Positions 1 to 64,000 of a DNA stretch of 64,000 nt are shown here, one piece after another. A program made the position numbers and the translations under genes. How positions within the stretch are numbered: position 1 is the first letter of the stretch; each line of letters starts with the position of its first letter. This DNA is from a virus: positions 1 through 64,000 of the IMG/VR virus record IMGVR_UViG_3300020446_000004; one strand, written 5' to 3'. Below the pieces are notes generated by a model. It had not been told where the DNA came from. It did not search any database and saw nothing but the letters and a program-made list of their open reading frames with translations.

Positions 1-482
1 CAACACATAAGGTTAGCGGGCCAGTTTGTAATACCGCTGAGAAAGAGCATCCGTATAGGAGCACTCGTACACGTTGAGCCGCGTCCGGTAATAGGACGGC
101 AGGATTGACGCAGATTGAATGTTGCCAATCAAGAATCATTATGTTCATAAAAACCCTTAGCAAAGGAACGAAGCGAGGGATATTACGGTGTAGCGTATAT
201 TTTAAGAATATACGGTATAGCGTAAGATGTCGATGTAGGTTGGGAAAGGTCAGAGCCCATTGAACAATGCAAATACCTACTTCCAAGTCTTGGCTGTGAC
301 GGACTCACATGAAGTTCAAGATTAGATGGAACCATAAAATAGGTTCCGTCTGACTGAAACAATCTACATGAAGCAATTACAATGTTACTTCGTAACATTG
401 CTTTAATTCATATCTATTACTTCTAACAAACGAAGTGTTGTAGTTTGAGCGATAGCGAAAACTTGTTTTAACGAAGTTAAAA
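1..482. other. structured intergenic region, no convincing gene
   Basis: I find no credible coding sequence here; the only longer open frame (- strand, 183-398) has no ribosome binding site and no protein-like character. The stretch is rich in inverted repeats. Examples are a 10-bp stem at 324-333/342-351 with one G-T wobble and an 8-nt loop, an 8-bp stem at 194-201/207-214 with loop TTAAG, a 9-bp stem at 380-388/392-400 with a 3-nt loop, and a long-range pair 235-240/275-280 enclosing smaller stems. The boxes CGGTGTAGCGTA and CGGTATAGCGTA flank the 194-214 hairpin. It could be one or more non-coding RNAs or a long leader; the strand is not certain. Confidence 0.5.
380..405 (+). terminator. 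possible hairpin terminator
   Basis: A perfect 9-bp inverted repeat (CAATGTTAC / GTAACATTG) with a TTC loop is followed by a short, T-poor CTTTAATT tract. It may end a transcript coming from the left. The weak T run keeps confidence low, and it may simply be one stem of the structured region. Confidence 0.3.
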
Positions 483-490
483 CATAAATA
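483..490 (+). promoter_or_regulatory. T4-type late promoter element CATAAATA
   Basis: CATAAATA is one base from the T4 late consensus TATAAATA and lies 33 nt before the ATG at 523. Matching boxes precede most other transcription blocks in the window. In T4 this box is read by RNA polymerase carrying the phage sigma factor gp55; that the same applies here is inferred. Confidence 0.6.
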
Positions 491-522
491 CACTTGTATA
501 AATTATATTAAGGATAATTCAG

Positions 523-1836
523 ATGAAAGTTGCACAGATTGTTACAGAAGCTCCTAGGATTGAACCTGGCTTTGATATTAATAAAGCTATGTCAAGTATA
601 GATGTTGGTAAAGAACCAACAATATCATCTAAAAAATCTACAAACACTGGAACAGGACCTTTAAAAGGACAAGCTATCAAACATCGTGGCGTTGTGTACC
701 AATGGAAAGGTGCTAACTGGATTGTAACTGATAATTCTGAATGGAAACAGAAAAATCCAAGAAATAAAAAATCATTCAAAGTAGGATCTATTGCTCCTGC
801 AGATACTACTACTGTATTGAATAACAAAGCAAATGCTGTCAATGCAGGTAGGGGCGGAAAATCCAATACTTCATCAAATACTGATACAAAAACAACAACA
901 AAATCTAATCCTACTGATTCTTCTAAAATTTCTGCAACAAAGTCTGACAAAACAGATTATGAAAAGGACATGGATAAATCTAAGAAGAATAAAGTAAAAG
1001 ACTTGATTGATCCTAAAAAAGATATGGGTTTACTGAAAAAGATTTGGAAAAGCAAAGCTACATCAGTAATATTAGGAGCAGTTAAAGGATTCCTTGGTGG
1101 TTGGGCAGGAAAAATTGCTATTACGGCGTGGGACGTAAGTGGTGTTGTAGGAGCTCACAACGAATATTTTGATGTGTTACAAAAACAGTATGATGATAAA
1201 AAATCTGGTGCACCTGTAAGAACACTTATGGAAAATGGAAACAAGCTCAAATATATACGAGAAGAAAAAATTGTAAAGCCTATGGTAGAACTAACCTTTG
1301 GCTCTATTGGTATGTTCATAGCCGCTGGTGGTCTTGGAATAGCCGCTGGTGGTTTAGTAGCAGGATTTTTTACAGGTGGTATAGGATGGATTTTAACATT
1401 ACTAGCAGGTGCGGCAGCAGCCTATGGCGGATATGAAGGCGGTATAATGATAGCCAAAGAACTTGGTTGGTATGAAGCATTGTACACAAGATGGATGAAT
1501 CCTGAAAACGGATATCTTACTTCCAAGTATCTTGCACGAGAATATGAAGAGTTTGGAGATCTAACATTTTGGACTACGTTAATGGCAATTAGTAGAGTAA
1601 ATCCAGCTGTAAATCCTTTGCAAGCGCCTTTGATAGATCCTAGAGATGTAGGCGGAGTTGTAAAAGATAAAATAGATGCTATAATAAAAGAAGAAACTGT
1701 TATTTCTGCAGATTCTTCAAAAGAAAAAGTAATAGATATGCTTAAGAGCGATAAAAAACTTGCAAAATTATTCCAAAAAGGCAAACAAGAATTAAAGAAA
1801 CAAAGAAAGCAAGAAGCTAAACGAGAGGCAACCTAG
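523..1836 (+). CDS. hypothetical protein with glycine-rich hydrophobic segments
   Basis: A 437-residue protein I do not recognise. The first 60 or so residues are followed by a low-complexity Thr/Ser/Lys/Asn linker (about residues 95-150). A helical middle part follows, then long Gly/Ala-rich hydrophobic stretches at about residues 258-305 that could insert in or cross a membrane. The C-terminus is strongly basic (Lys/Arg-rich from about residue 405). A membrane-active virion protein, such as one ejected with the DNA, would fit, but this is only inferred from composition. The start follows AAGGATAAT and a late-promoter box. Its 3' end overlaps by 20 bp, tail to tail, the -1-frame extension of the gp26-type gene. 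Confidence 0.6.
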   Translation: MKVAQIVTEAPRIEPGFDINKAMSSIDVGKEPTISSKKSTNTGTGPLKGQAIKHRGVVYQWKGANWIVTDNSEWKQKNPRNKKSFKVGSIAPADTTTVLNNKANAVNAGRGGKSNTSSNTDTKTTTKSNPTDSSKISATKSDKTDYEKDMDKSKKNKVKDLIDPKKDMGLLKKIWKSKATSVILGAVKGFLGGWAGKIAITAWDVSGVVGAHNEYFDVLQKQYDDKKSGAPVRTLMENGNKLKYIREEKIVKPMVELTFGSIGMFIAAGGLGIAAGGLVAGFFTGGIGWILTLLAGAAAAYGGYEGGIMIAKELGWYEALYTRWMNPENGYLTSKYLAREYEEFGDLTFWTTLMAISRVNPAVNPLQAPLIDPRDVGGVVKDKIDAIIKEETVISADSSKEKVIDMLKSDKKLAKLFQKGKQELKKQRKQEAKREAT

Positions 1837-2053
1837 TTTTTTCAGTTGTTTCAATATTATCTTTGATAATTTTGTTTAATATTTCCAAATCATCTACACT
1901 AATTTTATACATGAGATCATGATAACTAAATGCTCCTCGCATGTACCATCCTAGTCTATATCTGCTGTCTTTGATTTGTTTTATTTCTAATTCGTAGTTT
2001 TTTCCTAGAGCTACGATATCAGATTCCTCGAGTGGAGAAACTTGGTTCCGAAA
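1817..2053 (-). CDS. gp51-like C-terminal extension, read by -1 frameshift from gp26
   Basis: This open frame has no ATG, GTG or TTG start before its middle and no in-frame stop. It lies in the -1 frame of the upstream gp26-type gene and overlaps its 3' end. Translation gives a normal-looking 78-residue segment with the motif LGWYMRGAFS followed by a helical end (VDDLEILNKIIKDN) and TTEKTRLPLV. From memory this resembles the short protein that follows gp26 in marine T4-like phages, in the place of T4 gp51, a baseplate-hub assembly factor. A -1 shift at 2053-2059 would yield a 353-residue fusion besides the 288-residue gp26 form. Independent initiation at the internal ATG (about 1944) would give only some 42 residues. 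Confidence 0.6.
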   Translation of the reverse strand, partial: FRNQVSPLEESDIVALGKNYELEIKQIKDSRYRLGWYMRGAFSYHDLMYKISVDDLEILNKIIKDNIETTEKTRLPLV

Positions 2054-2877
2054 AAATTTGCGTAATCCACATCTAAAGCTGCCCTATATTCTTTGCCACA
2101 GTCTTCTGCCCCACAAACTGCGTCTAATGCTGGTAGATTCCATTTCAGCACTAGTTCCTGTATTTTTTTCTTTAGTTGATCAAAAAATTCTACGTCATTG
2201 CTTTTTACAAATTCTGTAATTGCATTCAAATCAGTTTCTTTTTGATCTCCTCGTGTAACTTCACTGATATATGAAATAGCAAGACGTATGTTAATATCTG
2301 CTCCTGTGTTGTAACAACCTTGTGATTGTTTGTTTTTGTCGTCGTCTGATAAATTTGGATCTCTAGCTATCTGTAATAGTGTTCTTTCATTTGTAAAATT
2401 TTCAATACTAAAATCAGTTTGACTTCTATAAGTTATAGGTGATAAATGAAAAGTGAATCCGTTGAGTTCAAATGAAAAATCAGTTGTATAATTTGTAAAA
2501 TTATCTAACACTCTAGTTAGTTGAACTTGATGTTCGTGTGATGCTGAACAATGTGGACACATTGTTGTTGTGTCCATAGATTCGCCATATGTCGCTATTC
2601 TAATAGCAATAAGCACGTAATCTATATCATATCCTACTAATTGCCACGGGTCTTTTATTGTTGGAATACAACTTTTTATCACTTCTGCTGTTGCATCTCC
2701 GGAAAACAAAGCATCAGGAGTTTTGAAAAGTATTTCGTCCATTGCGTTCATACCAAACACTGGTATTTGCACAAATTGATTACCTTCTATAATAGACTCG
2801 TCATACCATTTGCCTTTACTAGGCAAGTCAATAAAAAGTTTTGGTTGTCTTTGGTATTCTTGAAGAAAACTAGTCAT
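2011..2877 (-). CDS. 26: baseplate hub/assembly protein, T4 gp26-type
   Basis: A 288-residue protein of the T4 base-plate family. The N-terminus LFIDLPSKGKWYDES and the following segment with MNAMDEILFKTPDALFSG are typical of gp26-like proteins of marine T4-like phages. Two Cys pairs, CPHC at about residue 107 and CGAEDC at about residue 255, look like a split zinc-binding site. In T4, gp26 is needed to build the central baseplate hub. The gene stands alone on the - strand between two + strand genes, with a CATAAATA box 28 nt upstream of its ATG. Its last 13 codons overlap the -1-frame gp51-like extension. Assignment rests on remembered family features, not a search. Confidence 0.75.
   Translation of the reverse strand: MTSFLQEYQRQPKLFIDLPSKGKWYDESIIEGNQFVQIPVFGMNAMDEILFKTPDALFSGDATAEVIKSCIPTIKDPWQLVGYDIDYVLIAIRIATYGESMDTTTMCPHCSASHEHQVQLTRVLDNFTNYTTDFSFELNGFTFHLSPITYRSQTDFSIENFTNERTLLQIARDPNLSDDDKNKQSQGCYNTGADINIRLAISYISEVTRGDQKETDLNAITEFVKSNDVEFFDQLKKKIQELVLKWNLPALDAVCGAEDCGKEYRAALDVDYANFFGTKFLHSRNLIS
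2053..2059 (-). other. candidate -1 ribosomal slippery heptamer A AAT TTT
   Basis: In the gp26 frame the codons read GCA AAT TTT TTC, so A-AAT-TTT fits the X-XXY-YYZ rule for simultaneous P- and A-site slippage by -1. The -1 frame is open from here to the TAG at 1817-1819. A weak stem (TTTCTC/GAGGAA) lies about 12 nt downstream, farther than usual for a stimulator. Confidence 0.55.
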
Positions 2878-2888
2878 ATAATTCCTTA

Positions 2889-2896
2889 GCTAAATA
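2889..2896 (+). promoter_or_regulatory. late promoter element GCTAAATA
   Basis: The TAAATA core followed by C matches the CTAAATA variant also seen at 11930 and 30193. It lies 43 nt before the tape-measure gene start and just left of an oppositely oriented box, so the intergenic region would fire both ways. Confidence 0.5.
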
Positions 2897-2905
2897 CATA
2901 TACTA

Positions 2906-2913
2906 TATTTATG
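2906..2913 (-). promoter_or_regulatory. late promoter element CATAAATA (- strand)
   Basis: On the - strand the sequence reads CATAAATA, ending 28 nt upstream of the gp26 ATG. With the + strand box at 2889-2896 it forms a divergent, closely packed pair. Confidence 0.55.
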
Positions 2914-2939
2914 GATACTAGTTATCTAGGGTTATAATA

Positions 2940-5036
2940 ATGACTGAAGAAGAACTCAAAGACTTACGAATTGCTATAGCAGAAGGCGTCACTGCAGGCG
3001 TCAAAACGGGCATAGCTCAGGCTGAAAAAGCCAGAACTGATCCGAGCACACAAGGTGGATTTAGTGGTGTAAAAGGAAAAACTAATTTTGACGGATTCTT
3101 TTCTTCTACACAACAAGCGGCACACCAAACAGATAAATTTGGCAGGATGATAAACGAAGCAGGTGGTAGTTTATCTGCAAACATGGGTGATCTTGCCAAA
3201 AGGTTCAAAGACGTACCTATAATTGAAACATTAGCTGGTGCATCTAGTAGTGTAGTTAGTTTTATAGAAGAAACAAACGATACCTTTCAAAAATTATCAA
3301 AAGTTGGTGCAGGATTAGAAGGTAGACTGTCAGAATTACGTATTGGTGCCGCTGATACCAGGATGCCACTAGGAACTTTTGCAAATATGATAGGTAGTAA
3401 TGCTGAACTATTAGCAGGTTTTCAAGGCGGTGTTACAGGTGGTGTAAAAGTTTTTAGAAATTTAAGCAAAGCTATGATGGAAGGCGATACAATTAATCAA
3501 TTCCAAAATCTAGGCTTTACACTAGAAGAATCAAATGAATTTATCCTTAAAAACTTAGAAGTACAAAGACGTCAAGCAAGATTTAGAAATAGAGACGGTA
3601 GTTTAAGCGAAACGGCAATGCTAGAAGCTAGTTTGCGTATGGCTAAAAGTTTAGATGTAATGGCAAAGGTTGCAGGCAAACAACTAGACCAAATGCAGGA
3701 TGAAATAATCAATAGGCAAAGAGTTGGAGCAACAGATGCTAAACTACGTCTATTAGAACAGCAAGGTATAATAGGTGCAAGAGATGCCTATGACAGAGCA
3801 AACGAATCTCTTGCTGGTGCACCTAAAGTAACAAGAGATTTATTAGCAGAACTTGTGCAAACAGGAGCACCTATGTCTGCGGCTACTAAACAATTTGCGG
3901 CTTTGAATGGAGAAGCATATGACGCTTTGCGTAAACAAGCAAACGCTATTAAGAGTGGTGACACAGAAGCAGCCGCTAAATTAGGTCAACAAGCTACAGC
4001 GGCTACAGTTAAGTCAGTAAGTAGCACACAAAATCTCACAGTGGCAACACTAGCAGGAGTTAGTGAAATAGCTCAGAATCAAGCAAACGTATTGGAAGAA
4101 ACAAGTCCATTAATTGACCAAATACAAAACACAGCAAAACGAACCGGTGTAGCTTTGCAAACAACTGAAGATTATGTAAAAGTCTTCAATAGAATATTAG
4201 AAGAAGCGGCAACAAGGACAGATACCCAGGCTGCAGGTGCAGGGCAAGATCAAGAGTTAAGTGTAACTGTAAACGAAATACAAAAAGGTCTAGCCAACAC
4301 TGCTTCTGAGTTGAATAAATTTATTGGTCAGCAAATAAGAGGACAGACAGAAATAGCAAATATGTTAGATGGTGCGGCAAAGGAAATTACTAGAGGACTA
4401 GATTTAACAACACAATTTTTTAAAGGTATTAATAATGATCCGGCTAATCCAGCTAACTTGCCGCCAGAACAAGTAAACAGCTTACAAGCAGAAATAGACA
4501 GCGGTTCCGCAACTGCTGAAAGATTAGCTGAAATAGGGCGTATAGTAGATGGAATGGGCTATATGATTGATGATGAAATGCAAATTGTCAAAAAAGCAAG
4601 ACTGTTAGGTGGTATGGTAAACAAAGGCAAGGTATACACAATAGGCGAGCAAGGACCAGAAACATTTGTACCAGGCATGGATGGCGCAATTATACCTAAC
4701 ATGAAGAGCATGCTTAATAAAATGCCAGATCTAGCAAAACAAATGAGCAATAACTTTAGTCCTGCTAACATGCGGAATATGATGAAAGCACAACCAGATA
4801 TGTCTAAAACATTGCAAGATGAGATAGCTATGCTAGGTGCTCCAGTGTCAGAAGCGGCTAGAACTGCGGCTGTAAACATGCAAAATAGCCAATCTGTAGA
4901 AGAAAAACTTGACATCCTGAACCAAAGTGTGTTACAATTAGTTGGTATAAATAACATGCAGGCACAAATTGGTAACAAACAAATTAAAACTATGCGAAGT
5001 ACCGGTAATTTCATGCAGGGGATAGGTAGAGTATAA
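2940..5036 (+). CDS. tail tape-measure-like protein
   Basis: A 698-residue, mostly helical, Ala/Gln-rich protein. Near residues 560-590 it carries YTIGEQGPETFVPG followed by DGAIIPN. This closely matches the GE-x-GPE-x-FVPG...IIPN signature near the C-terminus of many phage tape-measure proteins. Tape-measure proteins set tail length and pass to the membrane during injection; in T4 that role belongs to gp29. At about 700 residues it suggests a short to medium tail. The gene abuts the portal gene (the portal ATG follows its TAA directly), so the two are probably translationally coupled. The start is supported by an upstream AGGG and a late-promoter box. Confidence 0.65.
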   Translation: MTEEELKDLRIAIAEGVTAGVKTGIAQAEKARTDPSTQGGFSGVKGKTNFDGFFSSTQQAAHQTDKFGRMINEAGGSLSANMGDLAKRFKDVPIIETLAGASSSVVSFIEETNDTFQKLSKVGAGLEGRLSELRIGAADTRMPLGTFANMIGSNAELLAGFQGGVTGGVKVFRNLSKAMMEGDTINQFQNLGFTLEESNEFILKNLEVQRRQARFRNRDGSLSETAMLEASLRMAKSLDVMAKVAGKQLDQMQDEIINRQRVGATDAKLRLLEQQGIIGARDAYDRANESLAGAPKVTRDLLAELVQTGAPMSAATKQFAALNGEAYDALRKQANAIKSGDTEAAAKLGQQATAATVKSVSSTQNLTVATLAGVSEIAQNQANVLEETSPLIDQIQNTAKRTGVALQTTEDYVKVFNRILEEAATRTDTQAAGAGQDQELSVTVNEIQKGLANTASELNKFIGQQIRGQTEIANMLDGAAKEITRGLDLTTQFFKGINNDPANPANLPPEQVNSLQAEIDSGSATAERLAEIGRIVDGMGYMIDDEMQIVKKARLLGGMVNKGKVYTIGEQGPETFVPGMDGAIIPNMKSMLNKMPDLAKQMSNNFSPANMRNMMKAQPDMSKTLQDEIAMLGAPVSEAARTAAVNMQNSQSVEEKLDILNQSVLQLVGINNMQAQIGNKQIKTMRSTGNFMQGIGRV

Positions 5037-6803
5037 ATGAGTTGGAAAAAATATTTCACTCCGGTGCAAACTGGAGATAACATAGCTGGAAGCTATTCAC
5101 CTATCAGCGGACAAGGATCAAACGGGCGTCCAGGACCAGCAAGGTCTAATTATTCATCTTATTTGCCTGATGTTTATGTTGGATCACCCAATAGAGTAGA
5201 ACGTTACGGACAATACAATACAATGGATAATGATAGTGAGGTAAATGCCGCACTAGATATCCTTGCAGAATTTTGCACACAAAAAAATGACGAGAACGGT
5301 ACAAATTTTACTTTTCAATATAACAAACATGCGACGAACAATGAAATTAAAATTCTTGGTGAATATTTAAAACAATGGTGTAAAATTAATAATTTTGAAA
5401 CACGTATGTTTAGAACATTTCGTAATGTATTCAAATACGGCGATGCAATATTTTTGAGAGATCCAGAAACAAAAAAATTATTTCATGTAGATCCTGCAAA
5501 ACTTACACGTATTATTGTTAACGAATCAGAAGGTAAAAGACCAGAACAATATATTATCAAAGAAGTAAATTTAAATTTTAAAGAAATGGTAGCTACGACT
5601 CCTCATATTACACAAGGTGCTATGGGAACACCAGGTGCAAGTTTACCAGGCGCAAGTTATCAAACTGGTGGTGCTAGAGGAATGGTAGGCGGAGTTAATG
5701 TACCGCCTGGATCAAGATTTACTATTGAAGAAGGCGAAACTGCAATTGATGCAGAACATGTAGTTCATTTAAGTTTATCAGAAGGGTTGGACAATAACTA
5801 TCCATTTGGTAATTCATTACTAGAAACTATTTTTAAAGTATTCAAGCAAAAAGAATTATTAGAAGACGCAATTATTATTTACAGAGTGCAAAGAGCACCT
5901 GAACGTAGAGTATTCTACGTTGATGTGGGTAACATGCCATCACACCTTGCTATGCAATTTGTGGAACGTGTTAAAACGGAAATACACCAAAGACGTATCC
6001 CATCGGCGACAGGCGGAGGCACAAATGTTATAGACAGTTCTTACAATCCGTTGTCAATCAACGAAGACTACTTCTTTCCGCAAACAGCTGAAGGACGTGG
6101 ATCTAAAGTTGAAACACTACCCGGCGGTACTAACTTAGGTGAAATAGACGACCTACGTTATTTTACAAACAAACTTGTGAGAGGTTTGCGTATTCCAAGT
6201 TCTTATTTGCCTACAGGAGCAGATGATGCAACATCTTCCTACAATGACGGTAGAGTAGGCACAGCGTTTATCCAAGAATTAAGGTTTAACAAATATTGTG
6301 AGCGTTTACAAGGATTAATAATTGAAGAATTCAATCAAGAATTTAAGCGTTATCTTTTAGAAAAAGGTGTTAACATTGACACTGCAATGTTTGATATTAC
6401 TTTTGAACCACCACAAAACTTTGCGGCTTATAGACAATCAGAATTAGATAATGCAAGAGTTCCAACATTTACACAAATGAGTGCAATACCTTATGTGTCT
6501 AATAGATTTGCAATGAAACGTTTCTTAGGCATGAGTCCTGAAGAGATAGCAGAAAACGAAAGATTATGGCGTGAAGAAAATGATGAGAATCTGGATACGC
6601 CACCACAAGATGCAAGTGCTGAAATGAGAGGTGCAGGTATTAGTTCTGCAGGTATTAGTGCTGACATTGAAGGTGCAGAAGATATTGCACCAGGGGATGC
6701 AGGTGCAGAGATAGGACAAGAAGCTACTCCACCTGACACTGTTACAGGTGGCGGAGCAACAGCTCCAGGCGCACCAGCGGCAACAACTGATCAAACGATA
6801 TAA
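5037..6803 (+). CDS. 20: portal vertex protein gp20
   Basis: A 588-residue T4-type portal subunit, the dodecameric ring through which DNA is packaged and to which the neck attaches. Recognisable segments are YGQYNTMDNDSEVNAALDIL near residue 60, GDAIFLRD near 140, the APERRVFYVDVGNMP region near 285, and the PGGTNLGEIDDLRYF block near 365. Length is normal for gp20. The C-terminal 70 residues are a low-complexity Ala/Gly/Pro-rich tail. The ATG directly follows the tape-measure TAA, with a purine-rich AGGGGATAG upstream. It heads the head-assembly gene run that continues to gp23. Confidence 0.93.
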   Translation: MSWKKYFTPVQTGDNIAGSYSPISGQGSNGRPGPARSNYSSYLPDVYVGSPNRVERYGQYNTMDNDSEVNAALDILAEFCTQKNDENGTNFTFQYNKHATNNEIKILGEYLKQWCKINNFETRMFRTFRNVFKYGDAIFLRDPETKKLFHVDPAKLTRIIVNESEGKRPEQYIIKEVNLNFKEMVATTPHITQGAMGTPGASLPGASYQTGGARGMVGGVNVPPGSRFTIEEGETAIDAEHVVHLSLSEGLDNNYPFGNSLLETIFKVFKQKELLEDAIIIYRVQRAPERRVFYVDVGNMPSHLAMQFVERVKTEIHQRRIPSATGGGTNVIDSSYNPLSINEDYFFPQTAEGRGSKVETLPGGTNLGEIDDLRYFTNKLVRGLRIPSSYLPTGADDATSSYNDGRVGTAFIQELRFNKYCERLQGLIIEEFNQEFKRYLLEKGVNIDTAMFDITFEPPQNFAAYRQSELDNARVPTFTQMSAIPYVSNRFAMKRFLGMSPEEIAENERLWREENDENLDTPPQDASAEMRGAGISSAGISADIEGAEDIAPGDAGAEIGQEATPPDTVTGGGATAPGAPAATTDQTI

Positions 6804-6806
6804 ATA
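6799..6806 (+). promoter_or_regulatory. perfect T4 late consensus TATAAATA
   Basis: An exact TATAAATA that includes the portal stop codon, only 5 nt before the next ATG at 6812. If active, transcription would start at or just past that ATG, so it would serve a leaderless message or mainly the gene at 7060. A chance match is possible in AT-rich DNA. Confidence 0.45.
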
Positions 6807-6811
6807 CTACT

Positions 6812-7060
6812 ATGATACTGAGAGAAATATTTTATTACGATAAAGAAACTGTAGAACCGATCGAAGACGATCGTTATGAACCTCAGTATGATGATTCTAT
6901 AGTTGATTTAGATGATACAAGAAAAACTAGATTAACACTACGCCAAATCAACCGTGCAAGGAAAGCAAGCGAGCTACATACTACTGAAAAGTCTGAAGAG
7001 TTAGACTTTGTAAGAGCAATGTATGGAATAGCGGCGCAAGCGGCCGCTGCCGGTGTTTAA
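6812..7060 (+). CDS. small conserved protein downstream of portal (gp67 position)
   Basis: An 82-residue charged protein (start MILREIFYYDKE, core DTRKTRLTLRQINRARKASE, tail GIAAQAAAAGV). As I remember, small proteins with the same start and TRKTRLTL-type core follow the portal gene in many marine T4-like phages. In T4 this place holds gene 67, a small prohead-core protein; sequence homology to gp67 is not something I can show. There is no clear Shine-Dalgarno before the ATG. Its stop overlaps the next start (TAATG), indicating coupled translation. Confidence 0.7.
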   Translation: MILREIFYYDKETVEPIEDDRYEPQYDDSIVDLDDTRKTRLTLRQINRARKASELHTTEKSEELDFVRAMYGIAAQAAAAGV

Positions 7061-7818
7061 TGCCCAAGTTAGATAAGACGCAATATTCAAAAGAAGAAGC
7101 AGCTCGTTTAATGGAAATTAGACGTTTAGAAAAAGTATCTCGTCAAAAAAAAGAAATATTTGCTAAAAGAACAAAACCTATAAGTTTTATAGAAGAAGAA
7201 CCTATTGACATTGAAAGATTTAGACATAATCAAAAGTTTGCATTTGTGTTAGGAAATGGTGTAAGCAGAGGATTTGTTGAGCCGCAAGACTTAAAAATAT
7301 ACGGTCCTATATACGGATGTAATGCTTTATATAGAACTTTTAGACCAGATTATTTGGTTGCAGTAGATGTTAAAATGGTTCTTGAAATAAACAAATCAGG
7401 TTATCAAAATAAAAATCAAGTCTGGACAAATCCTAATAATTCATATAGAGGCATACAACATTTAAACTTTTTCCAACCTAGCAAAGGATGGAGTAGTGGT
7501 CCAACTGCTTTATGGTTGTCTGCTCAACATAGACATAATCAAATCTATATTTTAGGTTTTGATTACAGGGGTTTAAATGATGGACAACGTTTTAATAATT
7601 TATATGCAGATACACCTAATTATAAACGTTCACAAGACGGTGCTACATTCTTCGGAAATTGGCTTAGACAAACAGTTTCTGTAGTAAAAGAGCATCCAGA
7701 AACACAATTTTATCGTGTTATAGCACCAGATAATTACTGTCCTGACGAACTAAATACTCTTGAAAACTACAACACTATTAGTATAAAAGAGTTTAAAACA
7801 CGGTTTGTTTTACCGTAA
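7060..7818 (+). CDS. hypothetical protein, possible Rossmann-like enzyme fold
   Basis: A 252-residue protein with a basic helical N-terminus. About residue 62 begins FAFVLGNGVSRG, then YGPIYGCNALYRTFRPDYLV and VDVKMV. A loop ending in a glycine followed by a polar residue at the end of a first strand is seen in nucleotide- or nucleotide-sugar-binding folds, including DUF115-like proteins. I cannot assign a reaction. It starts by TAATG overlap with the preceding small gene and ends before a weak hairpin. Its location among head genes suggests co-expression with capsid assembly rather than a proven head function. Confidence 0.55.
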   Translation: MPKLDKTQYSKEEAARLMEIRRLEKVSRQKKEIFAKRTKPISFIEEEPIDIERFRHNQKFAFVLGNGVSRGFVEPQDLKIYGPIYGCNALYRTFRPDYLVAVDVKMVLEINKSGYQNKNQVWTNPNNSYRGIQHLNFFQPSKGWSSGPTALWLSAQHRHNQIYILGFDYRGLNDGQRFNNLYADTPNYKRSQDGATFFGNWLRQTVSVVKEHPETQFYRVIAPDNYCPDELNTLENYNTISIKEFKTRFVLP

Positions 7819-7825
7819 TTAATCA

Positions 7826-7849
7826 AAACGGCTCGTTTTGAGCCTGTTT
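7826..7849 (+). terminator. weak hairpin terminator candidate
   Basis: GGCTC/GAGCC with loop GTTTT, extended past a one-base bulge by AAAC/GTTT. The 3' T run is short, so termination may be partial. It sits between the 7060 gene and the next late-promoter boxes. Confidence 0.35.
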
Positions 7850-7864
7850 CTACGCATATTTCCC

Positions 7865-7872
7865 AATAAATA
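7865..7872 (+). promoter_or_regulatory. late promoter element AATAAATA
   Basis: AATAAATA overlaps a second partial box AGTAAATA (7872-7879), 52 nt before the prohead-core gene. A small TTACC/GGTAA hairpin (7891-7903) lies in the resulting leader ahead of the strong TAGGAGAA ribosome binding site. Confidence 0.5.
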
Positions 7873-7924
7873 GTAAATACAATGACAGCCTTACCATAGG
7901 TAAAATTATTTATAGGAGAAAAAA

Positions 7925-8944
7925 ATGGCAGATCGCAATAAATTTGAAGAAATGCTTGAGAAACTTGTCAACGAAGACAAGGCAGGAGCAGAAGAACTAT
8001 TTCATGAAATAGTTGTAGAAAAATCAAGAGACATATATGAAGGATTACTTGAAGCTGATCTAGAAGTAGATGAAGCTGATGACGAAGAGACAAAAGAATC
8101 TTCTAACGATGAAGAAGTCGATGAAGCATCAAAGGACGAAGAAGTAGATGAGTCCGATGAAGAAGAAGTTGATGAAGCATCAAAAGATGATGACGAAGAC
8201 GTTAAAGAAGATTTTGATCTTGACGAATTTGAAGTAGAAGGTGACCCAGCAGACGACATGATGGATAAGATGGGAATGGACGACGACGGTGAAGGCGACA
8301 TGGACATGGATATGGACATGGACGGCGACAGCGATGACGAAGATTTAGAAGACCGTGTTGACGATCTTGAAACTGCGTTGGATGACCTTAAAGCAGAATT
8401 TGACAAAATGATGGGCGACGAAGAAGGCGGCGACGAAGAAGGCGACATGGACATGGATATGGATATGGACATGGGCGACGAAGGCGAAGCTGAAGACGAG
8501 TCCGTTGCATTAGAATCTAAGGATGACGAAGAAGTAGATGAAGCGTCAGACGAAGAAGTTGACGAATCAGATGACGAAGAAACTGATGAATCAACAAAAT
8601 CAGAAGCAGAACAAATGCGTGAATATGTTGAAAAAGTAGCAGGCGGTGGACTTGATGCACAAAAAATTGGCGGCGACAATGGCGCTAATACAAAAAGTCC
8701 AGTAGCAAGCAAAAACGACATGGGCGGTGATGCTTCAAACTTGGTAGCAGGTGGCGAAGCTGACACAGGCGGAACATCAGGCGGATTAGCAGGTAATACA
8801 CCAAAAGTGGACGACCATAAAAATGTTAACAAGCCAGGTGGTAAAGCAGGTAAGTCAATGAGCAACATGCCAAAAGGCCATGGCGCAGAGAAAAAAGGCG
8901 CAGGCGACACAGCAGCCAATAAGAAACCTGTAATTGGCGGTTAA
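7925..8944 (+). CDS. acidic prohead core (scaffold) protein
   Basis: A 339-residue protein lying between the gp67 position and gp21, where T4 has core genes 67 and 68. The first 45 residues form a normal helical domain (DRNKFEEMLEKLVNEDKAGA). Most of residues 45-215 are extremely acidic repeats of the EEVDEASKDEEVDES type and two runs of alternating Met-Asp (from about residues 122 and 178). A short coiled-coil-like segment near residue 145 separates them. The last 120 residues are Gly/Ala/Lys-rich and disordered. An internal-core role, cleaved out during head maturation, is inferred from position and charge. The start has an ideal TAGGAGAAAAAA leader. Confidence 0.65.
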   Translation: MADRNKFEEMLEKLVNEDKAGAEELFHEIVVEKSRDIYEGLLEADLEVDEADDEETKESSNDEEVDEASKDEEVDESDEEEVDEASKDDDEDVKEDFDLDEFEVEGDPADDMMDKMGMDDDGEGDMDMDMDMDGDSDDEDLEDRVDDLETALDDLKAEFDKMMGDEEGGDEEGDMDMDMDMDMGDEGEAEDESVALESKDDEEVDEASDEEVDESDDEETDESTKSEAEQMREYVEKVAGGGLDAQKIGGDNGANTKSPVASKNDMGGDASNLVAGGEADTGGTSGGLAGNTPKVDDHKNVNKPGGKAGKSMSNMPKGHGAEKKGAGDTAANKKPVIGG

Positions 8945-8964
8945 ATTAAGTTAGGAAGTTTTGT

Positions 8965-9588
8965 ATGGTTAATTTACGAGAGCATTTGACATTCGACCAG
9001 GCACAGATTGTTGTGGAGAATGCCAACGAAGGAAAAGACTTGTATATGAAAGGTATTTGTATACAAGGCGGAGTACGCAATGCTAATCAGCGTGTGTATC
9101 CTGTAAATGAAATTGGCAGGGCTGTCAAAACTCTCAATGATCAAATAACAGGAGGATATAGTGTTCTCGGAGAAGTTGATCATCCGGAAGGACTTAACAT
9201 AAACTTAGATCGTGTGAGTCATATGATTCAAGAAACTTGGATGGATGGCGCAAACGGTTATGGTAAATTAAAAATTCTACCAACACCAATGGGAAACCTA
9301 GTTCGCACTATGCTTGAAAGCGGTGTGAAACTAGGCGTCTCATCTAGGGGTAGCGGAAATGTATCAGAAGACGGTAACAATACTGTCTCTGACTTTGAAA
9401 TAATTACAGTGGACGTTGTTGCACAACCAAGTGCTCCAGGTGCGTACCCTACGCCAATTTACGAACACTTAATGAATGCCCGCGGAGGGTACAAGGCTTA
9501 CGAATTTGCACAGGCGACAAAAGAAGATCCTAAGGCTCAAAAATACTTAAAAGAATCTCTAATCAACTTGATTAGCAGACTCCAATAA
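8965..9588 (+). CDS. 21: prohead protease gp21
   Basis: A 207-residue T4-type prohead serine protease that cleaves scaffold and capsid proteins once the prohead is complete. The catalytic His is in GEVDHPEG (His73) and the nucleophile Ser in GVSSRG (Ser126/127). Asp150 in ITVDVVAQPSAPGA fits the third residue. An R-x-YP motif (RVYP) near residue 43 precedes the long helix and the GGYSVLGE strand, as in this family. It lies directly between the acidic core protein and gp22, the T4 order, and is followed after 12 nt by gp22. Confidence 0.9.
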   Translation: MVNLREHLTFDQAQIVVENANEGKDLYMKGICIQGGVRNANQRVYPVNEIGRAVKTLNDQITGGYSVLGEVDHPEGLNINLDRVSHMIQETWMDGANGYGKLKILPTPMGNLVRTMLESGVKLGVSSRGSGNVSEDGNNTVSDFEIITVDVVAQPSAPGAYPTPIYEHLMNARGGYKAYEFAQATKEDPKAQKYLKESLINLISRLQ

Positions 9589-9600
9589 AAGGAGAAAAAT

Positions 9601-10695
9601 ATGTTGGACGCACTTAAAACACTTTTTGAAAACGATGTAGTTTCAGAAGAAGTACGTGCCGAAATTGAAAACGCTTGGGAAGCAAAAATCAAGGAGAACA
9701 GACAGACTGTAACTGCTGAACTTCGTGAAGAGTTTGCTAAAAAGTATGAGCATGATAAATCAACTATGGTTGATGCAATTGATGCTATGCTTTCAGAGCG
9801 TTTAGAGTCAGAAATTACTGAGTTTGCGGAAGACCGTAAGCAACTAGCAGAAGCAAAAGCAAAATATGCAGTAGCACAGCGTGAAAATGCTGATCTAATG
9901 CAGAAATTTGTTATGCAAACGCTGAAAAAGGAAGTTTCTGAACTACATGAAGATCAAAAAGGCATGGCTGACAAGTTTACTATGCTTGAAAACTTCATTG
10001 TAGACGCACTTGCAAAAGAAATTGCAGAGTTCCACGAAGACAAAAAAGATTTAGCGGAAACTAAGGTAAAACTTATAAAAGAAGCTAAAAATAAATTTGC
10101 TGAAGTCAAAAAAGACTTCATAGCGAAAGGTGCAGCTAAGGTATCTTCAATTGTTGAAAATCAATTACAAAAAGAACTTTCAACATTGAAAGAAGATATT
10201 GGAGAAGCACGTAAAAACGACTTTGGTCGTAAGATGTTTGAAGCATTTGCCAGTGAGTATGCAACAAGTCATCTGAATGAAAAATCAGAGACTGCAAAAC
10301 TTATGAAAGTAGTGGCAACTAAAGACAAACAACTAGCAGACGCAAAGACATTTGCTGTGAAAGCAAAGAAACTTGCAGAAGCTAAAGACAACGAAGTCAA
10401 GCGTATGGCACAAATCGCTGAACGCAAAGAAAAAATTAATGATTTGTTAGGTCCTTTGAACAAGGATCAAAAAGAGATCATGACAGATTTACTGGAATCA
10501 GTTCAAACAAACAGGCTACAATCTGCGTTTGATAAGTACCTACCGGCAGTTATCGACGGTAAAACTCCAGCAAAGCAGAAGGCAGTTATTACAGAAGGCA
10601 CAGAAGTCACAGGCAATAGAGAAACAGAAACTAACGTTAGTTCAAAAGCAGACGATAATGTCGTTGACATTAGACGTTTAGCTGGTTTAAATTAA
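9601..10695 (+). CDS. 22: prohead core scaffold protein gp22
   Basis: A 364-residue, almost fully helical, Lys/Glu-rich protein with heptad-like repeats over residues 50-280. It has the size, composition and position (between gp21 and gp23) of the T4 main scaffold protein gp22. That protein forms the inner core on which the capsid assembles and is then digested by gp21. A segment near residues 280-320 (LLGPLNKDQKEIMTDLLESV) is a typical ordered C-terminal part of marine gp22 proteins. The AAGGAGAAAAAT leader fixes the ATG. Confidence 0.85.
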   Translation: MLDALKTLFENDVVSEEVRAEIENAWEAKIKENRQTVTAELREEFAKKYEHDKSTMVDAIDAMLSERLESEITEFAEDRKQLAEAKAKYAVAQRENADLMQKFVMQTLKKEVSELHEDQKGMADKFTMLENFIVDALAKEIAEFHEDKKDLAETKVKLIKEAKNKFAEVKKDFIAKGAAKVSSIVENQLQKELSTLKEDIGEARKNDFGRKMFEAFASEYATSHLNEKSETAKLMKVVATKDKQLADAKTFAVKAKKLAEAKDNEVKRMAQIAERKEKINDLLGPLNKDQKEIMTDLLESVQTNRLQSAFDKYLPAVIDGKTPAKQKAVITEGTEVTGNRETETNVSSKADDNVVDIRRLAGLN

Positions 10696-10705
10696 GGAGA
10701 AAACT

Positions 10706-11881
10706 ATGTCAGAACTATTAGAAAGTCGCTGGCAGGATACAAAAACAGCACTTCTTGAAGGCCTTAACGGCACAAAGAAAAGCGTGATGGCGGCTACACT
10801 TGAAAATACTCGCAAGTATTTGTCAGAAACTGCTACAGCTGGTGCTACATCTGCCGGTAACGTTGCAACTCTTAACAGAGTTATCCTACCCGTTATTAGA
10901 CGTGTAATGCCAACAGTCATTGCTAATGAGCTTGTTGGTGTTCAGCCTATGACAGGTCCAGTGGGTCAAATCCACACATTGAGAGTACGCTACTCTGATA
11001 CAGCAGGCTCAGGCGCAAGCGGAGCAGTAGCTGGTGAAGAAGCACTTTCACCATTCAAGATTGCTGAAGCATATTCAGGTGACGCATCAACTGCTAAAGG
11101 TGCTAATACAGCAGCTTTAGAAGGTTCAGCTGGAAACAGACTAAGCATTCAGATCTTAAAGCAAACAGTTGAAGCTAAATCAAGAAAGCTATCAGCTCGT
11201 TGGACTTTTGAATCTGCTCAAGATGCTCAGTCACAGCATGGTATTGATGTTGAAGCAGAAATTATGGCTGCTTTAGCACAAGAAATAACAGCTGAAATTG
11301 ATCAGGAAGTTATCGGTTCATTGAACACACTTGCTGGTACAGCAGTTGAAACATACGATCAAGCGGCAGTATCAGGTACAGCAACATTTGTTGGTGACGA
11401 GCATGCGGCACTTGCTGTTCAAATCAACAGAGCAGCTAACTTGATTGCACAGCGTACAAGAAGAGGCGCAGGTAACTGGGCAGTTGTAAGTCCATTTGCA
11501 CTTACAATTTTACAGTCTGCAACAACTTCTGCGTTTGCACGTACTACAGAAGGTTCATTTGAAGCACCAACTAACACAAAAATGGTTGGTACATTGAATA
11601 ACGCAATGAAAGTATATGTAAACACATACGCAGGTGATGATGCAAACGTACTTGTTGGTTACAAGGGATCAAGCGAATCAGACGCAGCAGCGTTCTATTG
11701 CCCATATATCCCACTAATGTCAAGCGGCGTTGTATTAGATCCAACATCATTCGAGCCAGTCGTGAGTTTCATGACTAGATACGGATATGTTGAGCTTTCA
11801 AATACAGCTTCTTCATTAGGTAACGCGGCTGATTATCTTGCAAACGTTGCTATAACAAACGGTAACGTAAGCTTCAGCTAA
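10706..11881 (+). CDS. 23: major capsid protein gp23
   Basis: A 391-residue HK97-fold major head protein. It is shorter than T4 gp23, as usual in marine relatives. Family segments include NVATLNRVILPVIRRVMP (from about residue 50), ELVGVQPMTGPVGQIH, the QTVEAKSRKLSARWT stretch near 155, and YCPYIPLMSSGVV near 335. An N-terminal pre-segment contains L-x-E sites (TALLE at about 18, ATLE at about 33) suited to gp21 cleavage. The message ends 20 nt later in a strong terminator, as expected for the most abundant virion protein. Confidence 0.93.
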   Translation: MSELLESRWQDTKTALLEGLNGTKKSVMAATLENTRKYLSETATAGATSAGNVATLNRVILPVIRRVMPTVIANELVGVQPMTGPVGQIHTLRVRYSDTAGSGASGAVAGEEALSPFKIAEAYSGDASTAKGANTAALEGSAGNRLSIQILKQTVEAKSRKLSARWTFESAQDAQSQHGIDVEAEIMAALAQEITAEIDQEVIGSLNTLAGTAVETYDQAAVSGTATFVGDEHAALAVQINRAANLIAQRTRRGAGNWAVVSPFALTILQSATTSAFARTTEGSFEAPTNTKMVGTLNNAMKVYVNTYAGDDANVLVGYKGSSESDAAAFYCPYIPLMSSGVVLDPTSFEPVVSFMTRYGYVELSNTASSLGNAADYLANVAITNGNVSFS

Positions 11882-11900
11882 GTTTTACTTACAAAATATT

Positions 11901-11928
11901 AAATAGGCCCTACGGGGCCTATTTTTTT
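11901..11928 (+). terminator. strong Rho-independent terminator after gp23
   Basis: A perfect 10-bp stem (AAATAGGCCC / GGGCCTATTT) with loop TACG runs straight into a T tract (TTTTTTT counting the stem end). It closes the head-gene transcript. Confidence 0.9.
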
Positions 11929-11929
11929 G

Positions 11930-11937
11930 ACTAAATA
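11930..11937 (+). promoter_or_regulatory. late promoter element ACTAAATA
   Basis: ACTAAATA directly follows the gp23 terminator. The expected start site, some 6-7 nt further on, coincides with the 5' edge of the glutamine riboswitch. Confidence 0.5.
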
Positions 11938-11942
11938 TTTGT

Positions 11943-11995
11943 ACGTTCATCCTACGGGACGGAAGTAGCATTATGCGAAGGAACGCACTCAACTG
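11943..11995 (+). promoter_or_regulatory. glutamine riboswitch (glnA/Downstream-peptide class)
   Basis: Three conserved blocks of this riboswitch class occur in order and spacing: CGTTCATCC, GGGACGGAAGTAGC and GAAGGAACGC. The outer P1 helix is CGTTC (11944-11948) with GAACG (11981-11985), and a short TCC/GGA hairpin with a TACG loop lies inside. Members bind L-glutamine and, in the Downstream-peptide subgroup, precede very short ORFs in cyanobacteria and marine sequences. Here a 50-codon ORF starts 17 nt after the motif, behind AAAGGAGAG. Control is probably translational because no terminator lies between. I identified it by eye from the remembered consensus. Confidence 0.85.
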
Positions 11996-12011
11996 TAAAA
12001 AGGAGAGTGAT

Positions 12012-12164
12012 ATGAACTACAGAGACTTCGAACTTGCTCGCAAAAAAGAGCGTACTAGATTAAGTCATTTAGCAATAATACGCAAACTTATCAAAGAACG
12101 CCAATCTAGACCACGTTGCGAGAAGAATATCTTGAGTAATGATCCAAGATTGCAAAAAATATAA
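12012..12164 (+). CDS. small basic peptide under glutamine riboswitch
   Basis: A 50-residue peptide starting MNYRDFELARKKERTRLS, with 15 Lys/Arg, one Cys and a predicted central helix. I chose the ATG at 12012 because AAAGGAGAG lies 5-12 nt before it; the longer in-frame ATG at 11974 falls inside the riboswitch core and has no such site. In cyanobacteria glutamine riboswitches control small basic glutamine-synthetase inactivating factors such as IF17. This peptide has the same size range and charge, so a host nitrogen-metabolism inhibitor is a reasonable guess, but I see no convincing sequence match. It is isolated between the riboswitch and the ncRNA promoter. Confidence 0.7.
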   Translation: MNYRDFELARKKERTRLSHLAIIRKLIKERQSRPRCEKNILSNDPRLQKI

Positions 12165-12183
12165 CATTTTGGTAAAAAAAAGG

Positions 12184-12212
12184 TTGACATTAGTAATTTA
12201 ATTTGCTATAGT
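12184..12212 (+). promoter_or_regulatory. near-consensus sigma70-type promoter
   Basis: TTGACA (12184-12189) and TATAGT (12207-12212) are separated by exactly 17 nt. No coding sequence follows for about 370 nt; a structured RNA and then a terminator do. This contrasts with the late-type boxes used elsewhere and implies use of unmodified host polymerase. Confidence 0.85.
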
Positions 12213-12218
12213 GTATAC

Positions 12219-12475
12219 ATAAGCTAAAAACTTGTAGCTAGAGTTTTTATATAGTGCAAGGAAGAGGCGTTTACCAGAGCGTCGAACTTGGCAAGTTAGG
12301 GGTGGTACCCAGGCATGGTTGTAGAAATACGTTGTGTCACATCGCTCTCCCGAGCGGAACTTGGCTCCCTGGCTTTGAGAATGGTATCTCGGTCGAGGGG
12401 TTGGAGGTATAACCTAGTCCTCCCTATTTTGCTTATTCTATTTTAGGTATACAAGGCAACTTGTATACCTTTTTC
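12219..12475 (+). ncRNA. candidate structured non-coding RNA, about 250 nt
   Basis: Bounded by the sigma70-type promoter and an intrinsic terminator, with no open frame of note. Local composition is more GC-rich than the neighbours. Visible helices are AGAGCG/CGCTCT (12276-12281 with 12343-12348), which closes a multi-hairpin domain, and inside it AACTT-GGC-AAGTT (12285-12297), GGG-TGGTA-CCC (12300-12310) and GTA-GAAA-TAC (12321-12330). Then come CCGAG/CTCGG (12350-12354 with 12388-12392) and GGAGG/CCTCC (12403-12407 with 12419-12423). It lacks the tmRNA tag/T-arm and the RNase P core motifs. I know no family it matches. A regulatory or ribozyme-like role is open. Confidence 0.75.
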
Positions 12476-12480
12476 CTTTT
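12445..12480 (+). terminator. strong Rho-independent terminator of the ncRNA
   Basis: An 11-bp perfect stem (AGGTATACAAG / CTTGTATACCT) capped by a GCAA tetraloop is followed by TTTTCCTTTT. It sets the 3' end of the candidate RNA and insulates the next late unit. Confidence 0.92.
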
Positions 12481-12482
12481 GT

Positions 12483-12490
12483 GATAAATA
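12483..12490 (+). promoter_or_regulatory. late promoter element GATAAATA
   Basis: GATAAATAC lies immediately after the ncRNA terminator and 95 nt before the 12586 start, identical to the box at 19906. Confidence 0.6.
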
Positions 12491-12496
12491 CATACG

Positions 12497-12585
12497 TCAG
12501 ATAGTGTGCCGCAAGGCGGACTTATGCTGTGACCCACAGCGTAGCCCATAGAACGGGCATCGGACTTCTATAAAGGAGAAAACAA
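12497..12585 (+). promoter_or_regulatory. structured 5' leader with three hairpins
   Basis: Three stems fill the leader: GCC-GCAA-GGC (12508-12517), a 9-bp stem with a 3-nt loop (12523-12531 with 12535-12543), and GCCC/GGGC (12544-12547 with 12555-12558). The heptamer CGGACTT occurs twice (12517-12523 and 12561-12567). The ribosome binding site AAAGGAGAA lies outside the stems. It is longer and more structured than the leaders of most genes here; its role is unknown. Confidence 0.55.
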
Positions 12586-13047
12586 ATGGGAAGACCACTT
12601 AATAAAAGATTATTCGGAGTTGCAGGTGTAGGTCCTACAGCGGCCGGTAACGAAATCAAAGTAAACTTTCATAACGGCTCAGGTGTTAAAGAAGGTTATA
12701 TCGTAAAACAGCTAGGATCAAAAAAATTCCGTTGTGAAGAAATTGAAACAGCTGGTACATTTGATTGTACACTAAAAACTGGGATACTGCCTGCAAACTT
12801 ATCAGCAGGTGAAATGGCAATTTCATTCAAAATGGATGACGGCGAAACTTACGGTGTAAGTAAAATTTCAGGACGTAAAGCAACATTAGCAAAACCAAGT
12901 AATACTGGCTCTAATGCATTTGACGGAAAGTCTGTTGCATGGAACTTTGCAACATCTACTTCAGATGGTGCCGCACAAGTTGAAGAAGCTGGTGACGATA
13001 ATACATTATCAGGTACTGACGATGATGATTTCACAGAAGACGCATAA
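12586..13047 (+). CDS. conserved virion-associated protein (MGRPLNKR family)
   Basis: A 153-residue protein starting MGRPLNKRLFG. I remember proteins with this beginning as common in marine T4-like phages, where they are annotated as structural or hypothetical. The body is beta-rich with alternating Gly and Lys; the last 25 residues are acidic (GTDDDDFTEDA). It opens the adhesin/fibre transcription block under its own late box and structured leader. The precise role is unknown; a small decoration or fibre-associated protein is my guess. Confidence 0.55.
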   Translation: MGRPLNKRLFGVAGVGPTAAGNEIKVNFHNGSGVKEGYIVKQLGSKKFRCEEIETAGTFDCTLKTGILPANLSAGEMAISFKMDDGETYGVSKISGRKATLAKPSNTGSNAFDGKSVAWNFATSTSDGAAQVEEAGDDNTLSGTDDDDFTEDA

Positions 13048-13057
13048 GGCATAATCT

Positions 13058-13426
13058 ATGAAACGGCCAATAAACGTCTTTTTTGATATACTATACAAAC
13101 TTAAGGATTTGATAGTGAATGTGAAAATAGGAGATGCTAATTTTTCGTTGTTAGGAAAAATTGTTTCGCAAATTTCACCAAACACTTTCAAAGTAAAAGA
13201 TGATATAGGCAATCAAGGCGTTTGTACTTTAGTCGAAAAAGAGGCTGAAGAATTAAACAACAATGAAATGAGTGTAAAGGGCTATGTAGACTATACAATG
13301 TCCTTTGCATTCATTGCAAGCATTGTTTACAACATAGTAGAAGATTTCAAAGGTATTACTTACAACTGGACAGTTGAACACGATTCAACATCTAGTGTAG
13401 TTTTACTAAAATATAAGGAAGCGTAA
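13058..13426 (+). CDS. hypothetical protein
   Basis: A 122-residue protein I do not recognise. It is predominantly beta with a hydrophobic segment near residues 84-96 (SFAFIASIVYNIV) that is not long enough for a clear membrane span. It is preceded by TAAGG, starts 10 nt after the previous stop, and its own stop overlaps the next start (TAATG). Co-translation with the fibre-like protein downstream suggests a virion or assembly role. Confidence 0.5.
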   Translation: MKRPINVFFDILYKLKDLIVNVKIGDANFSLLGKIVSQISPNTFKVKDDIGNQGVCTLVEKEAEELNNNEMSVKGYVDYTMSFAFIASIVYNIVEDFKGITYNWTVEHDSTSSVVLLKYKEA

Positions 13427-14478
13427 TGGCAAAGATAGTAAAAGTAACTGATGGAAATTATAAAGTTATTGTTAGTAATGGTGCAACTGGTACAATTACT
13501 CTAGATACTACAGCAGGCGCTTCAACTGTTCAAGGCACAACTGTTATAAACGGAAATTTAGAAGTAAAAGGTACAACTACAACTGTAGAATCAACTGTAA
13601 CTACAATAGCAGATAATATTATCACACTCAACGAAGGCGAAGCTGGTGCTGGTGTTTCTGCATCTGTAAATTATATTTCTGGTATTGAAGTTGATAGAGG
13701 AAGTTTTCCTGCGGCAAGACTTGTATTCAATGAGCAAACAGCATTTGAAACTGGTGGCTCATCAGGTACAGGCGCATGGAAGTTCCAAGATATAAATGGT
13801 GCAACACTTCCTATTACAACAAATAGTATTAACGCTGAAGGTACACTATATATTACAACTCCTACAAGTTATATAGACGTAGCTGGCACAGTAAATTATG
13901 AAAGAAATATTTTTAACTATGCATTTGATGCTGTGTTAAATGATTTTAAAATTACTGATCCAGGAGGAGGTCCTACTTTACAATCAGACGGACTTGTAAA
14001 TGCAAAAGCAGTAGTTGATTACGTAACATATAGCCAATCTAATCTTTTACAGCCTGGTATTGAAGATGGTGATACTAGTGTAAGAACAAAGGATTTTGAT
14101 ACTACAGGAGTTGAAAGCACAGTTGAAGTTGCAGTAGACGGAACAGTAATAGCAAACATTTATCAAAACAGATTAGAAGTTGCAGATATAAAAATACAAG
14201 ATAATGAAATTTCTACAAATATATCTAACCAAGATTTAAAATTATCAGCACCTGGTGTTGGCAGTGTGCTAGTCAAAGATAGTTTTGTTTTAGATGCTAC
14301 ACCATGGGACAATGATGCTGGATCCAATCCAAATTCTCCTGCAAGCGGTGTTAAATTTTATGCAAGAGATACGGCCAACACAGAAGGAAACACTGGACTA
14401 TTTTTTGTAAATAGTAATAGTGATAGAGATGAAATAATAAGTAAAAACAGAGCATTACTTTTTAGTATGCTTTTTTAA
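13426..14478 (+). CDS. tail fibre-like structural protein
   Basis: A 350-residue beta-repeat protein. The N-terminal 60 residues are Thr/Gly-rich (GATGTITLDTTAGAS), followed by the fibre-type segment VEGT-like TTTVESTVTTIADNIITLNEGE. A second copy of the recurring DIKIQDNEISTNISNQDLKL motif appears near residue 262. That motif (IKI-x-DN-x-I-x-T-x-x-SN-x-DL-x-L) recurs many times in the giant fibres at 15396 and 20030, linking them as one family. The C-terminus (NRALLFSMLF) matches the short hydrophobic ends of the two giant fibres. Confidence 0.6.
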   Translation: MAKIVKVTDGNYKVIVSNGATGTITLDTTAGASTVQGTTVINGNLEVKGTTTTVESTVTTIADNIITLNEGEAGAGVSASVNYISGIEVDRGSFPAARLVFNEQTAFETGGSSGTGAWKFQDINGATLPITTNSINAEGTLYITTPTSYIDVAGTVNYERNIFNYAFDAVLNDFKITDPGGGPTLQSDGLVNAKAVVDYVTYSQSNLLQPGIEDGDTSVRTKDFDTTGVESTVEVAVDGTVIANIYQNRLEVADIKIQDNEISTNISNQDLKLSAPGVGSVLVKDSFVLDATPWDNDAGSNPNSPASGVKFYARDTANTEGNTGLFFVNSNSDRDEIISKNRALLFSMLF

Positions 14479-14487
14479 GGAAGAGAT

Positions 14488-14832
14488 ATGGCTATAGCAA
14501 CATTAACATTAAGCACAGGTTCACAACAGGATATAATTACTGTACCATCAGGAAAAAGATATGCTATCACAAATATAATGGTATGTAATACATATGATCC
14601 AGGAGGATCTAGTCCAGAAGCAGAAACATCAAAATTTGATATGCATATTTTACCAAGTGGAGAAGCGTTATCTACTACATTGAATTGTGTAGTACGACAG
14701 TTAAGTTTACCTGCTGGTGAAACATTTACATTTGATTCTGAAAGGATTGTATTAGATGCAGGAGATAAATTATCATTTGTTGGTGATGTAAATGGAAATA
14801 TATGTGCAGTTGTAAGTTTCTTGGAAGTATAA
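14488..14832 (+). CDS. small beta-rich virion-type protein
   Basis: A 114-residue protein (MAIATLTLSTGSQQDIITVPSG) of alternating strands with Gly turns, probably a single beta-sandwich domain. Similar-sized, similarly patterned proteins occur at 23835 and 39527, each also next to fibre genes, so the three form a recurrent accessory type. No catalytic motif. It has its own AAGGAAGAG site and is followed after 1 nt by the next gene. Confidence 0.5.
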   Translation: MAIATLTLSTGSQQDIITVPSGKRYAITNIMVCNTYDPGGSSPEAETSKFDMHILPSGEALSTTLNCVVRQLSLPAGETFTFDSERIVLDAGDKLSFVGDVNGNICAVVSFLEV

Positions 14833-14833
14833 A

Positions 14834-15367
14834 ATGAGATTAATGAAAGCTCAAAATACTAACCTACGTAATATCTACGGTAATGGTATAAAGTACGATG
14901 TTAATGGTCAAATCATTATGGACAGCACTAACACAATGCTTGTACCTAAAGGCACAGAAGCTCAGCGTCCGACCAGTCCTGCTAATGGACATTTGAGATA
15001 CAACACTGACGATGATCAGTTTGAAGCATATCAAAATGGAGCCTGGAGAGAACTTAGGTTTAAAGAGCCTAATCAAGATCCTGGTATCACGCAACAAAAC
15101 CTAGGTAATGGAGATGCAACTGAAACAGTGTTTGGACCTTTAGTAAGTGGTGATGCAGATTATCCTGTACCTGCGGCCGCACAAAATGTTCTTGTGTTTG
15201 TTGAAAATGTTTTCCAAATATCAACAACAAACTATACATTAGAACAAAGTACAAGTGGAAATTTAACAGGACCCAATCAGCCTTATGCTGATGGATATTA
15301 CATAAAATTTACATCAGCACCTGATGTAGGTAAACCTGTAACCGTATTACATAACTTCGACAAATAA
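14834..15367 (+). CDS. fibre-associated protein with conserved trimming motif
   Basis: A 177-residue protein. Near residues 37-75 it carries VPKGTEAQRPTSPANGHLRY then NTDDDQFEAYQNGAWREL. This P-x-GT-x-x-x-RP...G-x-LRYN...EGY-x-G-x-W pattern also occurs near the C-termini of the fibres at 15396, 20030 and 39858, and is common in marine phage tail-fibre proteins. The C-terminal half is a beta domain. It starts ATG one base after the preceding stop. A short fibre or connector role is inferred. Confidence 0.5.
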   Translation: MRLMKAQNTNLRNIYGNGIKYDVNGQIIMDSTNTMLVPKGTEAQRPTSPANGHLRYNTDDDQFEAYQNGAWRELRFKEPNQDPGITQQNLGNGDATETVFGPLVSGDADYPVPAAAQNVLVFVENVFQISTTNYTLEQSTSGNLTGPNQPYADGYYIKFTSAPDVGKPVTVLHNFDK

Positions 15368-15369
15368 CC

Positions 15370-15377
15370 AATAAATA
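15370..15377 (+). promoter_or_regulatory. late promoter element AATAAATA
   Basis: AATAAATAC right after the previous stop codon and 19 nt before the giant fibre ATG; the ribosome binding site GCAAGGAGC follows. Confidence 0.55.
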
Positions 15378-15395
15378 CTACTGCAAGGAGCAGTT

Positions 15396-18300
15396 ATGGC
15401 AGTAGGTAGAATATCCGGACCATTATTACAAAATAATCTAGAAAGAAACGGAATTGATCTGACGTTTGCAGATACAAATCCAAATTCTCCATTATTAAAA
15501 TTAGACGTAACAAATAATAAAGTTATGGTGGCCGGCACCACTTCAACAGCGGATCTTCATGTACACGGTACATTGAACGGAGTGATATTAGGCATAACAT
15601 CGTCGTTCGATACTGGAGATTTAGATTTTTCTGGAAATACTATAACAGCTCTAACAGGACCAATTAATTTAGATGCTCCTGAAGCTATTGTCTTAAGTGG
15701 ACTTGCTACAGATAACATACAAATTAATGATAACATTATTTCTTCTCCAAATTCAAATTCTAACATAGATTTATTACCAAATGGAACAGGTTCTGTAGAG
15801 ATTTTTAATGGTTTAGAAGTTTTTGGTAATTTACATTCCAATTCAAATATTACGGCTGACGGTAATATTACAATAGGTAATGACAACAACGATAATATCG
15901 TTCTTAACGCTGACATTGCAACTGATTTAATTCCAGATCAAAATAACACATTCAACATCGGAGCTGACGGTAAAAAATGGAATAATCTTGAGATAGAAAC
16001 TGTTGAAGCTGCAAATGTTTTTGCACAAGGTGTTACAGTTGGAACAACTAGTTTTCATATTCCCCAAGGCAATATTTTTTATGTTGCTAAAGGTGGAAAT
16101 GATAGTAATGTTGGCGACAATATGTATGGACCTTTGCTAACAGTAAAACAAGCGTTGGCAAGAGCAGATGCTAGTGTGCAAGGTCCTGTAACTATTTTTA
16201 TATATCCAGGAGAATACGAAGAAATTTTTCCTTTAGAAGTACCTACTAATGTAACTGTAGCAGGCTTAGATTTGCGAAACACAATAATAAAACCTACGTC
16301 AGCAACAAATACAAACAACTGTTTTTTAATGAATGGCGAAACAACAATTCAAAATTTGACTATAAAAGATTTTTATAGTCCAGGGCATGCATTTAGTTTT
16401 GCTAACAACACAACCGTAACAACAAGATCACCATATATAAAAAATGTTACAGTAATCACAAAAGGAAGTGTAACAAGTGTAAGTGACCCAAGGGGATTTG
16501 ATGCTGGAGATGCAGGTAAAGGAGCTTTAGTCGACGGAGCAAATGTTACAAGCACTAGTGAAGAAGCTAGTATGTTATTTCATAGTGTGACATTTATTAC
16601 CCCAGGTGTAGATGCATTAACTATGACAAATGGTGTAAGAGTTGAATGGTTAAACTCTTTTACATATTTTGCAAACAGGGGGTTGTATGCAACAAATGGA
16701 AGTACAGGACATCTTTCTTCTGATGGAAGCACAACTATATTTGGAGCAGAGCTACGGTCAATAGGGTCAGCAAATGTATATGGAAATTTTGGAGCAGTTG
16801 GTGACGGATCGGGCGTGTTATTTTATTTGATACAACACAATATGGCTTACATAGGAGTAGGAAAAAATGTAACAAATGATTCTAGCCTAGTTATACAAAG
16901 CCAAGAAATAAGCAAATCAAATAGTGCAAATATATATTACCAAACTGTTGATCATAGGGGAAATTATCGTGTAGGCGATCAATTTTTAGTGAATCAAGAC
17001 ACTGGCGAAACAACTATAGTTATAACAGAAGGTCAAGTTGATTCTCTCAATGGTTTGAATATCACTACAAATAATAGCACTACTATTATAAATGGACAAG
17101 AAATTGTTGTAGGACAATTACTTTTAAAAGAAAACACAATTAGCAGTTCAGCAGGTAGAATAGATTTAAACAGTGCATCAGGTCAAATTAACTTTTTAGA
17201 TAACACAAATGTTACTGGAAACGTTAGTATGACTGGCAATTTTACAATAGGTGGTAGTGCAATCGGATTTGGTAATCAACCAGGAGATACAATAAATTTT
17301 AACACACCTTTTAGCCAAAATTTATTACCTGATATAAGCGGTTTATATAACTTAGGAAGTATAACAAAAACTTGGAGCAAAGCATTTTTAAGCGAAATAC
17401 AAGCTGATGATATTAATATAAAAGATAATTATATTACTACTACAGAATCAAATAGTGATTTAGAATTACGTGCTAATGGTGCAGGTAGGATTCGTTTCGA
17501 CGGAAGTACATTAGACATTGATGATCAATTAGAGGTAACAGGTGTAACTAATTTTCAGAACAATGTTTCTGGTACAGGGACTTTGACACATGTAGGAAAT
17601 ACTTTACAAATAGGTGATAGGTCTACAACAGCTAGTGTTACGGCAACGCAAAATTTAAGATCAGGCGGTGATCTAGTTTTAGTTGGGAATGTGTTAGATC
17701 CTGGATTTTTTTATGACAAAACTTACACGTTAACAGCAAACGGTATAACTTACACATATGGACCTACTGGCGGTCCGGGAACACCTACAGATTCTTATGA
17801 AGGTAATCATTATTCAGGAATTGCCGCTTTGAATGTACCAGGACTTGTATACGGAGTAGCACCTCCGCAGCCAGGTGGTGGTCCTGTCCCTGTGCAAATT
17901 ATATATACTCCACAGGCACCAGGAGATCAATTAATATTAGCAAATACTAATGGTTGGGTACATGTGGGTTTAATGGCAGGAACTTATCCAGTCAATGCAG
18001 GAGGTAGTGCAGATTTCAAAGATATTCTTATAGATGAAAATTTTATAACTACCAAAGCTGGTAATCAAGACTTAGATTTAAGAGCTCATAATACTTCTAT
18101 TACAACAACATTAGGACCTTCATTTAGTGTAAATTCTCAAGAAGCAAACCCCAGGGGAATAACGTTTAATAATTTTGGTACTAAGATGTTTATTGTAGGT
18201 ACTTCAGGTGACGATGTAAATGAATACACTCTCTCAGTAGGATTTGATTTAACTTCTACAGTGACATTTATTGATAGTTTTTCTGTAACACAATGTCCTA

Positions 18301-19883
18301 ATCCAACATCAGTAAAGTTTAACACTAACGGAAGAAAAATGTTTGTTACTGGCGTAGGTAACAGCAATGTACATGAGTATGCATTGACATCTGGATTTGA
18401 TGTATCAACTGCAAGTTTTACACAAACACTAGTTACAAACACAAGAGATAATGACAATTTTGGACTTGATTTTAGCAGTGATGGTACTAAAATGTATATT
18501 ACAGGAAATCAAAATGACAAAATATACGAATACAATTTATCTACTGCATTTGATATTTCAACTGCAACATTTAACCAAGACCTAAATGTAAATTCAATAG
18601 ATGATGAACCATTTGGAATAGAATTCAGCCCTGACGGGGACAGATTATTTATTGTTGGCACTAAAGGAAACGGTGTTGACGAATATAGATTACAAACTGC
18701 ATTTAATATTGCAACTGCTACCCATATAGGATTTGTACATACAGGCGGAAATCCTTCAGGAATACACATTAGTCCAGACGGAACAAAAATGTTTATTGTA
18801 GGAAATTCAACTGATCAAGTTAAGGAATATTCATTGAGTGTTCCGTATAGTATCGCAACTGCTGGTACAGGGTTAGTACTTTTTGAAGACGATGTAAATA
18901 TTACAAATAATTTGCAGGTAGCAAATATTACTGCAAATAATATTGTTACAAATCAAAATTTTTCATCACAGGCTTATGCTACGAATGATATTTTAATTGA
19001 AAATAACTTTATAACTACTACAAATTCTAATTCAAATTTAGAATTGAGAGGTACAGGTACAGGACACGTTAACTTTGAAAACATAGGAGTTATAGATGAA
19101 ACTATAACAACTAGACACGGAGATAGTTCATTACCTAATTTAGTTTTAACTACAGATGCAAACTTTATAATATCTAGCACAGGATCGATACAATTACCTA
19201 AAGGCACTACTGCTGAAAGGACAGCAACAGCTGGTAGTTTAAGATTTAACAGCGAAGTGAATGCCTTTGAAGGCTACGCAACTGATAATCTTTTCTTGGG
19301 TGGTATTTTTTCCGCAGACGGACAAACAAGTGTTACAGCTGACGAAACTGCTAACAATATTTTACTTACAGTGAATAGTGCAATAGGAGCAATAGATAGC
19401 TCAAAAATTGTAGGCGAAATAAATGGTGATGGAATTAATTTACATAGATTAGATGTAGATGACATATACATAGATAGTAGTACAATTAGGACTAGTGTTT
19501 CTAACAGCAATTTAGAATTAGAAAGAGATGGCTCTGGAAAAGCTGTATTTGGAGATATTAAAATAAGTTCAAATACCATATTAAATGACAGCAACGGTAA
19601 AGCATCATTTGCAGGCACTAGTGGAATATCAGGAACAGGCGGTCCAACAGGACTTGGTTCTTGGCATAAATTTACAGGTGGTACAGGTATTGTAGTTCCT
19701 CATGGCACTAACAGCAATAGAGGAACTTTAGGACAAGTAGCTGAAATAAGATGGAATACAGAGGAATCAATACTAGAAGTGTATGACGGAGCAGAATGGA
19801 TTTCAGCGGCTGGAGACACTGCGGGTGTAGATGAAGCATTTATGACAAACTCAGCACAACTTTTTGCTCTATTATTAGGGTAA
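15396..19883 (+). CDS. giant tail fibre/adhesin with beta-helix and propeller-like repeats
   Basis: A 1495-residue protein whose start MAVGRISGPLL is shared with the paralogue at 20030. Residues 1-220 carry fibre motifs (ITADGNITIG, LIPDQNNTFNIG). About residues 225-500 form a probable right-handed beta-helix beginning FYVAKGGNDSNVGDNMYGP, of the kind in phage depolymerase and fibre shafts. About 905-1155 hold five repeats of G-x-KMFIVG...V-x-EY-x-L...F-D-x-x-T, a likely beta-propeller that the paralogue lacks. The C-terminal part has the GTTAERTATAGSLRFN motif. Probably receptor-binding or virion-surface, inferred from architecture. Confidence 0.7.
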   Translation: MAVGRISGPLLQNNLERNGIDLTFADTNPNSPLLKLDVTNNKVMVAGTTSTADLHVHGTLNGVILGITSSFDTGDLDFSGNTITALTGPINLDAPEAIVLSGLATDNIQINDNIISSPNSNSNIDLLPNGTGSVEIFNGLEVFGNLHSNSNITADGNITIGNDNNDNIVLNADIATDLIPDQNNTFNIGADGKKWNNLEIETVEAANVFAQGVTVGTTSFHIPQGNIFYVAKGGNDSNVGDNMYGPLLTVKQALARADASVQGPVTIFIYPGEYEEIFPLEVPTNVTVAGLDLRNTIIKPTSATNTNNCFLMNGETTIQNLTIKDFYSPGHAFSFANNTTVTTRSPYIKNVTVITKGSVTSVSDPRGFDAGDAGKGALVDGANVTSTSEEASMLFHSVTFITPGVDALTMTNGVRVEWLNSFTYFANRGLYATNGSTGHLSSDGSTTIFGAELRSIGSANVYGNFGAVGDGSGVLFYLIQHNMAYIGVGKNVTNDSSLVIQSQEISKSNSANIYYQTVDHRGNYRVGDQFLVNQDTGETTIVITEGQVDSLNGLNITTNNSTTIINGQEIVVGQLLLKENTISSSAGRIDLNSASGQINFLDNTNVTGNVSMTGNFTIGGSAIGFGNQPGDTINFNTPFSQNLLPDISGLYNLGSITKTWSKAFLSEIQADDINIKDNYITTTESNSDLELRANGAGRIRFDGSTLDIDDQLEVTGVTNFQNNVSGTGTLTHVGNTLQIGDRSTTASVTATQNLRSGGDLVLVGNVLDPGFFYDKTYTLTANGITYTYGPTGGPGTPTDSYEGNHYSGIAALNVPGLVYGVAPPQPGGGPVPVQIIYTPQAPGDQLILANTNGWVHVGLMAGTYPVNAGGSADFKDILIDENFITTKAGNQDLDLRAHNTSITTTLGPSFSVNSQEANPRGITFNNFGTKMFIVGTSGDDVNEYTLSVGFDLTSTVTFIDSFSVTQCPNPTSVKFNTNGRKMFVTGVGNSNVHEYALTSGFDVSTASFTQTLVTNTRDNDNFGLDFSSDGTKMYITGNQNDKIYEYNLSTAFDISTATFNQDLNVNSIDDEPFGIEFSPDGDRLFIVGTKGNGVDEYRLQTAFNIATATHIGFVHTGGNPSGIHISPDGTKMFIVGNSTDQVKEYSLSVPYSIATAGTGLVLFEDDVNITNNLQVANITANNIVTNQNFSSQAYATNDILIENNFITTTNSNSNLELRGTGTGHVNFENIGVIDETITTRHGDSSLPNLVLTTDANFIISSTGSIQLPKGTTAERTATAGSLRFNSEVNAFEGYATDNLFLGGIFSADGQTSVTADETANNILLTVNSAIGAIDSSKIVGEINGDGINLHRLDVDDIYIDSSTIRTSVSNSNLELERDGSGKAVFGDIKISSNTILNDSNGKASFAGTSGISGTGGPTGLGSWHKFTGGTGIVVPHGTNSNRGTLGQVAEIRWNTEESILEVYDGAEWISAAGDTAGVDEAFMTNSAQLFALLLG

Positions 19884-19905
19884 CTCCTAACATTTTAATA
19901 ATAAC

Positions 19906-19913
19906 GATAAATA
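19906..19913 (+). promoter_or_regulatory. late promoter element GATAAATA
   Basis: GATAAATAC, the same box as at 12483, placed 117 nt before the next ATG and directly ahead of a structured leader. Confidence 0.6.
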
Positions 19914-19919
19914 CTATTA

Positions 19920-20029
19920 ATGCAGTAACAGCGACCATTGTTCTGCAGGTACAAACCGTGGTCAACCAGCGATAGAGGCATAAGTCTAGACAGGTTGGAG
20001 GCACAGGATGCCCATATTGAGGAGAGAAG
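19920..20029 (+). promoter_or_regulatory. structured leader with predicted pseudoknot
   Basis: The hairpin TGCAG-AACA/TGTT-CTGCA (19921-19930 with 19939-19947, one bulged T) has loop GCGACCAT. Five loop bases GACCA (19933-19937) are complementary to TGGTC at 19959-19963, which gives an H-type pseudoknot. A further GGCAT/ATGCC pair (about 19977-19981 with 20008-20012) brackets a GTCTAGAC palindrome. The ribosome binding site GAGGAGAG follows. The compact, GC-richer structure resembles riboswitch leaders in layout, but I recognise no ligand class. Confidence 0.55.
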
Positions 20030-23000
20030 ATGGCTGTAGGTCGCATATCCGGTCCGCTCTTGAAGTCAAATCTTTTGCGTAACGGCATAGATCTGGCATT
20101 TGAGACAGACCTGCTATATTTAGATGTTAATAACCAGCGTGTCGGTATTAAGAACGCAAATCCTCAATATGAGTTAGACGTTAACGGAACAATTAGAGCA
20201 ACAAATTTAATTGCTGATAACAGCATCCAAATCGATAGTATAGCTGTAAATGGTAATACAATAAGTGCAACAACACCTACATTAAATTTAGGTACGTTAG
20301 ATAATGTAGTATATCAAAATAAAGCAAGAATAGATTCTATTGACATTGAAGGCAATGTAATTAGTACTAATGATTCTAATGCAAATTTAGAATTTAGACC
20401 AAACGGTACCGGTACTGTTGATGTTCATTCTAATATGAATGTTACAGGCAATATACATGCAACAGGTAATATTACAGCAGACGGCGATATTGTTCTTGGT
20501 GATGCTGATACTGATAATATAGTAATCAATGCAGACTTTGCAAGTAATATTATACCAGATCAAAATAATACCTATAATTTAGGTAGTCCAACAAAACAAT
20601 GGAATACTGCCTATGTAAATGATGTAAGAGCAACTACAATTAATACACCAAATCTAGATGTTGGCGGAGTAGATTTAACACTTAGAGCTGGCAATATAAT
20701 TTATGTTGCAGAAAACGGAGATGATACACATACAGGAACACATCCTCAAGATCCGGTTGCATCTATAACGCAAGGTTTAAGTTTAGCAACATCAGGAGAT
20801 ACAGTTATGGTATTTCCAGGTGCTTATACAGAAGTATTTCCTTTAACAATTCCAGTAGGTGTAACACTTAAAGGGCATGGTATTAGAACTGTTACCATAC
20901 AACCTACAACAGCAACACGCTATAATGACGCTGTGCTATTAAACGGTGAAACTACAGTTGAAGATTTGACACTAACAGGTTTTTATAGTGGCGGTAACTT
21001 TTTTACAACAATAAGTTCAGGGACAGGTACTTTTGTAGTTAATATAGGAACTACAGACCAAGCTCACACTTACGTAAGTGGAGGCTCTGTTACTATTGGT
21101 GGAACAAGCTATAATGTGCTAGGAGCAACATATACTCATGGAACAGGAGAATTAACAGTTAATCATGGTGGAGGAGTAGATGCAGGCACAGGCGCAGATG
21201 TATTTGTGTCAGGATTACTTTTCAGTTGTAGCAGTGGAAACAAAACATATCCTAATAACGGTTATTCGTTTCGTTTTGCAACAGACTTTGAAGTAACAAC
21301 TCGTTCTCCGTACATAAAAAATGTCACAGTAATTACACAAGGTAGCACAACAACAGTGGAAGATCCTAGAGGATTCAATGCCGGAGATGCTGGTAAAGGC
21401 CCTTATGTAGATGGTTCATATGCAACTACAAATTCCAAAGAAGCAAGTATGCTTTTCCATAGTGCAACATTTATTACACCAGGCGTTGATGCTCTTACTG
21501 CGACAAATGGTGCTAGAATTGAATGGTTAAATTCATTTACGTATTTTGCAAATAGATCTTTGTATGCTTATGACAGCAATGACGGAATCAAACGTAACGG
21601 TAAAACAAGAATTAGATTAGGCGGAGTATCGGGTACATTTGCCGCAGGAAATACTATTACATTTACCTCAACAGACAATTCTACAGTAGTAAATGTTACA
21701 GCAGAAAGTGTAGACGGCAATATTATTACTGTTGATGGAAGAAATATTAATCTTGTAGGATTTGATACAACGCCGGCTAGTATATCTAATGGAGCAGGTG
21801 CAACAGCTACATCAATTGAAAATTTAGATTTACAAGACTTTGGCGCAGAAATAAGAATGATAGGTTCTGCAAGTGTTTATGGTAATCAAGGACTTGTTGG
21901 GGATGGTGCAGGAGTAATTGTATATGCTATTGGACAAAATTTAGCATACATAGGCAATGGTAAAGAAGTTACAAACGATCCAGGAACTGTAGACCAAGCA
22001 GACGAAGTTATAGAATTAAATGATGCAAAGGTAAGATATAATTCTGTAGATCACAAAGGTGATTTTAGAGTTGGTGATTTATTTAGAGTAAATCAGGCAG
22101 ATGGCACTGTAAACTTTGTTGCAAGTGCATTAAATTTAGACTTGACATCTGGTGCCACTTTTACAACAAACGGACAAAATACTTTTATCAACGGCGAAAG
22201 AATTGACACTGGAAACTTAAGACTTACAGGTAACACAATTTCAAGTACAGCAGGAGCAATTAATTTAGATAGTGCAAGTGGTGTAATAAACTTACTAGAC
22301 AATGTTGCCGTTACAGGAAATTTAGATGTATCAGGAGATGTTTCTATTGGAGGAAATGTAACACTAGGTGATGAAACTACTGACAGTATTGCTATTGTTG
22401 CAGGAATAAACAGTAATCTTATACCAGATGTTACTAGCACATTTAGTCTTGGTACAAATACAAACACTTGGGCAAAATTATTTGTATCTGAAATATTAGC
22501 TGACGATATAGAAATTAACACAAACTATATAACAACAACTACTTCTAATAGTGATTTAGAATTACGTGCTAATGGCACTGGTAAAATTGTTATCCCAAAC
22601 AACAACGTTTTAATTAATAACACTCTTACAGTTGGTAGCACAAGCACTCTTGCTACAACAAATATCACAGGTCAATTTACTCATAATGGCAATTATTCAC
22701 AAACAGGCAATTCAACAATCGTAGGTGATTTGACTGTAAGCCAAGATTTAGATATAGGCGGTGTTGCACAATTTGAAGAAATCAAAATAGAAGATAATAT
22801 TATTACAACTACTACTTCTAATAACAATTTAGAGTTACGTGCCCACGGTACAGGAAAAGTTATTATACCTAATAATAATGTGCAGGTTACTGGAAATTTA
22901 ACAGTTGATGGAACATTCAATGTAAGTGATATTACTAGTACAGGAGATATTACTGCAAATAGTTTTAGCACAGGTGATATCCGTATAGATGACAATTTTA

Positions 23001-23824
23001 TAGAAACAACGAATTCTAACAGTGATTTAGAACTAAGAGCGGCTGGTACAGGAGCAATACTTGTTGAAGGATTTACATTCCAACAGAATGATATATCAAC
23101 CACAGGAGACATGACACTTTCTCCTGGCAGTGAAAATGTAATTTTATCAAGCACAGGTGCTGTAAAACTTCCTACAGGCACAACTGCTCAAAGACCCACT
23201 GCTGTGTCAGGACAACTTAGATACAATAGTGAATTGAACAGATTTGAAGGATATAATGGTGCTAATTGGATCAATATTAAAGGCGTGGAAGATCTTGATG
23301 CAAATACTAAAGTGACAGCTGAAAACACAGAAGGCGGTAACGACGATACAATTAGATTTATAGTCAATAATGCTACTATAGTTGATGTAAATGCAACACG
23401 ATTGAACGCCCCAAGAGTAACCGTAGATGATATACAGATTGACGGAAATGTGATAAGTACAATAACAACCAACGCTGACTTACAGTTTACAGCAAATGGC
23501 ACTGGTAGTGTTGTAATTGATAATTTTGCTTTCAAAGATAACACAATTACCAACACAGTAGCAGACGCTGTGACGTTGTTTGAAAAAACAGGTGCAGATG
23601 CATATTGGAAGTTTGATGGCACATATGGCTTAGTTATACCTTCAGGCGACGGAGCAACTAGACCAGTAACGCCAGAATTAGGAATGATGAGATATAATAC
23701 ATTTGACGAAAGAGTTGAAATTTATGACGGAGTCAGTTTTGTTGGTGTGGCAGGTTCAAGTGCTGGTGTCAACGTGCAGGAAGCTGAAGATATAGGAATA
23801 TTACAAGCTCTTATGTTTGGATAA
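20030..23824 (+). CDS. giant tail fibre, paralogue of the preceding fibre
   Basis: A 1264-residue protein with start MAVGRISGPLLKSNLLRNGI, like the 15396 product. The early region carries LIADNSIQIDS and NITADGDIVLG repeats. A probable beta-helix starts near residue 222 (IIYVAENGDDTHTGTHPQDP) and holds a roughly 80-residue insertion. The conserved block SPYIKNVTVITQGS...EWLNSFTYFANRSLYA follows. About residues 830-1010 contain at least four copies of the IKI-x-DN-x-ITTT-x-SN-x-x-LELRA-x-GTG motif. Near 1045 is PTGTTAQRPTAVSGQLRYN. It lacks the propeller repeats. A fibre or adhesin role is inferred. Confidence 0.7.
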   Translation: MAVGRISGPLLKSNLLRNGIDLAFETDLLYLDVNNQRVGIKNANPQYELDVNGTIRATNLIADNSIQIDSIAVNGNTISATTPTLNLGTLDNVVYQNKARIDSIDIEGNVISTNDSNANLEFRPNGTGTVDVHSNMNVTGNIHATGNITADGDIVLGDADTDNIVINADFASNIIPDQNNTYNLGSPTKQWNTAYVNDVRATTINTPNLDVGGVDLTLRAGNIIYVAENGDDTHTGTHPQDPVASITQGLSLATSGDTVMVFPGAYTEVFPLTIPVGVTLKGHGIRTVTIQPTTATRYNDAVLLNGETTVEDLTLTGFYSGGNFFTTISSGTGTFVVNIGTTDQAHTYVSGGSVTIGGTSYNVLGATYTHGTGELTVNHGGGVDAGTGADVFVSGLLFSCSSGNKTYPNNGYSFRFATDFEVTTRSPYIKNVTVITQGSTTTVEDPRGFNAGDAGKGPYVDGSYATTNSKEASMLFHSATFITPGVDALTATNGARIEWLNSFTYFANRSLYAYDSNDGIKRNGKTRIRLGGVSGTFAAGNTITFTSTDNSTVVNVTAESVDGNIITVDGRNINLVGFDTTPASISNGAGATATSIENLDLQDFGAEIRMIGSASVYGNQGLVGDGAGVIVYAIGQNLAYIGNGKEVTNDPGTVDQADEVIELNDAKVRYNSVDHKGDFRVGDLFRVNQADGTVNFVASALNLDLTSGATFTTNGQNTFINGERIDTGNLRLTGNTISSTAGAINLDSASGVINLLDNVAVTGNLDVSGDVSIGGNVTLGDETTDSIAIVAGINSNLIPDVTSTFSLGTNTNTWAKLFVSEILADDIEINTNYITTTTSNSDLELRANGTGKIVIPNNNVLINNTLTVGSTSTLATTNITGQFTHNGNYSQTGNSTIVGDLTVSQDLDIGGVAQFEEIKIEDNIITTTTSNNNLELRAHGTGKVIIPNNNVQVTGNLTVDGTFNVSDITSTGDITANSFSTGDIRIDDNFIETTNSNSDLELRAAGTGAILVEGFTFQQNDISTTGDMTLSPGSENVILSSTGAVKLPTGTTAQRPTAVSGQLRYNSELNRFEGYNGANWINIKGVEDLDANTKVTAENTEGGNDDTIRFIVNNATIVDVNATRLNAPRVTVDDIQIDGNVISTITTNADLQFTANGTGSVVIDNFAFKDNTITNTVADAVTLFEKTGADAYWKFDGTYGLVIPSGDGATRPVTPELGMMRYNTFDERVEIYDGVSFVGVAGSSAGVNVQEAEDIGILQALMFG

Positions 23825-23834
23825 GGAAAATTAG

Positions 23835-24164
23835 ATGGCAACATTTTTTAGAAACACAGTAGTTAAAAATGTAGGGAAAGTACCTGTAAAAGTATTAGAA
23901 ACTACTGCCTCACAGAGAGCAACAGTGTTAGGTATAAGTTTTACAAACCTTACTGATAAATTTGTATATTGTGATGTTGAAATACAAAGTGACGACAGTG
24001 TAAGGGGATTTTATTTGAAAGATTCAGTATTACCTTCAGGCACAAGTTTAAGAGCAGTATCAACTGGAGAAAAATTAATATTAGCACCTAGTAATCAAAT
24101 GTGGGTGAGTTGTAGTTTAAATGACGCTGTAGATGTTATTATAAGCTACGTGGAGATTGTATAA
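23835..24164 (+). CDS. small beta-rich virion-type protein
   Basis: A 109-residue protein (MATFFRNTVVKNVGKVPVKV) with an alternating strand pattern resembling those at 14488 and 39527. It starts 10 nt after the giant fibre and overlaps the next gene by one base (TAATG). No known motif; probably a co-assembled accessory of the neighbouring fibre. Confidence 0.5.
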   Translation: MATFFRNTVVKNVGKVPVKVLETTASQRATVLGISFTNLTDKFVYCDVEIQSDDSVRGFYLKDSVLPSGTSLRAVSTGEKLILAPSNQMWVSCSLNDAVDVIISYVEIV

Positions 24165-24601
24165 TGAGTTACTATATAGGAACAACGCCGCAAGAAGTAT
24201 CTGCAGGATTTATAAAAAGATATTTTTACGGACTACGCAGAAACGAAGATGGTGAATTATTTTTAGTTGTTTTAGACCAACTAAGAGGCGGCAATCAAAA
24301 TGTTGTAATTGTTAACGACTTAGGTATTGCGGCGGAAAACTACCCGGACTTTGAAGAAGGTATTGACTTTTTAGATGGAATCGATGTTGATCATGAACAA
24401 CTTTATCCAAATTTAAGATATCAACAGTTTAAGTGGGAAAACAGAAGTTTATTATATTACATAGAAGAAGAAACAGGATTTTTTGTACAACGTATTTCAG
24501 AAGCGTATGAATATCCAGATAAAGTAAGTACACCTGGATACGGCGCAGGCGTAGACAACCAAGTATTAACCAAATACAGTTCAGAAACGATAGGATACTA
24601 A
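24164..24601 (+). CDS. hypothetical fibre-cluster protein
   Basis: A 145-residue acidic protein (MSYYIGTTPQEVSAGFIKRY). A repeated FEEGIDFLDGIDVDHE stretch near residue 66 and an aromatic C-terminal half are visible. I do not recognise a family. It is joined to the gene before by TAATG overlap and to the next by a 1-nt gap, so it is translated together with fibre proteins. Confidence 0.5.
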   Translation: MSYYIGTTPQEVSAGFIKRYFYGLRRNEDGELFLVVLDQLRGGNQNVVIVNDLGIAAENYPDFEEGIDFLDGIDVDHEQLYPNLRYQQFKWENRSLLYYIEEETGFFVQRISEAYEYPDKVSTPGYGAGVDNQVLTKYSSETIGY

Positions 24602-24602
24602 A

Positions 24603-27600
24603 ATGGCAGAATTTAAACTAGATAGATTTAGATATACGTGGCGAGGTGAGTGGCAAGAAAGTACTGTCTATAAAAAAGATGATATCGTTTACAATGGTGG
24701 TAAAAGTTATGTATGTGTAACTGCACACACAAGTTCATCTAATTTTGCGAACGAATCTGCTAGAATTTTACCTGGTTCAAATCCGCCACAACCTGATCCA
24801 TATTGGATAGTAATGGTAAGCGGTAAAACATTCAGCGGAGTTTATACACAAGGACAAGATTATGCACCTGGAGAACTTGTATTTTATCAAGGTACGTTAC
24901 ATCTATGTACTATTCCTCATACTGCAACAAGTTTTGGAGAACAAAGTACTTATTGGGAAGATTTTATAGATGGCATAGATTATGTAGGAGATTGGGTAAG
25001 CGGACTTGATTACGGTGAAGGCGCCCTTGTAAAATACGGCGGTAATGTTTATAGATGTGTAAAAGCTCATAGTGCTGGAGCAACATTAGAGGAAAACGTA
25101 AGCACTAATAAAAACATTAACTGTTGGGATATGTTCCATCCTGGAATCGAATGGAAAGGAGCATGGGCAACTTCGACATTATATGAAAAGAATGACATTG
25201 TAAGTTTTGGTGGAGCAATATATGAATGTATAACCACACATACATCAGCCGGTACACAAATAAGTGCAACTGATTTTCAGATTAGGTTCACAGGAACAAA
25301 ATTTAATAATGAGTGGGATAGTAACACTGTTTACTCTATCGGAGATATTGTTAGGTACGGAGGATTTTTATACAGTGCTGTAAACACAAATCAAGATAGT
25401 CAGCCATCAGTAGTTACAACATTAAACGCAAACGGAGATGTAATAAAAGAAGCAGTAGGCGGTGACTCTACGAAGCATTGGATAATACTTGCAAAAACAA
25501 ATGATTTTGTAGGAGATTGGTCACTAAGCGGAAAATATCAAACTGGAGACGTAGTACAGCGTGGTGGATTTTTATATGAAGCAGTACGTGATATAAATTT
25601 ACAAGACGGAGATGATAGTTCTGCAACAGATTTAGATCCTGAAGTTTGGTTATTACTAGCAAAAGGACAAAGATGGAAAGCACAATGGACACCAAATACT
25701 TTATACTCTCAAGGAGATACAGTTTATTACCTAGGTAGTGCTTACACTTGTACAAACGAGCATACTTCTAGTTATCCTACGGCTCCTGGAGATTTTGCTG
25801 TAGATTTATATGATTATTGGGACCTTAATGTCCAATCTGGAAGACCTGCCGCACTAACAGAAAAAGGTGACTTACTTACCTATGATTATTGGAGGTTTGA
25901 TAATTATGAAGATGATAGTACATTAGGTGATGGAAGATTAGGCATTGGTGAACAAAATCAGATACTTAGTGTAACTGCTGAACAAGAGATTTTTTGGAGA
26001 AATAGAGATTACGAAAATCAGCTTGTGTTTGTAGCTACAAATGGAAAAGATCAAGAAGGATATGGTCGTGAATGGGAAACACCTTTTCGTACTATTAGAC
26101 ATGCATGTGAATGGATAGAAGATAATTTTAATCCATTAGTTCCTACAAAAGTTGCAGTAGCCGCAGGAGATTTTTACGAAATAGGACCAATTAGTATACC
26201 AGCTGGATGTGTTGTAATGGGCGATGAATTAAGAGCAACAACAATACATGCAACAGGTCCAATACCTGCATATCAAAATGATTATACTTTTCATACAGCT
26301 ATATTACAAAGGTTTATTTCATTATCTCAAAACCTTGTGCAAAATATACCTGTAGTTATTAGTACAGGAAATACTACTGAACAGATTAGGAGTTTGCCTG
26401 CAGGTTCAAATGATGCTTTTGTTTTTATGAATTCACAATTCTTAATATACAAAGATAGAATACAATACTTAATTGCCAGTGGTGACACAAATCCTACTAT
26501 GTCAGGAACAAATACAAAAACAACAGATACAGGTTTAATTAATTCTGTAGCAATTATAAATGCTAACAAAGAATTTATTGTTCAAGATTGTTTTGCATAC
26601 ATAAAAAATGTATTTCCTGAATTTACAGGTGACTTAGTTCGTATTAGAAACGACATACAAAGTTTTATAAGAGCAATGACAAGAGATTTAGAATTTCCTG
26701 GTACATACGGAACTTTAAAAGCCGCAGATAGATATGCAAGGGCTGTTTTAGGTTCAGGAACTACAGATATGTTTTACTGTAGAGATACAACAGGTTTACG
26801 TAATTGTACAATAGAAGGACTTACAGGTGGACTTAATCCGCCAGGCGTGTATGATATATATCAAAGACCAACAGGTGGTGCATGTGTAAGTTTAGATCCT
26901 GGTTGGGGACCAGCAGATGAACGTATGTGGATTATGAAAAGATCTCCATATATTCAAGGTGTGACAAACATAGGCGAGCGTTGTTTCGGTAAGGTTGTAA
27001 ACGGTGCGTTACATAACGGCGGTAATAAGTCAATGACTTCAAACGATTTTACACAAGTTTTGAGTGATGGAATTGGCGCACATATCTTAAACAATGCAAG
27101 AGCTGAACTTGTGTCAGTGTTTACATATTATTGTGCTGTTGGATATCTAGCAGAAAGCGGAGGTATTATACGTGCCACCAACGGAAACAATTCATACGGT
27201 AGCTTTGGTTCTGTCTCAGACGGAAACGATCCAACAGAAACACCAGATGCAGTCACAGTAAACAACAGAGTAAACGAAGCTCTCGTTGATTCAGCATTCG
27301 CTGGTGGTTCATCTGATGAACTATTTTTATTCCAGTACGAAAATGCAGGTGAACAATATACAACTGCTGATGCTACAATAGTTGGTGCAGGAGATGATGC
27401 AAATATAGAATATACTGACTTCAGAGATGGAGGAGTTTTTGAACCTAGACTAATCAATACAAAAGGGTCAGGAACTGAAGGAGGTAGCGGATTTAAAGTA
27501 GAAGCAAATAGTGCCCAAATAACTGTAGATGCCGCAAGCACTATAAGATTAAACGCAAATACGCCTACACAATTTTTAAGTGATATAAACGGTATGAGAA

Positions 27601-30182
27601 TTATTATTACATCAGGTAAAGGAACAGGACAATACGCTTATATCACAGGTTTCAATACAGTTACTAAAGATGCAACTGTAGCAAAGGAATCAGATGATAC
27701 AGCAGGTTGGGATCATATTGTTCCAGGATCAGACTTAGTAGCAGATTTTGATTCTACAACAAATTATAGAATAGAAGCAAGGATTGAAGCTACTCATCCT
27801 GGATTTGTTGCAGTAAACGGAACATTACCAGCCGCAAGAAACTTCAGAGGAGCAACTTGGGGATACCAAACTGTAGATTATACAAATATAGCAATTGGTA
27901 ATGGAACTGGAGATACATTTGATGACGATCCAATACCTGCAAGATTTAATGTGCAAAGAAAAGGCAAAGACTACAATTTGACTAAAACAGTTTCTGGAGC
28001 AGGATATGCAGTTGGCGATACCTTTACAATACTAGGTACTGCACTTGGCGGAGCTACACCTGCAAATGATTGTACAATTACTGTACTCACTGTATCAGAC
28101 GATAGTACAAATGCAATAGTAACGTTTTCAAGTTCTGGCACCCCAAGAGGTAAAAGATTTGTTGCTGTGTCTGATCCTAACTTTGTTGCATATTCAGACG
28201 ATGGCACAACTTGGACAGAATCTAATTTATCTTACACAGGTGATTTTAGAAAAGTTGTAGCTGGACAAGACGCATATGTTGCAATGAGTAATGCAACTAA
28301 CACTGTTAGTTTTTCATATGATGGAGAGACTTGGATAACTAGAAGTTTACCTACTTCAGATAACTGGGTTGATCTTGCATTTGGAAACGGTTACTTTATA
28401 ATGATTGCTGAAGGCAGTAATAATGTTGTAACCAGCCAAGATGGACTAACTTGGACTGCACAAACAATCCCTGACAGTGACGATTCTACTACAGCACAGT
28501 GGCAAAAAATTGAATACGGTGCAGGAAGATTTGTTGCTATTTCAGGAAGCGGAAATCAGTCTGCTGTAACATCAAATGGTAGTAGCTGGACTCTATATTT
28601 AAATGCATTGCCTGCAGGTGATTATGACTTTAGCGGATTTGCATATGGAGATAATAGATTTATTGCAGTAACATTTGACGGCAAAACTTTATACTCTATT
28701 GATAGAGGACAAACATTTAAATCAGGAACAAACATTCCGCAACTTGCAGGAGTTGATTTGCATGTAAAAGATTTCAAATATTTACAAGGTGTGTTTATGG
28801 CTATAGGAGATCAAAGTGTACCTGGAACAGGAGCACCTAGCCCTGCAGCAGATGAGATTGACAGATGTGCGACCACTGAAGATGGAATTATTTGGACGGA
28901 ACGTAATCTAAATAATAATGCAAGGCTTTACAGTACACTCGCAGTAGGTAATCCAAATGGCACTGGTAAATTTATATGTATGGGAGACGGAGCAACATCT
29001 AACGCAACTGCTATTGTTACTACAGGAAAACGTGCAAAATTTAAGGCAAATGTTTTCCAGGGTTCTTTCCAAAATATTCTAATTTGGGATAGCGGAAGTG
29101 GCTATTCAGAACTTAATCCGTGTGCGTTAACAATTACAGACACAACTGTAGTTGTACCACTAGAAATAGATATGAGATACGGCAATGGCGTATTATCTCA
29201 ACCAGATTTTATTAACAGGGGAGCAGGTTATAGAAGTAGTAGTTCCACAATTACAATTACAGGAGATGGATACGCTGATATCATATCCGAAACAAATGAA
29301 GTTGTATTTGATGGAGTAGGCACTGTTCCTGGACCAGGTGTACAAATTAGATTTTCTACATTACCTGATTTAGATACGGAAGATCCAGATGATTTAAAAT
29401 TATATACTGGAGTAAAAATAACTGATTTAGGAGATGATGGAAGTGGAAATAATACTAGAACAGTAAGATTTACCATTAGTCCAAGATTACGTAATGAAAA
29501 CAATATGCTTCATGGTACAGCAGCCACATTAAGAAGCGGGTATAGTCAATGTAGAATTACAGGACACGATTTCCTCGATATAGGAACAGGTAATTTTGAA
29601 GAAACCAATTATCCACAAATTTATGCATCTGGAAACTTTTTTACAGCATCGCCAGAAAATGAAGTTGAAGAATTAAATGGTGGTAGAGTGTTCTATGTAT
29701 CAACTGACCAAGACGGTAACTTTAGAGCTGGAGAATTATTTAGTGTCCAACAGGCGACAGGTATTGTAACAATTAGTGCAGAATTTTTTGATCTAGATGG
29801 ATTAAGTTCGTTATCATTAGGAGGTGTTAGACTAGGTGGGTCTGGTGCTGTAATTAACGAATTTAGTACAGATGCTACATTTAGTGCAGATAGTAATAAT
29901 ATTGTTCCTACACAAAAAGCTATCGCTACATTCTTAGCAGATAGATTATCTGTTGGTGGTTCAGATCTTGAAACAAACGGCATTATAGCAGGTAGAGTCA
30001 AGGTAGGAACAGATACAAATGAAATAAGCATGACAGACGACTCTTATTTAAATGTTAACACTGTAGTAAAATTTGATGGCAAAGATGCAAACAATAATTT
30101 AACAGGTATACAAGGAACAATAATAAGTCAAATGTTGTTTACTCGTGAATATATATCGGAAGTTCAGGGTGGACAAAGTTAA
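24603..30182 (+). CDS. giant adhesin: seven carbohydrate-binding-like repeats, beta-helix, BNR-like propeller
   Basis: An 1859-residue protein. Residues 1-420 contain seven repeats of about 55 residues of the type W...Y-x-x-GDIV-x-YGG-x-x-Y-x-C...H-x-S, recalling CBM5/12-like chitin-binding modules. Near 475 begins a pectate-lyase-like beta-helix entry (LVFVATNGKDQEGYGREWET, then GCVVMGDELRATTI). About 755-885 hold the block DPGWGPADERMWIMKRSPY...LVSVFTYY...RATNGNNSYG. About 1180-1470 carry repeated DG-x-TW boxes typical of BNR/sialidase propellers. The C-terminal 200 residues include DQDGNFRAGELFSVQQATG. Probable receptor or glycan binding. Confidence 0.7.
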   Translation: MAEFKLDRFRYTWRGEWQESTVYKKDDIVYNGGKSYVCVTAHTSSSNFANESARILPGSNPPQPDPYWIVMVSGKTFSGVYTQGQDYAPGELVFYQGTLHLCTIPHTATSFGEQSTYWEDFIDGIDYVGDWVSGLDYGEGALVKYGGNVYRCVKAHSAGATLEENVSTNKNINCWDMFHPGIEWKGAWATSTLYEKNDIVSFGGAIYECITTHTSAGTQISATDFQIRFTGTKFNNEWDSNTVYSIGDIVRYGGFLYSAVNTNQDSQPSVVTTLNANGDVIKEAVGGDSTKHWIILAKTNDFVGDWSLSGKYQTGDVVQRGGFLYEAVRDINLQDGDDSSATDLDPEVWLLLAKGQRWKAQWTPNTLYSQGDTVYYLGSAYTCTNEHTSSYPTAPGDFAVDLYDYWDLNVQSGRPAALTEKGDLLTYDYWRFDNYEDDSTLGDGRLGIGEQNQILSVTAEQEIFWRNRDYENQLVFVATNGKDQEGYGREWETPFRTIRHACEWIEDNFNPLVPTKVAVAAGDFYEIGPISIPAGCVVMGDELRATTIHATGPIPAYQNDYTFHTAILQRFISLSQNLVQNIPVVISTGNTTEQIRSLPAGSNDAFVFMNSQFLIYKDRIQYLIASGDTNPTMSGTNTKTTDTGLINSVAIINANKEFIVQDCFAYIKNVFPEFTGDLVRIRNDIQSFIRAMTRDLEFPGTYGTLKAADRYARAVLGSGTTDMFYCRDTTGLRNCTIEGLTGGLNPPGVYDIYQRPTGGACVSLDPGWGPADERMWIMKRSPYIQGVTNIGERCFGKVVNGALHNGGNKSMTSNDFTQVLSDGIGAHILNNARAELVSVFTYYCAVGYLAESGGIIRATNGNNSYGSFGSVSDGNDPTETPDAVTVNNRVNEALVDSAFAGGSSDELFLFQYENAGEQYTTADATIVGAGDDANIEYTDFRDGGVFEPRLINTKGSGTEGGSGFKVEANSAQITVDAASTIRLNANTPTQFLSDINGMRIIITSGKGTGQYAYITGFNTVTKDATVAKESDDTAGWDHIVPGSDLVADFDSTTNYRIEARIEATHPGFVAVNGTLPAARNFRGATWGYQTVDYTNIAIGNGTGDTFDDDPIPARFNVQRKGKDYNLTKTVSGAGYAVGDTFTILGTALGGATPANDCTITVLTVSDDSTNAIVTFSSSGTPRGKRFVAVSDPNFVAYSDDGTTWTESNLSYTGDFRKVVAGQDAYVAMSNATNTVSFSYDGETWITRSLPTSDNWVDLAFGNGYFIMIAEGSNNVVTSQDGLTWTAQTIPDSDDSTTAQWQKIEYGAGRFVAISGSGNQSAVTSNGSSWTLYLNALPAGDYDFSGFAYGDNRFIAVTFDGKTLYSIDRGQTFKSGTNIPQLAGVDLHVKDFKYLQGVFMAIGDQSVPGTGAPSPAADEIDRCATTEDGIIWTERNLNNNARLYSTLAVGNPNGTGKFICMGDGATSNATAIVTTGKRAKFKANVFQGSFQNILIWDSGSGYSELNPCALTITDTTVVVPLEIDMRYGNGVLSQPDFINRGAGYRSSSSTITITGDGYADIISETNEVVFDGVGTVPGPGVQIRFSTLPDLDTEDPDDLKLYTGVKITDLGDDGSGNNTRTVRFTISPRLRNENNMLHGTAATLRSGYSQCRITGHDFLDIGTGNFEETNYPQIYASGNFFTASPENEVEELNGGRVFYVSTDQDGNFRAGELFSVQQATGIVTISAEFFDLDGLSSLSLGGVRLGGSGAVINEFSTDATFSADSNNIVPTQKAIATFLADRLSVGGSDLETNGIIAGRVKVGTDTNEISMTDDSYLNVNTVVKFDGKDANNNLTGIQGTIISQMLFTREYISEVQGGQS

Positions 30183-30192
30183 TGATGAATCA

Positions 30193-30200
30193 ACTAAATA
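30193..30200 (+). promoter_or_regulatory. late promoter element ACTAAATA
   Basis: ACTAAATAC, like the box at 11930, 19 nt before the next ATG with GGAGC between. Confidence 0.45.
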
Positions 30201-30218
30201 CAGTAACGGAGCAATTAA

Positions 30219-32471
30219 ATGGCAGAATTTAAGTTAGGTAGAATTAGATTTGTATGGAAAAGTAGTTGGACAACTGCTACTACATACTATAAAGATGATG
30301 TTGTAGAATATGGCGGAAAGTTGTACATCTGTGTTATAGGACACGATAGTTCAGCTGCATTCTTTACTGATTTAGATATAGTTCCTACAAAATGGAATAT
30401 AGTAAGTGACGGACAAAAATGGCTAGGAGACTGGCAACCACAAACTGCTTACATTAGAGATAATATTGTACGTTACGGCGCAACAGTTTATATTTGTAAA
30501 ACTGATCATACTTCTGCAGTTGATTCTAGCACAGGTTTAGAACCAGATATTGCAAAATGGGAAGTTTTTGCTACAGGTTTAGATTTCAAAGGTGATTGGT
30601 CTACAACATTTGATTACAAGGCAAATGATCTTGTAAAATATGGTGGATCAACATATGTATGTAACACATATCACATATCAGCAGCCACAGCAAGTTTAGG
30701 TTTAGAAGCAGACCAATCAAAATGGACAATATTCAATCAAGGATTTGATTGGAAAGGTGATTGGGCATATCCTATAAGATATAAAATTAATGACGTTGTA
30801 AAGTTTGGTGCAAGTTTATGGATTGTAAATACCCATCATACATCACAAAGCACTTTCGCTGCAGATAGTTCAAAATGGACAAAGTTTGTTGAAGGTTTTC
30901 AATATGAAAATAGCTTTAGTATAACAAAAGGTTATCAACCTGGTGATGTCGTACAATACGGTGGCAATAGTTACATAGCAAGAAATGATACAATTGGCGT
31001 CAAGCCAGGAGTAATGGGTGGTGCAATTTCTGGTGCATCACAAGCAACAGAAATTGTAATTACAAGCAACTTACATGAACTTTATAATGGAGTAAGAATT
31101 AAAATTACAGGTGTTGTAGGTATGACTCAACTTAATAATAACAAATATTATGTTGGTTCAGTAACTGCAAATACATACAAACTTTATACTGATAGTGCAT
31201 TATCAACAGCAGTAGATTCAAGTGCATTTTCTGCATATACTTCAGGCGGAAACTGGATAGTAGAAGAAGCAGACATAGCAAACTGGAGTTTGTTTGCTAG
31301 AGGTTTAAGATTTATTGGAGATTGGGGAGCTGATTCTACAAATGTACAATATCTTCCTGGAGATGTAGTTAGATTAGGCGGATACACATATCGTTGTATA
31401 ACTGAACATAACTCCAAGCAACCACCAGCAACTACTTATTGGCAAAAATTAAATACAGGATTTAGTTGGCGCGGAACTTGGTTAGATGACCAAGAATATT
31501 TCTTAGGTGATACAGTACGCTATGGTGATAATAGTTATGTATGTGTACTAGGACATATTTCAGAAGGCGATGACGGGTCAACTGGTGATCCGGACAATAC
31601 AGGCGGAGTTTCAGCAGGTAATTCTAGACCAGATCAAGACACAACTGGTACATATTGGAACGTTATTGCAATAGGCACAGAACAAAGTGTATTAACTACA
31701 AAAGGTGATATGGTTTACTATAGTGGTAGTGCACCTGTAAGATTACCAATTGGTCAAGATGGACAGGTGTTAACTGTTGGGTCAGCTGGAGTTCCTAATT
31801 GGGAATTTTTAGGACAAAGCGTTGACGTATATTATGTAGCAGAACATGGCACTGATAATCCTGCTCCTATATACGGAAAAAATATTGATAGACCTTTCAA
31901 AAGTATTAGGTATGCGGCTCAACAAGTTGAAAGAGGTACAAAAGCACCTGATGCTACAAGACTATTGGAGATGAATAGAAGATTTATTCAAAGAGAAATT
32001 GTTGAATGGACTGAATATCAGGTTGCAAATAATATTTCTCCATTTACATCTAGTTTCAAATATGATAGTAAAAAATGTGAAAGAGATATGGGTTATATTA
32101 TAGATGCTTTCATACATGATTTAAGACTTGGCGGAAACGTAAAATCAAGAGAAGCGGCACTTGAATACGTAACTAATCCTGGAAAGTTTTATACGTTAGG
32201 ACAAGAAGCAGAAACAGTGGCAAGTATTAATTATGGAATTAGTTTAATTCAAAAAGTGTTGGCGCAACAAGCACCAGCAACAAATTATCAAACAACAAAC
32301 GGAGACAATTCAACAAGAATTGTTCCACAATATTTTGAAACTGCATTAGGTGCTCAAGATGCAGTAGAATACGAGGGAGTCATCAGCGGTAGTAGTACTG
32401 GTGGTACTTACTCAGATGCGACACCTGGAGGAGGCTATAATCCAGGTGGTGGCAACGGCGGAGGTTACTAA
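30219..32471 (+). CDS. adhesin N-terminal subunit with seven carbohydrate-binding-like repeats
   Basis: A 750-residue protein. Residues 1-430 repeat the Y-x-x-GD-V-x-YGG-x-x-Y-x-C...H-x-S unit seven times, with a roughly 65-residue insertion between repeats five and six. Around 535-555 a beta-helix entry appears (VYYVAEHGTDNPAPIYGKNI). One helical C-x-RD...D-x-x-GGN module lies near 625. The protein ends in a Gly/Tyr-rich tail (GGYNPGGGNGGGY). In the 24603 paralogue the corresponding sequence continues without a break into what is here a separate gene, 32471. The last codons provide that gene's ribosome binding site and its ATG shares a base with this stop. Confidence 0.65.
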   Translation: MAEFKLGRIRFVWKSSWTTATTYYKDDVVEYGGKLYICVIGHDSSAAFFTDLDIVPTKWNIVSDGQKWLGDWQPQTAYIRDNIVRYGATVYICKTDHTSAVDSSTGLEPDIAKWEVFATGLDFKGDWSTTFDYKANDLVKYGGSTYVCNTYHISAATASLGLEADQSKWTIFNQGFDWKGDWAYPIRYKINDVVKFGASLWIVNTHHTSQSTFAADSSKWTKFVEGFQYENSFSITKGYQPGDVVQYGGNSYIARNDTIGVKPGVMGGAISGASQATEIVITSNLHELYNGVRIKITGVVGMTQLNNNKYYVGSVTANTYKLYTDSALSTAVDSSAFSAYTSGGNWIVEEADIANWSLFARGLRFIGDWGADSTNVQYLPGDVVRLGGYTYRCITEHNSKQPPATTYWQKLNTGFSWRGTWLDDQEYFLGDTVRYGDNSYVCVLGHISEGDDGSTGDPDNTGGVSAGNSRPDQDTTGTYWNVIAIGTEQSVLTTKGDMVYYSGSAPVRLPIGQDGQVLTVGSAGVPNWEFLGQSVDVYYVAEHGTDNPAPIYGKNIDRPFKSIRYAAQQVERGTKAPDATRLLEMNRRFIQREIVEWTEYQVANNISPFTSSFKYDSKKCERDMGYIIDAFIHDLRLGGNVKSREAALEYVTNPGKFYTLGQEAETVASINYGISLIQKVLAQQAPATNYQTTNGDNSTRIVPQYFETALGAQDAVEYEGVISGSSTGGTYSDATPGGGYNPGGGNGGGY

Positions 32472-35400
32472 TGGCTACAGTATATGAAACAATACAAGAT
32501 TTAGGAAAAATAATTACGGATGCTGTAACAGCAGGTAACAGTACAAATATTCCTGCAAGGGCAATACGTAAAACACTAATCAAAGTAACAACAGGACAAT
32601 ATAGAGAAGTTCTTCCAATTATTGTTCCTGCAGAATGTTGTATAATGGGTGATGAATTACGTGCAGTAAACGTACAACCACGTAAAGCAACCAACAGCAC
32701 TTTGACACCGAGAAGTGATTACAAATATTCAAGTAAAGCACTTGAGAGAATTGAAAAAGTTGTAGGTAATGTAGCAGCCGGACTTACAATGACCCCAACT
32801 ACAGGGAATACATTAACCCAAACAGTAGCATATCCATACGCAGAAACTCCGCAAGCATGGGAAGGTGTAACTAGACAGGTGCGTGGCATAAGAAGAAGTA
32901 TTGATGCACAACTAGGTGACAAACTTTACGCTGAATTGCCTAAGCCTTGGGAAATGACAAACACTAATGCTGGTAGAGGAAGAGATTTATTTCTTCTAAA
33001 TAAACAATTTATACAAACAGAAACCACCGCATACATAGCTGAAAACTATCCTAATATGAAATATGGTAGAACAAAATGTAAGCAAGATATAGGATTTTTG
33101 TTAGATGCTGTTGCATATGACCTAACATTTGGAGGTAACTGGCAAAGTGTGATCGCAGGTAATGCATATTACACAGGTACACAACTTAATATTCCTGCTG
33201 ATACTAAAGCCGCTACACTGGCCGCATATGGCTTTTTAAAACAGCTTGTGCAAACTGTACAACGTAATATCACTGTGACTCCGTTGCTACAAACTGATGT
33301 TGCACAAATTGCTGGCACAGGCGGTACAGCAAGTGAATCTACAACAATAGGAAACTTGTTCGATGATATTATTGACATAATAGACAATGGAATAGGTGCT
33401 GTATCTATTGTATATCCAAGTGTAGCAAACACAAACGCACTTACTTTTGCAGATTCAAATGACATTGATTCAAATAAGGCCGCAGTAGCACTTGATACTA
33501 TTGATTTTATTAACTACAACTTCGGTAGCTACAAACATGATTCTAGCATATGTCGTAGAGACTTAGAAATATTATCTGAAGGCGCACAAAATGATGTACT
33601 TACAGGGTCAAACTATAATGCATTACAAGCTGGTAGAGCGTATAATAGAGTTTCAAGCACATATTTACTTGGAGCACAAAAAACACAAACAGTTGGTGCA
33701 ATAAGAAAATATAGAGACGAAATAATCGATGATTTGACCGATGCAACATATATTACTAGAACAAGAAATTTCTATAATGAAGTAATTGATATTATACAAA
33801 ATGGTCTAACAGCGGCAAACACTGCAACATTTCCATCGTATAACTCTGCTCAAGATAAACAAGATGCAATGACAAACCTCACAGCAAATAAAACTTTTAT
33901 AGAAGATGATGTGATACAGTATGTTGAAAATACATACAATAATCCTCCAGGATCATTTATATATGATTCAGATAATTTAAGGAAATATGTAGGCGATGCA
34001 GTAGAAGGTATGGCATTTGATATTATGTATGGTGGAAACATAGCACAGGTAAGAACTGCAAAAAGTTTCTTTGATGAGCCCGGAACAGTTAGAGAAGCAT
34101 TCCTAATCACAGGCAAAGCAACACAATATGCTGGCGCACTGACACATATGTCAAGTATTTGTCAACAAATTGTACAAGAGCAAGCAGTTACAAAACAAAC
34201 AGGTAATACTCAAACACAAAGCACTGCCGGTTCTCCTGCAAGTGCGACTGAGGCAACACAGGTTAACACGTTTTTAACTGAAAGTATAAATGCTTTAAAC
34301 GCAGGTGTAGCTACTGGAATAAGTTCAATAACAGAAGTTACAAGCACAGAAACAGGACAAACTGCAACTGATTATGCATTATTTGATACTAACAGGGACA
34401 GCATTATTGCAACAGTATTACAATATGTTACTGATACGTATAACGATTTCAAATACAATCACGCAAAATGTACAAACGATTTAAGTGATATATTTGATGC
34501 GGCTCGCTATGATGCAATGCTTGACACAAATTATGCAAGTATCATAACAGCATTAAGCTATAGAAGAGCAAATAGTGGTAAAACTATAGGAGATCAAAAA
34601 GACGCTACTATCGCAGCACATAAGTTTGCATTTAAACAAATGAAAGCACTTCTGAATGACGGAAGTATTCGTCAAGAAGCAATGACAAGACAATTAGATG
34701 AAACTTTACAATGGATGAACGACATTATGTGGACAGCAAGTCCTGAAGGTGCTAATAAGCAGGTAGCAGATCCTGAAATATATAATTCAAATTATCAACT
34801 AGAAACAAACAAAGAATGGTTAGTACAAGAAGCTATTAACGAAGCAGATCAATGCTACAGAGCGGCTGTATCAAAAGTTGAAGCAAACGGAACTGTTCAT
34901 GTTGCAGATACAAGTTGGTTGACTCCAAATATGGAAGTTAAGTTTTTTAACTATGATGATAGTACAAGTGCAGTAGCTGAAATTGGTACAACAACAGAAA
35001 CAGCATTTTATGTAAAAGAAATTGTAAATGATACGAGCTTTACAGTAAGTACAAGTGTAAACGGAAGTGCATTTACTTTTGATCCTACACAGTCTGCATA
35101 TCAATACAACAAAGGAAAATGTCGTAGAGATACAGGATATATTTTAGAAGGTGTTGGTTATGATATTGCACTAGGAACAAACTATAATGCTGTTACTAGC
35201 GGAAATTTATATAGACAAAGTTATGCAAGCGAAAGTTTTGGAGCTCAACTTGTTCAAACTACAGCTGGTATTAATTTTTCCAAAGCAAGGGTAGCTGAAC
35301 TTTACAAAGTTAGAACAAGCACAACAGGATTATCTAGAGCAAATGCAGCCTTTACAGAAATAGTAGATATTTTGAATAATGGCCTAGGAAACGCAAATGC

Positions 35401-38400
35401 ATTAACATTTCCTGTTCCATCTACAACTTCAACAAACAAGCAAAATGCAGTTGCACAGCTAATTGCAAACAGAGCATTTTTAGGTGCAGAAATCACAGCA
35501 TGGGCAGCGGTCAATCATGGTGGTGTAACATGGACAACTGAACATCAAAATGAAATACTTTATGCAGTTGATGCTTTGTGTTATGATATTATGTACGGTG
35601 GTACAAGTGCAAGTCATAATCAAGCAAGAAATTACGTTATCAACGGAAATAAAAGATATGAAGGTGCAGAGCAAGGAGCAACACAAGGTGCATTTGATAG
35701 GCTAGCAACAGTTGCAAGTCAAGTAATTCAAGAGACCACAGTAACTAAGTCAACTGGTAATTCAGCGACTCAAGATACATCAGGTACAGCGGCCACTGCA
35801 ACTGAAGGCACTCTTGCTCAAACCAATTTACAAATTATTGAAGATGTTATTACATCAGGCAATTTGCCTACAGATGCAGCAACTTATCCTGATGTAAATT
35901 TTGCAAATGCTGATCTTAGAGCGGCACAAATACAAATCAACAATGAAACAAAAGCTATTGCAATTGACACAGTTAGATACTTAGACAATACATATTCTGC
36001 ATTAGTCCAAGTACGTAGCACATATGATTACAGCAAAACTCTTTGTGCAAGAGATGTAAGAGAATATGTTTATGCCATGAAGTGGGACGCTCAATATTCA
36101 AGAAACTGGAAGACAACATATCGTGCTCCATTGATAGGTATTCCTGATAGATCAGATACAGAAATGGATTTCACAGGATGGTATAGATCTGCACTAGCGG
36201 CAAGATTGTATGCTAATAGTGTACTAGGATCACAAGAAGAAGACATGTACTATCTAAGAAATGGTACAGGATTAAGACTTCAGTCCTTGGATGGATTGCA
36301 AGGCGACTTACAATCTGAAAATGCATTTGGAACTAGAAGACCAACCGCAGGAGCATACGCTTCACTTGATCCAGGTTGGGGTCCAAAAGATGAAAGAGTG
36401 TGGATTACTGCACGTTCACCATATGTACAAAACGTTTCAACATTTGGCTACGCCGCTGTAGGTCAAAAGATTGATGGTGCATTACATGATGGCGGTAATG
36501 ACTCAATTGTTTCAAACGACTTTACACAAGTTATATCAGACGGTATTGGTGCATGGTTGCTTAACAACGGTAGAGCAGAACTTGTGTCAGTGTTTACATA
36601 CTATGCACACATAGGTTACTTGTGTGAAACAGGTGGTAGAGCTCGTGCAACAAATGGTAACAATTCATACGGAACATTTGGTTCAGTCGCTGAAGGTGTT
36701 GATCCAGATGAAATACCAGTAACAGCAATAGTTGATAATTCTACACAGTATAATGCAACAATAAGCAATGTGTTCACGAATACAGACGAATTGTTAAGAT
36801 TAGAATATTCGCATGCTGGTAATGATTACACAGAAGCAAAAATTGATATTTTTGGTGCTGGTACAGGTGAAGAATTAATAGCTGACGAATTTAGAGACGG
36901 AGCAATACATAGAATAGAAATTGGAGAAACAGTAGAATCTCCAAGTAATGCAGGTGGTACAAATTATACTATTGTTTCTAATACAGCACAAGCAGGAAGT
37001 TTAACAGATATCAACTTAGCAGCCACAGATGGTAGTTTGTCAAGTGCATATGTAGGTATGGCAATTTATATTACAGGTGGTGCTGGAGTTGGTAACTATG
37101 GTTACATTACATCATATAACTCAGGTAGTAAATTAGCCGCTGTAAGTAACAGATATGGTGTAAGTGGATGGAGTCACGTGGTTCCAGGAACAACTATTGT
37201 TGCTCCTAATAGTAGTTCAACATATCAAGTTGAACCAAGAATAGAAATACCAGAGCCTGCTAATTCTGCCGATGCGGCTACAAATATTGGTACTGATACA
37301 ATCAATAATGTTGAATTTGTAGAAACAGCGGCACAATACACAGGTGTTGCTTCAGAAAGTAATGGTGATGGTTCAGGCGCAACATTTAATGTTACACGTA
37401 ACGGAGCAAAATATTATGTAACAGTCGCTAATGGCGGTACAGAATACACAAGACTAGATACTACAACAATATTAGGTAGTAGTTTAGGAGGAGTTTCTCC
37501 AGATAACGATATAACAGTTACAGTGACCACAGTTAATGCAACAACTGGAGCTGTAGTAGATTTTGACTTTGCAGGAATAGGACAAAAAGGTTATTTTGTT
37601 GCCCTTGCAGATGGTAATTTTTATTTAAGCACAGATGGTAAAACTAACAACTGGACAAATAGAGTACGTGCAGGAAATCATTCAAAATTAGCAAGTGCTT
37701 TACAAAACGACGGATCAACTACATTTAAACCACACGCAGTTGTAGCAACAGCACCTAGCACAACTACACTACAAGTTTCTACAGACGAAACACTCACAAC
37801 TTGGACATCAATTGATGCAAACGGAATATCCACAGCTGGTACAGAAATGAGTGTAGCACACGGATATGTAGGGTTAGGAACAAATAAGTTTGTTGTTATA
37901 AGTAACGGCGACCAAGCTATTTCATATTCTACAGATGGCGGATCATCATGGACAGGTGTGTCTGCGGCATTACCTGCTACAGGATTTAATGCAATAACAT
38001 ACGGCAAAGGATTGTTTGTAGCAGTCAAATCAGGATCTAATGAAGCGGCAACATCAGTAGATGGAGAAACATGGACAGCAAGGACTCTACCACAATCTAA
38101 AGATTGGGAAGATGTTGTTTGGGGTAACGGAATATTTGTTGCTATAGCATCACAAGCAGGCGCAAATAACTTTGCATATAGTATAGACGGAATTACTTGG
38201 ACATCAGCAAGTGCTCCTGATGCAACAAAGCAACCAAGCGGCCTTGCATACGGACAAGGTGTATTTGTAGTAACATACAGCGATGACGAAACAAAATTTG
38301 CAGAATCATATGATGGTGTTACATGGTTTGACAGAACTGGATTAACAGATATAGGTGAAAGCGTTGCATTTGGAAATCCATGCACAGCAGGAGCAACAAC

Positions 38401-39511
38401 TCCAATTGGTAGATTCGTAAGTGTTGAGGATACTAGCAATACAGCCAAAGTAATCTACAGAGGTGCACCTGCACTTGGTAGAGCTGGTGTTGCAAACGAA
38501 AAGGTATTTGAAGTAAGAATGTTAGAACCAGGAAGTGGTTACGAAGGCACACCTCCTACAATTACTATAACAGATCCAGGCAATATTGAAGATGTCGTAT
38601 TGAATGCAAAAATTGGTAACGGAGCATTGTCTAATCCAACATTTGTAAATAGAGGCGGTAGCTTTATAACAGCAAGTGCTGAAATAGATGCGACAAATTC
38701 AAATGGTGGAGCAGACTTCTTACAAAGTGGACAGTTTGTTGCTGTAAGAAGATTATCAGCTACTCCTGTAAACGGATCTAATGTTGTGTTTGACAGTTTA
38801 CCAAACCAATTCTTTAAATTAGTTAACACTGTTTCACTTGTAGGTACTAACGATGGTTCTAAAACAGCATTTTTACAATTATCACCAGATATGAGCATTA
38901 CTGATGCACCTTCAGACGGTGATGCAGTAACTATGCGTATAAGATTTAGCCAAGTACGACTTACAGGACATGACTTCCTTGATATAGGTACAGGAGGCTT
39001 TACATCTACTAACTATCCAGGAGTGCCGGCTATTGCTCCAGATCAAACTAAAGAAACCAAAGACAGTGACGGTGGTAGAGTGTTCTTTACTGCAACTGAC
39101 CAAGATGGTAACTTTAGAGTTGGTGACTTGTTTAGTATTGAACAAGCAACAGGTGTTGCAACATTGAATGCGGAAGCATTTAACATTGCAGGACTTCAAG
39201 AACTTACACTTGGTGAAGTTACACTAGGTGGTAACAGTGCTTCAGTTACAGAGTTCTCGACAGACCCGTTCTTTACTGCTAACAGCGATAGTGTTGTTCC
39301 AACACAGCGAGCAGTTAAGGCATATATTGAAGCACAAATTGGTGGCGGTGGTGCTACCCTAAACGTCAACAGTGTTACAGCTGGTGACATTTTTATAAAC
39401 ACTAATCAAATTACAACGGTTAGTGGAGAACTGATAAATATAAAAGCAAATGTAAACTTCAGCAAGAGTGTACTTGGTTTACCAATTGCTTTTAACTACT
39501 TTTTAAGATAA
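32471..39511 (+). CDS. giant adhesin C-terminal subunit with expanded helical modules
   Basis: A 2346-residue protein, the largest here. It opens with the beta-helix strand PAECCIMGDELRAVNVQP that continues the 30219 product. Residues 195-1215 hold seven divergent helical modules of about 150 residues marked by C-x-x-D...D-x-x-x-GxNY-type motifs (near nt 33062, 33533, 33960, 34456, 35106, 35540 and 36025). Then come the DPGWGPKDERVWITARSPY block near 1300, BNR-like DG-x-TW repeats near 1710-1970 and the DQDGNFRVGDLFSIEQATG end domain, all shared with the 24603 paralogue. Start by TAATG overlap with GGCGGAGG upstream. Confidence 0.7.
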   Translation: MATVYETIQDLGKIITDAVTAGNSTNIPARAIRKTLIKVTTGQYREVLPIIVPAECCIMGDELRAVNVQPRKATNSTLTPRSDYKYSSKALERIEKVVGNVAAGLTMTPTTGNTLTQTVAYPYAETPQAWEGVTRQVRGIRRSIDAQLGDKLYAELPKPWEMTNTNAGRGRDLFLLNKQFIQTETTAYIAENYPNMKYGRTKCKQDIGFLLDAVAYDLTFGGNWQSVIAGNAYYTGTQLNIPADTKAATLAAYGFLKQLVQTVQRNITVTPLLQTDVAQIAGTGGTASESTTIGNLFDDIIDIIDNGIGAVSIVYPSVANTNALTFADSNDIDSNKAAVALDTIDFINYNFGSYKHDSSICRRDLEILSEGAQNDVLTGSNYNALQAGRAYNRVSSTYLLGAQKTQTVGAIRKYRDEIIDDLTDATYITRTRNFYNEVIDIIQNGLTAANTATFPSYNSAQDKQDAMTNLTANKTFIEDDVIQYVENTYNNPPGSFIYDSDNLRKYVGDAVEGMAFDIMYGGNIAQVRTAKSFFDEPGTVREAFLITGKATQYAGALTHMSSICQQIVQEQAVTKQTGNTQTQSTAGSPASATEATQVNTFLTESINALNAGVATGISSITEVTSTETGQTATDYALFDTNRDSIIATVLQYVTDTYNDFKYNHAKCTNDLSDIFDAARYDAMLDTNYASIITALSYRRANSGKTIGDQKDATIAAHKFAFKQMKALLNDGSIRQEAMTRQLDETLQWMNDIMWTASPEGANKQVADPEIYNSNYQLETNKEWLVQEAINEADQCYRAAVSKVEANGTVHVADTSWLTPNMEVKFFNYDDSTSAVAEIGTTTETAFYVKEIVNDTSFTVSTSVNGSAFTFDPTQSAYQYNKGKCRRDTGYILEGVGYDIALGTNYNAVTSGNLYRQSYASESFGAQLVQTTAGINFSKARVAELYKVRTSTTGLSRANAAFTEIVDILNNGLGNANALTFPVPSTTSTNKQNAVAQLIANRAFLGAEITAWAAVNHGGVTWTTEHQNEILYAVDALCYDIMYGGTSASHNQARNYVINGNKRYEGAEQGATQGAFDRLATVASQVIQETTVTKSTGNSATQDTSGTAATATEGTLAQTNLQIIEDVITSGNLPTDAATYPDVNFANADLRAAQIQINNETKAIAIDTVRYLDNTYSALVQVRSTYDYSKTLCARDVREYVYAMKWDAQYSRNWKTTYRAPLIGIPDRSDTEMDFTGWYRSALAARLYANSVLGSQEEDMYYLRNGTGLRLQSLDGLQGDLQSENAFGTRRPTAGAYASLDPGWGPKDERVWITARSPYVQNVSTFGYAAVGQKIDGALHDGGNDSIVSNDFTQVISDGIGAWLLNNGRAELVSVFTYYAHIGYLCETGGRARATNGNNSYGTFGSVAEGVDPDEIPVTAIVDNSTQYNATISNVFTNTDELLRLEYSHAGNDYTEAKIDIFGAGTGEELIADEFRDGAIHRIEIGETVESPSNAGGTNYTIVSNTAQAGSLTDINLAATDGSLSSAYVGMAIYITGGAGVGNYGYITSYNSGSKLAAVSNRYGVSGWSHVVPGTTIVAPNSSSTYQVEPRIEIPEPANSADAATNIGTDTINNVEFVETAAQYTGVASESNGDGSGATFNVTRNGAKYYVTVANGGTEYTRLDTTTILGSSLGGVSPDNDITVTVTTVNATTGAVVDFDFAGIGQKGYFVALADGNFYLSTDGKTNNWTNRVRAGNHSKLASALQNDGSTTFKPHAVVATAPSTTTLQVSTDETLTTWTSIDANGISTAGTEMSVAHGYVGLGTNKFVVISNGDQAISYSTDGGSSWTGVSAALPATGFNAITYGKGLFVAVKSGSNEAATSVDGETWTARTLPQSKDWEDVVWGNGIFVAIASQAGANNFAYSIDGITWTSASAPDATKQPSGLAYGQGVFVVTYSDDETKFAESYDGVTWFDRTGLTDIGESVAFGNPCTAGATTPIGRFVSVEDTSNTAKVIYRGAPALGRAGVANEKVFEVRMLEPGSGYEGTPPTITITDPGNIEDVVLNAKIGNGALSNPTFVNRGGSFITASAEIDATNSNGGADFLQSGQFVAVRRLSATPVNGSNVVFDSLPNQFFKLVNTVSLVGTNDGSKTAFLQLSPDMSITDAPSDGDAVTMRIRFSQVRLTGHDFLDIGTGGFTSTNYPGVPAIAPDQTKETKDSDGGRVFFTATDQDGNFRVGDLFSIEQATGVATLNAEAFNIAGLQELTLGEVTLGGNSASVTEFSTDPFFTANSDSVVPTQRAVKAYIEAQIGGGGATLNVNSVTAGDIFINTNQITTVSGELINIKANVNFSKSVLGLPIAFNYFLR

Positions 39512-39526
39512 ACGGAGAAAAATAAA

Positions 39527-39847
39527 ATGGCAACTGGAATATTAGGAACAGCAGATTTAGCAGCAGCAGCAAATGCAACTGTGTACACTGTGCCTGCAGA
39601 TACGTTTTCAGTAGTAACTGTAAACATTACGAACAGGAACAGTGCATCACGTGATATTAGACTTGCTGTAGCCGCTACAGGCACACCAACTAATGCTGAA
39701 TATTTAGAATATGATACTGAACTACTAGGAAACGGTAGTTTAGAAAGAGGCGGTATCGTACTTGATGCGACAAAACAAATTGTTTGTTATTCAAACAGTA
39801 CTGATGTAAATGTTGTAGTGTATGGTATAGAAACAGCAACTACATAA
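39527..39847 (+). CDS. small beta-rich virion-type protein
   Basis: A 106-residue protein (MATGILGTADLAAAANATVY), Thr/Val/Asn-rich, likely one beta-sandwich. It is the third protein of this size and pattern beside giant fibres (others at 14488 and 23835). GGAGAAAAATAA precedes the ATG. An accessory or trimerisation partner of the fibres is my inference. Confidence 0.5.
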   Translation: MATGILGTADLAAAANATVYTVPADTFSVVTVNITNRNSASRDIRLAVAATGTPTNAEYLEYDTELLGNGSLERGGIVLDATKQIVCYSNSTDVNVVVYGIETATT

Positions 39848-39857
39848 AGGAGCAACT

Positions 39858-40559
39858 ATGCGTAGAATTAACACAGGAACAGTAGGAAGACCGCTACTTG
39901 CAAGACTGGTAAGTATTGATAATAAAATATCAAGCCTTGTTCCGAATGAAAATATTACAATTGAACCAAATGGTTCAGGTGATGTTATAATACCTAGTAA
40001 TCCTCAACTATTAGTACAAAACACAGATAACTCTACAACTACTGCAACAGGTGGAGCAGTGTTTAGTGGAGGTATTGGTGTAGCAAATAACATTTATTCG
40101 GGTGGTAATATAAATTCCACAGGACATTTAACAACACAATATCTAACAGCGGCAAATTCAACTCATATGACTATACCAAGTGGTACAACAGCACAGCGAC
40201 CTGGTTCTCCGACAGAAGGCATGGTGCGTTTTAACACTGATTATGGACATTTAGAATGGTACAACGGCACAAGTTGGACAGTAGGTGGTTTCCAAGATGT
40301 TACTGTATCATCAAGCAGAACAACATTAAGTTGGCAAACAAATTGGGTACAAGGAAACTATACAGTTACATTACCAAGTGCGCCGGCAAGAGGTGATAGA
40401 GTAAGATTTTTCTTAGTAAGCGGTTCTAACATGACTGTTGCAAGGAATGGTAAATTAATTAACAGTGATGCAAGTAATCTAACAGTTACAACAGAGGACG
40501 CGGCTTTTGAATTAGTGTTTAACAATGACACATACGGATGGCGAATCTTTACAATCTAA
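39858..40559 (+). CDS. short tail fibre-like protein
   Basis: A 233-residue protein starting MRRINTGTVGRPLLARLVSI. Residues 25-80 carry the fibre motif NITIEPNGSGDVIIP. Near 112-140 is the SGTTAQRPGSPTEGMVRFN...GHLEWYNGTSWT pattern shared with other fibres here. The C-terminal 85 residues are a compact beta domain (RGDRVRFFLVSGSNMTVARN) that may be a tip domain. It directly precedes the cysteine-rich triplet and has a GGAGCAACT site. Confidence 0.55.
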   Translation: MRRINTGTVGRPLLARLVSIDNKISSLVPNENITIEPNGSGDVIIPSNPQLLVQNTDNSTTTATGGAVFSGGIGVANNIYSGGNINSTGHLTTQYLTAANSTHMTIPSGTTAQRPGSPTEGMVRFNTDYGHLEWYNGTSWTVGGFQDVTVSSSRTTLSWQTNWVQGNYTVTLPSAPARGDRVRFFLVSGSNMTVARNGKLINSDASNLTVTTEDAAFELVFNNDTYGWRIFTI

Positions 40560-40571
40560 TAGGAGTTTTGA

Positions 40572-41354
40572 ATGGCCACATATGAAAGTTATAAAAAAGT
40601 CACAAACGAACAGATTATTGACGGTACTGTTACTGAAGATAAACTTGGTACCGATGTAAGACATAGATTATGCACTAAATGGTTAATAGGCAACGCTTGT
40701 CGTTGTTCTGCAGGGTGTTGTTGTTTATGGACAGTACCTGCATGTACTAGACGTGTTTATTTTGAACTTTGGGCGGCAGGAGGCAATGGCCAAGGTGCAT
40801 GCTCATGTAACAGATGTCACCATTACCAAGGTGCTGGTGGCGGTTCTTACAATTCAAAAATGGTTTCAACTACACCCGGATGCCAATACAGAATGTGTGC
40901 AGGTGGGGTATATCGTTGCCTAAGTAGAAACTGCTCATCATGTAATGGTTGTATATCTTATGTTTGCGGATACAATGCATGTCAACTTTGTACAGTTGGC
41001 GGACGTTGTGCAAATGCAAATACAGATTGGACACATTATTGTATGAGTTGTTGGACCTGTTGTATTGCACCAGGATGCGGCACAGGTAGAGGTGATTTTC
41101 ATATTATGAGTCACACTGGGCATTTTAGCGGAATATTTAACTGTCATTGTCACCATCAATATGTAAGACCAACAGCGGCTCCTTTCCTAGGAGGAAATGT
41201 TGCAACATCACAATCTGTGTGTTGGATACGCTGTGGTTGTTGGATTGCACCTCCAGGACACGGTGGACAAGGTGCTATGACATCATACTGTGGACGTTGT
41301 TGTGGACAAGGTGGTACAGGTGGACCAGGAGTTGTAAAATTAACATTTACGTAA
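40572..41354 (+). CDS. cysteine-rich adhesin-like protein, copy 1
   Basis: A 260-residue protein with 33 cysteines (about 13%). A short N-terminal adaptor (MATYESYKKVTNEQIIDGTV) resembles the attachment part of small fibre proteins. From residue 35 come clusters CRCSAGCCC, FELWAAGGNGQGACSCNRCHH, RCLSRNCSSCNGC, CWTCC, HCHH, CWIRCGCW and CGRCCGQGGTGGPG. Its framework (TVP...VYFELW-x-AGGNG...GG...GQGGTGGPG) is that of glycine-rich phage adhesin domains, with many glycine-loop positions replaced by Cys. The spacing could bind metals or form a disulfide net. Function unknown; a receptor-binding tip is inferred. First of three tandem copies. Confidence 0.65.
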   Translation: MATYESYKKVTNEQIIDGTVTEDKLGTDVRHRLCTKWLIGNACRCSAGCCCLWTVPACTRRVYFELWAAGGNGQGACSCNRCHHYQGAGGGSYNSKMVSTTPGCQYRMCAGGVYRCLSRNCSSCNGCISYVCGYNACQLCTVGGRCANANTDWTHYCMSCWTCCIAPGCGTGRGDFHIMSHTGHFSGIFNCHCHHQYVRPTAAPFLGGNVATSQSVCWIRCGCWIAPPGHGGQGAMTSYCGRCCGQGGTGGPGVVKLTFT

Positions 41355-41364
41355 GGAATAATTA

Positions 41365-42144
41365 ATGGCTACATATGCAAGTTATAAGAAAGTACACGGT
41401 GATCAATTCGTAAATGGTACGTTAACGGATAATGACATCAATTCAAATACTTTGAATAATTTTGGTGTAAAATGGTTTCATGGTATTCCATGCAGATGTT
41501 CATCTGGTTGTTGCTGTAATTGGACAGTGCCAACAGGTGTATGTAGAATGACAATTGAACTATGGGGAGCAGGAGGCAACGGAGCTGGTGCTTGTTCATG
41601 TAATAGATGTCATCATTTCAAGGCTGCTATGGGAGGAAGTCATAACACAAAAACCATTGCTACTGCACCGGGTTGTACATATAGTGTATGTGCGGCAGGA
41701 GTATACAGATGTTTAAGCCGTGAATGCACAGGTTGTAACGGTTGTACAACATATATGAACGGTTATAATTTAAGCGGATTCTGTGCATGCGGAGGCTATA
41801 GATCAGAAGCTAATACAGCATGGTCAAATGGGTGTTTTGGAACAAATGCATATTGTAGATGTCCTACCCATAACAACGGAGATATGTATGTGGTATCACA
41901 AAATCCTGCATTTAGTACAGCAGGCACATACTGTCATTGTCACCCACAAGAAATTCATCAAGGTGTTGCACCTATCATAGGAGGTATATCCAGCCAAGGT
42001 ATTAGACAATGTTGGATGCGTTGTGCTTGTTGGAGTGTTCCATACGGCACAGGAGGACAGAGTGCAATGAACACATTCTGCGGACGTTGTTGCGGTCAAG
42101 GAGGCACCGGTGGCGGCGGCTTAGTTAGGATTACTTATATTTAG
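41365..42144 (+). CDS. cysteine-rich adhesin-like protein, copy 2
   Basis: A 259-residue paralogue of copy 1, with 28 cysteines. The frame is shared in order: adaptor MATYASYKKVHGDQFVNGTL, CRCSSGCCC, IELWGAGGNGAGACSCNRCHH, YRCLSRECTGCNGC, YCHCH, CWMRCACW and CGRCCGQGGTGGGG. The middle region (about residues 130-200) differs most, as expected for a variable binding surface. The start follows TAAGGAATAATT, 10 nt after copy 1. Divergence among copies shows an old duplication under selection to keep the cysteines. Confidence 0.65.
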   Translation: MATYASYKKVHGDQFVNGTLTDNDINSNTLNNFGVKWFHGIPCRCSSGCCCNWTVPTGVCRMTIELWGAGGNGAGACSCNRCHHFKAAMGGSHNTKTIATAPGCTYSVCAAGVYRCLSRECTGCNGCTTYMNGYNLSGFCACGGYRSEANTAWSNGCFGTNAYCRCPTHNNGDMYVVSQNPAFSTAGTYCHCHPQEIHQGVAPIIGGISSQGIRQCWMRCACWSVPYGTGGQSAMNTFCGRCCGQGGTGGGGLVRITYI

Positions 42145-42152
42145 GATAAAAT

Positions 42153-42962
42153 ATGGCAAGTTATAGAAGTTACAAAAAAGTTACAAGCAGTCAAATTGTT
42201 GATGGTGCAGTTGATTCAAATAATTTTGTCAACGGTGTACGAGATAATTGGTGTGTAAAATGGACATACGGAAATCCTTGTAGATGTTCTGCAGGATGCT
42301 GTTGTTTGTTTACTATGCCGTCAAATACTAGAAATGCAACATTTGAACTTTGGGGTGCAGGCGGTAACGGCAATGGGGCATGTTCATGTAACAGATGTCA
42401 TCATACAAAACCACCAGGAGGTGGTGCATACACAAGCAAGCACGTACAGACTAATGCTGGATGCACATACAGAATGTGTGCCGCAGGAGTTTATAGATGC
42501 TTGAGTAGAGAATGTTATGGATGTAACGGCTGTAGTTCTTTTGTTTGTGGATATGGATTATGTGTCTGTGCATGTGGCGGGCAATTAGGCTGTGCAAACA
42601 CTGCATGGACTGATCAGTGTCATAGTACTATGCCATACTGTGTTAGACCAGGATGTAACGGTACAAGTTCAAGTGGAGATTACGTAGGTTATACACACGG
42701 TGGTAACTTCCAAGGACAGTCATCATTTATGTATCCTGGATGGGCTTGCCACTGTTGGAAGCATAATGGGCATTCAACAGGTGCAGTAAGATTAAACACA
42801 GGATATGCAGAACAAAATTCAAACGTATGTTGGATTAGATGTGGTTGTTGGATTGTACCCTACGGAATGGGTGGACAATCAGCAACATCAAACTATTGTG
42901 GTAGATGTTGTGGCCAGGGTGGAACCGGTGGTCCAGGACTAGTGAAACTGACGTACTTTTAA
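42153..42962 (+). CDS. cysteine-rich adhesin-like protein, copy 3
   Basis: A 269-residue third paralogue, with 31 cysteines. It shares MASYRSYKKVTSSQIVDGAV, CRCSAGCCC, FELWGAGGNGNGACSCNRCHH, YRCLSRECYGCNGC, CWIRCGCW and CGRCCGQGGTGGPG. The central part is longest here, with inserted Ser/Gly/Tyr loops (near residues 170-200). It ends the adhesin series; the next gene is a tail-assembly-chaperone-like protein behind an AATAAATA box. The start has AGGATAAAAT upstream. Confidence 0.65.
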   Translation: MASYRSYKKVTSSQIVDGAVDSNNFVNGVRDNWCVKWTYGNPCRCSAGCCCLFTMPSNTRNATFELWGAGGNGNGACSCNRCHHTKPPGGGAYTSKHVQTNAGCTYRMCAAGVYRCLSRECYGCNGCSSFVCGYGLCVCACGGQLGCANTAWTDQCHSTMPYCVRPGCNGTSSSGDYVGYTHGGNFQGQSSFMYPGWACHCWKHNGHSTGAVRLNTGYAEQNSNVCWIRCGCWIVPYGMGGQSATSNYCGRCCGQGGTGGPGLVKLTYF

Positions 42963-42969
42963 ATAAATA
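42962..42969 (+). promoter_or_regulatory. late promoter element AATAAATA
   Basis: AATAAATAT overlapping the end of cysteine-rich copy 3, 21 nt before the next ATG, with AAGGAGAAAA between. Confidence 0.5.
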
Positions 42970-42990
42970 TATTAACAAGGAGAAAACATT

Positions 42991-43719
42991 ATGCCAATGG
43001 TACAATTTGAATATACATACGATATACCGAATGAATTGTGTGTTGATCATACGTTTACTGATGGAAAAACGCGGACAGCTACATATGACGGTCCAGACAA
43101 ACTTTTCTTCATTGTAAACAATGCAACGGGCAAAGAAGAATTAGGACCTATTACTGAGATAGAAAAAAATGACGGCAGACCAGTGCCAGATGATTGTAGA
43201 TACGTAGAAATCGACTGCATTAAAAATCCAGTATTATGTCAACTTAGAGGACCTATTATTGACGAAATGGAAGAGGATCATACTGGAGAAGCAACGCCAA
43301 CAGGAGCAAAAGATATAACAGGATATGCAAAATTTACATATCAAACACCTGTACTTCCTTATCAATTTATAGATAGAGAAAAGATTACGTTTGCCGAAGA
43401 TGGTACACCTACTTTACCTACTAGAGAACCTAGAGATACTGTCATGGGAATAGACGTTGAAAGAGATCTTACATGGGATGATGTAAGAGCAAAAAGAGAT
43501 TCATTGTTAAAAAACAGTGATGCAGAAATTGTTGATGACATGCCAACTGATCTAAAAAATGCTTGGAAAGATTATAGACAGAGACTGCGTGACTGGCCTA
43601 ATACAATGCAATCAAATGGCATTCCACCATTGTTTGCTTATTACATGGAACCAATACAAGTTGGTGCAGATCCAGAAACAGGAATGATAGATCCAGATAC
43701 AACATCAATTATTATGTAA
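42991..43719 (+). CDS. protein with phage tail-assembly-chaperone-like C-terminal domain
   Basis: A 242-residue protein. Residues 1-150 form an unknown beta-rich part with three Cys near 70-80. About 160-210 read LTWDDVRAKRDSLLKNSDAE then DLKNAWKDYRQRLRDWP. This fits the R-x-x-RD-x-LL...D...W-x-x-YRQ-x-LRD-x-P pattern of the phage tail assembly chaperone family found next to fibre genes in many phages. A role in folding or attaching the adhesins upstream is inferred. A terminator follows the stop. Confidence 0.6.
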   Translation: MPMVQFEYTYDIPNELCVDHTFTDGKTRTATYDGPDKLFFIVNNATGKEELGPITEIEKNDGRPVPDDCRYVEIDCIKNPVLCQLRGPIIDEMEEDHTGEATPTGAKDITGYAKFTYQTPVLPYQFIDREKITFAEDGTPTLPTREPRDTVMGIDVERDLTWDDVRAKRDSLLKNSDAEIVDDMPTDLKNAWKDYRQRLRDWPNTMQSNGIPPLFAYYMEPIQVGADPETGMIDPDTTSIIM

Positions 43720-43723
43720 TGTT

Positions 43724-43750
43724 AAAGCGAGGGTAAGTCTCTCGCTTTTA
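43724..43750 (+). terminator. Rho-independent terminator ending the adhesin block
   Basis: Stem AAAGCGAG/CTCGCTTT (8 bp), loop GGTAAGTCT, then a T-rich TTTTACTCCTTT tail. It separates the adhesin block from the sugar-modification operon. Confidence 0.75.
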
Positions 43751-43771
43751 CTCCTTTCCTAAAAATTTACC

Positions 43772-43779
43772 AATAAATA
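43772..43779 (+). promoter_or_regulatory. late promoter element AATAAATA
   Basis: CAATAAATAT placed immediately upstream of a sigma70-like promoter, so the operon that follows may be read both early and late. Confidence 0.5.
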
Positions 43780-43781
43780 TC

Positions 43782-43810
43782 TTGCATTATCAAATATCTT
43801 GTGTTATACT
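43782..43810 (+). promoter_or_regulatory. sigma70-like promoter of the sugar operon
   Basis: TTGCAT (43782-43787), a 17-nt spacer, then TATACT (43805-43810). The AAGGAG ribosome binding site at 43820-43825 and a TTG start follow. Only this and the ncRNA promoter in the window have clear -35/-10 pairs. Confidence 0.65.
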
Positions 43811-43831
43811 TAACACTATAAGGAGTTTATT

Positions 43832-44854
43832 TTGACAAGATCTACTGCATTTTTTATCAACGGAGGAGCAGGCAGAGTTATCTGTTCTATTCCTGCATTT
43901 GAGCTATACCAAAAAGAAAATCCCAATGATGACTTTATAATTGTTTGTGAAGCAGGTATGGATTTTTACAAAGGACATCCTACCCTTCATAACAGAGCAT
44001 ATGACCATTGGCACAAAGGATTATTTGAAGAACATATAAAACATAGGAATTGTATTACACCAGAACCATATAGAATATGGGAATACTACAATCAAAAATG
44101 TGATCTTGCACAAGCATTTGATATTGAAATAAATGGAGAAGGTGTTCGCAAATTAGACAAACCAAATATCTATATAAACAAACAGGAAATGGTGACTGCG
44201 GCATCAATAGTAGATGAAGTAAAACAAAAAACTGGAAAAGACAAAGTTTTAGTTGTTCAACCTTTTGGAAGATCTACAGAAACACACGGCGATTTTATAA
44301 TTGATCCTACAAGCAGAAGTTTCCAGCTAAACAATATTGTTGATATAATTAATATTCTTAAAAAAGAGTATGGCGTTATTATAATGAGTGAAATACCTGT
44401 ACCTTTAGAAGAAAGTGAAAACACAAAGTATCCTGTTGCACAACCTCAAATTCCAGAATTAAGAATTTGGTCAAGCATTATTGATGTAGCTGATCATTTT
44501 TTAGGGTGTGACAGTTTAGGACAACATATGGTAAAAGCATTAGGCGGCACAGCAACTATTGTAACAGGAAGCACATACCCTATCAATATTTCATATCCTG
44601 ATGATCCTAATTTTGATATTATTGACGTAGGTGAAGGAAAAAGATTATACGCACCTATACGTTTGACAATGGAAGAAGAACAAGACAGGCATAACGATGA
44701 AGTTATGGAACTTACAGAAAAACAAATAGAAGAAATATGCAACAGTGTAAGAAAAGTTTTAGGAAAAAGCAGTGTTAGTAAAACTCCAGACACAAAAAAA
44801 CAAATGTCTAAGTTGATACCAGGTAATAGTAATTTATCCGGAGATAAAAAATAA
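43832..44854 (+). CDS. GT9-like (heptosyltransferase-type) glycosyltransferase
   Basis: A 340-residue protein with a TTG start 6 nt after AAGGAG. The layout fits GT-B glycosyltransferase family 9: an N-terminal FFINGGAGRVICSIPAFEL segment, a strand VLVVQPFGRS near residue 142, and near 233-260 HFLGCDSLGQHMVKALGG. The latter resembles the D-S-x-x-x-H-x-x-x-A-x-G acceptor/nucleotide-sugar region of heptosyltransferases. The next genes make ADP-heptose, which is what family 9 members commonly use, so a heptosyltransferase is plausible. The C-terminal 35 residues are a basic disordered tail. Its stop overlaps the next start (TAATG). Confidence 0.6.
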   Translation: MTRSTAFFINGGAGRVICSIPAFELYQKENPNDDFIIVCEAGMDFYKGHPTLHNRAYDHWHKGLFEEHIKHRNCITPEPYRIWEYYNQKCDLAQAFDIEINGEGVRKLDKPNIYINKQEMVTAASIVDEVKQKTGKDKVLVVQPFGRSTETHGDFIIDPTSRSFQLNNIVDIINILKKEYGVIIMSEIPVPLEESENTKYPVAQPQIPELRIWSSIIDVADHFLGCDSLGQHMVKALGGTATIVTGSTYPINISYPDDPNFDIIDVGEGKRLYAPIRLTMEEEQDRHNDEVMELTEKQIEEICNSVRKVLGKSSVSKTPDTKKQMSKLIPGNSNLSGDKK

Positions 44855-46659
44855 TGAGTCAATGGATTGCGGCAATAACAAGAGGTCATAACGGAGGCGT
44901 CTGCTTACTTAAGGATGGCAAAATTGTATTTGCAATCGAAGAAGAAAGATTAAGTAGGCAAAAATATGATGGCGGACCATATGCAAGTATGGTAAAAATT
45001 TTAAATTATACAGATAAAATTGACTTTTTAGTTATTGCACACACTCAGCCACTTGAAGAAACAGCAGGTAAAGTTGACTTTACTGGTGACGATGTTTATA
45101 CAGGACTTGCACGTAAACTTGGATTAATTGATAACAGCCCTAGTGTAGATGTGCTTAACCACCCGCAAGTAGTAGACCTAAGTCATATACATCATAAGTT
45201 ACATGCGGCCTGTGCATTTTATAGAAGTGGATTCGAAACAGCTACATCGGTTATTGTTGATGGAGCTGGTACATTTATGCCTGCACAAATGGATGGCTGG
45301 GATAATATGTTATACGAATTAGAAAGTATATTTACATGCGAATATCCATATAATATAAAAACTGTTTGGAAACATTTAGGTGGTAACGGACCATTTAGAG
45401 CGGCACACGTTCCAGAAATGACAAGCGAAAAATTTGACGAAGAAGGAACACATGATGTTATTATTGATGACGGAGCAGGTATTGTAAAAGCATATGAGGC
45501 TGTTACACAATACTGTGGATTTACCGCTATTGAAGCAGGTAAAACTATGGGGCTTTCTCCTTATGGTAAACCAAACGAAAACATACCACCTATATATCAT
45601 AATGCAGGCGGCAAATGGACAGTAGCAAATGCAAATCTTATTAGGCCTACATATCCTAATGGTGCGTTAGTTAATGAAAACTTTTTTGATGAATTAATTA
45701 CACCACAAAATACTCCGCAAAATGAATTAGTTGATTTAGATAACAGAAGAGATCTAGCATATGCAGTGCAGACACAGAGTCAACAACAAGTTTTAAAACT
45801 TATTTTGAATGCAGTAGAGCGTACAGGTAACAAAAATATTGTTTTAAGTGGAGGTTATGGACTAAATTGTGTTGCAAATTATTATTACTTAGACACGTTA
45901 AAAGATATGGATATAAACTTGTATGTTGAACCAATATCAAGTGATGCCGGTACAGCAATTGGTGCCGCTTACATTGCATATCATCAAACAACACAGAACA
46001 AAAAAGTATTACCATTTGGCGAAAGTTTATATTTAGGTTTAAATTATGGATATGATAACAAAGAAATTGGACACCTAGCAGATGACTACAATGCTACATT
46101 AGAAAAAGTAGAAATAGAAGATGTAGTAAAATTAATGCGAGAAAAAAATATTATTGCTATGTTTCAAGGACGTTCAGAAGCAGGTCCAAGAGCATTAGGT
46201 AACAGAAGTTTAATGTACGACCCAACAGATCCTAAAGGCAAAGATCATGTCAACAAAGTTAAGCGTAGAGAATATTTCCGTCCGTTTGCTGGGACCATTT
46301 TAGCAGAACATGCAGAAGAATGGTTTGATATGAGAGGCATGAAAGATTCACCACATATGATGTATGCAATGAACTGCCAACCAGGTGTCGAAGAAAAAAT
46401 TCCAAGTATTATACACGTTGACGGCACATGCCGTATACAGACGGTAACAAGAGAACAGAATCCATTATACTATGACTACATTAATGAATTCTATAAACAG
46501 ACAGGTGTTCCTATTATATTCAACACATCATTTAACTTAGGTGGAGAACCGTTAGTTGAAACATTAGATGATGCTTTTAGAACTCTTGCTAATAGCGATA
46601 TTGAATATCTATACATAGCAGAACACAAAATTTTAGCAAAGGTAAAAAATGTTAGTTAA
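44854..46659 (+). CDS. O-carbamoyltransferase (NodU/CmcH/TobZ type)
   Basis: A 601-residue protein of normal family length. The N-terminal TsaD-like half has TRGHNGGVCLLKDGKIVFAIEEERLSR-type start features and a metal-site HIHHKLHAACAF near residue 111. The C-terminal half has FQGRSEAGPRALGNRS near 440, RREYFRPFAG and FNTSFNLGGEPLV near 565. These enzymes transfer carbamoyl from carbamoyl phosphate (via carbamoyl-AMP) to sugar hydroxyls. The context suggests the acceptor is the sugar made or attached by the surrounding enzymes. Overlaps the next gene by 11 bp. Confidence 0.9.
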   Translation: MSQWIAAITRGHNGGVCLLKDGKIVFAIEEERLSRQKYDGGPYASMVKILNYTDKIDFLVIAHTQPLEETAGKVDFTGDDVYTGLARKLGLIDNSPSVDVLNHPQVVDLSHIHHKLHAACAFYRSGFETATSVIVDGAGTFMPAQMDGWDNMLYELESIFTCEYPYNIKTVWKHLGGNGPFRAAHVPEMTSEKFDEEGTHDVIIDDGAGIVKAYEAVTQYCGFTAIEAGKTMGLSPYGKPNENIPPIYHNAGGKWTVANANLIRPTYPNGALVNENFFDELITPQNTPQNELVDLDNRRDLAYAVQTQSQQQVLKLILNAVERTGNKNIVLSGGYGLNCVANYYYLDTLKDMDINLYVEPISSDAGTAIGAAYIAYHQTTQNKKVLPFGESLYLGLNYGYDNKEIGHLADDYNATLEKVEIEDVVKLMREKNIIAMFQGRSEAGPRALGNRSLMYDPTDPKGKDHVNKVKRREYFRPFAGTILAEHAEEWFDMRGMKDSPHMMYAMNCQPGVEEKIPSIIHVDGTCRIQTVTREQNPLYYDYINEFYKQTGVPIIFNTSFNLGGEPLVETLDDAFRTLANSDIEYLYIAEHKILAKVKNVS

Positions 46660-47296
46660 TGGAAAAGAAGAAAAAGATTTATCAGGCTTTGATTTAGCCG
46701 AAGATCAAATGATTGTTATAGATGACTTGTTCCCACAATATGTGATTGAACATGTACACGATCAAGTTTTTAATACGTATAGTTGGTTTTATGGACATAC
46801 TAGTAACTATCCAGAGGATCCAAGAACTGATGTAGGAGCAATACCTGATTGGCCAGAAGTTCCTGCGTTCAAACAGCAAATTTATCCACCTAACAGTCCA
46901 AATGCACATGACTCTAGCTGGAACATGATTTATAATGCAGTTGCACAAATGATTCCTTTTGAATTAGAAATAGGAGAAATACTTGTAAACGGTCAGCAAT
47001 GGATTCATAACACTGTTGAACATACAGATTGTCAATGTGATAATGGTATTAGTTGGATATACTATGTAAATAGAGAATGGAAAGAAGAATGGGGCGGAGA
47101 AACAATAATTAAGTTAGATGGTGAATGGAAAAAAGTTTATCCAAAGCCAGGACGTATTTTCTTATTCAAAGGTAAAATTCCACATCACGGATTACCACCA
47201 AACGATTCTTACAAAGGACTACGTGCAACACTTGTATACAAAACAATGAGAGCTCAACCATTACCACCAAAAAATAATCAACCTTGGAGAACCTAA
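46649..47296 (+). CDS. 2OG-Fe(II) oxygenase, member 1
   Basis: A 215-residue protein with the double-stranded beta-helix signature HxD...H...R: VEHTDCQCDNGISWIYYVN near residue 130, then WGGETII, FKGKIPHHGLPP near 178 and the 2OG-binding Arg in GLRATLVYK. Family members hydroxylate proteins, sugars or small molecules using Fe(II) and 2-oxoglutarate. The substrate is unknown; the location suggests a sugar or virion glycan precursor. First of five such genes in this operon. Confidence 0.8.
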   Translation: MLVNGKEEKDLSGFDLAEDQMIVIDDLFPQYVIEHVHDQVFNTYSWFYGHTSNYPEDPRTDVGAIPDWPEVPAFKQQIYPPNSPNAHDSSWNMIYNAVAQMIPFELEIGEILVNGQQWIHNTVEHTDCQCDNGISWIYYVNREWKEEWGGETIIKLDGEWKKVYPKPGRIFLFKGKIPHHGLPPNDSYKGLRATLVYKTMRAQPLPPKNNQPWRT

Positions 47297-47823
47297 TGCA
47301 TTATGATATGTGGGCAATACCGTTCTTTATAGGACAGGTTGATTTAGAAAAAATTAATATCACCCACAAATCGACAGAAAAAATATGGTTAAGCGAAGTC
47401 GAATCAAGTTTTGGTAAAGAACACGATATATCGCCACAAACTTTTGAATATTTACAAACTGTTATATTAGAACTTATGCCTGAAGATTTGATAGGACAAA
47501 ATCCTAGATTTGGTGAAATCTGGCGTAATACATATAGCAAAACAGATTGGCAAGATATACACATACACCCGAACTGCCAGTGGAGTTTTATAATTTATGA
47601 AAGTGTCCCTAAAGGGAAGACAGTATTTATGAATCCTAATTATAGACTTGTACAAAACCAAATAGGATCGGGAGGTCATCCAAGATTTCCTTTGGACTTC
47701 AGACCAGAATGTAAAAAAGGAGACATTGTTATTTTTCCAAGTATGATAGAGCATTTTGTTATGCCTGGAAACGAAGGATCGACAGTTTCTGGAAACATAT
47801 ATATGGATTACAATTTTTCATGA
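47296..47823 (+). CDS. 2OG-Fe(II) oxygenase-like protein, member 2
   Basis: I use the ATG at 47296, which overlaps the previous stop (TAATG) and follows GGAGAA; a TTG 12 nt earlier is also in frame. The product, about 175 residues, has a beta-helix core with DWQDIHIHPNCQWSFIIY (candidate His ligands) and, later, KKGDIVIFPSMIEHFVMPG with the distal His. The typical first HxD is replaced by an H-x-H arrangement and the distal Arg is not evident, so iron binding needs testing. Its stop overlaps the HldE start (ATGA). Confidence 0.6.
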   Translation: MHYDMWAIPFFIGQVDLEKINITHKSTEKIWLSEVESSFGKEHDISPQTFEYLQTVILELMPEDLIGQNPRFGEIWRNTYSKTDWQDIHIHPNCQWSFIIYESVPKGKTVFMNPNYRLVQNQIGSGGHPRFPLDFRPECKKGDIVIFPSMIEHFVMPGNEGSTVSGNIYMDYNFS

Positions 47824-48968
47824 AAGTTCTTGTTATAGGTGATGTAATATTAGACAAGTATTTGTATGGTACTAGTAAAAGGATTAGTCCTGAAGCTCCT
47901 GTACCTGTAGTAAGTTTTACTGAAGAAAAGACTAGTATGGGAGGAGCGGCATTAGTTTATGAAAATTTAAAAAGTTTAGGAGTAGACGTTACGCTATGTA
48001 ATACAGGACAGCCTAATAGTGTAAAAACAAGAGTCATATGTGACGGACATTACATAACAAGAATAGATGATGACAAACAGGCTGACGGTGATGCTGTTTT
48101 ACAAATAGTAAAACAATCAGACTTTAGTCCTTATGATATAGTAATACTAAGTGACTATAATAAAGGATCATTGACACAAGCAGAAAAAATTATAAAACAT
48201 ATCAATAAATTTGGATGTAAAATTATTGTAGATCCAAAGACAGATATGTCAATATACAAAGATGCTTGGTTGGTTAAGCCTAACGAAAAAGAATATATTA
48301 AATATTTTAAAAATTGGGACGGCAATATTATTACAACTAGAGCTGGCAAAAGTGTCATAGCTAAAATTGATAGCAAAGAATATGAAGTACCTGTAGAGAC
48401 TGTTGAAGTATCAGATGTTACAGGTGCAGGTGATTGCTTTATGGCCGCATTTGTTTATGGATTAACAAAAGAATACGGATTAAAAAAATGTTTGGAGATT
48501 GCTGTCAAAGGGTCTACAGAAAGTGTTAAACATGCAGGTACTTATATACTTAAAAGAGAAGATGTTGAACACACTGTAGTATTTACTAATGGTGTGTTTG
48601 ATATACTACATATTGGCCATTTAAAGCTTCTAAGACACGCTAAAACGCTTGGAAATAGGCTAATAGTGGGTATTAATAGCGATAGTAGTGTAAAACGCTT
48701 AAAAGGCAATTTAAGACCCATTAACGGACAAGACACCCGCAAGGAAAGCCTCTTAGAGCTTGGTTTTGTTGACGATGTAATTGTGTTTGAAGAAGATACA
48801 CCATTACAGTTAATAACCAAATTAGAGCCAGATATTATAGTAAAAGGCGGAGATTATACATTTGATACTGTGGTAGGAAATCATTTAGCAAAAGTTGTTA
48901 TTTTTCCTACAGTTGAAGGACATAGTACTACTAGGATAATAGATGAAGATATTAATTACAGGTCATAA
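47820..48968 (+). CDS. hldE: bifunctional heptose-7-phosphate kinase / heptose-1-phosphate adenylyltransferase
   Basis: A 382-residue two-domain HldE homologue, about 95 residues shorter than the E. coli enzyme. Residues 1-245 are a PfkB/ribokinase-type kinase with GDVILDKY, the GG pair at 41-42 and the anion-hole GAGD at 202-205 (catalytic Asp205). Residues 250-382 are a nucleotidyltransferase with GVFDILHIGH at 258-267. The enzyme phosphorylates D-glycero-D-manno-heptose 7-phosphate at C1. After GmhB removes the 7-phosphate, it adds AMP to give ADP-heptose. It overlaps HldD by 26 bp, and both partner enzymes are in the same operon. Confidence 0.9.
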   Translation: MKVLVIGDVILDKYLYGTSKRISPEAPVPVVSFTEEKTSMGGAALVYENLKSLGVDVTLCNTGQPNSVKTRVICDGHYITRIDDDKQADGDAVLQIVKQSDFSPYDIVILSDYNKGSLTQAEKIIKHINKFGCKIIVDPKTDMSIYKDAWLVKPNEKEYIKYFKNWDGNIITTRAGKSVIAKIDSKEYEVPVETVEVSDVTGAGDCFMAAFVYGLTKEYGLKKCLEIAVKGSTESVKHAGTYILKREDVEHTVVFTNGVFDILHIGHLKLLRHAKTLGNRLIVGINSDSSVKRLKGNLRPINGQDTRKESLLELGFVDDVIVFEEDTPLQLITKLEPDIIVKGGDYTFDTVVGNHLAKVVIFPTVEGHSTTRIIDEDINYRS

Positions 48969-49746
48969 TGGATTTATAGGACAAAATTTAATGTCCTATT
49001 TAGAAACAAAACACGAAGTTGCCGGATATGATTTTCATCCAGAGAACTTGCCTCTTGTAAAGGATTACGACTGGGTCATACATTTAGGAGCAATAAGTTC
49101 TACTACAGAAACAGACGTTGATAAAATAATTCTACACAACTATGAATTTTCAAAATGGTTGTTTAATCAATGTAATCAGTATAATGTAAACATGCAATAT
49201 GCATCGAGTGCAAGTGTTTATGGTAACACAAAACATTTTAAAGAAGATGGACCCAGTGATCCTAAAAGTCCATATGCTTGGAGCAAATATTTATTTGATA
49301 GATGGGTAACGGGTATTCACCCAAAAATTATTTTTCAAGGACTTAGGTATTTTAATGTTTACGGACCTCATGAAGAACACAAAGGCAATCAAGCAAGCCC
49401 TATTACAAAATTTACTAAGCAAGCAGAAGAAGAAGGCAAAATTACTATTTTCACAGATAGCGAAAACTACAAAAGAGATTTTGTATGCGTTTCTGATGTG
49501 TGTAAAATACATGAAAAAATGTTTGACATAAAAGAAAAAGGCATATATAATATTGGTACAGGAAAAGCTGTAAGTTTTAAACAAGTAGCAGATTTAATTG
49601 CAAAAAAATATAATGCAAAAATAAAATATATTCCTATGCCTGAAAACTTAAAACATCAGTATCAAAATTATACTTGTGCTAATTTAGGAAAATTAAATAC
49701 TGTATTAAAATTTAAGTTTCAAACTATTGAGGAGTATTTAAAATGA
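48943..49746 (+). CDS. hldD: ADP-glyceromanno-heptose 6-epimerase
   Basis: A 267-residue short-chain dehydrogenase-type epimerase, shorter than cellular HldD (about 310). The NAD(P) loop is GHNGFIGQN (residues 7-15). Diagnostic HldD blocks are HLGAISSTTE near 47, the catalytic YAWSK near 111, RYFNVYGPHEEHKGNQASP near 136 and a YQNYTCANL end. It converts ADP-D-glycero- to ADP-L-glycero-beta-D-manno-heptose, the usual LPS inner-core donor. The ATG lies inside the 3' end of hldE, and its stop overlaps the next gene (ATGA). Confidence 0.88.
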   Translation: MKILITGHNGFIGQNLMSYLETKHEVAGYDFHPENLPLVKDYDWVIHLGAISSTTETDVDKIILHNYEFSKWLFNQCNQYNVNMQYASSASVYGNTKHFKEDGPSDPKSPYAWSKYLFDRWVTGIHPKIIFQGLRYFNVYGPHEEHKGNQASPITKFTKQAEEEGKITIFTDSENYKRDFVCVSDVCKIHEKMFDIKEKGIYNIGTGKAVSFKQVADLIAKKYNAKIKYIPMPENLKHQYQNYTCANLGKLNTVLKFKFQTIEEYLK

Positions 49747-50261
49747 GTACAAGTCTTTTTATAGTTGATAATTTTTTACCAAAACCAGATCTTGTTAGAG
49801 AACAAGTTATAAAACTTGATTTTCCTACTAGTGGAGAATTTCCGGGCAAGAGATCTCATGCAACAGATAATGATTTTCAAATGTACTGCAAAACAAGATT
49901 TGAAGATATCATGGGTGTAAAAATCACACAATTCTTAATGGATAGTTTTTGTTATCAATTATGTTACGAAGGAGAAGAAACATGGGTACACAAAGATCCT
50001 TCTATGTGGGCGGGTATATTATACCTTACACCAAATGCTCCTATCGAAGCAGGCACTGGAATATTCAAGGAAGATAAACAAGGAGAATTTGAACTTGTTG
50101 ATGCAATAGGAAATGTTTACAATAGGCTTGTGTTGTATAGAGGTGATTTACTACACAGAAGTTTGCTATCTGGATTTGGAAACACACCAGAAAGCGGCAG
50201 GCTTACACAAGTTTTCTTCTTTGATGTTCGAGAACAACCAGCAGGAGGTTGGGGAGAATGA
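49743..50261 (+). CDS. 2OG-Fe(II) oxygenase-like protein, member 3
   Basis: A 172-residue protein with WVHKDPSMWAGILYLTPNAP (HxD at about residues 87-89), a G-T-G-I-F strand, then RGDLLHRSLLSGFGNT with the distal His near 140, and an Arg in GRLTQVFFFD near 158. This is the H-D-H-R set of the prolyl-hydroxylase-like oxygenases. The substrate is unknown. ATGA overlaps join it to both neighbours. Confidence 0.75.
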   Translation: MSTSLFIVDNFLPKPDLVREQVIKLDFPTSGEFPGKRSHATDNDFQMYCKTRFEDIMGVKITQFLMDSFCYQLCYEGEETWVHKDPSMWAGILYLTPNAPIEAGTGIFKEDKQGEFELVDAIGNVYNRLVLYRGDLLHRSLLSGFGNTPESGRLTQVFFFDVREQPAGGWGE

Positions 50262-50860
50262 CAACTGATGCTATTTGGCCAACCTGGATTTATTCAACTG
50301 TAATCGAAAATCATAAAGAAGTTTATGAACAATTTTTACCTATGTTAAATGACGATAATAATTTTGATAGTCCATGGACATACGGAGATTGTAAAAGTAG
50401 TATACGAAATAAAAGCAATGATAAATTTCCGTGGAATACATGGTTTGAAGCAATAAAGCCCTATGTAGACGAGCATTTACAATCATTAGAACCTACAATG
50501 CCTTTTGTAATACATAGTGATGAGTTTTGGGTAAACGTTTACAGCAAAGGTGATTTTCAAGAAAGTCACGAACATGCATTTCCTGGAAGGTCTTTAAGTG
50601 CAATTTATATTATGGAATTGGACAAAAATACAGAAGGCGGAGACTTAGTTTTTGAATGTCCTAATTTTGCAACTGTCAAGTTTAGTGGGTTAAATAGAAT
50701 TTTCGATAAATGGCAGTATCAACATATCATGCCCAAATTAGAAAACGGCACATTAATTTTATTTCCTAGTTGGTTGACACATTATGTGTTACCAATGAGA
50801 TCAGAAAAACGTAGAATAACAATAGCGGCAAATTTTAGTATAAAGGAAGCAAATGAGTAG
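50258..50860 (+). CDS. 2OG-Fe(II) oxygenase-like protein, member 4
   Basis: I choose the ATG at 50258, which shares ATGA with the previous stop and follows GGGGAGA; an in-frame TTG lies 9 nt earlier. The 200-residue product has WVNVYSKGDFQESHEHAFPG near residue 87 (iron His ligands in SHEH), LSAIYIM, then GTLILFPSWLTHYVLPM with the distal His near 176, and RRITIAANF with the distal Arg. This is the pattern of small phage and marine bacterial 2OG oxygenases that often occur in several copies per genome. The substrate is unknown. Confidence 0.75.
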   Translation: MTTDAIWPTWIYSTVIENHKEVYEQFLPMLNDDNNFDSPWTYGDCKSSIRNKSNDKFPWNTWFEAIKPYVDEHLQSLEPTMPFVIHSDEFWVNVYSKGDFQESHEHAFPGRSLSAIYIMELDKNTEGGDLVFECPNFATVKFSGLNRIFDKWQYQHIMPKLENGTLILFPSWLTHYVLPMRSEKRRITIAANFSIKEANE

Positions 50861-51215
50861 ATTAAAAGGTACAGTTGAAAAAGGTTGGGGTAGTGAAACA
50901 ATATTTGCAACTAACGATTTATATTGCGGAAAATTATTAAATTTTAATACAGGTGCAAAATTTAGCATGCACATGCACAAAGATAAAGACGAAACATGGT
51001 ATGTGTTGAGCGGAAAATTTGTTGTAAAAACAATTGATACAAAAACAGCAGACGTTGATGCAGAACCTTTAGAAAAGGGAGATACATGGCACAATCCTCC
51101 AATGCTTCCTCATCAATTGCTTTGTTTAGAACAAGGTACGATTATAGAAGTTAGTACACCAGATAGTATAGAAGACAACTATAGAGTTGAAAAAGGAGAT
51201 AGCCAAGTTGTCTAG
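50853..51215 (+). CDS. cupin (sugar-phosphate isomerase-like)
   Basis: A 120-residue single cupin. The start VEKGWGSETIFAT resembles the KPWG-x-E opening of the mannose-6-phosphate isomerase-like cupin domain. Metal ligands appear in the first cupin motif (SMHMHKDKDETWYVLSG) and the second (GDTWHNPPMLPHQL). Such proteins isomerise or epimerise sugar phosphates, but many are of unknown activity. Within this operon a sugar substrate is likely. Overlaps its neighbours on both sides. Confidence 0.7.
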   Translation: MSRLKGTVEKGWGSETIFATNDLYCGKLLNFNTGAKFSMHMHKDKDETWYVLSGKFVVKTIDTKTADVDAEPLEKGDTWHNPPMLPHQLLCLEQGTIIEVSTPDSIEDNYRVEKGDSQVV

Positions 51216-52017
51216 ATCCCTCTTTATAGGATGTAGTCATACAATGGGATATTTAGATCCAAACCCGCACTCAGATGCACCCCCTCAGCCTTGGCAAGAT
51301 AACAATTACGCAGAATTTTATGCAAAACAAAATAACAAACCTAGTATTATTATGGCTAGTGCTGGAGCAGGAAACTCTCTATGGCCAAGATTTTTAGCGT
51401 ATGCGTTCCAAAAATATAATGACATAGATGAAGTATTTGTTCAAAGCACTTACTGGGGAAGATTTGCTATTGCAATGAATCCAAATCTAGACGCTTACAA
51501 TATTTTACCTATTGATTATTTTATAGAAAAAGAAAAAAGTGATGATCTAATTGAAAGATATAGTTTAGGATTGTATCAAGATAAGTTTGTAGAATATTAT
51601 CTTAAACCAGAATCGTATGACTACGACGAACTACCATACAACCGTTATACTGCACCATTTTGTGCTGAGCCTGATGTCCGACGAAGCAGTCATATGTATA
51701 TTAGAATGTGGCATTATTCAAACACACATTTAGATCAATATGATTATTTCAAAGATGTTTTGGCATGTGATGCTATTTGTAATTATAACAATGTAAAAAT
51801 GCACTTATGGAATATAAATGATAGATGTTTTATACCAGAACAAACAGGCAATTGGTTAACTAAACTACAAGCAACTAAAATTGCAAATATAGATGCTATA
51901 AGTTTTCTTAAAAAGCATAAGAAAACAATTAAATTAGGTGATACCGAACATTACTCAAAAGAAACACATGAGATAATTGCAAAAGAATATATACCTTATA
52001 TAAAGGACACAAAATGA
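51208..52017 (+). CDS. SGNH-hydrolase-like protein
   Basis: The TTG at 51208 is preferred because AAAAGGAGA lies 9-15 nt before it; a longer TTG start at 51187 overlaps that site. The product (about 269 residues) begins MSRSLFIGCSHTMGYLD. The strand-loop G-C-S-H-T resembles the GDS block I of SGNH esterases/acetyltransferases, with Ser as nucleophile. Near the end LGDTEHYSKETHEIIA resembles the D-x-x-H block V. Acyl-ester removal or transfer on a sugar is possible but not shown. Its stop overlaps the next ATG. Confidence 0.55.
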   Translation: MSRSLFIGCSHTMGYLDPNPHSDAPPQPWQDNNYAEFYAKQNNKPSIIMASAGAGNSLWPRFLAYAFQKYNDIDEVFVQSTYWGRFAIAMNPNLDAYNILPIDYFIEKEKSDDLIERYSLGLYQDKFVEYYLKPESYDYDELPYNRYTAPFCAEPDVRRSSHMYIRMWHYSNTHLDQYDYFKDVLACDAICNYNNVKMHLWNINDRCFIPEQTGNWLTKLQATKIANIDAISFLKKHKKTIKLGDTEHYSKETHEIIAKEYIPYIKDTK

Positions 52018-52592
52018 AAGACGATTACAACGGAATAGAAGAATATCCTCTTGCATACGAAAAGGATTACTGCGACGAAATTATAAAACATTTTGAAGTA
52101 ATGGCACGAAATGCAGTTACATATAAACAAGATAATCTAGATGTTAATCAAGACGAACGTATTGTTTTTGATTGGGCACATACACAAAATCAATATCATT
52201 ATGATTTCAAATTGTGTGATTACTTTTATCAAAGATTGCATGAAGTATACACAAAATCCTATATGGAAAAATATCAAATGCTAAAAAATAGTGAACAGCA
52301 TAGTCCAAAAGGTATGAGCATACAAAAATCAAAGCCACATCAAGGTTATCATGCCTGGCATGCAGAAGCTGCAGATATAGGGTCTTGTTCAAGGGTAATG
52401 AATTATATGTTATATCTTAATGATGTAGAAGAAGGCGGTGAAACAGAATTTTTATATCAAGGTGTAAAATTAAAACCTGAAGCTGGAAAACTAGTTATTT
52501 TCCCCACAAGTTATATGTATCCACATAGAGGAAATCCTATTTACAAAGGAGAAAAATATATAATTACAGGCTGGTATACATATGATAGATAA
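52014..52592 (+). CDS. 2OG-Fe(II) oxygenase, prolyl-4-hydroxylase-like, member 5
   Basis: A 192-residue protein. Core motifs are GYHAWHAEAADIG (HxE at about residues 117-119, where HxD is usual), MNYMLYLNDVEEGGETEF, the LKPEAGKLVIFPT strand, YPHRGNPI with the distal His, and KYIITGWY with a Lys where Arg or Lys binds 2-oxoglutarate. Glu in place of Asp is tolerated in some family members. It is most like prolyl 4-hydroxylase domains of marine phages. It overlaps gmhB by 11 bp. Confidence 0.78.
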   Translation: MKDDYNGIEEYPLAYEKDYCDEIIKHFEVMARNAVTYKQDNLDVNQDERIVFDWAHTQNQYHYDFKLCDYFYQRLHEVYTKSYMEKYQMLKNSEQHSPKGMSIQKSKPHQGYHAWHAEAADIGSCSRVMNYMLYLNDVEEGGETEFLYQGVKLKPEAGKLVIFPTSYMYPHRGNPIYKGEKYIITGWYTYDR

Positions 52593-53193
52593 GTATAAAG
52601 TCGCTAATGCAACTCCAGTAATTCCTACAAAATGCGTAATAGGTTTAGATAGAGATGGAGTAATTAATCAAGATTTAGGTAATGAGCAAGGATGTAGATA
52701 TGTAACTTCGCCTAATGAATTTAAACCAATTGAAGGTAGCTTAGAAGCTGTGGCAAAGATTAGACAACTAGGGCATAGAATAGTAATTATAACAAATCAA
52801 GGCGGTATACAAAAAGGTATAATGTCTGCTGAAGATGTTGATAGTGTTCATGATCATATGCTTGAGTTATTAGGGCAAGCAGGTTGTCCTAGTATTGATG
52901 CAATATATTATAGCGAAAGTAGCCAAAAAAATGATATGTATGCAAAGCCCAATGCAGGCATGTTTAAAAGATGCGCCAAAGAACATAAAGATATTAAGTG
53001 GAGCCAAGGATTTTTTGTTGGTGATAAAATGAGCGATTTACGTGCCGCAGTCAAAGTAGGTGCAAGACCTGTATTGGTTAGAACCGGTTATGGACGTGAG
53101 ACTGAAAAACAGCTAAATAAGTATACATACAAGGATATCAAAAAGAAAACCTATGTATTTGACGATTTAGCTGATTTTGCAAACCAGCTTTGA
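52582..53193 (+). CDS. gmhB: GmhB-like heptose-1,7-bisphosphate 7-phosphatase (HAD)
   Basis: A 203-residue HAD phosphatase. Motif I is DRDGVIN (nucleophile Asp23, acid Asp25), motif II TNQGGIQKG near 73, motif III Lys in KPNAGMFKRC near 122, and motif IV GDKMSDLRAA near 141. This matches the GmhB/histidinol-phosphatase subfamily. The CxH...CxC zinc loop of typical GmhB is absent: the region reads YYSESSQKNDMYAKP. Removing the C7 phosphate links the two HldE reactions. With hldE and hldD present the heptose assignment is favoured over histidinol phosphate. Last gene of the overlapping operon. Confidence 0.78.
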   Translation: MIDKYKVANATPVIPTKCVIGLDRDGVINQDLGNEQGCRYVTSPNEFKPIEGSLEAVAKIRQLGHRIVIITNQGGIQKGIMSAEDVDSVHDHMLELLGQAGCPSIDAIYYSESSQKNDMYAKPNAGMFKRCAKEHKDIKWSQGFFVGDKMSDLRAAVKVGARPVLVRTGYGRETEKQLNKYTYKDIKKKTYVFDDLADFANQL

Positions 53194-53207
53194 TAGGAGA
53201 AAAATAT

Positions 53208-53540
53208 ATGCCATATGCAGTAAAAAAACCGCATCCAACAGTGGACAACGTTATGCTTTATCACACATGGGATCCTGATGGTGACGGTTACGAAGAAATT
53301 AGAAAATTCCCAGATCAAGAAAAAGCAAACGTATTTGCAGCCGAACACGCAGGCGCAGTCGTGGTAGAAATAGGTTACGAAATTGATCAATCAGATCAAA
53401 TGATAGCTGATAGATATGCACAGTCAATTGATCCAGCAAGACCAGAAGGTAGTATTACACCATCAACTAACGCAGAAGCAGAACACAGATTCGAGCCAGG
53501 ACCACTTAGAGCTTTCACTGCACACGGCATTTTAGGTTAA
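53208..53540 (+). CDS. hypothetical protein
   Basis: The ATG at 53208 follows TAGGAGAAAAATAT, an ideal site; a TTG upstream at 53190 has none. The 110-residue product (MPYAVKKPHPTVDNVMLYHT) contains WDPDGDGYEEI, which looks like a single EF-hand-type D-x-D-x-D-G loop, and an acidic, disordered C-terminus. I recognise no family. It lies between the sugar operon and the virion-protein block. Confidence 0.5.
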   Translation: MPYAVKKPHPTVDNVMLYHTWDPDGDGYEEIRKFPDQEKANVFAAEHAGAVVVEIGYEIDQSDQMIADRYAQSIDPARPEGSITPSTNAEAEHRFEPGPLRAFTAHGILG

Positions 53541-53551
53541 GGACTAACCTA
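53533..53551 (+). promoter_or_regulatory. hairpin presenting the ribosome binding site in its loop
   Basis: A perfect 7-bp stem TAGGTTA/TAACCTA encloses loop AGGAC. The AAGGA ribosome binding site is in and beside the loop, the upstream stop codon is in the left arm, and the A of the next ATG (53551) closes the stem. Initiation at 53551 could be controlled by this fold or by ribosomes finishing the gene before. Confidence 0.5.
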
Positions 53552-55071
53552 TGGCAATACCAGTAGCTCCCGTATTCGATAGGATTAGATTAGTACCTCG
53601 TCCAACTGACTTTTTGGACAGGAATACAGGAGCCAGTGGCGAGCTTTTCTACGAGAAGGAAACAAAAACACTTCGTGTATACAATGGGTTACAACGAGGT
53701 GGTTTTGAAGTTCTCAGCGAAGAAAGATTAAGAATAAACACTGCTAATTTAGAGGTTGCTACAGTAAAATATAATACATTTGTAGGCAATGACGGAGTAG
53801 GAAACAAATATTATTTTAACAATGATTTTTCAAACTATGCACCTGCTTTAACTTTTGTAGTAGGATACACATATAGATTTGATCAATCAAATTATACCAA
53901 TTTGTTTTATCCTAATCCACAAGGAGGCACGTTAAATCCTCATCCTTTAGAATTTAGTGTGCAAGAAAACGGCACATTAGGTGGAGGCGTCCAATATACT
54001 GAAGGTGTTGTATATCTTTTAGATGACGCAGAAGTAACTAGGGAAAAATACCTAAATGATTTTACAAGCTCTACAACTAGGGCAATACAAATAACAATCA
54101 CAACAAATACACCAAATACTCTTTACTATTACTGTACTAGACACACAGGAATGGGCGGAGAAATAACAGTAGGTATGCCAGGATCAGGCACAGGCTCCGG
54201 CGGAGCAAGTATTACAGCAAGTGATTCGGCACCTACAGAACCTAGTGCAGGAGCACTATGGTATAACAGTGCAACTGGATATTTGTATGTATATGTTGAT
54301 GACGGTGATAGTCAACAATGGGTACAGCCTGTTGCTGGTAACGTGTTTAGTGGATTGTATAATGATTTATTAGGCAAACCAACTTTCGCTACAGTTGCCA
54401 ACACAGGCGATTGGAACGATATACAAAATAAACCTACTATACCAGCTAGCCTTACTGATTTAGGAATTTCCGACGGGACTGCAAACCAAGTTCTAACCAC
54501 AGATGGTGCAGGCAATTTTACATTTGAAGATGGCGGAGGAGGATCTTCATATGATCAAAGTCTTAACACGACAGATGATGTTACATTTGACGAAATTACT
54601 GCAACAACAAGTTTAACTGCACCTAATGTAATTACAAATGGTGTAGGCGTAACTAACTTTACAAGTTCTACAAGTTTAACACTATCTGCTACAGATGGCG
54701 TGTTTCTTTCTGGAATAGCAAGATCTAGCGAAATAGTAAACACACTTACTGGAGCAACTTCAACAGTTGACCACAGTCTAAACTTAGGTAGTGTTTGGAA
54801 CCATACTAGCATTGCCGCAAACTTTACAGCAAACTTCACAAATGTACCAACAACTACTGACAGAACTATTTCGGTTGCATTAATATTAAATCAAGGTGCA
54901 TCACCATATCTTCCTAATGCTGTTCAAATAAACGGAGGCACTGAAAGTATAAACTGGGAAGATGCATCTGCACCGACACCTAATGCAAACCAAACAGATG
55001 TTGTTGTCTTTACACTTGTACGTACAGGCGGTTCATGGAATGTATTAGGGAGTCTAACAACTTATGGCTAG
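53551..55071 (+). CDS. virion protein with cupredoxin-like domain
   Basis: A 506-residue protein. The N-terminus (residues 1-75) resembles fibre adaptors (DRNTGASGELFYEKETKTLRVYNG). About 100-215 look like a cupredoxin fold: YTYRFDQSN, a His in NPHPLEFS near 130, and LYYYCTRHTGMGGEITV near 191-207. The latter has the C-x2-H-x2-M spacing of amicyanin, so a type-1 copper site is possible. The rest is fibre-like (LWYNSATGYLYVYVDDGD, then NLT/TTSLTAPNV repeats) with a final beta domain. It overlaps the protease gene by 8 bp. Confidence 0.65.
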   Translation: MAIPVAPVFDRIRLVPRPTDFLDRNTGASGELFYEKETKTLRVYNGLQRGGFEVLSEERLRINTANLEVATVKYNTFVGNDGVGNKYYFNNDFSNYAPALTFVVGYTYRFDQSNYTNLFYPNPQGGTLNPHPLEFSVQENGTLGGGVQYTEGVVYLLDDAEVTREKYLNDFTSSTTRAIQITITTNTPNTLYYYCTRHTGMGGEITVGMPGSGTGSGGASITASDSAPTEPSAGALWYNSATGYLYVYVDDGDSQQWVQPVAGNVFSGLYNDLLGKPTFATVANTGDWNDIQNKPTIPASLTDLGISDGTANQVLTTDGAGNFTFEDGGGGSSYDQSLNTTDDVTFDEITATTSLTAPNVITNGVGVTNFTSSTSLTLSATDGVFLSGIARSSEIVNTLTGATSTVDHSLNLGSVWNHTSIAANFTANFTNVPTTTDRTISVALILNQGASPYLPNAVQINGGTESINWEDASAPTPNANQTDVVVFTLVRTGGSWNVLGSLTTYG

Positions 55072-56659
55072 TGAAAAAGAATATGTGGTTGTTGTACATA
55101 GAGGAATAGATTTAGAATCATTTGATGCTGAACTTGCCGCAGAAACAGGCACGGGACCAATTCCAAACAGAGCAGTAGAAGTAGCAAATCCAAGATGGGG
55201 TTCAAAACGCATGACCCATTGGATGCTTAGTGACGCAGAAGCAGAAGAACTTACAAAAGATGAACGTGTGCTTGCAGTTGAAATACCTGCAGATCAAAGA
55301 ACAGATATACAAATTGGACTTAATGCTAGACAGACTGGAATTTGGTATAGAGGATCAAGCACAAATAACACGCACGGCAATTGGGCATTGCGTAGATGCA
55401 TAGAAGTACATAACGATCCGTTTGGAAGTGATACAATACTCACTGGTGATTACACATATCCCTTAGACGGTACAGGGATAGATTTTGTAGTACAGGATAG
55501 TGGTATACAACCTGATCATCCAGAGTTTCAAGATGCAAATGGTGTCAGTAGAGTACAACAGATAGATTGGTTATCTAACAGTGGCATCGGCGGCGAAACA
55601 CAAGATGACAACTTTTATACAGACTATGATGGCCATGGCACTCACTGTGCAGGTACAGCAGTAGGTAAAACTTTTGGATGGGCAAAAAATGCAAGAGTAT
55701 ATAGTCAAAAACTAGCAGGATTAGAAGGCTCAGGTGATCCAAACAACGGAATTAGTATAGCTAATGCTTTTGATACTATAAGAATATGGCATAACAACAA
55801 AGCAGGTGCAGATGCTAATAGGCCAACTGTAGTAAACATGAGTTGGGGATACGGCACAACAAGAACTGGTGATCCTACAGATGGTGTTTATAGAGGAACT
55901 GCTTGGACATACGGTGTTGATTATAGTGATAGAGCAAGTTTAGAGCAAGCTACAGGTGTGCCTATTATGAGGATAACATCCGGTGGTGTGCCGGTGGCGG
56001 CTAGATTAAGCATAAGGGTAGCAAGTGTTGATGCTGAAATAGAAGATATGATCGATGCAGGCATACATGTATGCATTGCCGCAGGTAATAATTATAATAA
56101 AATAGATACTGGTGCCGGTAGTGATTATGCAAATACAGTAAATTTTAGTGGCAACGTAAGCTATCATCAAGGAAGCTCGCCATATAGTACTAGAGCGTTT
56201 ATGGTAGCAAGTGTAGATAGTGCAGTAAACGGATCAGATAACGATAAACCTAGTGTGTTTTCAAGCAGAGGTCCAGGATGTAACATTTGGGCACCAGGCA
56301 GTGATATAATGAGTGCAACAAGTAACGATTATAACAGTGCAAAATTTTCTCCTATTGAATATTTTGGAGATAGTAATTTTAAGCAAATGAGTATTAGTGG
56401 CACATCAATGGCATCTCCTCAAGTAGCAGGAATTTGTTGTCTTTACTTACAAGTATTTCCTGACCTTTCTCCTGAACAACTACAACAAAGAATATTAGCA
56501 GATAGTAAAGGTGTTATGGATACAACAGGATCAGATACAGATTATGACGATACACAAAACAGTCTACTAGGACAATCAACACAGTTTTTATACACAAAAT
56601 ACAGCCAAGAAAATCCGTGGACACTTACTGGTCCTTCGAATATATCAATAGGAAGTTAA
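55064..56659 (+). CDS. subtilisin-like serine protease (S8)
   Basis: A 531-residue subtilase with a complete catalytic set: Asp in VVQDSGIQPDHPEF near residue 147, His in DGHGTHCAGTAVG near 192, oxyanion Asn in IAAGNN near 344 and Ser in SGTSMASPQVAG near 446. Residues 1-100 could be a propeptide. No signal peptide is visible, so it would act inside the infected cell or as a virion component. Its position between a cupredoxin-domain protein and a giant adhesin suggests processing of fibre proteins or a host-surface role. Start within the end of the previous gene (ATGGCTAG overlap). Confidence 0.9.
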   Translation: MASEKEYVVVVHRGIDLESFDAELAAETGTGPIPNRAVEVANPRWGSKRMTHWMLSDAEAEELTKDERVLAVEIPADQRTDIQIGLNARQTGIWYRGSSTNNTHGNWALRRCIEVHNDPFGSDTILTGDYTYPLDGTGIDFVVQDSGIQPDHPEFQDANGVSRVQQIDWLSNSGIGGETQDDNFYTDYDGHGTHCAGTAVGKTFGWAKNARVYSQKLAGLEGSGDPNNGISIANAFDTIRIWHNNKAGADANRPTVVNMSWGYGTTRTGDPTDGVYRGTAWTYGVDYSDRASLEQATGVPIMRITSGGVPVAARLSIRVASVDAEIEDMIDAGIHVCIAAGNNYNKIDTGAGSDYANTVNFSGNVSYHQGSSPYSTRAFMVASVDSAVNGSDNDKPSVFSSRGPGCNIWAPGSDIMSATSNDYNSAKFSPIEYFGDSNFKQMSISGTSMASPQVAGICCLYLQVFPDLSPEQLQQRILADSKGVMDTTGSDTDYDDTQNSLLGQSTQFLYTKYSQENPWTLTGPSNISIGS

Positions 56660-56660
56660 A

Positions 56661-59600
56661 ATGCCACGTCTGACACAATTAGCAGGACTAGTAAAAAAAT
56701 CAGCAGGTGAAATAAGTTTTGTAAATCCTTATATAGATTTTAGTAGCGGTACAGCACCTACTGCTGTTGTATCTGAAGGATCTACTATTGAAGCTTTTTT
56801 TCAAATTTATGATGGCAGTCCTCAAGCTGGTGAGACAGTAAGTTATAGCATTACAACAGGCGGTGGCTTTGTGAACTCTGCAGATATTTCGATTCCCATT
56901 ACTGGAACATGCCCAGTAACAATTAATCAATTTGGCAGAGGAGTTTTTAGTATTAATTTCGAAATTACTGAAGATATAACAACAGAAGGCGCCGAGGATT
57001 TATCAATTACATTTACATATAATTATACTAATCCTTCAACTGGTGCAGGAACTGCTCAATATGTTTATGATCTGGGAATTTCTGATACAAGCCAAACACC
57101 AGCCAATCCAACATATGTGCTTAACAGAACTACAAGTAGTGCAAATGAAGGTGAAAGTTTTACTATCTCGTTAGTAACTGCAAATGTTGCAGGCGGCACC
57201 ACAGTTCCTTACACAATTACAGGTGTGTCCAGTGCTGATATTGGCGGTGTTAGTTTGACTGGTAATTTTGTAACTGGCACAACAGACGATGTAACTTTTA
57301 ACGTAACAGCAGATGCAACAACAGAAGGTGCAGAAACATTTAGTCTTGAATTAGATAACGGTGAAGATACTATTACAGTAACAATTAATGATACTAGTTT
57401 AGATCCTACATATGCTGTCAGTGCAAGTAGGGCAAGTGTAAACGAAGGTGAAAGTTTTACTGTTAATCTTACAACAACTGATGTACAAGATGGTGTTGGA
57501 GTAGGTTATACAATAACAGGAGTATCAAGTGCAGATATTGACGGTGCCTCTCTTACAGGTAGTTTTACAGTGAGTAGCAATGCCGCAAGTCTAAATGTAA
57601 CTGTAACTGCTGACGAATCACTAGGTGAGGGTAATGAAACATTTACCCTATCTCTTAACAATGGTGAAGATGCTGTAAGTGTAGACATTGCAGATAGTAG
57701 TGTAGATACAACACCGACTTATAGTAGCTTGACGCTACAAAGTGCAAGTAGCGTAAATGAAGGGTCTGCCAGTACGTTTAGAATTACAGGTAGAAACATA
57801 GCTCAAAATACCACAATAGACGTTATACTCACAGGAGTTACAGGTACTGTAGCGGCAAACGATTTTGCTCCTGCAAGTTTAACTCGCACAGTAACATGGA
57901 CAGGTGCTAGTAATCCTATTACACAATCACAAGATTTTACAGTAACACTTGCTGAGGACGAAATCACAGAAGGTGCAGAGTCATTCAAATGTGTATTATC
58001 AGCTACAGATAGTAATGGAACAGCAACAGGTGGACTTGAATCTCCCACAGTAACAATAGGTGATACTTCACTCAGTCCAGTAATAGGACAAGTCGAATTT
58101 ACAGGACTTACAAACGGTAATGAGGCATTCAGCCCTTGGACAGTGCCTACAGATGTAACAAGTATTAGTATTGTATGTATTGGCGGTGGGGGCGGTGGAG
58201 CAGGTTGTGCAAATTCCTACGGATACGCCGGTGGTGGAGGAGGCGGAGGCGGCCTAGCATACGCGAACAACGTTTCGGTAACTCCCGGAGAAACATTAAT
58301 AGTTAGAACAGGATATGCTGGTACAGCAGGCGGAAGAGGTCAAAATGGTGGCGACGGTGGAACAAGCAGTGTAAAAAGAGGATCAACCGAGCTTTGCTCT
58401 GTCAACGGAGGCTATGGCGGTTCAGCAAGCAATGTAGGCGGTGATGGCGGTGGAGCCAATGGTACAGGAACTAGATACACTGGCGGCGCTGGCGGTAATG
58501 GCCAAAGCTATTCGCGTGGTGGAGGCGGTGGTGGTGCCGCAGGATATAGTGGTGATGGTGGTGATGCAAGAGGCGGCAATAATTTTAGTGCTGGTGAAAA
58601 CGGTTCAGGCGGCGGCGGGGGCGGTGGTGGTGCGTGTTCTACAAGCCCTGGACAGACTGGCGGCGGAGGAATACAAAATAAAGGTCAAGGATCTAATGGT
58701 GTAGGCGGAAGTTATAACCAAGATGGTAATGGTGGATCTGGAGGTGAAGCAGGACAAAATGGTATTGGTGGTGCTTTAGGTGGAGGAGGTAGTGGTACAT
58801 CTTACACTGGAAATCCTTCGCAAGGTAATGGACAACGTGGTGGAGTTGGCAGTGTAAGGATTATATATCCAGGTACAAGTAGACAATTTCCAAGCACAAG
58901 AACAGCTAACGAAGCGGCAGTTAGTGGAACATACGACTCAATAATAAGGAATGATGCAGAAATACAAGAATATCCTAGTACTTTGAACGATGCAACTGTA
59001 ACATTTACATTATCAACTTCAGATGTTCCTCAAGGTACAACAGTAGGATATAGTTTTGTAAATGTTCAAGGCACTGTGACTGCTGACGATTTTATAAACA
59101 GAGATACGCTTTTTACTATAGGCAGTGATGGAACAGCAACAGTAAGTATGCAAGCCACAGGCGACTGGGCTACTGAAGGCACAGAAATATTTAAAATACA
59201 ATTGGCGTCAACTGACAGCATAGGTAATGATACAGAAGATTTACAAAGTCCTAATGTAACAATAACAGATAATTATCCTGCTACTATTTACAACAGCATA
59301 AGTTTAGATAAGTCAAACTACAATGAAGGCGACGAAGTTACCATTTCAGTAGATTATACAAACAATACAGATAAAGCAATATCAGTTGCATATACAGTTT
59401 CAAGTAGTTCAGGATCATCAACAGATTTTGATAACACGTATGGAATATTAAATCTAATAGGAGGAACTACATACGAAGGGCCACCTTATGCTGGGACAAA
59501 AACTACAATCCTAGCAGATGCAACAACTGAAGGTGCAGAAACTATGACTGTAACTTTGAATCCTACAGATTCAAACGGTAATCCTACTAATAGTAGATCT

Positions 59601-60947
59601 GCTACTGCAACTATCAATGATACAAGTTTGACGCCAAGAGTGCCAGGACAAAGCCTTGATGGATATATTCAGCAACCTGCGTATGACGATCAAGTAGGTG
59701 GTGCAAGACCTGGAGCAGGCTGGGGAGCTGTTTTAGGCGGAGATGATGATTTTGTAGTTGTAGGAAGTTATCTTTCAGCAAGGCCAAGTAGTGCAGGCAG
59801 TTACGAGGCAGCTCATGGGCAAGTACACATTTATAATAGACAAACAAAAGCATTATTACACGTTATCGAAAATCCCCTGACAGGTTCTGCATATGCCAGT
59901 GAAAGAACTATAATGTTTGGATCGGGTGTAGGTTTAACTAAAGTAGGAAGCACATATTATCTAGCAGTGGCAGGATCTAATTTTAAGTACAACGGAGTAA
60001 GTTATTATGATCCAAGAATCTTCGTTTATAAATCAACTAACAATTGGTCAACTTACAGTCTACATAAAACTGCAAGATTAGGTACATCAGATTCAGGTAA
60101 TCCAAACACACAAAGTGAGAAAAGATTTAGAGTAGGCGGAGATTATCTAGTTTATGGATATAATAATATGTCTAATTCAGGTACTGTAAGGTATATGCAA
60201 TTAAGTTCAAATGGTACTTCAGATCTTTCAACACCAGTAGCTCAATGGGAATCATTAGCTAGTACTACTTTACAGCAATATCAAAATTTTGAAGCAGGTA
60301 GTACTGTTGATACAGATGGTACATATATATTATATGGAAGTTATGAGAGAGATTATACATCAGGCTCTAACACATATCAGAATACAGGAACAGCTCAATT
60401 AGCTTTTAATGCTAACGGTAATGGATATAGATATCACGGTGGACAAACTTATGCAGGGTCTACTACTAATTGGGCCAATTTTGAATTTGGAAAAGGTGTT
60501 GCACTAGCTGGCAACTATTATGCTGTAGCATCTGGTGGAGACGATTACAGTGGAAACATAGATGCAGGCAGAGTAAGATGTTTTCAACTATCAACAGGAG
60601 GCTTAAGAGGAACTATCAACAGACCTGTGTTTAGTCCAGGTATTTCTGGCGGTGGTGGCTCTAAATTCTATGGAGGTCAACTATCTGGAAATTCAGACGG
60701 ATACATAGCAGTGTTATGGCAAGACGTCTACGGCCAAGATAACAACACATTGCGAATATACAATGCGGCCAATGGATCATTAGTAAATACTGTTCCTCAT
60801 CCTGGAAATGTAACGTATATACCAAATGTAAATGTAGACTTGTATCATTACAATGCAATACACATTACTAAAAGCTACGTGTTTACACGAACAACACCCC
60901 TCCAAACGCAAGGAGGCTCTGCATATTGCAGGATATACATACATTAA
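56661..60947 (+). CDS. giant mosaic adhesin: Calx-beta-like repeats, glycine-rich domain, propeller
   Basis: A 1428-residue protein. Residues about 25-480 hold four Calx-beta-like repeats (N-E-G-E-S-F-T...G-A-E-T-F-x-L...I-x-D-T-S). About 485-735 is a glycine-rich adhesin domain (AFSPWTVPTDVTSISIVCIG, then many G/GG/GGG runs) like receptor-binding tips of T-even phages. About 745-1010 contain more Calx-beta-like repeats. About 1015-1428 form repeats such as WGAVLGGDDDFVVVGSYL typical of integrin-alpha/FG-GAP or propeller domains. The ATG follows the protease stop by one base. Surface binding is inferred. Confidence 0.7.
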   Translation: MPRLTQLAGLVKKSAGEISFVNPYIDFSSGTAPTAVVSEGSTIEAFFQIYDGSPQAGETVSYSITTGGGFVNSADISIPITGTCPVTINQFGRGVFSINFEITEDITTEGAEDLSITFTYNYTNPSTGAGTAQYVYDLGISDTSQTPANPTYVLNRTTSSANEGESFTISLVTANVAGGTTVPYTITGVSSADIGGVSLTGNFVTGTTDDVTFNVTADATTEGAETFSLELDNGEDTITVTINDTSLDPTYAVSASRASVNEGESFTVNLTTTDVQDGVGVGYTITGVSSADIDGASLTGSFTVSSNAASLNVTVTADESLGEGNETFTLSLNNGEDAVSVDIADSSVDTTPTYSSLTLQSASSVNEGSASTFRITGRNIAQNTTIDVILTGVTGTVAANDFAPASLTRTVTWTGASNPITQSQDFTVTLAEDEITEGAESFKCVLSATDSNGTATGGLESPTVTIGDTSLSPVIGQVEFTGLTNGNEAFSPWTVPTDVTSISIVCIGGGGGGAGCANSYGYAGGGGGGGGLAYANNVSVTPGETLIVRTGYAGTAGGRGQNGGDGGTSSVKRGSTELCSVNGGYGGSASNVGGDGGGANGTGTRYTGGAGGNGQSYSRGGGGGGAAGYSGDGGDARGGNNFSAGENGSGGGGGGGGACSTSPGQTGGGGIQNKGQGSNGVGGSYNQDGNGGSGGEAGQNGIGGALGGGGSGTSYTGNPSQGNGQRGGVGSVRIIYPGTSRQFPSTRTANEAAVSGTYDSIIRNDAEIQEYPSTLNDATVTFTLSTSDVPQGTTVGYSFVNVQGTVTADDFINRDTLFTIGSDGTATVSMQATGDWATEGTEIFKIQLASTDSIGNDTEDLQSPNVTITDNYPATIYNSISLDKSNYNEGDEVTISVDYTNNTDKAISVAYTVSSSSGSSTDFDNTYGILNLIGGTTYEGPPYAGTKTTILADATTEGAETMTVTLNPTDSNGNPTNSRSATATINDTSLTPRVPGQSLDGYIQQPAYDDQVGGARPGAGWGAVLGGDDDFVVVGSYLSARPSSAGSYEAAHGQVHIYNRQTKALLHVIENPLTGSAYASERTIMFGSGVGLTKVGSTYYLAVAGSNFKYNGVSYYDPRIFVYKSTNNWSTYSLHKTARLGTSDSGNPNTQSEKRFRVGGDYLVYGYNNMSNSGTVRYMQLSSNGTSDLSTPVAQWESLASTTLQQYQNFEAGSTVDTDGTYILYGSYERDYTSGSNTYQNTGTAQLAFNANGNGYRYHGGQTYAGSTTNWANFEFGKGVALAGNYYAVASGGDDYSGNIDAGRVRCFQLSTGGLRGTINRPVFSPGISGGGGSKFYGGQLSGNSDGYIAVLWQDVYGQDNNTLRIYNAANGSLVNTVPHPGNVTYIPNVNVDLYHYNAIHITKSYVFTRTTPLQTQGGSAYCRIYIH

Positions 60948-60953
60948 TAAATA
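60946..60953 (+). promoter_or_regulatory. late promoter element AATAAATA
   Basis: TAATAAATAC overlaps the stop of the giant adhesin, 15 nt before the next ATG; AGAGGTTATT serves as the ribosome binding region. Confidence 0.5.
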
Positions 60954-60968
60954 CAATGAGAGGTTATT

Positions 60969-61820
60969 ATGGCAATAGATTTTCCAAACACACCAGCAGT
61001 AAATGACACACATGTTGTAGGAAATATTACTTGGACATGGACTGGAAGTGCATGGGCGATATTAAGCTCTGTAGGTGGCGGTGGCGGAGTAGGTTCGCAA
61101 AATACCTTTAGTACAATAGCAGGCGATACAGGGAGTGTAGCCGCATCGAGTCCTACAGATACACTTACAATATCTGGTGGTACAGATATTTCAACTTCAG
61201 TAACTGGTTCAATGGTAGAAATAGCTTACACAGGATCCGGCGGTGGAGGTGGTGGCGGAGGTGCCACATCATTAAACGAATTATCCGACGTAAATATTTC
61301 TAACCCTCAAGACGGTGAAGTTTTAAAATATAGTGCAGGAGAATGGGCAAACGGCACAGATGCTACAGGTGGCGGTGGAGGTGGAGGTGCATCTAATTTC
61401 ACTGATCTAGGAGATGTACCAACAGGCTTGACACCTGCAAGTTTTTATGAACATGCTATTGCTACGTTAAGAGTAGATAATGTAAATGCAGATGCTTACA
61501 CATTTAATAGTCATTACAGCGGAAATAATCCTACCATTTATGTAATAAGTGGAACAACTATAGCATTTGATTTGACAAACATAGGTGGACATCCATTCCT
61601 AATACAAGACAGTACTGGTACTAATATAACATCTGGGTTGGTGCATGTAGCTACAAACGGCACAGTACTCACAGATACAAATGCACAAGGTCAATCAAGC
61701 GGAGTATTATATTGGAGGGTACCGGAAACACTAGCAAGTCCACCTAACTATAGATATCAATGTCAATCACATACAGCTATGGTTGGACCTATAACAATCA
61801 AAAGATTAAGCACCTTGTAA
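60969..61820 (+). CDS. fibre-type protein with C-terminal cupredoxin-like domain
   Basis: A 283-residue protein. Residues 1-30 have an adaptor NDTHVVGNITWTWTGSAWAI seen in many marine phage fibre proteins. Three glycine runs (near 36-40, 92-99 and 136-142) separate short beta segments. About 175-280 look like a cupredoxin: GTTIAFDLTNIGGHPFLIQD with a candidate His, and YRYQCQSHTAMVGPITI near 260-275 with C-x2-H-x2-M. This is the second such domain in the window and their sequences differ. Its 3' end overlaps the convergent - strand gene by 15 bp. Confidence 0.65.
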   Translation: MAIDFPNTPAVNDTHVVGNITWTWTGSAWAILSSVGGGGGVGSQNTFSTIAGDTGSVAASSPTDTLTISGGTDISTSVTGSMVEIAYTGSGGGGGGGGATSLNELSDVNISNPQDGEVLKYSAGEWANGTDATGGGGGGGASNFTDLGDVPTGLTPASFYEHAIATLRVDNVNADAYTFNSHYSGNNPTIYVISGTTIAFDLTNIGGHPFLIQDSTGTNITSGLVHVATNGTVLTDTNAQGQSSGVLYWRVPETLASPPNYRYQCQSHTAMVGPITIKRLSTL

Positions 61821-62063
61821 AAAACTTGTCAACTTTGTTCTTATATCTGTGAGGTTAAGCACATGTTGTCTAAGTGTATGAGGGTCTATGTTACCATCAT
61901 TATTTGGAGCATGTCCTTCATTAATTATTGCTACTTGATCCTGTAAATCTTGCAATAATTCTTGGGCATGTTTTTTATTTTTTTGTATAACAATTTTTGA
62001 TATTTTACTTTGAAAATCTTGTATTTCTTCTTTGTATCTTTGAGAGTTATCAATAGTAAGCAT
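61806..62063 (-). CDS. small helical hypothetical protein
   Basis: An 85-residue, almost fully helical, Gln/Lys-rich protein (MLTIDNSQRYKEEIQDFQSK) that may form a short coiled coil. No family recognised. It overlaps the cupin gene stop (shared base at 62063) and is last in the - strand series entering from the right. Confidence 0.55.
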   Translation of the reverse strand: MLTIDNSQRYKEEIQDFQSKISKIVIQKNKKHAQELLQDLQDQVAIINEGHAPNNDGNIDPHTLRQHVLNLTDIRTKLTSFLQGA

Positions 62064-62422
62064 TATTCTTCCTTAAGAACAGGTCTAAGTTGATAGAAGT
62101 CATCTTTTTTATCTATGTTACTTGTTTGCGTAATACTGCCTCCATCTACCATACTTTCTAAGCCAACTGGCATACAAGGAGGTACATGAAATACACTTCC
62201 TTCTTTAACTTCTTTTTCATATAACATACCATTGCTTGTGTCTATCCAAGCAATTTTAAAATTACCCGTGTTAACAAACCAAGTCTTTTCAGTTTGTTTG
62301 TGAAAATGCATAGGCAAGCCAGCGCCTACACTATCAAAAACTAAAATTTTAGAAACATAGTTTTCTGTTTTTGCCCATAATGCTTCATATCCAAAATTAC
62401 TTTTTTCTACATTTTCGCTCAT
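62063..62422 (-). CDS. cupin-domain protein
   Basis: A 119-residue single cupin. The first motif PMHFHKQTEKTWFVNTGNFK and second motif GSVFHVPPCMPVGLES give the usual His/Glu metal ligands. It resembles the cupin at 50853 in size and layout but clearly differs in sequence. The partner gene upstream is a NUDIX hydrolase (4-bp overlap). A sugar-phosphate or nucleotide-sugar role is possible; unproven. Confidence 0.65.
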   Translation of the reverse strand: MSENVEKSNFGYEALWAKTENYVSKILVFDSVGAGLPMHFHKQTEKTWFVNTGNFKIAWIDTSNGMLYEKEVKEGSVFHVPPCMPVGLESMVDGGSITQTSNIDKKDDFYQLRPVLKEE

Positions 62423-62853
62423 AATAAATCCATTACTTTAAATACAGTTTCCAATTTAGTTACATTTACTTTATTACTCAGAGTATTTTTTAATCCATTA
62501 TGCAAAGGTTTAGGCCAACTTTTAAAAGTTATCCATGCATATCCGCTATGCTCTCCATTTAATGCAGGAATAAATTCTTTATCTACAACACAAAGATATG
62601 TATGAAATTGAAATTTGCTATCATTTGAAATAAATGTTTCTAGAGGAACAGTTTTTATTATATCTATTTCTCCTATTTCTTCAAATATTTCTCTACGTAA
62701 GCCTTCCCACGGTGTCTCTGCTTCTTCGTTTGTGCCGCCAACTAATCCCCAAACGTCCTTTGCACGACCTTGTGTTCTATATAATAATAAGAAACGTTTT
62801 GTAGAACGTGCATACACCAAAGCACCACTACAGATAATGGATTTACTCTTCAT
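62419..62853 (-). CDS. NUDIX hydrolase
   Basis: A 144-residue protein with an exact Nudix box, G-x5-E-x7-REUxEExGU, running GTNEEAETPWEGLRRE then IFEEIGE at about residues 40-62. Such enzymes hydrolyse nucleoside diphosphates linked to other groups. The family's substrate cannot be read from the box. It is translationally coupled to the cupin and lies downstream of the structural gene on the - strand. Confidence 0.85.
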   Translation of the reverse strand: MKSKSIICSGALVYARSTKRFLLLYRTQGRAKDVWGLVGGTNEEAETPWEGLRREIFEEIGEIDIIKTVPLETFISNDSKFQFHTYLCVVDKEFIPALNGEHSGYAWITFKSWPKPLHNGLKNTLSNKVNVTKLETVFKVMDLL

Positions 62854-62866
62854 ACAATTAATTATC

Positions 62867-64000
62867 TTAAAAGTTTAGATACCAGGTGCCAACTGGATAT
62901 TCTCCATCATATGATAATATCCATTCATCGTTAACATATTTGTATTGTTTGCCTGTGTTAAGATTAGTAGTAAAAACTACAGTACTATCATCTTCACTAG
63001 CATCAAATACTATATGCCACTTAGAGCCGTCCCATTCGACTATGTCGTTTGCGCCTGCAACAAATTCAGTGCCGTCTGCATTTTTCCATGCATCAGGACC
63101 GTCATAAGTTGCTTCATCGACATTTTCACTTGTATTAATAGCATCTAATATTAATATTCTAGCATTACTGCCTTTTATTGCTGTTGGATTAGTTTTGTAA
63201 GGATTAATTATATAATCTATTTTGTTTCTATCACCTGACGGACCATGCATTATTGTATCAGCAGGTATTGTATCTGTGTCAAAATTTATTGACAATTCAA
63301 ATTCATCTAACGGATTTATAGTGACTGTGCCTACAATTTCATTATCTATACCATCTCTTCTAAGATGTAAATTAGTTACTCCTGCATTGAAATCAAAAGG
63401 TAATGACTTAATATATCCTGTCCAAGTTTCTGCGCCTACAACACCAGCCTTTACTAGCTTTGCTGTATTACTCATTACAAGCAATGAATAATTATCATGA
63501 CTTGTATTAATAATTGAATCTACATCTAATTTTACCATTCCTTCTGCAGCAATTTCTGCTCGTATTTGTCCTGTATTTGCAATAGCTAATCTAGTCTTTG
63601 TAGCATTTTCTGGCTTAGGTTTATCGTCGTATGCCTGGTTTGCAGGACGCGATAAATCTAAATCAATACTTCCTTGACTCTCATTAAATATACTTGTAAT
63701 TACTTGTGTGATTACTCCAAGTCTTTTAACTTTTACAGGCGGACTTATAAAAATAGGAGTGTTAAATGTTAAAGTTGCAACATCTATTTCACTATCTACG
63801 CCTACAGGAACACTTCTACTACTAAATGTTAAATTTTCTAAGTTGACTACACTCAAACTTGTCCAATCAACATAGTTGTCAGTTGTCTGTATTTCTAAAC
63901 TAGGATTGAATAACATTAGTATTTGTTCTAATATTTGTAATTTTTGATCAGTATTACTACTCCAAACGTCTACATTCACTGTTAATGTATAAGGTGTGGG
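62867..64000 (-). CDS. tail completion/sheath-stabiliser-like structural protein (partial)
   Basis: The frame stays open to the window edge (seven further codons before the GTG at 63979), so the true 5' end lies beyond 64000. At least 377 residues are present. The visible start TVNVDVWSSNTDQKLQILEQ, with FNPSLEIQTTDNYVDWTSLS and the later PVKVKRLGVITQVI, matches from memory a structural protein of marine T4-like phages annotated as tail sheath stabiliser/completion protein in the gp15 region. The C-terminal 90 residues (WKNADGTEFVAGAND, then WDGSKWHIVF, VNDEWILSYDGEYPVGTW) form a small beta domain also seen as an add-on in other virion proteins. The exact T4 equivalent is uncertain. Confidence 0.6.
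   Translation of the reverse strand, partial: PTPYTLTVNVDVWSSNTDQKLQILEQILMLFNPSLEIQTTDNYVDWTSLSVVNLENLTFSSRSVPVGVDSEIDVATLTFNTPIFISPPVKVKRLGVITQVITSIFNESQGSIDLDLSRPANQAYDDKPKPENATKTRLAIANTGQIRAEIAAEGMVKLDVDSIINTSHDNYSLLVMSNTAKLVKAGVVGAETWTGYIKSLPFDFNAGVTNLHLRRDGIDNEIVGTVTINPLDEFELSINFDTDTIPADTIMHGPSGDRNKIDYIINPYKTNPTAIKGSNARILILDAINTSENVDEATYDGPDAWKNADGTEFVAGANDIVEWDGSKWHIVFDASEDDSTVVFTTNLNTGKQYKYVNDEWILSYDGEYPVGTWYLNF

Follow-up and report, generated by a model that had tools for sequence, protein, structure and literature searches.

A marine T4-like phage carries, directly behind its major capsid gene, a type 1 glutamine riboswitch that very probably is transcribed late and, by acting on translation, turns on a basic protein of 50 residues when glutamine is bound. 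This reading concerns the switch and its gene; the target of the protein is considered separately below. The DNA analysed, referred to here as the window, covers the initial 64 kb of a virus record 78,569 bp long, and the locus contains the following features:

10706..11881, plus strand: gp23 major capsid gene, directly upstream of the riboswitch (Pfam PF07068, E 2e-99; phrog_138, major head protein)
11901..11928, plus strand: strong intrinsic terminator of gp23, AAATAGGCCC-TACG-GGGCCTATTT followed by a T run, read from the sequence and kept in many relatives
11932..11937, plus strand: T4-late-type promoter box TAAATA, 6 nt before P1
11942..11989, plus strand: glutamine riboswitch aptamer, type 1 (glnA; RF01739), with P1 formed by 11944-11948 and 11981-11985
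11986..12009, plus strand: expression platform hairpin, CACTC (11986-11990) with GAGTG (12005-12009), enclosing the Shine-Dalgarno (SD) sequence; supported by pairing in 55 leaders and by folding energies
12012..12164, plus strand: 50-aa basic protein MNYRDFELARKKERTRLSHLAIIRKLIKERQSRPRCEKNILSNDPRLQKI, supported by IMG/VR relatives, dN/dS and a conserved C-terminal motif
12184..12212, plus strand: host sigma70-type promoter TTGACA-17-TGC-TATAGT, opening the transcription unit that follows, read from the sequence
12227..12433, plus strand: manA RNA, full length, a neighbour outside the riboswitch (RF01745)
12505..12588, plus strand: freshwater-2 RNA, which runs up to and includes the start codon (ATG) of the following gene (RF02980, 76 bits; gathering score 49.9)
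12586..13047, plus strand: 153-aa gene, syntenic after the cassette, with homologues in most contigs

Aptamer, late-type promoter box and proposed expression platform

The first-pass annotation had described three conserved blocks with closing P1 pairing and read them as a phage-borne glutamine riboswitch. All of these elements are present, and the glnA-type model RF01739 matches the aptamer with 50.7 bits, well over its gathering score of 35 (E 3.6e-8; cmscan of the 64-kb window). In 55 relatives of this three-helix junction P2 and P3 covary, with changes on both sides of pairs, and P1 is invariant. We infer that the copy in the window binds glutamine and switches. The other model that the annotation had proposed for searching, RF01704, gave no match in an E-value-threshold Rfam scan of 11880-12700, and an sbrA match from the Rfam scan was rejected as merely the gp23 terminator. 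The element resembles the type 1 glutamine riboswitch (glnA RNA, RF01739) in sequence, fold, above-cut-off score and 5′ leader position, but differs in being phage-borne, in lying behind the capsid gene with a late-type promoter and in having a micro-protein as its target rather than glnA, PII, amt or gifB. Control of tiny ORFs is common to this element and to the Downstream-peptide RNA (RF01704, type 2 glutamine riboswitch) of picocyanobacteria and their environment (PMC2864571); the aptamer here, however, belongs to RF01739 and the peptide is not DUF4278. In some loci tandem glutamine aptamers stand ahead of the peptide (L160, 3866-3977; others in L229, L260 and L232). Tandem aptamer arrangements are linked to a steeper response.

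The late-type promoter box reported just upstream is likewise borne out: of 152 unique aptamers, 103 have a TAAATA in the 28 nt that precede them, with a peak 6 nt before P1, compared with 12 of 751 control windows. Because the box lies so close to P1, a transcript starting from it should begin almost at the aptamer.

The SD sequence, AAGGAG at 12000-12005, is contained within a hairpin that starts at the first base after P1. This hairpin is short, at five pairs, and recurs in every one of 55 distinct leaders, where the five bases after P1 pair with five around the SD sequence; its fourth pair shows a C-G/U-A exchange in 25 of the 55, with smaller changes at the third and fifth pairs. The choice of leaders had relied on the motif of the 3′ arm and had left the 5′ arm free, which makes the pairing a fair test. 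Over the whole leader structure 96.5% of cells are paired, falling to 31-51% on sliding, and there are 116 double-changed cells compared with 36 in shuffles. A wider set contains 32 distinct arm pairs, of which 13 form the complete 5-bp stem; re-dealing the arms gives 5.1 (s.d. 1.6). Cyanophage-type leaders, which precede YRGV peptides, have another design or none.

Structural work on the glutamine riboswitch shows that C60, the first base after P1, forms its pair with G23 only in the glutamine-bound state (PMC11477058). In cyanobacteria, type 1 and type 2 glutamine riboswitches alike activate expression (PMC6316151). We equate C11986 with C60. The G23-C60 pair and the SD hairpin are then mutually exclusive, which, together with activation by glutamine in cyanobacteria, argues for a translational ON switch. 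RNA polymerase would start at the TAAATA late promoter, giving a transcript that begins almost at the aptamer. At low glutamine, CACTC after P1 would pair with GAGTG, closing the hairpin over the SD sequence, and no peptide would be made. As glutamine rises, G23 of the bound aptamer would pair with C11986, the first base required by the hairpin; its capture would weaken the hairpin and translation of the peptide would begin. If C60 is barred from pairing, the hairpin of the window loses approximately 3 kcal/mol; the mean loss over the 55 leaders is 2 kcal/mol. With both C60 and A61 barred, a 3-bp stem stays and the SD sequence is mostly paired, such that the computed effect is a weakening and not an opening. 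The ligand-free lowest-energy fold in the window does not contain the aptamer. That fold displays a pairing of the P1 5′ strand with the start codon (GTTCAT/ATGAAC), but start-codon sequestration was rejected as a general mechanism because AAC or AAT occurs at codon 2 in background proportion and other families start with ATGACT, ATGTCT and others.

The peptide gene and its counterparts among viruses

The 50-codon ORF is a real gene. Its description as a well-placed ORF for a basic peptide stands, with dN/dS at approximately 0.17 among 54 distinct 50-codon ORFs denoting purifying selection; the distance of 17 nt given for it does not, as the ATG at 12012 lies 26 nt beyond the last base of P1 (11985). 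Scans of IMG/VR returned 60 relatives with the peptide as query and 491 stretches with an alignment as query. The amino acid sequence is kept at 43% identity across phage groups, including those without the riboswitch, and is most conserved at the C-terminal end (RP[RK]xxKN[IL]xSxDPRLQ.I). AlphaFold2 predicts a confident helix from residue 3 to 32 with a low-confidence tail, as would fit a helix that carries a short binding motif.

The first-pass annotation had staked its reading on a covariance-model match and on the persistence of the blocks and the ORF in related genomes, and both hold. Riboswitch and peptide are conserved together in approximately 100 loci, some of which are the same contig counted twice. 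Among the copies compared, in which some contigs are likewise counted twice, the riboswitch is directly upstream in all 109 of the myophage type (MN[YHFK].DF...) and absent from approximately 30 of the podophage type (MNFKWDLKK..., MNLLRDL...); a few podophage-type peptides with a riboswitch were found later (L228, L289). Since podophage-type homologues, including three Pelagibacter podophage isolates, mostly lack the riboswitch, the peptide does not depend on glutamine control for its function.

Of 50,697 isolate phages, only four, the Pelagibacter (SAR11) phages HTVC023P, HTVC103P, HTVC104P and Mosig, gave better-than-chance relatives of the peptide, and the Mosig homologue is also preceded by RF01739. 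This suggests that the phage in the window has a SAR11-like host or draws on a shared gene pool; we keep the host as a suggestion because its gp23 is closest to those of jumbo phages of other hosts. A cellular origin of the peptide was rejected: a single scan of 84,980 genomes gave one relative, probably phage DNA. It is a podophage-type peptide on a contig of a Thermoplasmatales metagenome-assembled genome (L340, LSSG01000033.1), where it adjoins a gene reading like a DNA polymerase, and the contig is probably phage DNA binned with that genome.

The arrangement extends to viral glutamine aptamers as a class. When IMG/VR was scanned with a pattern of the aptamer core, which covers one aptamer subtype, at least 119 stretches matched, near-identical contigs among them. 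Among the matches listed, 98 of 102 non-identical aptamers are followed, 17-37 nt after P1, by an ATG with a good SD sequence that opens an ORF of at most 80 aa; the same criterion at five control offsets finds 1-2%. In none of these 102 does glnA or another large gene follow directly. Collection of the peptides yielded 109 distinct sequences in roughly a dozen groups, all of them net positive (median +6), compared with 74% positive and a median of +2 for other short ORFs in the same loci. One group matches DUF4278, and two other families have no relatives among isolates. Four loci (L002, L003, L024 and L052) have the same riboswitch behind gp23 followed by an apparently unrelated peptide of 28-32 aa (MDRFTFWCFKQLLKQHREKKINFLLKKG), as if peptides had been swapped under a constant switch.

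Possible functions of the peptide

Searches of Pfam, PHROGs and PDB folds found no relative of the peptide. The leading guess is that it modulates a host nitrogen-assimilation enzyme electrostatically, by analogy and not homology with the cyanobacterial inactivating factors; acting on glutamine synthetase or another nitrogen-assimilation protein in the manner of IF7 and IF17 is possible, though doubtful. The peptide is small, basic and mostly helical, and the case for such a role, itself a guess, rests on the company it keeps. Its riboswitch type is shared with gifB, and DUF4278, the N-terminal part of IF17 (PMC6316151), is matched by a cyanophage-type peptide under a phage copy of the switch (PF14105, E 1e-6). 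Infection by pelagiphages also raises host glnA, gltBD and amt transcripts (PMC12753301). Against this, the link to glutamine synthetase inactivating factors drawn by the first-pass annotation found no footing: the IF7A model NF052599 does not match the peptide or two of its relatives at E≤10, although an IF7 sequence used as a control matches at E 2.8e-26, and PF14105 likewise gives no match to the peptide at E≤10. No glnA is found in the 78.5-kb record. Compared with IF7 and IF17 (gifA and gifB), the peptide is alike in being small and basic and, for gifB, in its glutamine control, but it has no sequence match to the IF7A model and the host group differs.

Alternatively, the peptide could assist late in infection in virion structure or packaging, through the capsid or the DNA, with glutamine serving only as a gauge of amino acid supply, which we regard as rather unlikely. 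Each of the 32 loci with gp23 in the sequence has the aptamer downstream of that gene and on its strand, in 30 of them within 500 nt (the stretch lacks gp23 in 86 further aptamer loci), and this adjacency holds even for gp23 genes only 32-35% identical. An unrelated group of phages has the aptamer 51-57 nt behind a different major head protein (phrog_267), and both the late promoter and the median net charge of +6 would suit such a role. However, podophage relatives of the peptide have genes for Hsp20, a peptidase M15 or DNA polymerase close by, and not the capsid gene, the Melnitz and Mosig copies are located elsewhere, and a post-capsid position may simply give strong late expression. Modulation of a nitrogen enzyme, a structural role and other host targets are inseparable by sequence.

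Neighbouring elements, published copies and significance

Two further RNAs, overlooked in the first-pass annotation, form a conserved cassette with the riboswitch: manA (12227-12433) and freshwater-2 (12505-12588). The manA RNA scores 54.7 bits, just below its gathering score of 55.2 (E 4.3e-13 over 821 nt), and is found at the same place in relatives at 44-56 bits; freshwater-2 RNA scores 65-69 bits in relatives. As freshwater-2 ends on the start codon of the gene at 12586 and is conserved there, the motif has at least one identified home, as a leader in marine T4-like phages. The product of that gene gave no Pfam or PHROG match, and its homologues typically lie 570-600 nt beyond the start of the peptide in most contigs. 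In nearly all contigs with both genes the order is kept as gp23, riboswitch, peptide, approximately 410 nt and the 12586 gene, with insertions in a few. In the relatives tested the gap of approximately 410 nt holds full-length manA and freshwater-2, or manA only (L103, L217). In Mosig, manA RNA precedes a rubrerythrin gene (L142, 2982-3189).

This conserved order would fit an ORF that is a mere leader peptide read out by the downstream RNA, the true targets being the manA or freshwater-2 genes. Such a reading is highly unlikely, as the amino acid sequence of the peptide is itself conserved, even where there is no riboswitch, and a new sigma70-type unit starts right after it. The near-perfect promoter TTGACA-17-TGCTATAGT ends approximately 15 nt upstream of manA RNA, and a similar promoter follows the peptide in 44 of 52 distinct relatives compared with 0 of 110 controls, so the manA RNA is probably a separate transcript.

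Glutamine riboswitches of phages are already published, from cyanophages (PMC9964418) and from Melnitz and Mosig (PMC9004378); a pelagimyophage survey with an older tool had found none (PMC7029224). Those of Melnitz, Mosig and S-CREM1 (PMC9004378, PMC9964418) have the same aptamer as the window, but their authors assigned control to tmRNA or nitrogen genes and did not recognise a small ORF as the target. The Mosig copy precedes a homologue of the window peptide, annotated as hypothetical (L143, 4001). In Melnitz (EXVC044M), an unannotated 32-codon ORF, MTLYQQWCYLKAQKEYRRRQKILMYFRIRLKG, stands right after the aptamer (L141, 3072-3170) in a region where only an opposite-strand CDS is annotated, and from this arrangement we think that the small ORF is the target there too. 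Control by the riboswitch of some other adjacent RNA or gene in place of the ORF, as reported for the Melnitz tmRNA gene ssrA (PMC9004378), is barely credible, given that the Melnitz aptamer lies at the 3′ side of ssrA, that the ORF next to it has an SD sequence and the same hairpin, and that homologues of this ORF also stand behind the aptamers of further contigs (L246, L273, L303).

What appears to be new is the micro-protein rule, the capsid adjacency and the peptide family; in a limited literature search, no paper made the general statement that the glutamine riboswitches of phages drive micro-proteins. Riboswitches are regarded as rare in phages. Nearly every RF01739-type viral aptamer in this analysis stands before, and probably drives, a tiny basic protein, and the expression platform is conserved and open to testing. 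Glutamine-gated micro-proteins may, as a tentative but reasonable proposal, be a general phage strategy, in which unrelated phages would use the same late translational ON switch, often behind the capsid gene, to produce tiny basic proteins that can replace one another and that adjust the nitrogen metabolism of the host, or some other late step, once glutamine builds up. Cultured phages exist both with the riboswitch (Mosig) and without it (HTVC103P, HTVC104P and HTVC023P), so that the two states can be compared, and the system offers a concrete route to asking what use a lytic phage makes of sensing metabolites at a late stage of infection.
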